A stretch of DNA of 25,262 bases from a virus, in IMG/VR virus record IMGVR_UViG_3300018080_000557, positions 1-25,262 of that record; one strand, written 5' to 3'. The notes beneath the pieces are model-generated. The model was given only the letters and a program-made list of their open reading frames with translations, searched no databases and was not told where the DNA came from. The position numbers and the translations under genes were made by a program. Position 1 is the first letter of the stretch, and every line of letters starts with the position of its first letter. Below, piece after piece: positions 1 to 25,262 of this stretch.

Positions 1-684
1 ATCTCGGTAATAGTTCGATACCGCCGGCGTGTATTTCGGACCATCAGCGGGATCCCAGCCAGAATTCGGGCTCGAGTGCACTATGCCGCGCTCGTTTGCC
101 GTTTCGATCCAGATTGCCGAATGAAAGTGGTAGCCCTGGTGGTCGTGGCTCATGAAACTGAGCACGTCGCCGGGCTCCGGCCTGCCGGTAGCTGGCTCGA
201 ATTCCTCTCGGAAAAATAGCAGCACCGGCGTCTGTGCCCAGGCGCCCATTTCGTTGAGCTCCGTTATGGTCGCCGGCCGGCGCCGGCCCGGGATCCAGTT
301 GGGCTCGTAATTGTGATCGCCCAAAGCCGCGCGCTTGTAGAATTCCGTATCCCAAGGCACAAATCGAAGCCTGCGGTAATTGAAAATATCCTCTTCAATT
401 TGTTTCAGGCCGTAAAGCACCATTTCGACAAAGCCGGCGCATTCCAGCTTCGGCGGCGAATCGCCCTGCTTTTCAAAACGGCTCCAGGTAGCCGGATCAT
501 CATCCTTTCCTTCCATATTGTACCGGCCGCCAGGTCCGTACAGCAAATCCATTCTCGTCAATTCCAAAGCGAAATAGCTTATCTTTTCGCGCCAGGTCAT
601 GTCCGGCCAGAGATTGCCGGTTCTGGTCATATTGATAACAGAGCGCAGTTTCTTATGCTTCAAAAGGTTCTCATGCGACAACAT
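1..684 (-). CDS. NlpC/P60-like cysteine peptidase, probable endolysin (3' end outside window)
   Basis: This minus-strand frame is open from an ATG at 684 to the window edge (228 codons, no stop), so the C-terminus is missing. The family's two most recognisable motifs are visible. One is a cysteine block, LECAGFVEMVLYGL, with candidate nucleophile Cys82. The other is PGDVLSF followed by a histidine in HFHSAIWI (His188), about 106 residues later, as in NlpC/P60 and CHAP-type amidases and peptidases. There is no signal peptide. The ATG overlaps the stop of the upstream holin-like gene (TAATG), which suggests translational coupling. Placement just after a two-helix membrane protein favours a lysis enzyme that cleaves peptidoglycan once a holin lets it out. 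A virion-associated tail peptidase is the main alternative. Family assignment is fairly good; the lysis role is inferred from position. Confidence 0.68.
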   Translation of the reverse strand, partial: MLSHENLLKHKKLRSVINMTRTGNLWPDMTWREKISYFALELTRMDLLYGPGGRYNMEGKDDDPATWSRFEKQGDSPPKLECAGFVEMVLYGLKQIEEDIFNYRRLRFVPWDTEFYKRAALGDHNYEPNWIPGRRRPATITELNEMGAWAQTPVLLFFREEFEPATGRPEPGDVLSFMSHDHQGYHFHSAIWIETANERGIVHSSPNSGWDPADGPKYTPAVSNYYRD

Positions 685-890
685 TACGAGGCCACCTTTT
701 CAAGCACGATAAGAAAAAGCGCAAGACCGAGCACTACCAGGCCGGCGACATTGAGCAGGATCCGAAACTTGACGACAATCTGGAACTTCTGCAGACGAGT
801 TGTCCCGAGAAACAGAAAAGCAAACGACAGCGCCAGGAGGACCACGGCGATCGGCCGCTCGCTAATTCCGAGAATAACTTTTTCCCACAT
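684..890 (-). CDS. Holin-like small membrane protein (two TM helices)
   Basis: This is a 68-residue protein with two clear hydrophobic segments, about residues 13-30 (IAVVLLALSFAFLFLGT) and 45-65 (LLNVAGLVVLGLALFLIVL). They are separated by a short basic loop containing Arg and Lys, with a short charged tail (EKVAS). Size and topology fit a class II holin, which would form inner-membrane lesions at the end of infection. There is no family motif to prove it, and holins are rarely recognisable by sequence. The start has a strong GGGAGGGG ribosome site about 4 nt upstream. Its stop overlaps the ATG of the NlpC/P60-like gene, which supports a holin-endolysin pair. Confidence 0.6.
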   Translation of the reverse strand: MWEKVILGISERPIAVVLLALSFAFLFLGTTRLQKFQIVVKFRILLNVAGLVVLGLALFLIVLEKVAS

Positions 891-891
891 A

Positions 892-904
892 GTTCCCCTC
901 CCAG
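892..904 (-). promoter_or_regulatory. Ribosome binding site block of the holin-like gene, duplicated at 4968-4980
   Basis: The minus-strand sequence CTGGGAGGGGAAC lies one base before the ATG at 890. Exactly the same 13 bases, at the same distance, precede the ATG of the secreted protein gene at 4966. The GGGAGGGG core is an obvious Shine-Dalgarno sequence. Identity over the whole block is more than a ribosome site requires. Confidence 0.6.
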
Positions 905-911
905 AAAACTG

Positions 912-1247
912 TTAACTTATTCCAACGAGCTCCTCGATTTCGAATTCAACCTGCTCTTTGAGCGGCAACCCCTCGCCATAATCGGAATCGTAATCGCCCT
1001 CGAGGAGCAATCGCCGTTTCGTGCCGTTGGCTGCCGTGACAGCGAGATCATCGCCTGACATTGTTATGCTCACGGTTGAAGCTGGCGTCAGCTCGACATC
1101 TTCGCGCTCATTAATCACGTTGCCGCAAAGGTCCAGCAGAGTCCATGTCAAGCTATTTGGCGTCAGGGCATTGTCGTCTTCATCAGTTATCACAGCCTGA
1201 ATTGTATAAGTGCTTTCTTCTTTTGCCTTTGTAGTCAGTTCCGTCAT
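912..1247 (-). CDS. Small acidic beta-rich phage protein, unknown function
   Basis: This is a 111-residue acidic protein that I do not recognise. It contains alternating hydrophobic and polar stretches (STYTIQAVITDEDDNAL, SVSITMSGDDLAV) typical of an all-beta, Ig-like fold, and it has no signal peptide or membrane segment. The start has GGAGGAG about 6 nt upstream, overlapping the stop of the preceding gene. It lies between the fibre and its small follower on one side and the lysis genes on the other, so an accessory tail or fibre component is plausible. The Ig-like fold is a guess from residue pattern only. Confidence 0.6.
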   Translation of the reverse strand: MTELTTKAKEESTYTIQAVITDEDDNALTPNSLTWTLLDLCGNVINEREDVELTPASTVSITMSGDDLAVTAANGTKRRLLLEGDYDSDYGEGLPLKEQVEFEIEELVGIS

Positions 1248-1250
1248 AAC

Positions 1251-1484
1251 CTACTCCTCCGTGAATGCGACCCCAGCTTTTAAAGAGCTGAAGGCCAAGC
1301 CGGCACTTTTCGAACTGAAGGCCAGGGCGGCCGCTTTGTACGAAAATGCTACCCGTGCAAGTCCTGTTACCGCTATCAGCACATTAAACCAGCCATCAGA
1401 GAATATCTCTATCTGATCCGGCACCTCTCCATCGGACTGAAACCAGCCACCGGTAAATATGCTGATATTGTCAGGTACGGCCAT
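1251..1484 (-). CDS. Small repeat protein following the tail fibre, unknown function
   Basis: This is a 77-residue protein starting at the ATG that overlaps the fibre stop codon (TGATG), which makes it translationally coupled. A longer reading from 1619 has no support because it would run through the end of the fibre gene. The protein is built from short repeats. ISIFTGGWFQ and IEIFSDGWFN form a degenerate pair in the first half. The second half has 9-residue units around VAFSYKAAA, LAFSSKSAG and LAFSSLKAG, ending in VAFTEE. Such repeats would suit a small beta-structured fibre tip or a fibre-associated cap. I recognise no family, and the function is unknown. Confidence 0.6.
   Translation of the reverse strand: MAVPDNISIFTGGWFQSDGEVPDQIEIFSDGWFNVLIAVTGLARVAFSYKAAALAFSSKSAGLAFSSLKAGVAFTEE
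1273..1353 (-). repeat. Three tandem 27-bp coding repeats
   Basis: Three consecutive 27-bp units (1273-1299, 1300-1326, 1327-1353) encode the 9-residue repeats of the small protein gene. The first two are the most alike at DNA level, sharing a CTGAAGGCCA-type core, and the third is diverged. The exact 27-base periodicity keeps the reading frame and points to tandem duplication inside the gene. Confidence 0.7.
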
Positions 1485-3157
1485 CAGCTTCGCGTCCTGG
1501 CGCTTTCCGCTGCTGTCAGCGTCATCACAGTGCCACTGCCGGCAACATCCTTGTAAGCGTAGGCGTTGCCGTCTTTGGCGATATTTCCCTGGCAGTATGC
1601 GAGCACCCTTTTTGTCCAATTTTCCCAGGTCAGCGTATCCGAACCGAGCGCGCCGCTATCCGGCAGATTGTCTGTCACGGCCTTGATAGCATCAACGACA
1701 GTATCGACCGTGGTTAAAGCAGCGGCAGTGGCAAGGCTCGAAAGCGCCCCGCTATCAGGCAGCAAGTCCGTAACAGCTTTGATCGCGTCGACTATGCCAT
1801 CTACTGTACTTAGAGCCGCAGCCGTAGCGAGACTGGAAAGCGCGCCATTATCTGGCAGATTATCGGTCACGGCCTTGATGGCGTCGACTATGCCGTCTAT
1901 GGTGTCTTGCTTTGCTTCTGTCGCCAGTAGACCATGCCCCGTATCCATCTCGGCTTTTGTGGGCGGATCATAGTCTGCAAGGGCGGTGTCCACTTCGGCA
2001 TTTACATCAGCGGCCGATAAATCATTCAGCGCAGCAACCTCACTGCTAAGAGAATGTGCCTGCACCTCTTCACCGAAACTGCCAGCCGCCACATGCCCGG
2101 ATTTTGCCTCATCCCAAACAGCGTCAGCTATCGTTTCTGCGCTCGCGCCGCTGCCGCTTGGGGCGTTTTCGAGTGCATTCACCGTGAACCGCGACACGCC
2201 GCCATCATTTTCGACCAGCTCATTTAAGAGAGCCGTGGCAGTTCCTGGCTTGCTTGCCGGGTCGTAATCCGCAGCGAGAAGGTGATCCAGATGGATGTCC
2301 GCCAAAGCTGTATCGACTTCAGCATTGACGTCGGCAGCGGACAGGTCGTTTAACGCTGCAATCAGCCCCGGCACGTCATCGGTCTGTAGCTCGTTTGTGT
2401 CAGCCAGGATGGTCGCCAGGTCGTTGAGCGCCCCAGCATCCGGCAAATTATCGGTCACGGCTTTAATGGCATCAACGATGCCATCGATGGTAGCAAGCTG
2501 CGCGTCTATGTCCGAATCATCAGCGGGATCTGCGGGGAGGTTATCCGTTTTCGCTTTGATAGCATCGATAAGCAAATCAAGCCGCCCGCCGTTTGCCAAA
2601 TCCGCCTGCATCTCCCCGTTATCAGCCAGGACTGCGTCAATATCCGTCCCGATCTGTGTATCCAAGTCCAGCCCGCCCGCTGCATCCGCTGCCGCGGCGG
2701 GAAGCGCCGTGCCTGCCAGCCCTCGCGTCGCGCTGTAATTATCGCAAGCTGTCTTCAGGTTGTCCGCAGCCGTCCCGTCGCCGGATATCTGCACCGCGTC
2801 CGCTTCGATATGCCCGGTCCCCGCCGCCGCATAAAGCGCATCGTAGGCGTCAGCTTCCATGACAACGCACTCGACGCGCACCGCCAAAGCACCGGCAACA
2901 TGAACAAAAATAATCAGCGCCCCATAAGTATCGGTGTCCGTGGCGTCCAGGGTAGTGTAATAAAGCCCGTTAGAAATATGTGTCGCTCCGCCCGAGTTCT
3001 TGTTGGCAAAAATAATCGCCCCGGCCTTCCAGAGCTTGATATCTGTGTTGGCAATCGTCAGCCCGGTCTCTTCGGTGTTGCCGTCTGTCGAGTCAAGGAA
3101 ATATCCTAGCGGGATCTCCTGAGATGCCGTCGCGTATTTAAGAGGTATAGCCATCAT
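1484..3157 (-). CDS. Tail fibre with repeated 'DAIKAVTDNLPD' modules
   Basis: This is a 557-residue protein with ATGATG at the start, overlapping the beta-helix gene's stop and preceded by AAGGAG. Either ATG (3157 or 3154) could serve. Residues 1-115 form an adaptor-like domain rich in D, G and T (IPLGYFLDSTDGNTEETGL) that I associate with environmental phage tail fibres. The rest is repetitive. IDGIVDAIKAVTDNLPD-type units occur near residues 198, 224, 420, 452 and 484, and NDLSAADVNAEVDTALAD occurs at about 270 and 378. These repeats alternate predicted helix with short turns and suggest an elongated trimeric shaft. The last 50 residues are non-repetitive and may form the tip. Its likely role is receptor binding at the distal tail, judged from architecture and position. 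Confidence 0.75.
   Translation of the reverse strand: MMAIPLKYATASQEIPLGYFLDSTDGNTEETGLTIANTDIKLWKAGAIIFANKNSGGATHISNGLYYTTLDATDTDTYGALIIFVHVAGALAVRVECVVMEADAYDALYAAAGTGHIEADAVQISGDGTAADNLKTACDNYSATRGLAGTALPAAAADAAGGLDLDTQIGTDIDAVLADNGEMQADLANGGRLDLLIDAIKAKTDNLPADPADDSDIDAQLATIDGIVDAIKAVTDNLPDAGALNDLATILADTNELQTDDVPGLIAALNDLSAADVNAEVDTALADIHLDHLLAADYDPASKPGTATALLNELVENDGGVSRFTVNALENAPSGSGASAETIADAVWDEAKSGHVAAGSFGEEVQAHSLSSEVAALNDLSAADVNAEVDTALADYDPPTKAEMDTGHGLLATEAKQDTIDGIVDAIKAVTDNLPDNGALSSLATAAALSTVDGIVDAIKAVTDLLPDSGALSSLATAAALTTVDTVVDAIKAVTDNLPDSGALGSDTLTWENWTKRVLAYCQGNIAKDGNAYAYKDVAGSGTVMTLTAAESARTRS
1665..2491 (-). repeat. Dispersed coding repeats in the fibre gene
   Basis: Closely related blocks of about 45 bp begin near 1665, 1760, 1856 and 2444 and encode the DAIKAVTDNLPD unit. 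A weaker copy lies near 2540. The copies at 1856 and 2444 are nearly identical in DNA although they are almost 600 bases apart. A second repeat encoding NDLSAADVNAEVDTALAD occurs near 1970-2030 and 2297-2355. The copies differ mainly at third codon positions, so the protein unit is under selection while copy number could change by recombination. Confidence 0.75.
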
Positions 3158-4167
3158 GCCACTCCTTGTTGCCTGAGATGATGCAATATCACCGGGATCG
3201 ACACACTCGGCGCACCGCCCGAAATCTCATCGACACCGATGCTCCAGCCTCCCGCGTCGTCGTAATCATCGCCTTCCATGTCGGTGTCATAGAGGCCGGA
3301 GCCAGGATCAGTCGTGCCGCCGTTTTCGCAGTTGCCGCCGGCTTCCAACGTGAAATCACCACTGGCGCTGTCGGTGAACTCGTTGTCCCAATCGCTACCA
3401 CTTGGCGCAACAGCATTTGTTCCATCGCCGTCGTCGCTGGCGCAATAATCGACAGTAGACGATCCGGCGCCGGCCATGTCAATATCGTCTGCCGTGTTAA
3501 AAACTGCTGTGTTCTTTATAGTCCATGTCCCGGCGCTGGCGTATATGCCATGATCAGAGCAGTTAGCTATTATACAGTTAAATATTTCAACAGTGCCGAA
3601 AGTTCCCGTAACACCATCATCAGTGATCCCATGGAAAACTGTATTCCACACCTTGATATTGAAGTCTGCATCAGTGCTGTTGACACCCTTGTACGCACCG
3701 CCGCTGGTTTGGATACGGCAATCGTATATCCGAATGTCGCTGCTACTGGGTAGATAAAACGTACCCAGGACTGCCTTATAATTCGCCGACGAATAGACTG
3801 CTCCCAGCTGGATCCCTTTGATGCGAAAATATTCTTCTTTGATCGATAGAGAAAAATCACCGGGGTCAGTTACGATCAGCCTATACCGCGTGCTGCTCCA
3901 GCCCGATTTTAGCGCCTCGTCACCGCTTGCCGCCTCGATTAAGATGTAATTGCTGCTGCCAGTCGTCCATCCATTTATATCGGTTTCTGTCGTGTCGGGC
4001 GAATTGCTCGACGCCCTGACATAGACATGATGCCAATCGCCGTCGCTCACCAAATCAGTCTGCTCTGCCGCTTCCCAGGCGTTCAGTGAGGTATATGCGT
4101 CTGTCCAGCTGGTGCCGTTGCCCACTCCCGTGGCGTCAGGATCAACGTACCGAACTACTTCAGCCAC
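3154..4167 (-). CDS. Right-handed parallel beta-helix protein (pectin-lyase-like fold), putative tailspike or fibre
   Basis: This is a 337-residue protein that begins with GTG in an 8-nt overlap with the upstream gene (GTGGCTGA), with AAGGGA just before it. The opening RYVDPDATGVGNGTSWTDAYTSL is a common start in secreted or phage beta-helix proteins. Stacked repeats follow, such as YFRIKGIQL, DIRIYDCRIQ, NIKVWNTVFHGI, VEIFNCIIANCSDHGIYA and WTIKNTAVFNTA, about 22-25 residues apart, as expected for coils of a right-handed beta-helix. No polysaccharide-degrading active site is recognisable, so binding without cleavage is as likely as a depolymerase. It sits immediately upstream of the fibre gene, which suggests that both belong to the host-recognition apparatus. 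Confidence 0.7.
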   Translation of the reverse strand: MAEVVRYVDPDATGVGNGTSWTDAYTSLNAWEAAEQTDLVSDGDWHHVYVRASSNSPDTTETDINGWTTGSSNYILIEAASGDEALKSGWSSTRYRLIVTDPGDFSLSIKEEYFRIKGIQLGAVYSSANYKAVLGTFYLPSSSDIRIYDCRIQTSGGAYKGVNSTDADFNIKVWNTVFHGITDDGVTGTFGTVEIFNCIIANCSDHGIYASAGTWTIKNTAVFNTADDIDMAGAGSSTVDYCASDDGDGTNAVAPSGSDWDNEFTDSASGDFTLEAGGNCENGGTTDPGSGLYDTDMEGDDYDDAGGWSIGVDEISGGAPSVSIPVILHHLRQQGVA

Positions 4168-4570
4168 TTTTATCCCTTATACGCGCATCGGCCAGTCTGC
4201 TGACTGTTGCCGAATTTTCGGCACTTAACGATATTTGCTGTAAATCAACCTGGTAGCGCCGCCGTTTTAATAGCGATCGCACTTCGTTTTTCGTGCCAGC
4301 ATTCACGATCGTTTCTTGTGGTTCCATGTAGTGCTTCGCATCTTCAACCGATACGCCGGGGACGCAGACAAGCGCGAATGTTGGCGCGGCGAACCCCTTG
4401 CGCTTAACTGACCAGTAGCCGTCTTCGCGAACCTCGATTATGTCTCCCTTTTGCAGGCGAGCTTCATATTTCGTTTGCCATTTCGGATTTACAGTAATCT
4501 TCGCATCTACCTCTGCCTGCGACATAGCGTCCATCCAGTGAGTTTTATTGTAGATTAGAAACTCAGCCAT
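4160..4570 (-). CDS. Conserved-looking phage protein of unknown function
   Basis: This 136-residue soluble protein has no recognised domain. The first 80 residues are mixed alpha/beta with a GDIIEVREDGYWSVKRKGF stretch that looks like a small beta-barrel. The C-terminal third is basic (SLLKRRRYQVDL, LADARIRDKSG). The ATG directly follows the stop of the secreted-protein gene (TAGATG) and has only a weak ribosome site, so translation is probably coupled. It lies between the secreted small protein and the beta-helix protein, so a tail-tip or fibre assembly role is possible but unsupported. Confidence 0.6.
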   Translation of the reverse strand: MAEFLIYNKTHWMDAMSQAEVDAKITVNPKWQTKYEARLQKGDIIEVREDGYWSVKRKGFAAPTFALVCVPGVSVEDAKHYMEPQETIVNAGTKNEVRSLLKRRRYQVDLQQISLSAENSATVSRLADARIRDKSG

Positions 4571-4966
4571 CTATCGCACTCGCAATCCTAACGGCACAGC
4601 CGGGACCTGTACCTCGCACAAGACGAAAGGGTCCGGCGTCTCCAAGCCATTTATGTCAGACCAGTTGATGTCCGAATAGTGCACAGTCACGCCGTCGTCC
4701 TCGGTCATAACTGCTCGGACGCCTATTTTCCTGTGGTCATTCCAAGTGACGGGGATGTCGATCTCGGTGAGAGAAATCGTGCCGAGGGACGTACCGGCAT
4801 CCTCGAGAAATACCTCGTACTCGACCGTCCATCCCGCCGGTATTGCGTCGCCGTTTGCGAGCTCCGTCACTGCGTCCCATTCGACTGTCGCCAGGTCCGT
4901 GTAGATGATCTCCTGCGCCATCAGCAGCGGCGCGAGCAGGACTAAAAGAATTGCAAGCTTTTTCAT
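4571..4966 (-). CDS. Secreted small protein with Sec signal peptide and fibronectin-III-like domain
   Basis: This is a 131-residue protein. The first 17 residues, MKKLAILLVLLAPLLMA, form a classic signal peptide: two lysines, a leucine-rich core and a small residue before QE. There is no lipobox cysteine. The mature part has a spaced beta pattern (VEWDAVTELANGDAIPAG, YEVFLEDAG, RKIGVRAVMTEDDG) resembling a fibronectin type III module. Similar 'signal plus FN3' proteins occur near phage tail genes, but I cannot assign a function. The GGGAGGGG ribosome site is strong and shares a 13-base block with the holin-like gene. An exported phage protein could act in the periplasm or at the cell surface, for example during lysis or superinfection exclusion; this is speculative. 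Confidence 0.65.
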   Translation of the reverse strand: MKKLAILLVLLAPLLMAQEIIYTDLATVEWDAVTELANGDAIPAGWTVEYEVFLEDAGTSLGTISLTEIDIPVTWNDHRKIGVRAVMTEDDGVTVHYSDINWSDINGLETPDPFVLCEVQVPAVPLGLRVR

Positions 4967-4987
4967 CGTTCCCCTCCCAGGAAAATT

Positions 4988-5263
4988 TCAGTTTGTCAGC
5001 TTATCTAAGCTTCTATTGATGCTATTCAGCTCTTTCTCCAGATTCTTGAATTTCTCTTCAAGGACCGACGAAAGGGCGCGGAATTCGGCCTTGATCGCAG
5101 ATATTTCCTCAACGTTTTGATCCACGCGCTTAATTCGGCTGTTGAGTTGAGCATTCATTGACGTTTGAACCGCCGCAAAAGCCACTGTCCCGGCAAATAC
5201 CAATATCGCCACAACCGTCGCTATCCATCTTGCTGTTGCACTGTTGCCGTTACTATTTGGCAT
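4988..5263 (-). CDS. Membrane-anchored coiled-coil protein
   Basis: This is a 91-residue protein starting at the ATG at 5263, which has a GGGGGAG stretch just upstream. A longer reading from 5389 would overlap the tail hub gene by over 100 bases and lacks support. One hydrophobic helix at about residues 11-31 (WIATVVAILVFAGTVAFAAV) is followed by a long amphipathic heptad region (RVDQNVEEISAIKAEFRAL, LEEKFKNLEKELNSI) that should form a coiled coil. This N-terminal anchor plus coiled coil resembles inner-membrane spanins and some tail or lysis accessory proteins. No partner lipoprotein is visible next door, so a spanin call is not justified. Confidence 0.65.
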   Translation of the reverse strand: MPNSNGNSATARWIATVVAILVFAGTVAFAAVQTSMNAQLNSRIKRVDQNVEEISAIKAEFRALSSVLEEKFKNLEKELNSINRSLDKLTN

Positions 5264-5273
5264 TGCTCCCCCT

Positions 5274-7070
5274 TTATGCCGCTTCAATGTATTTGCATTC
5301 AAGCTGCACGCGATTGGCGTCCAGATCGATGCTGATTCCGACCACCTCACATTTATTGTTGCCGTACCAGGCGCTAGATTTACGATCAATCTGTACCGTT
5401 ACGTTGTCCATAATCTCGAGATCGATCACATGCGTTTTGGTTACCACAGGAAAAACAGGCCTGATGCTTTCCATTTCATCCAAAATCGCGCTAGCCAGAG
5501 TCGCAGCATCGGCAGCGTCTTTCAGCAGCGTCTCGAATTCTTTCTCTCGGTACGTTTTGTAGTTGTCGTGGACGTCCGACTCCCGCGACGTGTCGGGATA
5601 TTCGATATAGTCTCCGCTATCCTGATCCTTGTCGTATTTCACGATCACAGAGGAAAGAAACTCCGTCGAGTCATATTCGGCTGACGGTTCCGTAAGCTGC
5701 TCATCGCGCAATATGGTTTTTGAGCTCGCAGCGCTATTATCCGTCAGGCGAAATGTATATAGGCCATCACCCTGGACAATGAAATTGCCGAATACACTGA
5801 GGCTCATGTTTTCAATGAGATCGATGATCGATTTCCGATCTTTGATCCAAAGCGCGACGTTGTAGACTGCCGCTTTGGCCGTCGCCCATTCCGAGGTATT
5901 GAACTCTGAAGCACCGTAGGTAATATCCAGGTGGTTTAAGAATAGGTCCTCAATTATATCAAGCGGGTTGTCTATCAGTGTTCCGCTGCCATCCTTTCCG
6001 ACGCTATCGTCATAGCCCTTGAAATCGACTGTTACCGTATCGCCGGGGCTGTAATCGCTTGTGGACAAAGTGAATGTTGCGTTGGCAAGGCTTTCATTCG
6101 AATGCGTTTTCTCTTCACCTTCAACATAGACCTGAGTTATTTCCTTGATGCTGTGATACGTTGTGTCGACAATTTTGAAAGCGTAATTGGCCGGCGTGCT
6201 TTCTTCTTCATTGGTGCAAATTACCGGAGCATTCGTAATTTCGCCGTAGGCCATAGGAATTGACTTTCCGACATTGCGCGGTTTTATGTCCGGATAGGTT
6301 GTGTCATCGAAAGCATTGACAGGCAAATTGCGCGCCAGTTTTTTCCGCTCATCCGTAATCCGAACGCGAAATCTGGTGCTGTCGATTTTGTAATCTTCTA
6401 CAAAACCCGTGAAAACTGTGTAATACTGAGCATAAGTCAGATCGTCTCCGCCGAATTTGATCCGGCAAGGCTGCCCGAAAATGTTATTTTGAATCAGCGC
6501 ATCAAAATGCCCATCGTTATTGAGCAGCTCTACCGTGCCGCCACCGTATCGAATCAACCCGAAATACAGGGGATCCTTGCTTTTGGTTATGGTCGGCGTG
6601 GCCTTTATTCTGCCTTCGTAGAACACATCCGCCTGCCAGCTGTCCTGCGTAGCAAATCCGTTTACAATACCGAGCTCGATGCGCTGGAAAACGTGAGGCG
6701 GATTCCAGTCCTCAAAATGAATATAAAGGGTCGTGTCGCCGGCATAGTAGAATGATTTCTCTGTCGAACGGCAATCGGCCAGCGAAGCCGCTTCTGTGTA
6801 TGCCTCCTGATCAACCATTACGCTGCCGACGATTTTGGCAGCATCGTTCCATCCAAGATTCTGGCTTGTGAATGCCCCCTTGAAATTGCCAAAACAGAAA
6901 GCGCCCGTTTTGAAAGAACCGGAGACGCCTTTGCGATAATCGCGGATCTTGAGCATCCAGATTCCCGCCTCTTCGGGCAGGAAAAAGGTATGCAGCTCCG
7001 GAACGTCGATCTCGAAAAGCGTGATTTTGCGAGATGCTATTTTGTCTCGAAAATCAGTCCAGACGCTCAC
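5274..7070 (-). CDS. Tail hub / minor tail protein (baseplate hub-like)
   Basis: This is a 598-residue protein. It starts with GTG in a GTGA overlap with the preceding gene and has no strong ribosome site, so coupling is likely. Its size and position after the tape measure and tail-tip genes fit the central tail hub of siphoviruses. The first 220 residues are beta-rich, with repeated WxxxVxYEGRI-like segments. The central part (GYDDSVGKDGSG, FLNHLDITYGASEF) and the later DRKSIIDLIENMSLSVFGNFIVQGDGLYTFRL are typical of hub proteins that form the central channel. I see no lysozyme or peptidase motif. Sequence similarity cannot be checked here, so the name is given by context plus general resemblance. 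Confidence 0.6.
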   Translation of the reverse strand: MSVWTDFRDKIASRKITLFEIDVPELHTFFLPEEAGIWMLKIRDYRKGVSGSFKTGAFCFGNFKGAFTSQNLGWNDAAKIVGSVMVDQEAYTEAASLADCRSTEKSFYYAGDTTLYIHFEDWNPPHVFQRIELGIVNGFATQDSWQADVFYEGRIKATPTITKSKDPLYFGLIRYGGGTVELLNNDGHFDALIQNNIFGQPCRIKFGGDDLTYAQYYTVFTGFVEDYKIDSTRFRVRITDERKKLARNLPVNAFDDTTYPDIKPRNVGKSIPMAYGEITNAPVICTNEEESTPANYAFKIVDTTYHSIKEITQVYVEGEEKTHSNESLANATFTLSTSDYSPGDTVTVDFKGYDDSVGKDGSGTLIDNPLDIIEDLFLNHLDITYGASEFNTSEWATAKAAVYNVALWIKDRKSIIDLIENMSLSVFGNFIVQGDGLYTFRLTDNSAASSKTILRDEQLTEPSAEYDSTEFLSSVIVKYDKDQDSGDYIEYPDTSRESDVHDNYKTYREKEFETLLKDAADAATLASAILDEMESIRPVFPVVTKTHVIDLEIMDNVTVQIDRKSSAWYGNNKCEVVGISIDLDANRVQLECKYIEAA

Positions 7071-7351
7071 GGTGCAAATAGCTCATATAGCATCGATCCG
7101 GCTTCAGCGATATCGCTAATGTCGCCGGCGTCGGCCTTGGTTTTAACGTATGCTTCTACCTGCGCTCTCGTTGCATCCTGCAACGCACTGTACAGGCCGG
7201 GATTTTCTGCGTTACTTATACGCACCGAATCATAGCCGCGCATCGCGGGCGCAGCGGCAGGATTAACTTTGAGCGTTATTTTTATAGCTTCGGCCTCCCA
7301 ATCTACGGCTCTCGCTGCCTCAATCAGCTGGTATGCGCCTATTGTTACCAT
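7067..7351 (-). CDS. Small phage protein of unknown function
   Basis: This is a 94-residue protein, mostly helical by residue pattern, with no membrane segment or signal peptide. A good ribosome site (GGGAGG) lies about 4 nt before the ATG. Its last bases overlap the GTG of the hub gene, so it may drive hub translation. It sits between the tail-collar protein and the hub, so a tail-assembly or fibre-attachment role is possible. I do not recognise the family. Confidence 0.6.
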   Translation of the reverse strand: MVTIGAYQLIEAARAVDWEAEAIKITLKVNPAAAPAMRGYDSVRISNAENPGLYSALQDATRAQVEAYVKTKADAGDISDIAEAGSMLYELFAP

Positions 7352-7361
7352 GTTGCCTCCC

Positions 7362-8255
7362 TCAATACTTGATCATCATGTGCATGGCAATATTTTTCAT
7401 AACGGCCTCAGTGCTGCCGGACGATCCCGTCGGGTCAGAATCGGTCGATACGGTATGTGTATGAGTTCCGCCAGACGGCACGTCAATATCATCGGTGCTT
7501 GAGCCGTCCAGCACGCTGGCCGCATTTGCGCCGCTGCCGCCGGTTGTGCGGCCTGGCACCGTATGCGTGTGATTCCCGGTGCCTGACAATGAGTGAGAGT
7601 GCGATTTCGTATGAGTATGCGCTGCATTCGCATCGTCCTGGAAATGCCCCACGTCGCGATCACCGTCCATGTCGCGGCTACTCACAGAGCTACCCGTCTT
7701 GCCTCGAAGCGCGTAGCCTCGACCGTCGGGCAATACCACCTTGTCCGAATCAGCGTGATAGCAAGGATGGCCGGAGTCGCCGTCTATCTCCTCCTTCAGC
7801 ACGGCTATTAACCAGCTGTATTCAGGATTGCTCACGTTGCTGATTGTCGAGCCGTCGCAGGCCAGCCAGCCGAAGCGATCTTGCGAAACAAAAAACGCCA
7901 CCATCCCAATATCGAGGCTGCGGTTTCCGCCGATGGCATAGCGCTCATTGCCGTCATAAAATCCTTGTTTTGCATCGTCCCAGCTCGGATCCGTGTCCGT
8001 GCGGCTGACGGTCACCGAGCTTCCCGATACGGTGAAGTGGATGTGTTTGCCGCTACCTGTGATCTCCTCGTCCGAAGTAAACTGATAAAGGCTTCCGTTG
8101 ATTTCGACCACACTGCCGGCTGTTACCTTTTCCGTGCCGGAGCTTGTATCGATCGAGATCTGCATAAATCCCTTACGCTGGCGTTCTACCTGGGTTACAA
8201 AATCGCTCCAATCGCTTGCGCCGTTGGCCGGCATCTCTATTTCTGCGCCTGCCAT
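7362..8255 (-). CDS. Tail collar-domain fibre protein with His-rich metal-binding region
   Basis: This is a 297-residue protein. Residues 120-200 carry a phage tail collar domain: VAFFVSQDRFGWLACDGSTI, then SWLIAVL, then VVLPDGRGYALRG. The C-terminal 90 residues contain several HxH motifs (AHTHTKSHSHS, NHTHT, THTHT), as in T4 gp12-like short fibres where paired histidines coordinate metal ions along a trimeric needle. The C-terminus MKNIAMHMMIKY matches the usual end of such proteins. The N-terminal 110 residues are a different beta-rich region that probably attaches it to the tail tip. The start has GGAGG 8 nt upstream. Its role as a receptor-binding or collar fibre is inferred from domain content. 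Confidence 0.82.
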   Translation of the reverse strand: MAGAEIEMPANGASDWSDFVTQVERQRKGFMQISIDTSSGTEKVTAGSVVEINGSLYQFTSDEEITGSGKHIHFTVSGSSVTVSRTDTDPSWDDAKQGFYDGNERYAIGGNRSLDIGMVAFFVSQDRFGWLACDGSTISNVSNPEYSWLIAVLKEEIDGDSGHPCYHADSDKVVLPDGRGYALRGKTGSSVSSRDMDGDRDVGHFQDDANAAHTHTKSHSHSLSGTGNHTHTVPGRTTGGSGANAASVLDGSSTDDIDVPSGGTHTHTVSTDSDPTGSSGSTEAVMKNIAMHMMIKY

Positions 8256-8999
8256 TTACCCGACCTCCCGAAATGTCATGGATCCTTCCCAGGCATAATC
8301 GAAAATATGCGTATACATCGAATCTTCTTCTTTCACGCAATAGCAGGGAAGGATTTTGTCTGTGTTGTCCTCATCTATTACGAGAATGAACGGCTCGTAT
8401 TTTTTTACCGCTTCCACAAACGTTTTGATGCTCGAGAGCATCGAGCTGCTCCAGTATGGGAACTGCAGAGCGTAGCGGCGAAAGATATCGCCTTCGTCAC
8501 CGTAAGCCTGCCCTGTGAGAGAATAGTCGACAACGGAAGTGTCGAGCGCTTCTTCCGGAAGCTCCCGAAGGCACGAATTATCAATAGTGAGGTATGTGCC
8601 GAGAAATAGGCGGCCGAGCTCTATATATCCATCGCTATTCGAATCGTCGTCGATGTAGAAACGCCAGTATCGGTAGCTCTGCGTATTGCTGAAAAAATGC
8701 ACTATGATGCCGGCTGCATGCGTCAGGCTAAGCTCTGCAGGGCTGGAAAAACCAGCATTATCGTCAGCCTGGATTTTGATTGTAGCGCCGGAGGTGATAT
8801 TGTGCGCCAGGATCGCGCAACAGGTGATGCCCTGGGCCGATCCCAGATCAATATCTATCGTTACATCGGAAACTTCGCTATCAGTCCGGAAAACGCGAGA
8901 AAGCCTGGTGTCCTGGATGTTTTCGACAGGATAGCTGCCATCTTCGCTGGAAGGCGTCAGAGTATAGTCGTCAATCAAATTGTCGTATGCAATCCTCAT
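8256..8999 (-). CDS. Tail-tip protein with galactose-binding/discoidin-like fold
   Basis: This is a 247-residue protein starting with the ATGA overlap with the tape measure stop. The order YPVENIQDTRLSRVFRT, then VTIDIDLG, then ILAHNI, then SYRYWRFYIDD, then YIELGRLFLG matches the jelly-roll of discoidin/galactose-binding-like modules. These are found in tail proteins that follow the tape measure in many siphoviruses. The C-terminal 90 residues (PYWSSSMLSSIKTFVEAV) are probably a separate assembly domain. This is the position of the distal tail protein, so it may form the first ring of the tail tip. The fold is seen by pattern; the distal-tail role is inferred from synteny. Confidence 0.65.
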   Translation of the reverse strand: MRIAYDNLIDDYTLTPSSEDGSYPVENIQDTRLSRVFRTDSEVSDVTIDIDLGSAQGITCCAILAHNITSGATIKIQADDNAGFSSPAELSLTHAAGIIVHFFSNTQSYRYWRFYIDDDSNSDGYIELGRLFLGTYLTIDNSCLRELPEEALDTSVVDYSLTGQAYGDEGDIFRRYALQFPYWSSSMLSSIKTFVEAVKKYEPFILVIDEDNTDKILPCYCVKEEDSMYTHIFDYAWEGSMTFREVG

Positions 9000-11092
9000 C
9001 GCACTGCCCTCGCCGCGATAATTACTTCTCCGTTTTCCGTAGCCTCATGGATTCCGCTATAGAGCTGCCGGCTGTCCATGTTGATCGTGAGATGCAGCAT
9101 CTTCCTTGACGCCGGCGAGTTTTGCGGCGTCACTTCTACCCTCTCTCGGCCGCCCGGATTATCGCCCACCATTAAAAGCTCCGGACCTTTGGTAGTAAAT
9201 TCGCCGCCTTTCGCCATGCCGCGTACCGCGCCGGCTGCAACGCCGGCAAGCGCCGCTGCAGCTGTAAATCCCGCGGCCGCAGCAAAGCCGGCCGGCCCCA
9301 GGCCAATCGGAGGCGGCACAAAGCCCGCCGCAAACGCTTCTGCAGCTTCGACGAGAAGCCGTTGGGCAATCATGTCGAGGATCCCCGCGATCGCTTCTTT
9401 CCCTGCACTTTTCATGGCTTCAAAAGCATCTTCCCCGCTCGAGGCCGCCTTACCCATGGCGGTTGCTATCGACACCGCCGCCTCGCCCATGGCGCTGTTG
9501 GCGCTCTTCGCGACGTCCTCAATTTCTGCTTTTAGCTTCTCGTATTCTTCGACCGTCATGCCGGCTTGCCATGCCAAGAATTCAACGGCCGTAACCGTAC
9601 CTTCGCCCATACGGCCGACGGCTTCCTCCATTTCATCTATGGCAGCGACGACCGCTTCGATTTCCTCCTCACTGGGTTTTTCTCTGCCTGCAGGAGTAGG
9701 CCCAACTGTTTCGAGCTCTTTTTTTGTCGTGGCAACCATAGAGTTGATGTTGGCAAGATATGCCTGTATCTGCGGCTGGAAAATGCCGGCGATATTGACA
9801 GCCACGTCTCCGAATGCCGCGCCGAGCTCGCCGATCGCTCCCACGGTATCAGTGACAAGCTTAGCGCCTCGCTCGCCCATATCCGTGATTGTCTGATTCC
9901 AGACTTCTCCGAAATCCTGGATGGGCGGAATCATCTGCCGATCGATCAGGCCTTTGAGGGGCCCTTCGCCGAAAAGCCCACCCCCGGAAAGGACCCAGTT
10001 GATTGCGGCCAGGCCTGCGTTTTTGATATTGCCCCAGGCGTTGTCAAAAACGCTGATAAGCCACTGGCCGAAATTCCGCATGGGAGTCGTGACCAGGTTG
10101 ACGAAATCGTAAAAAAGCTGCGGCAGCCGCACGATAGCTATTTTGAAGGCGTTGAAAAGCCCAATAGCCAGATTACCGATGATCTTCTTGAAGTTATCCC
10201 ACTTGAGCGCTTCCTTGATGATATTCACTACCAGCTGAAACGTTGCAGCGGCAATCCCGGGAATGTTTTTGAAAACGGCTACAATCGTGGTCCCGTGCTT
10301 CGAAAGAAAACTCGAAAGCGCTTCGGCAACCGGCGTCAAAAGCTCGGCTGAAATTTTACCCATATTCTTCTGCAGATCGCTGAAGGCGTTTTTCAGCCGC
10401 TCGATCTTGCCGAATGTCGTTTGGCCCATTTGCTCCGCGACGCCGCCGAATTCAACCTGCAGTTCCTTGAGGATCACGTTCTGGGCGCTCATAACGTCGT
10501 TCGCTTCCATGAACTGCTTGATCTGCTGCTTTTGATCCTCGGAAAAAGATATGCCGATCCGCTTCAAGCGCCCGACGCCGGCGATCGGATCATTGAGCGC
10601 CGTTCCCAGCTGGATAACCGACTGCTGCAGGTCCTGGCCGAACATATCGCTCATGTCCGCCGCAGCTTTTATTGCGGTCGGAAAAACATCGTGCCCTACC
10701 TGCGTGAATGTCGTCATAAGGCCCTGGGCCTCAATAACGGCATCGTTCGAAAAGCGCGTTGTGGCCTGCATTTGATCGGCGAAGCCTTTGAGCTCCTGCA
10801 TGCTGTAACCGACTGCGTTGCCTGTTGCCTGAAGAGCGGAGGACAGCTTCGCCAAGGCTTTTTCCTCTTCCATGTAGGCTTCCAGGCCGGCCTCTACCGA
10901 TCGGGCCAGCTGGCGGAAGGCATAGACGATGCCGGCGCCGGTGAGCATGCGCTTGGCCCAGGCGCCCATGGCCGAATCGGCTTTTTTTGTCGCGCCGTGG
11001 CTTTTGTCGAGAGTCTTGTTGAATTCCTTCAGCTGGCTTGTGGCCTGAGCAACCTCGCTTTTGATGGCCAGTTTCAGCTCTTCAGCGATCAT
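8996..11092 (-). CDS. Tape measure protein
   Basis: At 698 residues this is the largest protein in the cluster. It lies directly after the G/GT chaperone genes, as is standard. The N-terminal 250 residues are charged, helical and coiled-coil rich (SQLKEFNKTLDKS, EEEKALAKLSSALQ), and include the common TMP segment VIEAQGLMTTFTQVGHD. Long hydrophobic helices follow near residues 260-340, and a Gly/Ala-rich stretch lies near the C-terminus. The ATG overlaps the end of the T-like frame by 11 bases. With about 0.15 nm per residue as the usual rule, the tail would be near 105 nm. The protein sets tail length and is thought to be ejected before the DNA. No peptidase or transglycosylase motif is visible. 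Confidence 0.9.
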   Translation of the reverse strand: MIAEELKLAIKSEVAQATSQLKEFNKTLDKSHGATKKADSAMGAWAKRMLTGAGIVYAFRQLARSVEAGLEAYMEEEKALAKLSSALQATGNAVGYSMQELKGFADQMQATTRFSNDAVIEAQGLMTTFTQVGHDVFPTAIKAAADMSDMFGQDLQQSVIQLGTALNDPIAGVGRLKRIGISFSEDQKQQIKQFMEANDVMSAQNVILKELQVEFGGVAEQMGQTTFGKIERLKNAFSDLQKNMGKISAELLTPVAEALSSFLSKHGTTIVAVFKNIPGIAAATFQLVVNIIKEALKWDNFKKIIGNLAIGLFNAFKIAIVRLPQLFYDFVNLVTTPMRNFGQWLISVFDNAWGNIKNAGLAAINWVLSGGGLFGEGPLKGLIDRQMIPPIQDFGEVWNQTITDMGERGAKLVTDTVGAIGELGAAFGDVAVNIAGIFQPQIQAYLANINSMVATTKKELETVGPTPAGREKPSEEEIEAVVAAIDEMEEAVGRMGEGTVTAVEFLAWQAGMTVEEYEKLKAEIEDVAKSANSAMGEAAVSIATAMGKAASSGEDAFEAMKSAGKEAIAGILDMIAQRLLVEAAEAFAAGFVPPPIGLGPAGFAAAAGFTAAAALAGVAAGAVRGMAKGGEFTTKGPELLMVGDNPGGRERVEVTPQNSPASRKMLHLTINMDSRQLYSGIHEATENGEVIIAARAVR

Positions 11093-11363
11093 TCAGCTTT
11101 CTCGCCTCTTCCTTCAAAGCCGACAAAATGTCGATAACATGCGCCGGCTGCTCGGCCCATCCCCCGGCAAACGGCAGCCCGAACAGCTCGAAACAATTGA
11201 ACAAATCCAGGCAATCATAGAGATCCGGCGTGAGATAATCGGGAATATCGCGCCGCCTGATCTTCCAGCCTGGAAATGATTTCGTTCCTCCAACGATCTC
11301 CTCCCGCTCCGGAGGGAAGCTGCGCCAAAACTCCGGCTTTCTGTTATGGTAGCCTTTCGCCAT
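11082..11363 (-). CDS. Tail assembly chaperone T-part, expressed by -1 frameshift
   Basis: This is a 93-codon frame whose ATG lies in the loop of a hairpin and has no ribosome site. It is therefore probably translated only as the C-terminal part of a G-T fusion. A -1 shift on A AAA AAC (11384-11390) near the end of the upstream gene enters exactly this frame, adding seven residues (LRIAFHL) before its methionine. The fusion would be about 232 residues. In lambda-like tails the G protein coats the tape measure and the rarer GT recruits tail tube subunits. Sequence features (PDYLTPDLYDCLDLFNCF) fit a small helical chaperone. Position before the tape measure gene supports the call. Confidence 0.85.
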   Translation of the reverse strand: MAKGYHNRKPEFWRSFPPEREEIVGGTKSFPGWKIRRRDIPDYLTPDLYDCLDLFNCFELFGLPFAGGWAEQPAHVIDILSALKEEARKLNDR

Positions 11364-11377
11364 AAGGTGAAAGGCTA
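11350..11377 (-). other. Frameshift-stimulating stem-loop
   Basis: Minus-strand TAGCCTTTC (11377-11369) pairs perfectly with GAAAGGCTA (11358-11350) around a 10-base loop. The stem starts 6 bases after the A AAA AAC heptamer, the normal spacing for a stimulator of -1 slippage. The loop holds the ATG of the downstream frame, and the stem begins within the zero-frame stop codon. Confidence 0.85.
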
Positions 11378-11779
11378 TTCGGAGTTTTTTGAGTCTACCC
11401 TCGCATTCGCGTTCAGCAGATGATTTTCAATCTCGATAGCGAGCTCAGGAAATGCCGCCGAGTCGTACAAATCGCGCATGGTTTTGCAGGCCTTGATTTC
11501 GCCGGTATCCTTGTCTTCGGTTTCGAGATTGTGGACGTGGACGTCCGATTTGAGCGCGATGCCTTTTTTGTCCTGAATGTATTCGATTTCGGCGAGCGCA
11601 CCATCCAGATTGTCCACGTCTTTCATCTGCATCCGGATTGGCTTGGTTTTCAGATGCATGCTGCGCTCTTCGTACGAAAGAAACTTGTAATCGATCCGGA
11701 TTTGCTCCTCTTCCGGCAGATCCCTGTTGCCATTCCATTCGGGAACAAACTCTCCCCTTTTGGCGATAGCGACTCTCAT
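11375..11779 (-). CDS. Tail assembly chaperone G-like protein
   Basis: This is a 134-residue protein between the tail tube and tape measure genes, the conserved place of gpG-like chaperones. It is charged and helical (LPEEEQIRIDYKFLSYEER, TMRDLYDSAAFPELAIEIE). The start has AAGGAGG about 4 nt upstream, sharing bases with the stop of the tail tube gene. Its third- and fourth-last codons form A AAA AAC in the zero frame, followed by a perfect 9-bp hairpin. A fraction of ribosomes should therefore shift to -1 and make the longer G-T fusion. The shift is predicted from sequence and agrees with the well-known conservation of this mechanism in long-tailed phages. Confidence 0.85.
   Translation of the reverse strand: MRVAIAKRGEFVPEWNGNRDLPEEEQIRIDYKFLSYEERSMHLKTKPIRMQMKDVDNLDGALAEIEYIQDKKGIALKSDVHVHNLETEDKDTGEIKACKTMRDLYDSAAFPELAIEIENHLLNANARVDSKNSE
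11384..11390 (-). other. Programmed -1 frameshift slippery heptamer A AAA AAC
   Basis: On the minus strand this reads tcA AAA AAC in the zero frame of the G-like gene, the canonical X XXY YYZ arrangement. Both tRNAs can re-pair one base back. The stop codon follows three codons later in the zero frame, while the -1 frame continues through the T-like gene. Confidence 0.88.
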
Positions 11780-11788
11780 GAGGCCTCC

Positions 11789-12187
11789 TTATGAGCTGGC
11801 CCGGTAGACGCCATCCGAGAATTTGAAATCGAAGCTGATTGTTTGCTTGTCCTCGAGCGGAACGCCGACGCTCACGTTGCTGATAAGCGCGCTGCCGTAA
11901 AACTTGTAGGCGCCGCTGTTGACCAGTTCCAGCACTACCAGGCTGAGCGTGCCCGGCTTCATAAACATGTCCACGATCGCGGCCTGGCCGGTGTCGTCCA
12001 GGTCCAGCGTGCCGCCGGCTCGGCCGGTGTGGTCGCGCTTGGTATAGATGTATTTGCCGTCCTTGTCTCCCAGCGCGGTGTGCTCGGCTTCTCCTGCGGT
12101 CGCGGTCATTTCCCAGGTGTCGATGTGACCTACCGCCACACCGGCCCTCTTGATGGACCCGTCCTGTCCTCCCCATGCAAATGCCAT
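11789..12187 (-). CDS. Major tail tube protein
   Basis: This is a 132-residue protein with the best ribosome site of the tail region (AAGGAGG). It is rich in beta strands (SLVVLELVNSGAYKFYGSALI, KQTISFDFKFSDGVYR) and short loops, as expected for hexamer rings of the non-contractile tube. The residues GSIKRAGVAVGHIDTWEM resemble tube proteins in which a strand is followed by a long loop. The gene is directly followed by the G/GT pair, the usual order. The three enzyme genes lie just upstream, so this abundant virion protein is the first candidate for the glycan they might build. Its Ser/Thr-rich loops could carry O-glycans; this is inference. Confidence 0.8.
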   Translation of the reverse strand: MAFAWGGQDGSIKRAGVAVGHIDTWEMTATAGEAEHTALGDKDGKYIYTKRDHTGRAGGTLDLDDTGQAAIVDMFMKPGTLSLVVLELVNSGAYKFYGSALISNVSVGVPLEDKQTISFDFKFSDGVYRASS

Positions 12188-12190
12188 AGC

Positions 12191-12664
12191 TTAGTCCTCC
12201 TTGCCCTTGGCAATCTTTTCCATTTTCACGATAATTTCCTGGCCGCTTTGAAGATTGTCCAGGATTTTGAATTTGCATTCGGAATAGTATCCGTATTTTT
12301 TCCCGATCTCCGTGGTGGGATCGAAGTAATTCAAGCTGCGCTCGTGCAGGTGCCATTTGTGCGTCGGATCGATCCAAGAGTTTTCGCTCTGCCAATGCGG
12401 ATACCTGATTTCGGCCACGCCTCCGGGCTTCAATATCCGGTGGATTTCCTCGAGCGTGTCGACCACTGAGTCGAGGTGCTCGAGAATATCCAGCGCGTAA
12501 ACGCAATCAAATTCCTCGTCGGAAAACGGCCAGGGCAACTCATTCAAATCATGGATCACTTCGGCGCCCGTCGACGGCCTCATATCGACGTTGACGGCGG
12601 CCGGCATGCGCTGGTCGCCGCTTCCCAGGTTGAGCGCCTTATACGACTGCTTGGTCGATTTCAT
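12191..12664 (-). CDS. SAM-dependent class I methyltransferase
   Basis: This is a 157-residue protein with the class I Rossmann signature. Motif I is LNLGSGDQ at residues 11-18, an acidic ribose-binding residue follows in VNVDM (Asp27), then LDILEH at 58-63 and ILKPGG at 77-82, as in Methyltransf_11-type enzymes. It is shorter than typical members (about 200-250 residues), and the C-terminal substrate cap is small (WIDPTHKWHLHERSLNYF). The gene overlaps the sulfotransferase by 26 bases and has AAGGA 6 nt before its ATG. Its position with a glycosyltransferase and a sulfotransferase suggests methyl transfer to a sugar hydroxyl, but protein or small-molecule substrates cannot be excluded. There are no DNA methyltransferase motifs. 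Confidence 0.85.
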   Translation of the reverse strand: MKSTKQSYKALNLGSGDQRMPAAVNVDMRPSTGAEVIHDLNELPWPFSDEEFDCVYALDILEHLDSVVDTLEEIHRILKPGGVAEIRYPHWQSENSWIDPTHKWHLHERSLNYFDPTTEIGKKYGYYSECKFKILDNLQSGQEIIVKMEKIAKGKED

Positions 12665-13343
12665 AACACGTCCTTATTTTCCGCTTCGACCTGGCAAACA
12701 GGTAGAGCTCCAGGTCCAGCGGATTTTCTTGATAGATCCGAGCTCGCATCGCATCGGTCAATGAATAGACTTTCCGGATCAGCTTGCCGTCTATTTCATC
12801 GTATTCGCCGGCAGCGCGTTTGCGTTGCCAGTCGTTCGCGATACCGAGCCCCTCGCATAGCCAGTCAAAATCGGCATCCAGATAATCCGTTGTGGTCGCA
12901 AGCCAGCAGCGGCTGATAAAATCTTTGATCTCAGGCATCTGCCCTTGATTCTGCAGCCAAAAGCGACGGCACCACTCATACAGCCTGTTTCGCCTGGCTT
13001 CGAGTGGATAGATCGAGTTGGCGCCGCCCTCGTACCAATTCTCGAAGCTCGCATTGATCTTTCGCCGGCTGATGTCATGATGGTAGATCGAAACGAGCCA
13101 GGCGGCCGGATCCCGGAGCACGGTCATGTAGCGCACCTTGCGGCCCGGATATTTGACATGGAAGCTGCAATCCAGGCGATGGCCCTGCACAAAGACAGTA
13201 TCCTGATCCGGCACCTTCTGGCCGAGCTCGCAATCGAGATTGCAGTACCGCCCGGGCATTTGCCGCGCCAGGTGATGGATAATCGTGGATCCGCCAGTTT
13301 TGGGAACGTGGAGAAAGGCTATCAAATCCCGGGATCCTATCAT
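12639..13343 (-). CDS. Sulfotransferase (PAPS-dependent, Sulfotransfer_2-like)
   Basis: This is a 234-residue protein. Residues 11-20, LHVPKTGGST, are the 5'-phosphosulfate-binding loop of PAPS sulfotransferases. A GH pair near 54-55 is followed by YMTVLRDPAAWLVSIYHH at 72-89, which contains the 3'-phosphate-binding arginine (Arg77) and serine (Ser85). This order matches carbohydrate sulfotransferases of the heparan/uronyl 2-O-sulfotransferase type. No membrane anchor is present, so it acts in the cytoplasm, using host PAPS. The ATG overlaps the glycosyltransferase stop (ATGA), with AAGGA 7 nt upstream. A sugar hydroxyl as acceptor is likely given the family and neighbour. Sulfotransferases are unusual inside phage structural operons. 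Confidence 0.88.
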   Translation of the reverse strand: MIGSRDLIAFLHVPKTGGSTIIHHLARQMPGRYCNLDCELGQKVPDQDTVFVQGHRLDCSFHVKYPGRKVRYMTVLRDPAAWLVSIYHHDISRRKINASFENWYEGGANSIYPLEARRNRLYEWCRRFWLQNQGQMPEIKDFISRCWLATTTDYLDADFDWLCEGLGIANDWQRKRAAGEYDEIDGKLIRKVYSLTDAMRARIYQENPLDLELYLFARSKRKIRTCYEIDQAVV

Positions 13344-14371
13344 GCGATCATCCTTGCTTTGGGCCCGGTGTACTGCTCAATGATTTCCATGAAGCGCCTG
13401 GCCGAAATATCCCAGGTAAGCTCGCGCCGCACCCGCTCCGCAGCGCGCAGCCCCCGCTCGAGAGCGGCCTCGTAATCGGTATAGATCTCGAGCATGCGCT
13501 CGATAATCGAGCCGGTGTCCGGATTCGCCATCCGCGTTTTATGGATGCAGCCGATGTTGGTTTCGTTGATAACGACGTCGTCCATCTTGAAGCGCACCGG
13601 ATAGCCTTCGCGTTCCGACAGAAAATCATTCGGCCCGGAGTATGGCGTGTAGATGCAAGGAAGCCCGGTGCTCATTGCCTCGGCGAGCGGCAGGCCGAAA
13701 CCTTCTCCCATGGTCGGCCAAAGGAAAGCGTGCGCGAACCAGTAAAGCTCAGGCAGGCTGGGCCAATCGGATTTCGGATCCTTGCGCAGCGGCAGCACGC
13801 GCGTGTCGATGTAGACGTTGTCCGGAGCTTGGACCACTTCCTGGCGGCAGCCGGCAACGGTCGTTTTCATGATCAGCTGCGTTTTGCGAGCGACCTCCGG
13901 ATGCAGCTTGTACCAGTATTCCCAGGCGACCTTGATATGCGCGATACCTTTGCGAGGATTCGTGGCGCCAATCCAGAGAAAAGTGAACATTCTGTCTCGA
14001 GGATGCTCCCGCACGTGGTACTTATAGAGCCGCGGATCCACGCCCTCGAGGCAGACTTCGATCGGCAGATCCGTGTAACGGCCGAGAACCTCTTTGCTGT
14101 GCGAGCTCGGCACTACAATCAAATCGGCTTTGTTCATCGGCTCGGGCCAGGCATCCGGTATATTTTCGCCTTCATACATGGTATAGAGCACGTTGAACTT
14201 TGCCGGATCCGGCTCGAAGTGCCAGGGCGTGGTGATATGCACGGCGACGCGAGCTCGGGAATCGATGCGCACGCCGGCGGCCTTCAGAGCCTGGCAAAGC
14301 ATTTTCTGGTGAGTCGAGTAGCCGAAGTTATTGCCGATGTCCTGATAGCTGCGAGTCCAATCCAGCGTCAT
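13340..14371 (-). CDS. GT4-family glycosyltransferase
   Basis: This is a 343-residue protein from the ATG at 14371, chosen because it forms an ATGA overlap with the tail terminator gene and has GTGGAG 8 nt upstream. An earlier in-frame start at 14452 would run into that gene. Two-domain GT-B architecture is evident. The N-terminal part contains VLYTMYEGENIPDAW and KADLIVVPSSHSKEVL (residues 61-96). The C-terminal part contains FLWIGATNPRKGI and the retaining-enzyme signature EGFGLPLAEAMSTGLP, with the paired glutamates Glu223 and Glu231 spaced by seven residues that define GT4. It transfers a sugar from a nucleotide donor; donor and acceptor are unknown. Its place in late tail genes suggests virion protein glycosylation. 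Confidence 0.9.
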   Translation of the reverse strand: MTLDWTRSYQDIGNNFGYSTHQKMLCQALKAAGVRIDSRARVAVHITTPWHFEPDPAKFNVLYTMYEGENIPDAWPEPMNKADLIVVPSSHSKEVLGRYTDLPIEVCLEGVDPRLYKYHVREHPRDRMFTFLWIGATNPRKGIAHIKVAWEYWYKLHPEVARKTQLIMKTTVAGCRQEVVQAPDNVYIDTRVLPLRKDPKSDWPSLPELYWFAHAFLWPTMGEGFGLPLAEAMSTGLPCIYTPYSGPNDFLSEREGYPVRFKMDDVVINETNIGCIHKTRMANPDTGSIIERMLEIYTDYEAALERGLRAAERVRRELTWDISARRFMEIIEQYTGPKARMIA

Positions 14372-14766
14372 TCCCAATACTCCACAAAAGCATCGAACAT
14401 AAAGTGGTAGATGTCCTTCCGGACCCGGGGACCGTTGATGATTCCCGAGCAAACAATCCTTTCGACATTAAACTCGTCCATGGCGCCGCGGTAATACTGC
14501 AGCTCGTCGCGGATCGTTTTGGCGCCGTTCCGTGGGACGTATTTGTCGCTGTCGAAAATGGAAAACTGGATGCGTGCCTGGCCGGCATGGATTTTGTCGA
14601 AATAGGCCGCGGCATGCGGATCCGAGACAACGAAAAAAACACAGTAGGGCTTAGCCGTATCCTGGTCGGCTTCGACAAAATAGAGCCGCGAACCGAACAC
14701 TGTAGTCACGGCTTCCTGGGCGAGAAGGTAGTTGTAAAGTGCCTGCTCTATGAGCGTGCTAGCCAC
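14368..14766 (-). CDS. Tail terminator/completion protein (gp11-like, DUF3168-like)
   Basis: This is a 132-residue protein starting with GTG, with GAGGAG 8 nt upstream; it overlaps the preceding gene by 8 bases. It begins with a helix and the common TxVFGSRLYFVEADQDTAKPYCVFFVVSD pattern. A central QIQFSIFD-like strand (ARIQFSIFDSDKY) follows, typical of the DUF3168/lambda gpU-like fold. The family caps the finished tail tube and joins it to the head. Synteny after the gp10-like protein is right. The next gene normally encodes the tail tube; here three enzyme genes intervene. Confidence 0.8.
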   Translation of the reverse strand: MASTLIEQALYNYLLAQEAVTTVFGSRLYFVEADQDTAKPYCVFFVVSDPHAAAYFDKIHAGQARIQFSIFDSDKYVPRNGAKTIRDELQYYRGAMDEFNVERIVCSGIINGPRVRKDIYHFMFDAFVEYWE

Positions 14767-15130
14767 TCAAGGTTCTCCTCAGCTGGTCTCTGTAGGTGGC
14801 AACGATATCCCGCCGGTACTTATCGAGCGCCGGCCGGAGATACGGTTCGGCTGCCATGCTGATCGTGCCGAACTCCGGAAAATGCGCGTAGAACGCCTGC
14901 TTTCCTCCCGCCATTACATACCCGGTCAAATTCGCCTCATCGATATCCCACTTGATCGTCGACTTCAGCTTCCCCGTCCGCACGGGAACGCGCCGCTGCG
15001 CCTCCTCGGCTATCTTTGGCAGCATAATGCGCATCGTTTCGATAAACGCATGCCGAAGCGTCGCATTGGTAAGTTTTTCGGTCCAAGCGATTTTGCTGAC
15101 TCGCTTCAGCGTTACGTTTTTCCGCGCCAA
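14759..15130 (-). CDS. HK97 gp10-like head-tail/neck component
   Basis: This is a 123-residue protein with the typical gp10-like motif RRVPVRTGKLKSTIKW at about residues 45-60. An AFYAHFPEFGT block follows, and AAEPYLRPALDK lies near the C-terminus. The start codon is TTG, 9 nt after AAAGGAG; no in-frame ATG gives the full conserved N-terminus. It is a minor structural or tail-completion protein that acts between head closure and tail terminator. Gene order (connector, closure, gp10-like, terminator) agrees with HK97-type phages. Confidence 0.87.
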   Translation of the reverse strand: MARKNVTLKRVSKIAWTEKLTNATLRHAFIETMRIMLPKIAEEAQRRVPVRTGKLKSTIKWDIDEANLTGYVMAGGKQAFYAHFPEFGTISMAAEPYLRPALDKYRRDIVATYRDQLRRTLSG

Positions 15131-15442
15131 TCAATTCAGCTCCTTTACCATGAGTTGCAGCTGCACCGCATTGCGTTCATCCGGAATAACGGCCACAATC
15201 CCGTACGTTTTGCTGTTTGCTACAGCGCGCATCATGGACGTTATTCCCGATCGGTAGCGAATGGTGATTCTGGCCGTAACCTCGGAATTCACCTTGCTCG
15301 CATCCCAAAACTCGCGGCCGCGGATCGGCTCGATCGCGCCCCAAACCGTCGCATATGTTGTCCAGCTATCCTCCGTTTCCCAGGTCGAGGAAGTATCGCG
15401 CTGCTGAATTGTCACACGGTGCCTGAGCCTGCCTGCTTTCAC
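15131..15442 (-). CDS. Head closure / head-tail adaptor protein (SPP1 gp16-like)
   Basis: This is a 103-residue protein from a GTG at 15442 that overlaps the upstream stop as GTGA and lies 10 nt after AAAGGA. A TTG three codons earlier is too close to that ribosome site. The N-terminus KAGRLRHRVTIQQRD is the family hallmark, followed by WTTYATVWGAIEPIRGREFWDA and ITIRYRSGI, all typical of the Phage_H_T_join family. The protein forms the ring that closes the connector after packaging and docks the tail. Confidence 0.88.
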   Translation of the reverse strand: MKAGRLRHRVTIQQRDTSSTWETEDSWTTYATVWGAIEPIRGREFWDASKVNSEVTARITIRYRSGITSMMRAVANSKTYGIVAVIPDERNAVQLQLMVKELN

Positions 15443-16014
15443 AGCGGCCAAATCCTTTCGAGACCCAGCAAGCTCTTTACCGCAAACGGCACTTCGAAAT
15501 GCGTGCGGATATCGCTGACTTCCCGATTCTCGTAGAGCTCGGCAACAATCATCTTGATGGCTGTTTTGACCGCTTCCGGAACATCGGAAGCATCATCCCC
15601 GTAGCCGGCTATGAAACGCACGACAAAGCCATTCATGGACCGAAGTGTTGTAGTAGGCCATTCCTGGCCGTAATCCAAGGCAATGCGGCCTTTGAAGCTT
15701 GCCGTATCCACCTGGTAATAATCAGAGCTAAACTCGGTTTCCGTTTCGTCCGTGTCGTAATACTTGATGTGCGTCACGGACTGCAGCGGCGGTTTAGGCA
15801 GCGAAAACGGCTCAGCAGGATAATCGTCAAAAAAGAGATCCCATGTTTGCGTGAGATAGGCTCGATTTTGATACTTTTCCGCCCATTCGCGCGCCGCGGT
15901 AATCAGCGATTCGATCAGCACATCATCTTTATCGTCATCGATGCGCAGATGATCTTTCGCGTCGCTGACTGTTACCGGCTCGACCGTGGGCGCCGTAACC
16001 AGCTGTAGGGCCAC
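15439..16014 (-). CDS. Head-tail connector protein (gp6-like)
   Basis: This is a 191-residue protein. The N-terminal half has TVSDAKDHLRIDDDKDDVLIESLI, the standard helix start of gp6/phiE125 gp8-like connector proteins. It then has REWAEKYQNRAYLTQTWDLFFDDYP and PKPPLQSVTHIKYYD, a pattern repeated in many such proteins. The GTG start is preceded by AAGGA. The protein forms the ring directly below the portal. It is the first gene after the roughly 100-base gap that contains a hairpin, so it may be regulated separately from the head genes. Confidence 0.87.
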   Translation of the reverse strand: MALQLVTAPTVEPVTVSDAKDHLRIDDDKDDVLIESLITAAREWAEKYQNRAYLTQTWDLFFDDYPAEPFSLPKPPLQSVTHIKYYDTDETETEFSSDYYQVDTASFKGRIALDYGQEWPTTTLRSMNGFVVRFIAGYGDDASDVPEAVKTAIKMIVAELYENREVSDIRTHFEVPFAVKSLLGLERIWPL

Positions 16015-16060
16015 TTTCGCTTCCTTTCTTCACGCGGCTTGCGTTTTGGCTCCGGCCGGG

Positions 16061-16088
16061 GTCGAACCGCCCTTTCAGGCGGCTCGAT
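16061..16088 (-). other. Strong intergenic hairpin without a T-run
   Basis: Minus-strand TCGAGCCGCC pairs with GGCGGTTCGA (one G-U pair) around a six-base loop. It is the main feature of the roughly 100-base gap between the small gene at 16115 and the connector gene. No run of T follows, so it is not a standard intrinsic terminator. It could be a processing or mRNA-stability element, or a Rho-associated pause site. Confidence 0.5.
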
Positions 16089-16114
16089 CCTTGCCGATTC
16101 AATTCGGCGTTTTA

Positions 16115-16432
16115 TCAACGGTAAATGACCTCCAGCCCCCATTGCTTGGAGTTCGTGTTGGTGTACGTGAACTTCACGGCATCCGATTTCCGAAACCACA
16201 GCGGCCGCGTCGGCAGGTACTGATCGTCGGTTTCGGCGTTCATATCCTGAGCGTGCAGGGATGTGTTCCAGCGGGATCCTTCCCCGGACACAAGGGCAAC
16301 CGCGAAATTCTCCGAGGCGCCGCCGGCAGCCGACAGGTGCAGCCGAACCTCTTCGAGCTGCCACTCGGCTTTATCGAGTGACAGCTCGACGCTCATGGCC
16401 GCGTCTCCTTGATAAAAAACATGGTTTGCCAT
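16115..16432 (-). CDS. Small virion-associated protein of unknown function
   Basis: This is a 105-residue protein from the ATG at 16432, which has TAGGAG 6 nt upstream, formed partly by the previous gene's stop. A second in-frame ATG at 16396 (MSVELSLDKAEW) has an even better AAGGAG at 8 nt, so either or both may be used. The sequence is beta-rich with no known motif (LHLSAAGGASENFAVALVSGEG; WFRKSDAVKFTY). It follows two lectin-fold genes, so a capsid surface or fibre role is plausible. Function is unknown. Confidence 0.6.
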   Translation of the reverse strand: MANHVFYQGDAAMSVELSLDKAEWQLEEVRLHLSAAGGASENFAVALVSGEGSRWNTSLHAQDMNAETDDQYLPTRPLWFRKSDAVKFTYTNTNSKQWGLEVIYR

Positions 16433-16441
16433 GAGCAACTC

Positions 16442-17155
16442 CTATTCGATCATGATCGCGCGAGCCCACTTGACGTAAAGGACTTCGGCGCCGTCATCGC
16501 CGGCGCGTACGTTGAACGAAGGAGTCAGGGCCTGGTCCGCCAACCCGGAGGTGATGCTCGTCACCAGAGAGTTGTCGACGTAGACGTACAACGTCGAGCC
16601 ATCCCAGTAGAACTCGTAGATGTGATAGTTGGTGTCGTTGGTGACGCCGGTTGCGGTGGCGCCCTCGGTGCCGCCGAGCTCGTTGACGAAAATGAAAGCC
16701 GTGCCGTCGTTAAGCTTGTAGAAGTAAAGCCCGTCGTCCGTTACTGCCAGGGCGTGGGCCGAGGCAGTCGCGAGCAAGGTCGTGTCGACTTCGCACAAAC
16801 CGAACAAGAAATCGCCTTTCGTGGCGTTGTCCGTTTTGGCCTCGATACCGTAGTAAACCGGTTTGTTGGCCTGGATCTTGAAAGCCGAGCCTTTGACCTG
16901 CAAGTTGACGCCGTTGTATTCGGTCCCGCCTGTCGTGATAAGCAGGCGATCGCCGGTGGTGGTGGAGCTCACCGCGCTGTTGGTTCCGCCCTCCGTATTG
17001 GTCATCGTGGTGGGATCCGCGCTCGAGTCGTCCTGAGCCAGGCCGACTCCGAGCTCCCACTCGGTAACGTTCTGCCCGATCGCCTTCAGCCAGCGGGCGT
17101 TGAAACGGTCGTCGTAATAGACGAGGGCGTTTCTTACAGATTGAGTCTGAATCAT
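16442..17155 (-). CDS. ConA/LamG-like lectin-fold protein (second of two)
   Basis: This is a 237-residue protein with a beta-sandwich pattern. YYDDRFNARWLKAIG leads into strands, KPVYYGIEAKTDNATKGDFLFGLC follows, then YHIYEFYWDGSTLYVYVDNSLV, and finally ADGAEVLYVKW-like strands at the end (VLYVKWARAIMIE). The 'WDGSTLYVYVDN' block is typical of concanavalin/LamG modules. It resembles its neighbour at 17171 in layout but is strongly diverged. A strong GGGAGG ribosome site precedes the ATG. It is probably a capsid decoration or surface carbohydrate-binding protein, inferred from position after the capsid genes. Confidence 0.62.
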   Translation of the reverse strand: MIQTQSVRNALVYYDDRFNARWLKAIGQNVTEWELGVGLAQDDSSADPTTMTNTEGGTNSAVSSTTTGDRLLITTGGTEYNGVNLQVKGSAFKIQANKPVYYGIEAKTDNATKGDFLFGLCEVDTTLLATASAHALAVTDDGLYFYKLNDGTAFIFVNELGGTEGATATGVTNDTNYHIYEFYWDGSTLYVYVDNSLVTSITSGLADQALTPSFNVRAGDDGAEVLYVKWARAIMIE

Positions 17156-17170
17156 CGTGTTCCTCCCCTC

Positions 17171-17914
17171 TTACGATCTGTTCTGCCAGATCTTGACGTA
17201 GTCGACCGACAGTACGCCGAGACCGGCTCCAGAGGCCTTATACAGCCCCAAATGCGGCTGCGCCTTGCTGTTGGCCGCGCTGGCTGCATTTGCGAAAGTG
17301 GTCGATCCGGCAACACGCGCGCCATTGATATAGAACTTGATATCGGTCTGCGTCGTGCAATCGATCCGGAAAATGTAGTAGGTGCCGGCCACCATCGTGA
17401 CGCCGGCCGCGGCCGAGGTGTCGGTTGCGTTGTCGTCGGATTCGCAGGCTACCGCGCCGCCGGCCGGGACTTCGAAGCCTACCCGATAGGCGGACCCGCC
17501 ATCGGCCCAGGCGCCCCACAATCCCCAGGAAGCCACGCCATTGAGCGTCGGCAAAGTCGTGAGAGATAACCGAGCTTCGAATATGGCGGCTTGCGCGATC
17601 GAAAACATGAGCTCGTCGTTCATGTGCAGCGCCGCGTCCTGTTTCTGCGAGGCGCTGGTCAGCGAGCAGGCGACCAGGCCATTGACTCCGTCGGCCGTTT
17701 TAGCGACGGTAGGTGGCGCTGCGCCGACGATTTTCGACGTCCATTTGCAGCCTGATTCGTCGGATCCGCTTGCCGGAATAACGACGTCGGCGCCGATGAA
17801 ATCGTCGTAAAAGCAGATCGGGTACTGCGCCAGCAGCGTTTCGAACGAGCTCCCGTCATAAAACGCCTGCCGGCCGGTTTCATGCCAGTTGTAGGCAGAT
17901 CTTGTTTTGCTCAT
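17171..17914 (-). CDS. ConA/LamG-like lectin-fold protein (first of two)
   Basis: This is a 247-residue protein starting at the ATG at 17914, which has AAAGGAG 8 nt upstream; an ATG eight codons earlier would place the ribosome site inside the gene. The layout fits a lectin sandwich: FYDDFIGADV near the start, FEARLSLTTL, VGFEVPAG, TYYIFRIDCTTQTDIKFYINGARVAG, and a final VLSVDYVKIWQ, which is a common last strand of this fold. It follows a terminator-like hairpin after the capsid and decoration genes. Carbohydrate binding on the capsid surface is a reasonable role but not shown by the sequence. Confidence 0.65.
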   Translation of the reverse strand: MSKTRSAYNWHETGRQAFYDGSSFETLLAQYPICFYDDFIGADVVIPASGSDESGCKWTSKIVGAAPPTVAKTADGVNGLVACSLTSASQKQDAALHMNDELMFSIAQAAIFEARLSLTTLPTLNGVASWGLWGAWADGGSAYRVGFEVPAGGAVACESDDNATDTSAAAGVTMVAGTYYIFRIDCTTQTDIKFYINGARVAGSTTFANAASAANSKAQPHLGLYKASGAGLGVLSVDYVKIWQNRS

Positions 17915-17930
17915 CTGCACTTCTCCTTTG

Positions 17931-17964
17931 AAAAGCACCGGAGGAGGAAAGCCCCCTCCGGCAC
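17931..17964 (-). terminator. Intrinsic terminator-like hairpin after capsid genes
   Basis: Minus-strand CCGGAGGGGG pairs with CCTCCTCCGG (one G-U pair) around loop CTTT, and the stem can extend by three weaker pairs. TTTT follows. This is a good Rho-independent terminator or attenuator. It would let capsid and decoration messages exceed those of the downstream genes. Confidence 0.75.
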
Positions 17965-17998
17965 AGATTCTCTTTTCGGCCTATAGCCGAGTTAATTA

Positions 17999-18469
17999 CT
18001 AGTCTACGGCGCTGATCTGCGAGGCCTGGGCGTACCGCGGATACAGAATCGCGATGGCACCGACCAGGAGAGCGCTCATAGACCCGCCCGGATCCAGCTT
18101 GACCCGCACGTAGGGATAGCCGGACGAAAGCTCCGAAGAGTCCACGTCCACCAGGACAACTTTGTTGTCGTCCGTGGCTGCTATCGTGATGCCAGTGCTG
18201 GCGCCGGCTGTCAGCGCACCCATGCTGTCCGTTCCGACAGCCGAAGATTTCCGGTATCGGAACGCGATCGCCGTGGTGTTGGAGGCGGAAATATCGTCGC
18301 ACTCCTCCACCGTCAGCGCGATGGTGTCGCCGGTTATGGCACCGAATACGATCACGAATTCGACGTGATGGTATTCCTTTAGGCCGATGATATCGGTGTA
18401 GGTAGTCGTGGTGGTGATATCAGCCGGAGCGATCGCCGGGACTATGTGAATTCGTTCATCAACAAACAT
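17999..18469 (-). CDS. Probable capsid decoration protein
   Basis: This is a 156-residue protein directly after the major capsid gene, with AAGGAGG 8 nt before the ATG. It is beta-rich (HHVEFVIVFGAITGDTIALTVEE; ITIAATDDNKVVLVDVDSSEL; YPYVRVKLDPGGSMSALLVGAIAILYPRYA). The last block closely resembles small virion proteins found next to HK97-fold capsid genes. It has no known catalytic motif. A head decoration or cement role is the best guess from position and from the very strong ribosome site. The downstream terminator groups it with the capsid gene for high expression. Confidence 0.62.
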   Translation of the reverse strand: MFVDERIHIVPAIAPADITTTTTYTDIIGLKEYHHVEFVIVFGAITGDTIALTVEECDDISASNTTAIAFRYRKSSAVGTDSMGALTAGASTGITIAATDDNKVVLVDVDSSELSSGYPYVRVKLDPGGSMSALLVGAIAILYPRYAQASQISAVD

Positions 18470-18481
18470 CGATTTTCCTCC

Positions 18482-19810
18482 TTAGCTTCTGGCCGCAAGG
18501 ACCACAAAGGGCGAAAGCGTGTTGCTGCCTTTGTACGGGGTCAAGGCCGAATTCCAGAGAGGCTGCCCGTCGACCCGATAAACGAAGCGGAAGGCCGTCT
18601 CGTCGTAGTCGAAGCGGATGTGGATGCTGACAGCGCTCTGCACGCCACCCTTATCCATCAGCATGTACTGGCTCATATCAGCCAGCATAATGTCGCCCGA
18701 GGTGCCCAGCGTAGCGGCAAACTCGATCGGAATAACCGGCCGCCCCTTGAGGCTGGCATATGGGCTCGCTGAAATTCCGCCGGCCGGCAAATATGCCGGC
18801 ACGCCGCCGGTGCCGACCGGAACGGCCATGAGATCGAGCTGCGGTTCGACGTCCTGGTTGATAAACCACACGGCATTTGCCCGCGACCTGGCGTGCATTC
18901 TCGACCACATCTTGCTGATGTTTTCGAAAACGAGCGTGGCGGCCGTTTGGCCGGTTTCTTTGGCTACCGATACCAGGCACGGGCTGTTCATGATCCCGAG
19001 CGGCTTGCCGGCGCCGTCGCCGTTGTAAATGGCGTCGTCGACTGCAAAAGCGATTTCCTCGCCGAATCCCTGCTGCCCGATCGACTCCAGGCTGGACGCG
19101 TCCTGCAGGAGCTCGTCGGTCACGTACCAAAGGCCGGCGACCTTCTTGGGCTTCCAGGTCATCTCGCGAAATTTGGGCTTGGAAGAGGTTTTCTGGGCCG
19201 CTTCCGCCAGCCAATAAACCTGAATCCCGCCCCAGCGGTAACCGTCCGCGCGGCTGCTTTCGTCGACCGCGTTGATGGTCATGCTGTTGACGCCCTCGCC
19301 GAGAGTATTCGTCCGGCAGCGGCTGGCCAGCAGCGCACTATCGTGCATGATGGTCATGATGCCTTCCATGTGCGCGGTCTGCACCAGGAAACCGCCCTCG
19401 GACGGAACTCCTTCGTTGGAACCGCTGGCCGCACGCTCTTCGCGCGTAAAAACCAGCCGCGGATCCACACGCTGCCCGGGCGTACCGGCGGCATGCACCG
19501 CCTGAAGAAACTCTCCGAAATTGCGCCACTCCGACCTGTCTGCCTCTTCCCGTTCCCGCTCCTGCACGGCCCGCCGGCGTTCTTCCCTCGCGGGATCTTC
19601 CTGGGCCGGTTCCTGGCCGGAGCGCTGCTCTTCGATCTCGCGCGCTTCGGCGATGAGCTCGTCAAATCCGGCGATTTCCGTTTTGAGGCGATCGACTTCG
19701 CTGCGTTCCTCGTCAGTGTAGCCGCGGCTTTCCGCAGTCACTTTGTCGAGGCTCTCCTGGCGTTTCCGAAGCAGCTCGTCTTTTTTTCGAAGCAAAAGTC
19801 GTATATCCAC
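18482..19810 (-). CDS. Major capsid protein, HK97 fold, with delta domain
   Basis: This is a 442-residue protein with a GTG start and AGGAGG 6 nt upstream. Residues 1-95 are a highly charged coiled coil (KKDELLRKRQESLDKV, EEERRRAV-like segments), the delta scaffolding domain normally removed by the prohead protease. The mature HK97-fold part begins near 115-130 (ASGSNEGVPSEGGFLV), a typical start of the mature shell protein. It has the characteristic DDAIYNGDGAGKPLGIMNS, NAVWFINQDVEPQL and GRPVIPIEF, IMLADMSQYML blocks. It forms the icosahedral shell. Gene order after the protease is standard. Confidence 0.95.
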   Translation of the reverse strand: MDIRLLLRKKDELLRKRQESLDKVTAESRGYTDEERSEVDRLKTEIAGFDELIAEAREIEEQRSGQEPAQEDPAREERRRAVQEREREEADRSEWRNFGEFLQAVHAAGTPGQRVDPRLVFTREERAASGSNEGVPSEGGFLVQTAHMEGIMTIMHDSALLASRCRTNTLGEGVNSMTINAVDESSRADGYRWGGIQVYWLAEAAQKTSSKPKFREMTWKPKKVAGLWYVTDELLQDASSLESIGQQGFGEEIAFAVDDAIYNGDGAGKPLGIMNSPCLVSVAKETGQTAATLVFENISKMWSRMHARSRANAVWFINQDVEPQLDLMAVPVGTGGVPAYLPAGGISASPYASLKGRPVIPIEFAATLGTSGDIMLADMSQYMLMDKGGVQSAVSIHIRFDYDETAFRFVYRVDGQPLWNSALTPYKGSNTLSPFVVLAARS

Positions 19811-19821
19811 TGGATTCCTCC

Positions 19822-20808
19822 TTACTGCATGGATATCGATTGCCGCATCAGCTCGAGATTTTCTCGGGCATCTCGTTGAACCTCCAGCGCCGCTGCGCTG
19901 TCCTCCCCGGACGCCTCCGGTTGCGGCAGGCCTCTGAGAGCCTTTCTTTTCGATCGAGCCGTTACGACAGTCTGTTTATATGCCGGATAACTAACCGGCG
20001 AATAATCATAGAGTTCGGCGAATTTGATTATCTGGCGTGTTTCGATTTTCACGCCTTCCACTTCATCGACGCGCCATTGCTCGCCATCGGGATTGAGGTC
20101 GAAAGCGAAGGACATGCGATCGATCACGCCGTTTTTAATAGCTTCGTATCCGTTGCGCCCCCAAAATGTTTTTGAGACGTCTGCGCGGATAAATACGCCC
20201 TTTTCGTCTTCTTTGGCCTCGAGGCTGCCGTTGCTGCGGCGGGCCATCGGCTGCGAGCTCTCATGGTCCCAAAGCACGAGCTCATCGGCCGTTTTGAGCG
20301 CTTCGGTGGCGGCGCCGGGCATGATTATCTCCCGGAAGCCCCAAAGCGGCGCATATTCGTTGTAAACAATCGGATATCCTTCGATGATTAGTTTCCCGTC
20401 TTCCTCTTCCCGGGTTTCCATGCGGCCGATCGGGACAAATCTGCGTTCCGGCAAATCCATGCTGTTCTCTTCCTTGTCGAGCTTTTTATCGATTGCCTCG
20501 AGGAGCGCATCAGCCGCTTCGGCAACGGCCGTTGAGTTTTGCTGGGCCGCGCGACTCTTGGCGGCGATCACGCCGCGGCGATAGATTTCGCCGCCTTTGC
20601 CGAACGGATATTTGAAATGATCTTTGGATTCGGAATCCGCTTCCGAATCGACCGCCAGAAACCATTTCCCGTATTCTGTCCAGTTGTCATCTCCGAGAAG
20701 CGTATTGCCGTCGGCGGCCGAAAAAGACCAGGAGCCCTCATTGATTTTCCCGGCAGCAATCAGGGACTTGGCGTGCGCCGTGCCTTTTTTATTGACTGTT
20801 ATGGCCAT
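19822..20808 (-). CDS. Prohead protease (HK97 type) with extra N-terminal domain
   Basis: This is a 328-residue protein with AGGAGG 6 nt before the ATG. Residues 117-290 are the S78-type serine protease: ELVLWDHESSQPMARR with candidate His182, IDRMSFAFDLNPDGE with Ser233, and FAELYDYSPVSYPAY. It cleaves the capsid delta domain and itself during maturation. Residues 1-110 form an extra domain (GSWSFSAADGNTLLGDDNW, KDHFKYPFGKGGEIYRRGV) known in some phage proteases; its job is uncertain. Met117 (ATG at 20460) has a good AAGGA about 10 nt upstream, so a shorter protease without the extra domain may also be made. Confidence 0.92.
   Translation of the reverse strand: MAITVNKKGTAHAKSLIAAGKINEGSWSFSAADGNTLLGDDNWTEYGKWFLAVDSEADSESKDHFKYPFGKGGEIYRRGVIAAKSRAAQQNSTAVAEAADALLEAIDKKLDKEENSMDLPERRFVPIGRMETREEEDGKLIIEGYPIVYNEYAPLWGFREIIMPGAATEALKTADELVLWDHESSQPMARRSNGSLEAKEDEKGVFIRADVSKTFWGRNGYEAIKNGVIDRMSFAFDLNPDGEQWRVDEVEGVKIETRQIIKFAELYDYSPVSYPAYKQTVVTARSKRKALRGLPQPEASGEDSAAALEVQRDARENLELMRQSISMQ
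20458..20478 (-). promoter_or_regulatory. Internal translation start in the protease gene
   Basis: Within the protease gene, AAGGAAGAGA lies about 10 bases before an in-frame ATG at 20460. Translation from here would give a 212-residue protein that starts at the protease domain (MDLPERRF) and lacks the N-terminal extension. It may be a real nested start or a remnant from before the domain fusion. Confidence 0.5.
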
Positions 20809-20824
20809 CGTATGCCTCCTGCAA

Positions 20825-22846
20825 TCAAATACTCACAGCAATGCCGCAGTCGCATCCGTCGTGATAAGGCGGATGCCCTCGAGCTGACGTAACAATCAGC
20901 GGCTTTTCTGCGCCTTCCGGCTGAAATTCGCCCGGCTCGAGGAAAAAGCGCTGAATCTCAATGACGGCGCCGTCCAGCGCCGCGCAATACGGGCAGCTCT
21001 TGCCGAACGCGACAGAGCGAATCTTCGAAATGCCGGAAAGCGCGAATATGGATTTCGTGAAAGCACTTTCGCCGCGGATCGTTTCACGCATACTGATCTT
21101 GCCCGGGCGTTTTTCCTCCCATTCATCGAGTCGCTGATTGACAGCATCGATCTCACTTTCCTCTTGATTCTGAGCTTGCTTGACGACAGCACGGAGCTGC
21201 CCTTCTGAGCTCCGAATGTGCCGGCTGGCGAAATTGCTCTGGTAATCCGCCTGAAAGCGATCAAATTCAGTGGAAATGTCCGCATCGCTTCCGGCCTCCT
21301 CCTGGGCGACCGGAAGAATGGCTTCCGCATAAGAAGAAAGCAGCGACCCGGATTGATTCGCGACTTCCTGCCCGAATTCTTTGTAAAATGACTCGAGCCA
21401 AACGAGAAAATCCGTCGCATTGCGCTCGCCCAGCGTGTCCTGCACAGCCTGGCGCAACGCCTTGAGCTCGGCTTCCAGGATGCGATCGCCATAAGCATCG
21501 AATTGTTTTTTGTAAGCGATGGTGAGTTTTCTGCGCAGCGCACTGGTCCGGTACTCGGTAATCTGGATCACCCGGTCCCTCATGTCGGGTATGGCCCGCA
21601 GCGGCCTGGCCGAGCTCTCCTGGATCTCCAGCGATTGCGGCGCCGCAGACATTTTTTTGTTGACCATGTTCAGCGGAACCATGTAGATCTGGCCCAGGCC
21701 GTTTGGCTGCGGGTTCATGTCCTCGAGCTCGAGCACCTGGTCCGCATTAAAAACGCCGCGGTCCAGCATGGACTCGTAGAAGGCGGTTCGCGCCGCGACG
21801 TCTCCCCGCAGCAATCCTTTGAGCTCGAATTTCACGAAATATTTTCTGCGCTCGGTATCGTCGAACAGGGCAACATTCATTGCCTGCTCGATTTGGCTTG
21901 TGATTGGCAAAAGCGAATAGACGACGAGCTCGAGGGCCTGTTGCTCGATATTGGAATAGGTTGCCTTGGATAAATCCCGCAGCAGGTGTGGAGGAAGGTT
22001 TGTCCAGCGGGCAACCTCCACAATGGAAAACTGCCGCGACTCGAGCGCCTGGGCTTTTCGGGAATCTATTTCGGCCGCTTTGTATTTTGCACCGCCGGTG
22101 AGAAAAATGGCTTTCCAGCTGGTGCCGAGCCCGGAGTATTTGGAATTGAAATCGGATTGCAGGCCTTTGCGAGTCTCCTCCTCCATCGGACCGTCGATCT
22201 CGACAAATCCTCCGCTGTGAACTCCTTGACCGAAAAAGCGAGCGGCATATTCATCCTGGGCTTTGGCGATCCCCAAAGATTCCTGAGCGTAATGGATAAC
22301 TCCTTTGCCCGCCGTGCCATCCAGACTGATGTGCGGAATATGAAGCACTTCCGATTTCGGGAAATACACTGCCTTGCCGGATAATAGCCTTACGCGATAC
22401 TGCTCGCCGGCCTGGTCGGTTCTCTCCGGCATCATTGGGAAAAGCTGCTGGTTCTGATAGGACCGGCGATCGATGTGCGTGTACCAGTTGCCCCACAGGT
22501 ACTTGTGCATGATCGAAGTGTAGATCCACTGCCAGGCCGTCAGATTGCTGTCGTTGGGCTTGTTATGCAGCCGATCGTAAAGCGGATGCTCGTAGGCTTT
22601 TCGATGGCCTCCGTCGTTGTCCAAACGCTCATAAATCACTTTGGGAAGCGTAGCAATCGTGCTGGCAATAAAATTGAGCCCGGAAAAAAGAGCGGAGATT
22701 GTCATCGCTGAACGCTCGTCGATTCGCGTCCCGGCCATCGTTTTTTTGGGCCAGATCTGATACCATTTATCATCCCAGCCGGCATCAGCGCTGCGAGATG
22801 AAACGATAAAGCGGGCTGCTATCGCTAGGCGCTTAAAAAGATTCAT
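20825..22846 (-). CDS. Portal protein fused to a MuF-like head morphogenesis domain
   Basis: This is a 673-residue protein. Residues 1-400 are an HK97-type portal: MTISALFSGLNFIASTIATLPKV, WQWIYTSIMHKYLWGN, EVLHIPHISLDG, QFSIVEVARWTNLPPHLLRD and YSNIEQQALELVVYSLLPI are all standard. Residues 430-673 match MuF-like minor head proteins, ending with the Cys/His pattern CPYCAALDG (618-626) and HPPYHDGCDCG (658-668), which could bind a metal. Most HK97-type portals are about 400-450 residues and MuF is usually a separate gene. The ATG overlaps the terminase stop (ATGA). The portal forms the DNA channel; the MuF part may be a minor head protein carried inside the capsid. Confidence 0.93.
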   Translation of the reverse strand: MNLFKRLAIAARFIVSSRSADAGWDDKWYQIWPKKTMAGTRIDERSAMTISALFSGLNFIASTIATLPKVIYERLDNDGGHRKAYEHPLYDRLHNKPNDSNLTAWQWIYTSIMHKYLWGNWYTHIDRRSYQNQQLFPMMPERTDQAGEQYRVRLLSGKAVYFPKSEVLHIPHISLDGTAGKGVIHYAQESLGIAKAQDEYAARFFGQGVHSGGFVEIDGPMEEETRKGLQSDFNSKYSGLGTSWKAIFLTGGAKYKAAEIDSRKAQALESRQFSIVEVARWTNLPPHLLRDLSKATYSNIEQQALELVVYSLLPITSQIEQAMNVALFDDTERRKYFVKFELKGLLRGDVAARTAFYESMLDRGVFNADQVLELEDMNPQPNGLGQIYMVPLNMVNKKMSAAPQSLEIQESSARPLRAIPDMRDRVIQITEYRTSALRRKLTIAYKKQFDAYGDRILEAELKALRQAVQDTLGERNATDFLVWLESFYKEFGQEVANQSGSLLSSYAEAILPVAQEEAGSDADISTEFDRFQADYQSNFASRHIRSSEGQLRAVVKQAQNQEESEIDAVNQRLDEWEEKRPGKISMRETIRGESAFTKSIFALSGISKIRSVAFGKSCPYCAALDGAVIEIQRFFLEPGEFQPEGAEKPLIVTSARGHPPYHDGCDCGIAVSI

Positions 22847-24621
22847 ACGGCGAATATCTCCACCTTCGCCCTCTGCTCGGCGTCCATCACTGCCCTGTAG
22901 AGCGCCATGATCGAGGCCACCACACCGTCGATACGCTTTCCGGTTTTGTCCCGCTGCGGCTTCATCGGCATGATGTTTCCCTGCCGATCGCTTTTGACCT
23001 CCGTGCAGGCAACCATCCAGGTCATAATCGGATTGCCATTGTGGGCAATTTCCCGCGCCAAGGTTTTCTTTTCGAAAGTATCCGTCGGCGCCGCCATTCC
23101 GGAATAGCGCTGGAAGATGGGCACCATCGTGAAATTCGGCTCCAGGTGATTGACGATTTCCTGAGCTTTCCAGGGATCGTAGGCAATTTCCCGAAGCTCA
23201 TACTTTTCAGTATCCAGCAGGATCTGCTGCTCGATAAAGTCGTAATCGATCACGTTGCCGGGCGTGGTGAAAAGCAGCCCATGATCGCGCCAGTACGTGT
23301 AGGGCACCTTATCGCGGCGCTCACGCTCAATGATGTTTTCCTCTGGAATGAAAAATCGGTAGAGAAATCGATAAAGCTTTTCTTCGCCTGCAGGCGGAAA
23401 ACAGAGGACCCAGGCCGTAATATCTTGAGAAGCTGAAAGGTCCATCCCGCCAAAGCACGGCCGAAGCGCCAGGTCCTCCGGATGCACAGCAAAACTGCAG
23501 GCCTTCCAGGTATCGTCCTTGATCCAGCGAGTTTCGGCCTCGGTCCAGATATTTAGATTCTTGGTTTTGATTTTGTTTTGTTTCTGGGGCGTGGTGAGCG
23601 CGTCATCGATGCGCTTTTTTAGGTAGTCCCAGCTTACGGAAACGCCGAGATTAGGATTGGCCTTGATCCAGACTTCCGGATCCGTCCAGTCGTCTTCCTC
23701 GTCCAGCGTGTACATGATGCAGAAAAAGTGTTCCGGTACAGGCTCGACCGAGCGCTCGAGCACTTTCTCTGCCAACTGGTGCTCCTCCTGGTAGCAGGCA
23801 GACTGTTTGTCAAAGCCGGCCGTCGTAATGATGTAGATTAGCGGCTGCTCCCGGGCGCCCATGCCGGACTCCATAACCTCGAGAAGGGAGTTGTCCGGAT
23901 GCGCGTGATATTCGTCGACAAGGACGAAATGGGGATTGAGCGCGTCTTCCGTCTTGCTGTCCTTGCCCAGAGTCTTCATCGACGCCGCGGTCCCGGGAAT
24001 TACGATCGTGGAGCTCTGCTTGTACGTGCGCGCTTTTTTCTCGAGAAAAGGATGCTTGTTGTATTGCCGGTCAGCTTCGCTCCAGGCTTTCTTGGCCTGG
24101 TCGCGCTTGGTGGCAACAAAATAGACTTCAGGCCCGATTTCCCGCGGGCTGTCCACGAAAAAGCAGTAGTTGGCCGTGGCGGCGCCGTTCATGGTCTTGC
24201 CGTTTTTACGGCCGACGGACATGTAGGCCCGGGTAAACCGGCGATATCCGCCTGGCCGGCGCCAGCCGAAAAGAACCCAATCGATAAATTGCTGCCAGGG
24301 CTCCATGCGAAAATGCGTGTCGTGCCGGCGCGGATTGGCCCACTCGCCTTGGGTATGCCGGAGCTGCTGCTTGAAATCGACCGCCCGCCTGGCCTGTTTT
24401 TTGTCGAAGTAATAGGGAAAGCCCGGATCCTTGCCGACACGCGCTAAATCGTCCACGTGACGCTTCACGGCAAGCCTGACCCATTTACAGGCTACCTGCT
24501 TGCCGGATTGCACATCTTGGATGTACTGCTCGGCAGTGTAGGCGGAGGCTGTAGCAGCCATCAGAACCAGTACCGCGCAGAGAATGAATTTTTGCAGACG
24601 TGTGCAAAAATCACGCTTCAT
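22843..24621 (-). CDS. terL: Terminase large subunit with signal-peptide-like leader
   Basis: This is a 592-residue protein. The start at 24621 overlaps the small terminase stop by 11 bases and has AAGGA 7 nt upstream; longer readings to 24705 lie inside that gene. ATPase motifs are Walker A VGRKNGKT (136-143) and Walker B FVLVDEYH (232-239). The nuclease acidic residues are in FGGMDLSASQDI (Asp394), IAYDPWKAQ (Asp482) and IDGVVASIMA (Asp565), as in the HK97-like Terminase_1 family. It pumps DNA into the prohead and cuts it. Residues 1-27 are odd: KFILCAVLVLMAATASA looks like a Sec signal with an AxA cleavage site, while the family homology starts at about residue 28 (YTAEQYIQDV). A shorter start at Met21 lacks a ribosome site. 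Confidence 0.95.
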   Translation of the reverse strand: MKRDFCTRLQKFILCAVLVLMAATASAYTAEQYIQDVQSGKQVACKWVRLAVKRHVDDLARVGKDPGFPYYFDKKQARRAVDFKQQLRHTQGEWANPRRHDTHFRMEPWQQFIDWVLFGWRRPGGYRRFTRAYMSVGRKNGKTMNGAATANYCFFVDSPREIGPEVYFVATKRDQAKKAWSEADRQYNKHPFLEKKARTYKQSSTIVIPGTAASMKTLGKDSKTEDALNPHFVLVDEYHAHPDNSLLEVMESGMGAREQPLIYIITTAGFDKQSACYQEEHQLAEKVLERSVEPVPEHFFCIMYTLDEEDDWTDPEVWIKANPNLGVSVSWDYLKKRIDDALTTPQKQNKIKTKNLNIWTEAETRWIKDDTWKACSFAVHPEDLALRPCFGGMDLSASQDITAWVLCFPPAGEEKLYRFLYRFFIPEENIIERERRDKVPYTYWRDHGLLFTTPGNVIDYDFIEQQILLDTEKYELREIAYDPWKAQEIVNHLEPNFTMVPIFQRYSGMAAPTDTFEKKTLAREIAHNGNPIMTWMVACTEVKSDRQGNIMPMKPQRDKTGKRIDGVVASIMALYRAVMDAEQRAKVEIFAV

Positions 24622-25213
24622 TCCACATCCTTTCGACGGGATCCTCTTCATTCGGCTCGGGCTCTGGAATGTCGAGCCGCGCCCGCGAGCTCGGCGTGAG
24701 GCCAAACTCCACCAGGTAGGCCTTGAACGTAGCGAAGGCCTTTGTCATCTGAACGTATTCGGGCATGGTGTGGCTGTTCTTGCCTTCCATGTATTCGGCC
24801 AGCGTTCGCTTGCGCTTTCGGACACTGATCTGGCTCACGTTCTCGCTCAGGCAATGTGGACAAATAATCCGATCGGGAGACGGCAGAACCTCGAAGTTAT
24901 GCTCGCAGTCGATGCAAATATAGCGGGCAACGGTTATCCGGCCGTGGATGGCCTTGTGGAGATCCCGGTAAAGTCCGTAGTTGTAGCAGCAAACCTCGAG
25001 GGCCCCGAGGTCGACGACGGTGAGAACTTTCTTGTCGACGAGCTCGGCGGCCAGGCTTTTCCAGAGCTTCTTGCCAGCGGAGGGCAGATTCGGAGGCGGC
25101 TTTGGCAAATCTCGGACGACTTCCGGCTCCGGTTCGTGCTCCGGAGCGCGATCCTTGCGAAATGTGCCGCGGATTATCTTGGTTTTTGTCGGAATTCGCT
25201 TTCTGCCGGCCAT
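24611..25213 (-). CDS. terS: Terminase small subunit (P27 family) with inserted zinc ribbon
   Basis: This is a 200-residue protein. The N-terminus, with GxFRKDR and PPPNLPSAGKKLWKSL followed by LTVVDLGALEVCCYNYGLYRDL, is typical of P27-family small terminases. The C-terminal FGLTPSSRARL is their usual ending motif. Between them lies an additional Cys4 module (Cys100, Cys103, Cys118, Cys121; CIDC and CPHC) that looks like a zinc ribbon; usual family members lack it. The protein recognises phage DNA and activates the large subunit. The zinc ribbon may add DNA binding. GAGG lies 4 nt before the ATG. It is the first gene in the window's transcription unit. Confidence 0.9.
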   Translation of the reverse strand: MAGRKRIPTKTKIIRGTFRKDRAPEHEPEPEVVRDLPKPPPNLPSAGKKLWKSLAAELVDKKVLTVVDLGALEVCCYNYGLYRDLHKAIHGRITVARYICIDCEHNFEVLPSPDRIICPHCLSENVSQISVRKRKRTLAEYMEGKNSHTMPEYVQMTKAFATFKAYLVEFGLTPSSRARLDIPEPEPNEEDPVERMWNEA

Positions 25214-25262
25214 ATCGCCTCAAATCTCAAAAAATCTCATTGTGACAATGCGAGAGGAAAGC
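25214..25262 (-). promoter_or_regulatory. Leader region with a palindrome, possible operator
   Basis: This is the 49-base stretch before the small terminase gene. It contains the perfect palindrome CATTGTCACAATG (6-bp arms around one base, 25238-25250) and two copies of AAATCTCA on the plus strand (25222-25229, 25232-25239). No convincing -35/-10 pair fits inside the window. A repressor or activator site is possible; the region continues beyond the window. Confidence 0.3.

Follow-up and report, generated by a model that had tools for sequence, protein, structure and literature searches.

Gene organization at the terminator-tube junction

What is the role of three enzyme genes that lie between tail terminator and tail tube in a phage, and what do their products modify? 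The window, that is, the whole stretch of 25,262 nucleotides that we analysed, is a siphophage-type contig with genes for TerS, TerL, portal, protease, HK97 capsid protein, connectors, tail terminator, tube, chaperones and tape measure. Its terminator-tube junction is split on the minus strand (12191-14371) by the genes of a glycosyltransferase (GT), a predicted sulfotransferase (ST) and a methyltransferase (MT), whose coordinates are given in Table 1.

The preliminary description of this DNA had placed the three genes here, had named a set of motifs in their products and had taken terminator and tube genes to be neighbours as a rule. We found all the genes and all the motifs, and the profile searches agreed with the assignments. 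The usual adjacency was observed in an annotated relative, a Desulfofustis phage, where the major tail gene comes directly after the terminator; it nearly holds in the relative L009, with only tail-type genes at the junction. Coupling of the genes to each other and their expression together with the virion genes, which had also been claimed, were borne out by the local sequence. The overlaps are 4 bases (terminator and GT), 4 bases (GT and ST) and 26 bases (ST and MT), with a gap of 3 bases from MT to the tube gene. An SD-like sequence is located 5' of GT, ST and MT alike, and no terminator-like site was found on the coding strand within 11000-16200.

The GC content of GT, ST and MT resembles that of the neighbouring genes. 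A second contig from the same sample, L004, also has the GT-ST-MT block; therefore, the insertion is not an accident of assembly.

Table 1. Positions of the cassette genes, of their structural neighbours and of related or accompanying genes in other viral loci (L numbers).
Feature	Locus	Coordinates	Strand	Evidence
GT, GT4-family glycosyltransferase, 343 aa, cassette anchor	window	13340..14371	minus	Pfam, phrog_2170, EX7E
ST, predicted PAPS-dependent sulfotransferase, 234 aa, heparan-sulfate 2-O/6-O-sulfotransferase-like	window	12639..13343	minus	Sulfotransfer_2, phrog_3347, PDB profile, AF2 model
MT, class I SAM-dependent methyltransferase, 157 aa	window	12191..12664	minus	Methyltransf_11
Tail terminator, upstream flank, ATGA overlap with GT	window	14368..14766	minus	PF11367 1.6e-4, phrog_78 1.3e-4
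Tail tube (major tail) protein, downstream flank, candidate acceptor	window	11789..12187	minus	phrog_10528 1.6e-6
Major capsid protein, HK97 type, other candidate acceptor	window	18482..19810	minus	phrog_10 3e-42
Concanavalin/laminin-G-like protein	window	17171-17938
Concanavalin/laminin-G-like protein	L008	11803-12558
Tape measure, in two frames	L004	5123-7215
MT fused to GT-like domain	L076	4373-5524
MT fused to GT-like domain	L077	2151-3302
Transglutaminase-like protein	L102	1064-1513
Radical-SAM/SPASM enzyme	L059	10622-11431
Radical-SAM/SPASM enzyme	L099	8829-9647
Radical-SAM/SPASM enzyme	L102	2151-2972
Radical-SAM/SPASM enzyme	L103	5968-6783
Radical-SAM/SPASM enzyme	L105	4708-5514
Radical-SAM/SPASM enzyme	L115	5936-6742
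Radical-SAM/SPASM enzyme	L126	7771-8574
Small zinc-ribbon protein	L128	2371-2607
Small zinc-ribbon protein	L129	7403-7681
Small zinc-ribbon protein	L132	7408-7665
Small zinc-ribbon protein	L139	7048-7239
Small zinc-ribbon protein	L100	6838-7008
Small zinc-ribbon protein	L118	5859-6098

The glycosyltransferase family in phages

The GT had Pfam matches above cut-off to Glycos_transf_1/GT4 (4e-9), to Glyco_trans_1_4 and to GT4-conflict (PF20706, 8e-10, the top match by E-value), and it matched the glycosyltransferase family phrog_2170 with an E-value of 7e-27. The EX7E residues, E223 and E231, were invariant in an alignment of 11 family members. Judged by the domain matches and the EX7E motif together, the protein is a GT4 glycosyltransferase.

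With GT alone as bait, a search of 2.9 million viral contigs yielded 80 viral loci, which made 72 clusters (at 90% identity, second copies counted). Head or tail genes were present in the same locus in 64 of the 72 clusters and within 2 kb in 59 of them; the eight clusters with no such genes comprise the family's most distant members and a single short contig. Two slots are commonly used, one leading from capsid to adaptor and the other from terminator to tube. The slot after the capsid gene was occupied in 37 clusters, the terminator-tube slot in 10 clusters with both neighbours recognised and, probably, in five more. The window GT forms a clade with those of L139, L129, L128 and L132 (support 100/99), and all five are in the terminator-tube slot. 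Taken together, the tree and the slot positions indicate that the family has stayed among structural genes through deep divergence and has seldom changed slot. In cellular genomes a single relative was detected, L112, on a phage-like contig of a bacterial MAG.

The head-tail adaptor was also used as bait and gave 45 readable relatives. Of these, 6 contained at least one of the glycan-type enzymes looked for, and one (L059) had this GT4. Since most of the adaptor relatives have no cassette, it is a dispensable, accessory element.

The sulfotransferase and the methyltransferase

Against Sulfotransfer_2 the ST scored 19.8 bits (9.6e-4), just below the Pfam gathering score of 22, and its relative in L145 scored 24.2 bits, above the cut-off. 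The PAPS motifs KTGGST and LRDP are present. A profile of seven STs, searched against PDB, matched a heparan sulfate (HS) 6-O-sulfotransferase with an E-value of 2.5e-9. An AF2 model made from 7 sequences was of middling confidence (pLDDT 74, pTM 0.78, compared to a pLDDT of 43 with 3 sequences). This model aligned with HS2ST at Z 16.3 (rmsd 3.2 Å over 210 residues) and with HS6ST at Z 12.6, compared to Z of 9.8 or less for the small-molecule SULTs. The preliminary description had asked for a structure comparison that could show whether the enzyme sits among those acting on carbohydrates; in the AF2 comparison it does.

The ST is thus predicted to be a carbohydrate-type sulfotransferase with a fold closest to the HS 2-O- and 6-O-sulfotransferases, with which it shares the PAPS-binding motifs, the fold, His55 and the RDP motif. 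It differs from them in being soluble and smaller, and the identity is 18-24%. Residues G17, T20, H55, R77, D78, P79 and S85 were invariant in six full-length STs, while K15 is Arg in one; H55 is a candidate catalytic base by analogy with the known HS enzymes.

Close relatives of the ST were not found by tblastn in 50,697 INPHARED phage records. A pattern scan of GTDB gave no close relatives either, and plasmids gave partial, weak matches only. Sulfotransferases of the same superfamily are encoded by phages (phrog_3347, as well as BFVD entries of cyanophages and of uncultured Caudovirales). What phage sulfotransferases do has been described as unclear (PMC10580990).

The MT matched Methyltransf_11 (1.4e-10) and has the GxGxG-like SAM motif LNLGSGD. 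Profile and motif together identify it as a class I SAM methyltransferase. The position of its orthologs directly after GT and the fusion of a family member to a GT-like domain (see below) make it a probable sugar O-methyltransferase. Its matches in PDB included a glucose O-methyltransferase among many others.

Variable partners of the glycosyltransferase

GT without ST or MT was the commonest state among the GT loci. Around the constant GT we observed a variable set of partners, namely ST, MT, a radical-SAM/SPASM enzyme and a small zinc-ribbon protein. The preliminary description had raised the question of whether the three-gene block is gained or lost as a unit between terminator and tube. 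The idea of a trio travelling as one unit was rejected, as GT stays and ST and MT come and go.

STs accompany GT in L102, L115, L126, L130, L139 and L145. The order is terminator-radical SAM-ST-GT-tube in L115 and GT-transglutaminase-like-ST-radical SAM in L102, while in L139 the ST is apart from GT. With ST alone as bait we recovered two viral contigs other than the window itself, both with this GT4. In L145 the order is terminator-GT-MT-ST-tube, where the MT is unrelated to that of the window. Another methyltransferase and another order in the same slot indicate that the GT, MT and ST activities were assembled independently.

The MT of the window has orthologs (42-45% identity) in L128, L129 and L132, which share the order terminator-GT-MT-zinc ribbon-tube. 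MT alone as bait led to L005, in which a GT9-like ORF (a reading made without a profile match) and an MT lie between a probable terminator and a tube-sized gene. In L076 and L077 an MT is fused to a GT-like domain and is located upstream of the adaptor.

The partner seen most often with the structural-operon GT4 is the radical-SAM/SPASM enzyme of ~270 aa, which is absent from the window phage. Among solved structures its profile was nearest to BtrN, an aminocyclitol dehydrogenase. Neither for this enzyme nor for the ST were relatives found in cultured phages.

The transglutaminase-like protein of L102 is positioned between GT and ST. The small zinc-ribbon protein repeatedly adjoins GT in both slots, and the window has none; it is possibly a scaffold or a further member of the cassette.

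Likely function of the cassette

The best explanation of these observations, to which we assign a probability of roughly 0.6, is that a virion protein is glycosylated in the cytoplasm late in infection and that the glycan is tailored by sulfation and methylation. A virion glycan had been proposed in the preliminary description, and that part of it gained strength from the linkage of the GT family to head and tail genes, from the nearness of the ST to carbohydrate sulfotransferases and from the fusion of the MT family to a GT-like domain.

GT, ST and MT would be translated late in infection from the head-tail transcript. In the cytoplasm, the soluble GT4 would transfer a sugar from a host nucleotide-sugar to a virion protein made in large amounts; the likeliest acceptor is the tail tube, whose gene comes next, or the major capsid protein. 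These two are the prime acceptor candidates because the tube gene is adjacent in the terminator-tube slot and the capsid gene in the other slot. The ST would then put sulfate from host PAPS on a sugar hydroxyl, and the MT would methylate a different position of the sugar, with SAM as donor. The resulting particle would display a glycan that is small, methylated and negatively charged and that may serve in shielding, adsorption or stability. In this scheme we infer the catalytic activity, the acceptor protein, the order of the reactions and the benefit.

Several points count against virion glycosylation. A place next to structural genes does not tell which protein is the acceptor, and the cassette is dispensable, as most adaptor relatives show. 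The known virion GTs (those of Che8) are of other families and are located at the genome end, the top Pfam model of GT by E-value is named for conflict systems, and the ST model has middling confidence. An alignment of tail tube proteins (26-33% identity) had no marker of a modified residue.

Phages alter host surface sugars, and the cassette could act late on a glycan of the host surface (LPS, capsule, teichoic or S-layer sugar), for instance so that released progeny are kept off debris or competitors are excluded. Enzymes of the GT, MT and ST types would suit surface polysaccharides as well, and both phrog_2170 and phrog_3347 are filed as morons. However, GT, ST and MT had no membrane segment (maximum KD19 of 0.8), and the cassette has neither a flippase nor a lipid-carrier GT. 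The membrane GT and flippase of a serotype-conversion (gtr) type locus were not found here, the neighbours being head and tail genes, and the GT family as a whole is found inside late head-tail genes, not in a conversion locus. Late expression would also leave little time to remodel the surface. Given the lack of lipid-carrier and membrane components and the embedding of the genes in a late operon, we consider modification of the host surface less likely than that of a virion protein.

Modification of a virion protein by GT could also be combined with action of ST, MT or both elsewhere, with a glycan that is neither sulfated nor methylated. Such a division of labour would fit the dispensability of ST and MT, which are missing from most GT loci, and the separation of ST from GT in L139. 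It accords poorly with the repeated independent linkage of ST and of MT to GT, with the MT-GT-like fusion and with the carbohydrate-type model of the ST, and we give it rather low odds. Least probable is modification of phage DNA or of a host small molecule or protein in counter-defence, with the structural slot as a permissive landing site for morons: the GT4-conflict match and the unrelated inserts in the same region of relatives (for example, the transglutaminase-like protein) speak for it, but the two-slot placement is conserved across wide divergence, an HS-type ST with an MT suits a glycan better than DNA, and no base-hypermodification gene was recognised in the 25 kb window of this incomplete genome.

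Glycosylation of a virion protein thus stays the preferred reading. The recurrence of phage relatives of the set among head and tail genes suggests that some phages have customised, possibly sulfated sugar coats. A more far-reaching version holds that there is a widespread modular virion-glycan system, with one GT4 family, interchangeable tailoring by ST, MT and radical-SAM enzymes and two fixed siphophage slots, and that the tube or capsid glycan of the window virion is sulfated and methylated, which would make it the first sulfated bacteriophage virion. We put this version forward tentatively, at a little under even odds.

Comparison with known systems

Virion glycosylation is documented in a few mycobacteriophages. 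In Che8 and Corndog the capsid and tail tube are reported to be glycosylated by phage GTs, and in cluster O mycobacteriophages an O-methyltransferase is located beside the virion GTs (Freeman et al. 2023, via PMC12363180 and PMC11600133). Phage-encoded GTs together with an O-methyltransferase are what these systems and the window cassette have in common; for example, gp108 of Che8 is a GT2 fused to a TylF-like O-MT. On the other hand, the Che8 GTs (GT2 and GT25) had no detectable relation to the window GT4 (hhalign probability of 0.1-0.2 against gp108 and gp110). They are located at the right end of the genome, whereas the window GT is among structural genes, and no sulfotransferase was present among the Che8 genes read at that end. 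The two systems may work alike, with an analogous predicted function, but they are of separate lineages, and the window cassette is not a member of the Che8 system by descent.

The Streptomyces phages Phredrick and NootNoot have a GT4 with ~25% identity to the window GT over most of its length. There the gene adjoins ribonucleotide reductase genes upstream of the portal gene and has no ST, MT or radical SAM beside it.

The literature searched, largely outside subscription journals, contained no account of sulfation of phage virions. The ST and MT repeatedly tied to a structural-operon GT offer a concrete target, the tube and capsid proteins of defined phages, for the open question of what phage sulfotransferases do. 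This linkage also predicts that coats tailored in different ways occur in dozens of uncultured phages.

Additional observations on the window phage

The window and L004 are 99.8% identical as far as the hub gene and thereafter have ~60% protein identity (window 4571-5274 compared to L004 10825-11600). This divergence 3' of the tail genes points to recombination or diversification. The tape measure gene of L004 is in two frames compared to the window copy, due to either a sequencing error or a true frameshift.

A concanavalin/laminin-G-like protein, possibly a capsid decoration protein, adjoins the capsid genes in the window. It has 73% identity to one in L008, a phage with a capsid protein of only 50% identity, which indicates a recent exchange.

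Follow-up and report, generated by a model that had tools for sequence, protein, structure and literature searches.

Tandem lectin-like proteins behind phage capsid genes as candidate virion-head adhesins with an exchangeable head module

What might a phage do with two adjacent, lectin-like genes placed behind the gene for its capsid? The question is raised by a virus record of 25,262 bases, here called the window. According to Pfam and PHROG matches, its minus strand holds a portal gene, an HK97-type major capsid gene (18482..19810; PF05065, E 2.2e-45), four genes that we designate D, A, B and C, a head-tail adaptor gene (Ad1), and further connector and tail genes. A (17171..17914, minus strand) encodes 247 aa, comprising an N-terminal arm and a ConA/GH16-like head as judged from its translation, Pfam match, model and fold matches. 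B (16442..17155, minus strand; 237 aa) is, by its model and fold matches, a second ConA/GH16-like protein with an arm different from that of A. The two genes are separated by 15 nt, and inspection of the sequence places a purine-rich, ribosome-binding-like stretch before the ATG of each. The tandem arrangement behind the capsid gene, as given in the initial annotation, is thus borne out. That annotation also placed a decoration gene upstream of the pair; a gene, D (17999..18469, minus strand), is indeed present there, and it is by position that we list it as a candidate decoration protein. Its best PHROG, phrog_28483, is without function, and tblastn against phage records returned no relatives of D. 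On the other side of the pair lie C (16115..16432, minus strand), a small protein that usually accompanies B, for which we chose the ATG at 16432 behind AGGAG and which had no match in a PHROG search, and then the next recognised gene downstream, that for the adaptor (15439..16014, minus strand; PF05135, phrog_442 and phrog_40).

Structure prediction placed A and B in one fold class. AlphaFold2 models, built from alignments of 41 sequences for A and 19 for B, reached pLDDT 89.2 and pTM 0.89 for A, and pLDDT 85.5 and pTM 0.86 for B. With Foldseek, the top match for A was SO2946 (PDB 2a5z, E 1.6e-8) and that for B was the O-glycanase 6t2o (E 1.5e-7), with SO2946 ranking 8th (E 4.4e-7). A second structural comparison superimposed lichenase 3d6e on A over 172 residues (Z 18.9, rmsd 2.5) and on B over 171 (Z 18.2, rmsd 2.7); most alignments of this second look begin at A residue 24 or later, so that the arm's own fold is barely covered. 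Among the 50 matches listed for each fold search of A and B by the two methods, most were lectin, glucanase, lyase, sialidase or toxin-binding domains, and none was named as Ig. GH16 enzymes were also reached by sequence profiles of both proteins. A lies over the Pfam cut-off for PF22237, SO2946-like_C (31 vs 27 bits), and this model matches 23 of the 41 members of the A alignment (A4) at E <= 0.01. B had no match to PF22237 at E <= 1, nor did the four families reached at E <= 0.01 from the 19-member B alignment (A3) include it. Against the GH16 model PF00722, B scored 18.3 bits, below the cut-off of 22, and A had no match. We conclude that A and B are predicted two-sheet β-sandwiches of ConA/GH16 type, lectin-like in form, and the ConA/LamG-like fold originally read from the letters is upheld for both by modelling and comparison. 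Weak matches of single members to other families, such as the Shiga-like toxin B family (1 of 19 members), were taken as chance or shared lectin fold, as were the toxin receptor-binding domains among the Foldseek matches of A. ConA-like folds exist also in proteins that bind no sugar.

As had been noted initially, the two proteins are strongly diverged. BLASTP between A and B gives E 0.21, and a profile-profile comparison of their heads reaches 97.8% probability (E 7.4e-13) with wide alignments and only 21% with small ones; once the searches were iterated, the A profile recovered members of B and the B profile members of A, and the two are not independent afterwards. A tree of 74 distinct members (from 87 kept after removal of rows that were open-ended, shorter than 225 or longer than 300 aa, or contained X) separates an A side of 49 rows from a B side of 25, marine loci included, with split support of 100/97, and carries a long-branch warning. 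These comparisons indicate that the heads of A and B are homologous and split long ago. Since the heads appear to share ancestry, the first of the two origins originally proposed, an old duplication, is favoured; the two might, less probably, have been acquired separately from a single pool of phages. The arms gave a different result: their profile comparison returned 2.3% probability, at which no likeness is demonstrable, and the idea of a common arm was dropped. Because the arms are unlike, A and B probably occupy different positions on the virion head.

Composition of the family varies from phage to phage. Tandem copies (at least two, each over 600 nt) are found in 14 of 65 loci. Many of the 65 are short contigs; they were collected on the basis of resemblance to A or B, and some nearly repeat one another (the 51 A proteins form 47 clusters at 95%). 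The sets of heads encountered are A, AA, AB, AAB and ABAB. C has matches in 13 loci; B and C occur together in 10 of the 65, B alone in 2, C alone in 3 and neither in 50. One locus, L040, carries two B-side copies and, at 13244-14425, a longer third protein that also matches the family. In L018, L019, L028 and L096, family genes look interrupted (split or short frames, or unread bases), and intact copies are present elsewhere.

The place of these genes behind head genes is shared by most loci. A capsid gene lies within 4 kb upstream of the family in 30 of the 33 loci with enough upstream sequence, and an adaptor gene follows the family within 4 kb in 33 of 42 loci and not in the other 9; marine loci and one duplicate were left out of these counts, which contain some near-duplicate loci. 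The three upstream misses are L033, L040 and L099. L033 encodes a B that is 58% identical to the window's B, and the head protein of that record belongs to another family (phrog_1328). The A/B family is accessory to the head genes: L106 and L107, two near-identical copies of a single phage (10161 of 10165 positions agree), possess the capsid, D and adaptor genes and lack any A/B member in the interval from D to the adaptor.

Related lectins also stand behind major head proteins in three other groups of phages, of which one is cultured, and these head proteins show no detectable kinship with that of the window. In the marine locus L043, the lectin follows a phrog_9953 head protein; in MW202601, it starts one base after the annotated major capsid protein (profile score 105 bits); and in Caulobacter phage RLK, the lectin gp084 (63 bits) is located behind gp086, with the homing endonuclease gp085 between them. 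RLK gp086 (L118, 3225-4136) matches the head-protein PHROGs phrog_4523 (E 1.1e-13) and phrog_371 (E 4e-8), and the part of PMC11053796 used here states that the major capsid gene of RLK's cluster is unidentified. The window's capsid profile had no match at E <= 1 to the head proteins of L043, MW202601 or RLK.

Comparisons between loci show that A is built from two parts with separate histories: the arm (residues 1-37, 17804..17914, minus strand), which ends within FYDDF and is exchanged independently of the head, and the lectin-like head (residues 38-247, 17174..17803, minus strand), which is exchanged between phages. Between the close relatives L072 and L074, DNA identity is 91-100% up to +110, the end of the arm, falls to 48-71% up to about +710 across the head, and returns to 75-100% on to +2570. 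Compared codon by codon, the encoded arms are 100% identical in amino acids, the heads 48% and the last 12 residues 92%; the adaptors are 94% alike. L101 resembles the window in its head (87%) and not in its arm (33%), whereas relative to L030 its arm is 73% identical and its head 45%. Likewise, L002 matches the window at 86% in the head and 35% in the arm, and L077 at 85% in the arm and 42% in the head. All four arm types, which were sorted by eye after the alignment was seen, are found joined to the head type of the window, a single-linkage cluster of 20 members at 60%. The clearest head exchanges occur in a related group of phages that does not include the window, and the window's own case is made by a mismatch between likeness in A and likeness in the capsid. 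The A proteins of the window and L062 share 82% identity, compared with 33% for the major capsid protein and 24% for the portal. Loci were chosen by likeness to A, which selects for high A identity and not for a mismatch with the capsid. The arm (~37 residues) and the head of A thus recombine as modules.

Which of the two modules follows the capsid? In Mantel tests over 35 loci, distances in the major capsid protein were compared separately with those in the arm, here 34 residues, giving an r of 0.38 that 0 of 2000 permutations reached, and with those in the head, giving an r of 0.18 that 27 of 2000 reached. On these modest correlations, capsid likeness seems to be tracked more by the arm than by the head, which also correlates, weakly.

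The reading that we favour, and hold to be reasonably probable, is that A and B are accessory adhesins of the virion head, each consisting of a capsid-fitted anchor and an exchangeable head; their presence in virions, docking and sugar binding are what we infer. The short N-terminal arm of A and of B would dock on the phage's own head, and the ConA/GH16-like β-sandwich, which is without the GH16 motif, would face outward and bind carbohydrate or a similar surface ligand. The A gene is a two-module cassette, its arm remaining nearer to the lineage of the capsid and its head being swapped by recombination; sequences in the related group place this exchange close to two conserved stretches of the head, FYDDF at its start and DYVRIFQ(N/D)RS at its end. 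Duplication and exchange would yield head sets that differ from phage to phage, with heads exchanged according to ligand. The likely use would be a loose hold on polysaccharide of the host or habitat before the tail engages.

Other roles can be weighed against this one. The genes stand shortly before that for the head-tail adaptor, and A and B could be neck or collar proteins resembling fibritin whiskers, or accessories of the head-tail joint, with head exchange akin to swaps of collar fibres; the part of PMC3797505 used here describes modular swapping of the fibritin C-terminal domain in T4-like phages. We consider this unlikely: in MW202601 and in marine L043, the lectin comes directly after the head protein, and the next downstream gene tested is without an adaptor match. 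Position behind the capsid gene would also suit purely structural cement proteins in which the lectin fold braces the expanded shell and binds no sugar, and a stabilising protein with a predicted jelly roll, epsilon15 gp10, is listed in the portion of PMC7602432 at hand. A brace, however, should co-vary with the shell, and in this family the swapped part is the head rather than the arm, head likeness follows the capsid less, and the phage represented by L106 and L107 does without any member. A cement role therefore strikes us as distinctly unlikely.

A third possibility is suggested by a group of minus-strand genes (12191-14452) between those for the tail terminator and the major tail protein. 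They encode a GT4-type glycosyltransferase (13340..14452; PF20706 and PF00534 over cut-off, phrog_2170), a sulfotransferase-like protein (12639..13343; PF03567 at E 0.00096, below cut-off, and phrog_3347 at E 0.00037) and a methyltransferase (12191..12664; PF08241, E 1.4e-10). The initial annotation had connected this cassette with both lectins. The connection stands in part, in that, at a 3 kb threshold, a relative of the glycosyltransferase is present in 7 of the 13 loci that have B or C and in none of the 33 that have neither, and it does not extend to A. Listing loci with B or C that have and lack the glycosyltransferase, then those without B and C that have and lack it, the tables read 5/3/0/20 at 5.5 kb, 7/3/0/22 at 4.7 kb and 7/6/0/33 at 3 kb, and 4/3/1/20 (28 loci) when C alone or B alone is scored; thresholds were varied after the data were seen, the tables exclude the marine loci as well as L093, L099 and L100, and L101 is a manual addition. 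Relatives of the methyltransferase are present in L057 and L016 as well, both without B and C, and are thus not special to the B/C subgroup. The glycosyltransferase appears to be tied statistically to that subgroup and not to A, as an association among related phages. Such co-occurrence, together with a cassette that shares the lectins' strand within the late region, might mean that the ligand of the lectins is a glycan of the phage itself, put on virion proteins by the glycosyltransferase cassette. We regard this as very unlikely. A is present in the 33 loci that lack B and C, yet no such glycosyltransferase lies within the sequence covered there; 6 of the 13 B/C loci are likewise without one; and the association, among related loci, at a threshold varied post hoc and for one glycosyltransferase family, says nothing of binding. 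Highly improbable in our view is that A or B degrades polysaccharide through GH16 or lyase activity. GH16 glucanases and family 7 alginate lyases are indeed among the nearest solved folds, and the fold is common to A, B and the glucanases. The catalytic motif of GH16 is E-x-D-x-(x)-E. In strict form it was found in 0 of the 74 distinct members, and a loose pattern was found, irrespective of its place relative to the active site, in 3 of 74. Because none of the 74 carries the strict motif, A and B are probably not glucanases, and the enzyme reading was set aside.

Returning to accessory adhesins, parallels can be found both in plan and in role. Among the papers cited, the nearest in plan is pb10 of phage T5, an accessory protein with a capsid-binding N-terminal domain and a solvent-exposed C-terminal β-sandwich, as described in the part of PMC5292684 considered. 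The N-terminal domain of pb10 is helical (construct 1-77) and its head Ig-like; A, which is known from genes alone, has an arm of ~37 residues that is modelled chiefly as strand and coil, and a ConA-like head. The nearest parallels in role are T4 Hoc, pb10, SPP1 gp12 and phi29 gp8.5, which have other folds where the sources, as far as consulted, state one; Hoc is Ig-like, in contrast to the ConA-like heads described here. For Hoc, gp12 and gp8.5, the examined text of PMC7602432 gives a proposed binding of carbohydrates on host and non-host surfaces and little role in shell integrity; the word 'lectin' is absent from that text. Ig/BACON adhesins of gut phages, in the portion of PMC13370021 considered, consist of Ig-like modules in varied combinations, occur in distinct lineages near structural genes and were studied on gut epithelium. 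In the A/B family, by comparison, a single ConA-like head is replaced as a unit on a kept arm, in phages represented by sequence only, apart from the RLK-type isolates. The relation to SO2946 of Shewanella oneidensis (PF22237) is one of fold and Pfam match for A, at only 14% identity; the title of its structure entry gives the function as unknown, B is without a match to the Pfam model, and SO2946 is named once in the text of PMC4112983 available to us.

Carbohydrate-binding capsid decorations in the cited papers (PMC5292684, PMC7602432, PMC13370021), in the parts considered here, are Ig-like or of other folds. What the present family adds is natural exchange of an entire ConA/GH16-type head while the arm is kept, in genes that hold a constant position after the capsid gene and occur with several capsid families. 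More tentatively, we propose that the icosahedral head may serve as a socket for adhesins: the arm would be fitted to the lineage, phages with different capsids would trade ConA-type lectin heads, and A and B would represent two sockets with different arms. If so, cassette exchange would determine surface preference at the head shell, much as tail-fibre tips set host range. The question of whether phage heads carry exchangeable adhesins becomes directly testable, with a cultured member in Caulobacter phage RLK, which like phages RW, KcrB and GB2A comes from laboratory Caulobacter vibrioides as isolation host.

The A/B family is known almost only from environmental sequence. In tblastn searches of 50,697 phage records, A and B found no relative at E 0.01, and the members from L043, L071 and L092 found none. 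The cultured RLK-type relatives were reached only via an intermediate member, the first copy in L034, which detected six phage records at 24-30% identity and under 80% coverage. A literature search of titles and abstract openings yielded no description of the A/B lectin family. A genome scan for the family found two Spirochaetes MAG contigs, of 9.5 and 8.6 kb. When 392 Spirochaetes genomes were drawn, 4 matched, the starting genome strongly and three others weakly and in part. On a Spirochaetaceae MAG contig (L102, 3484-7815), two D-like genes and A-B-A-B-C stand in a row.
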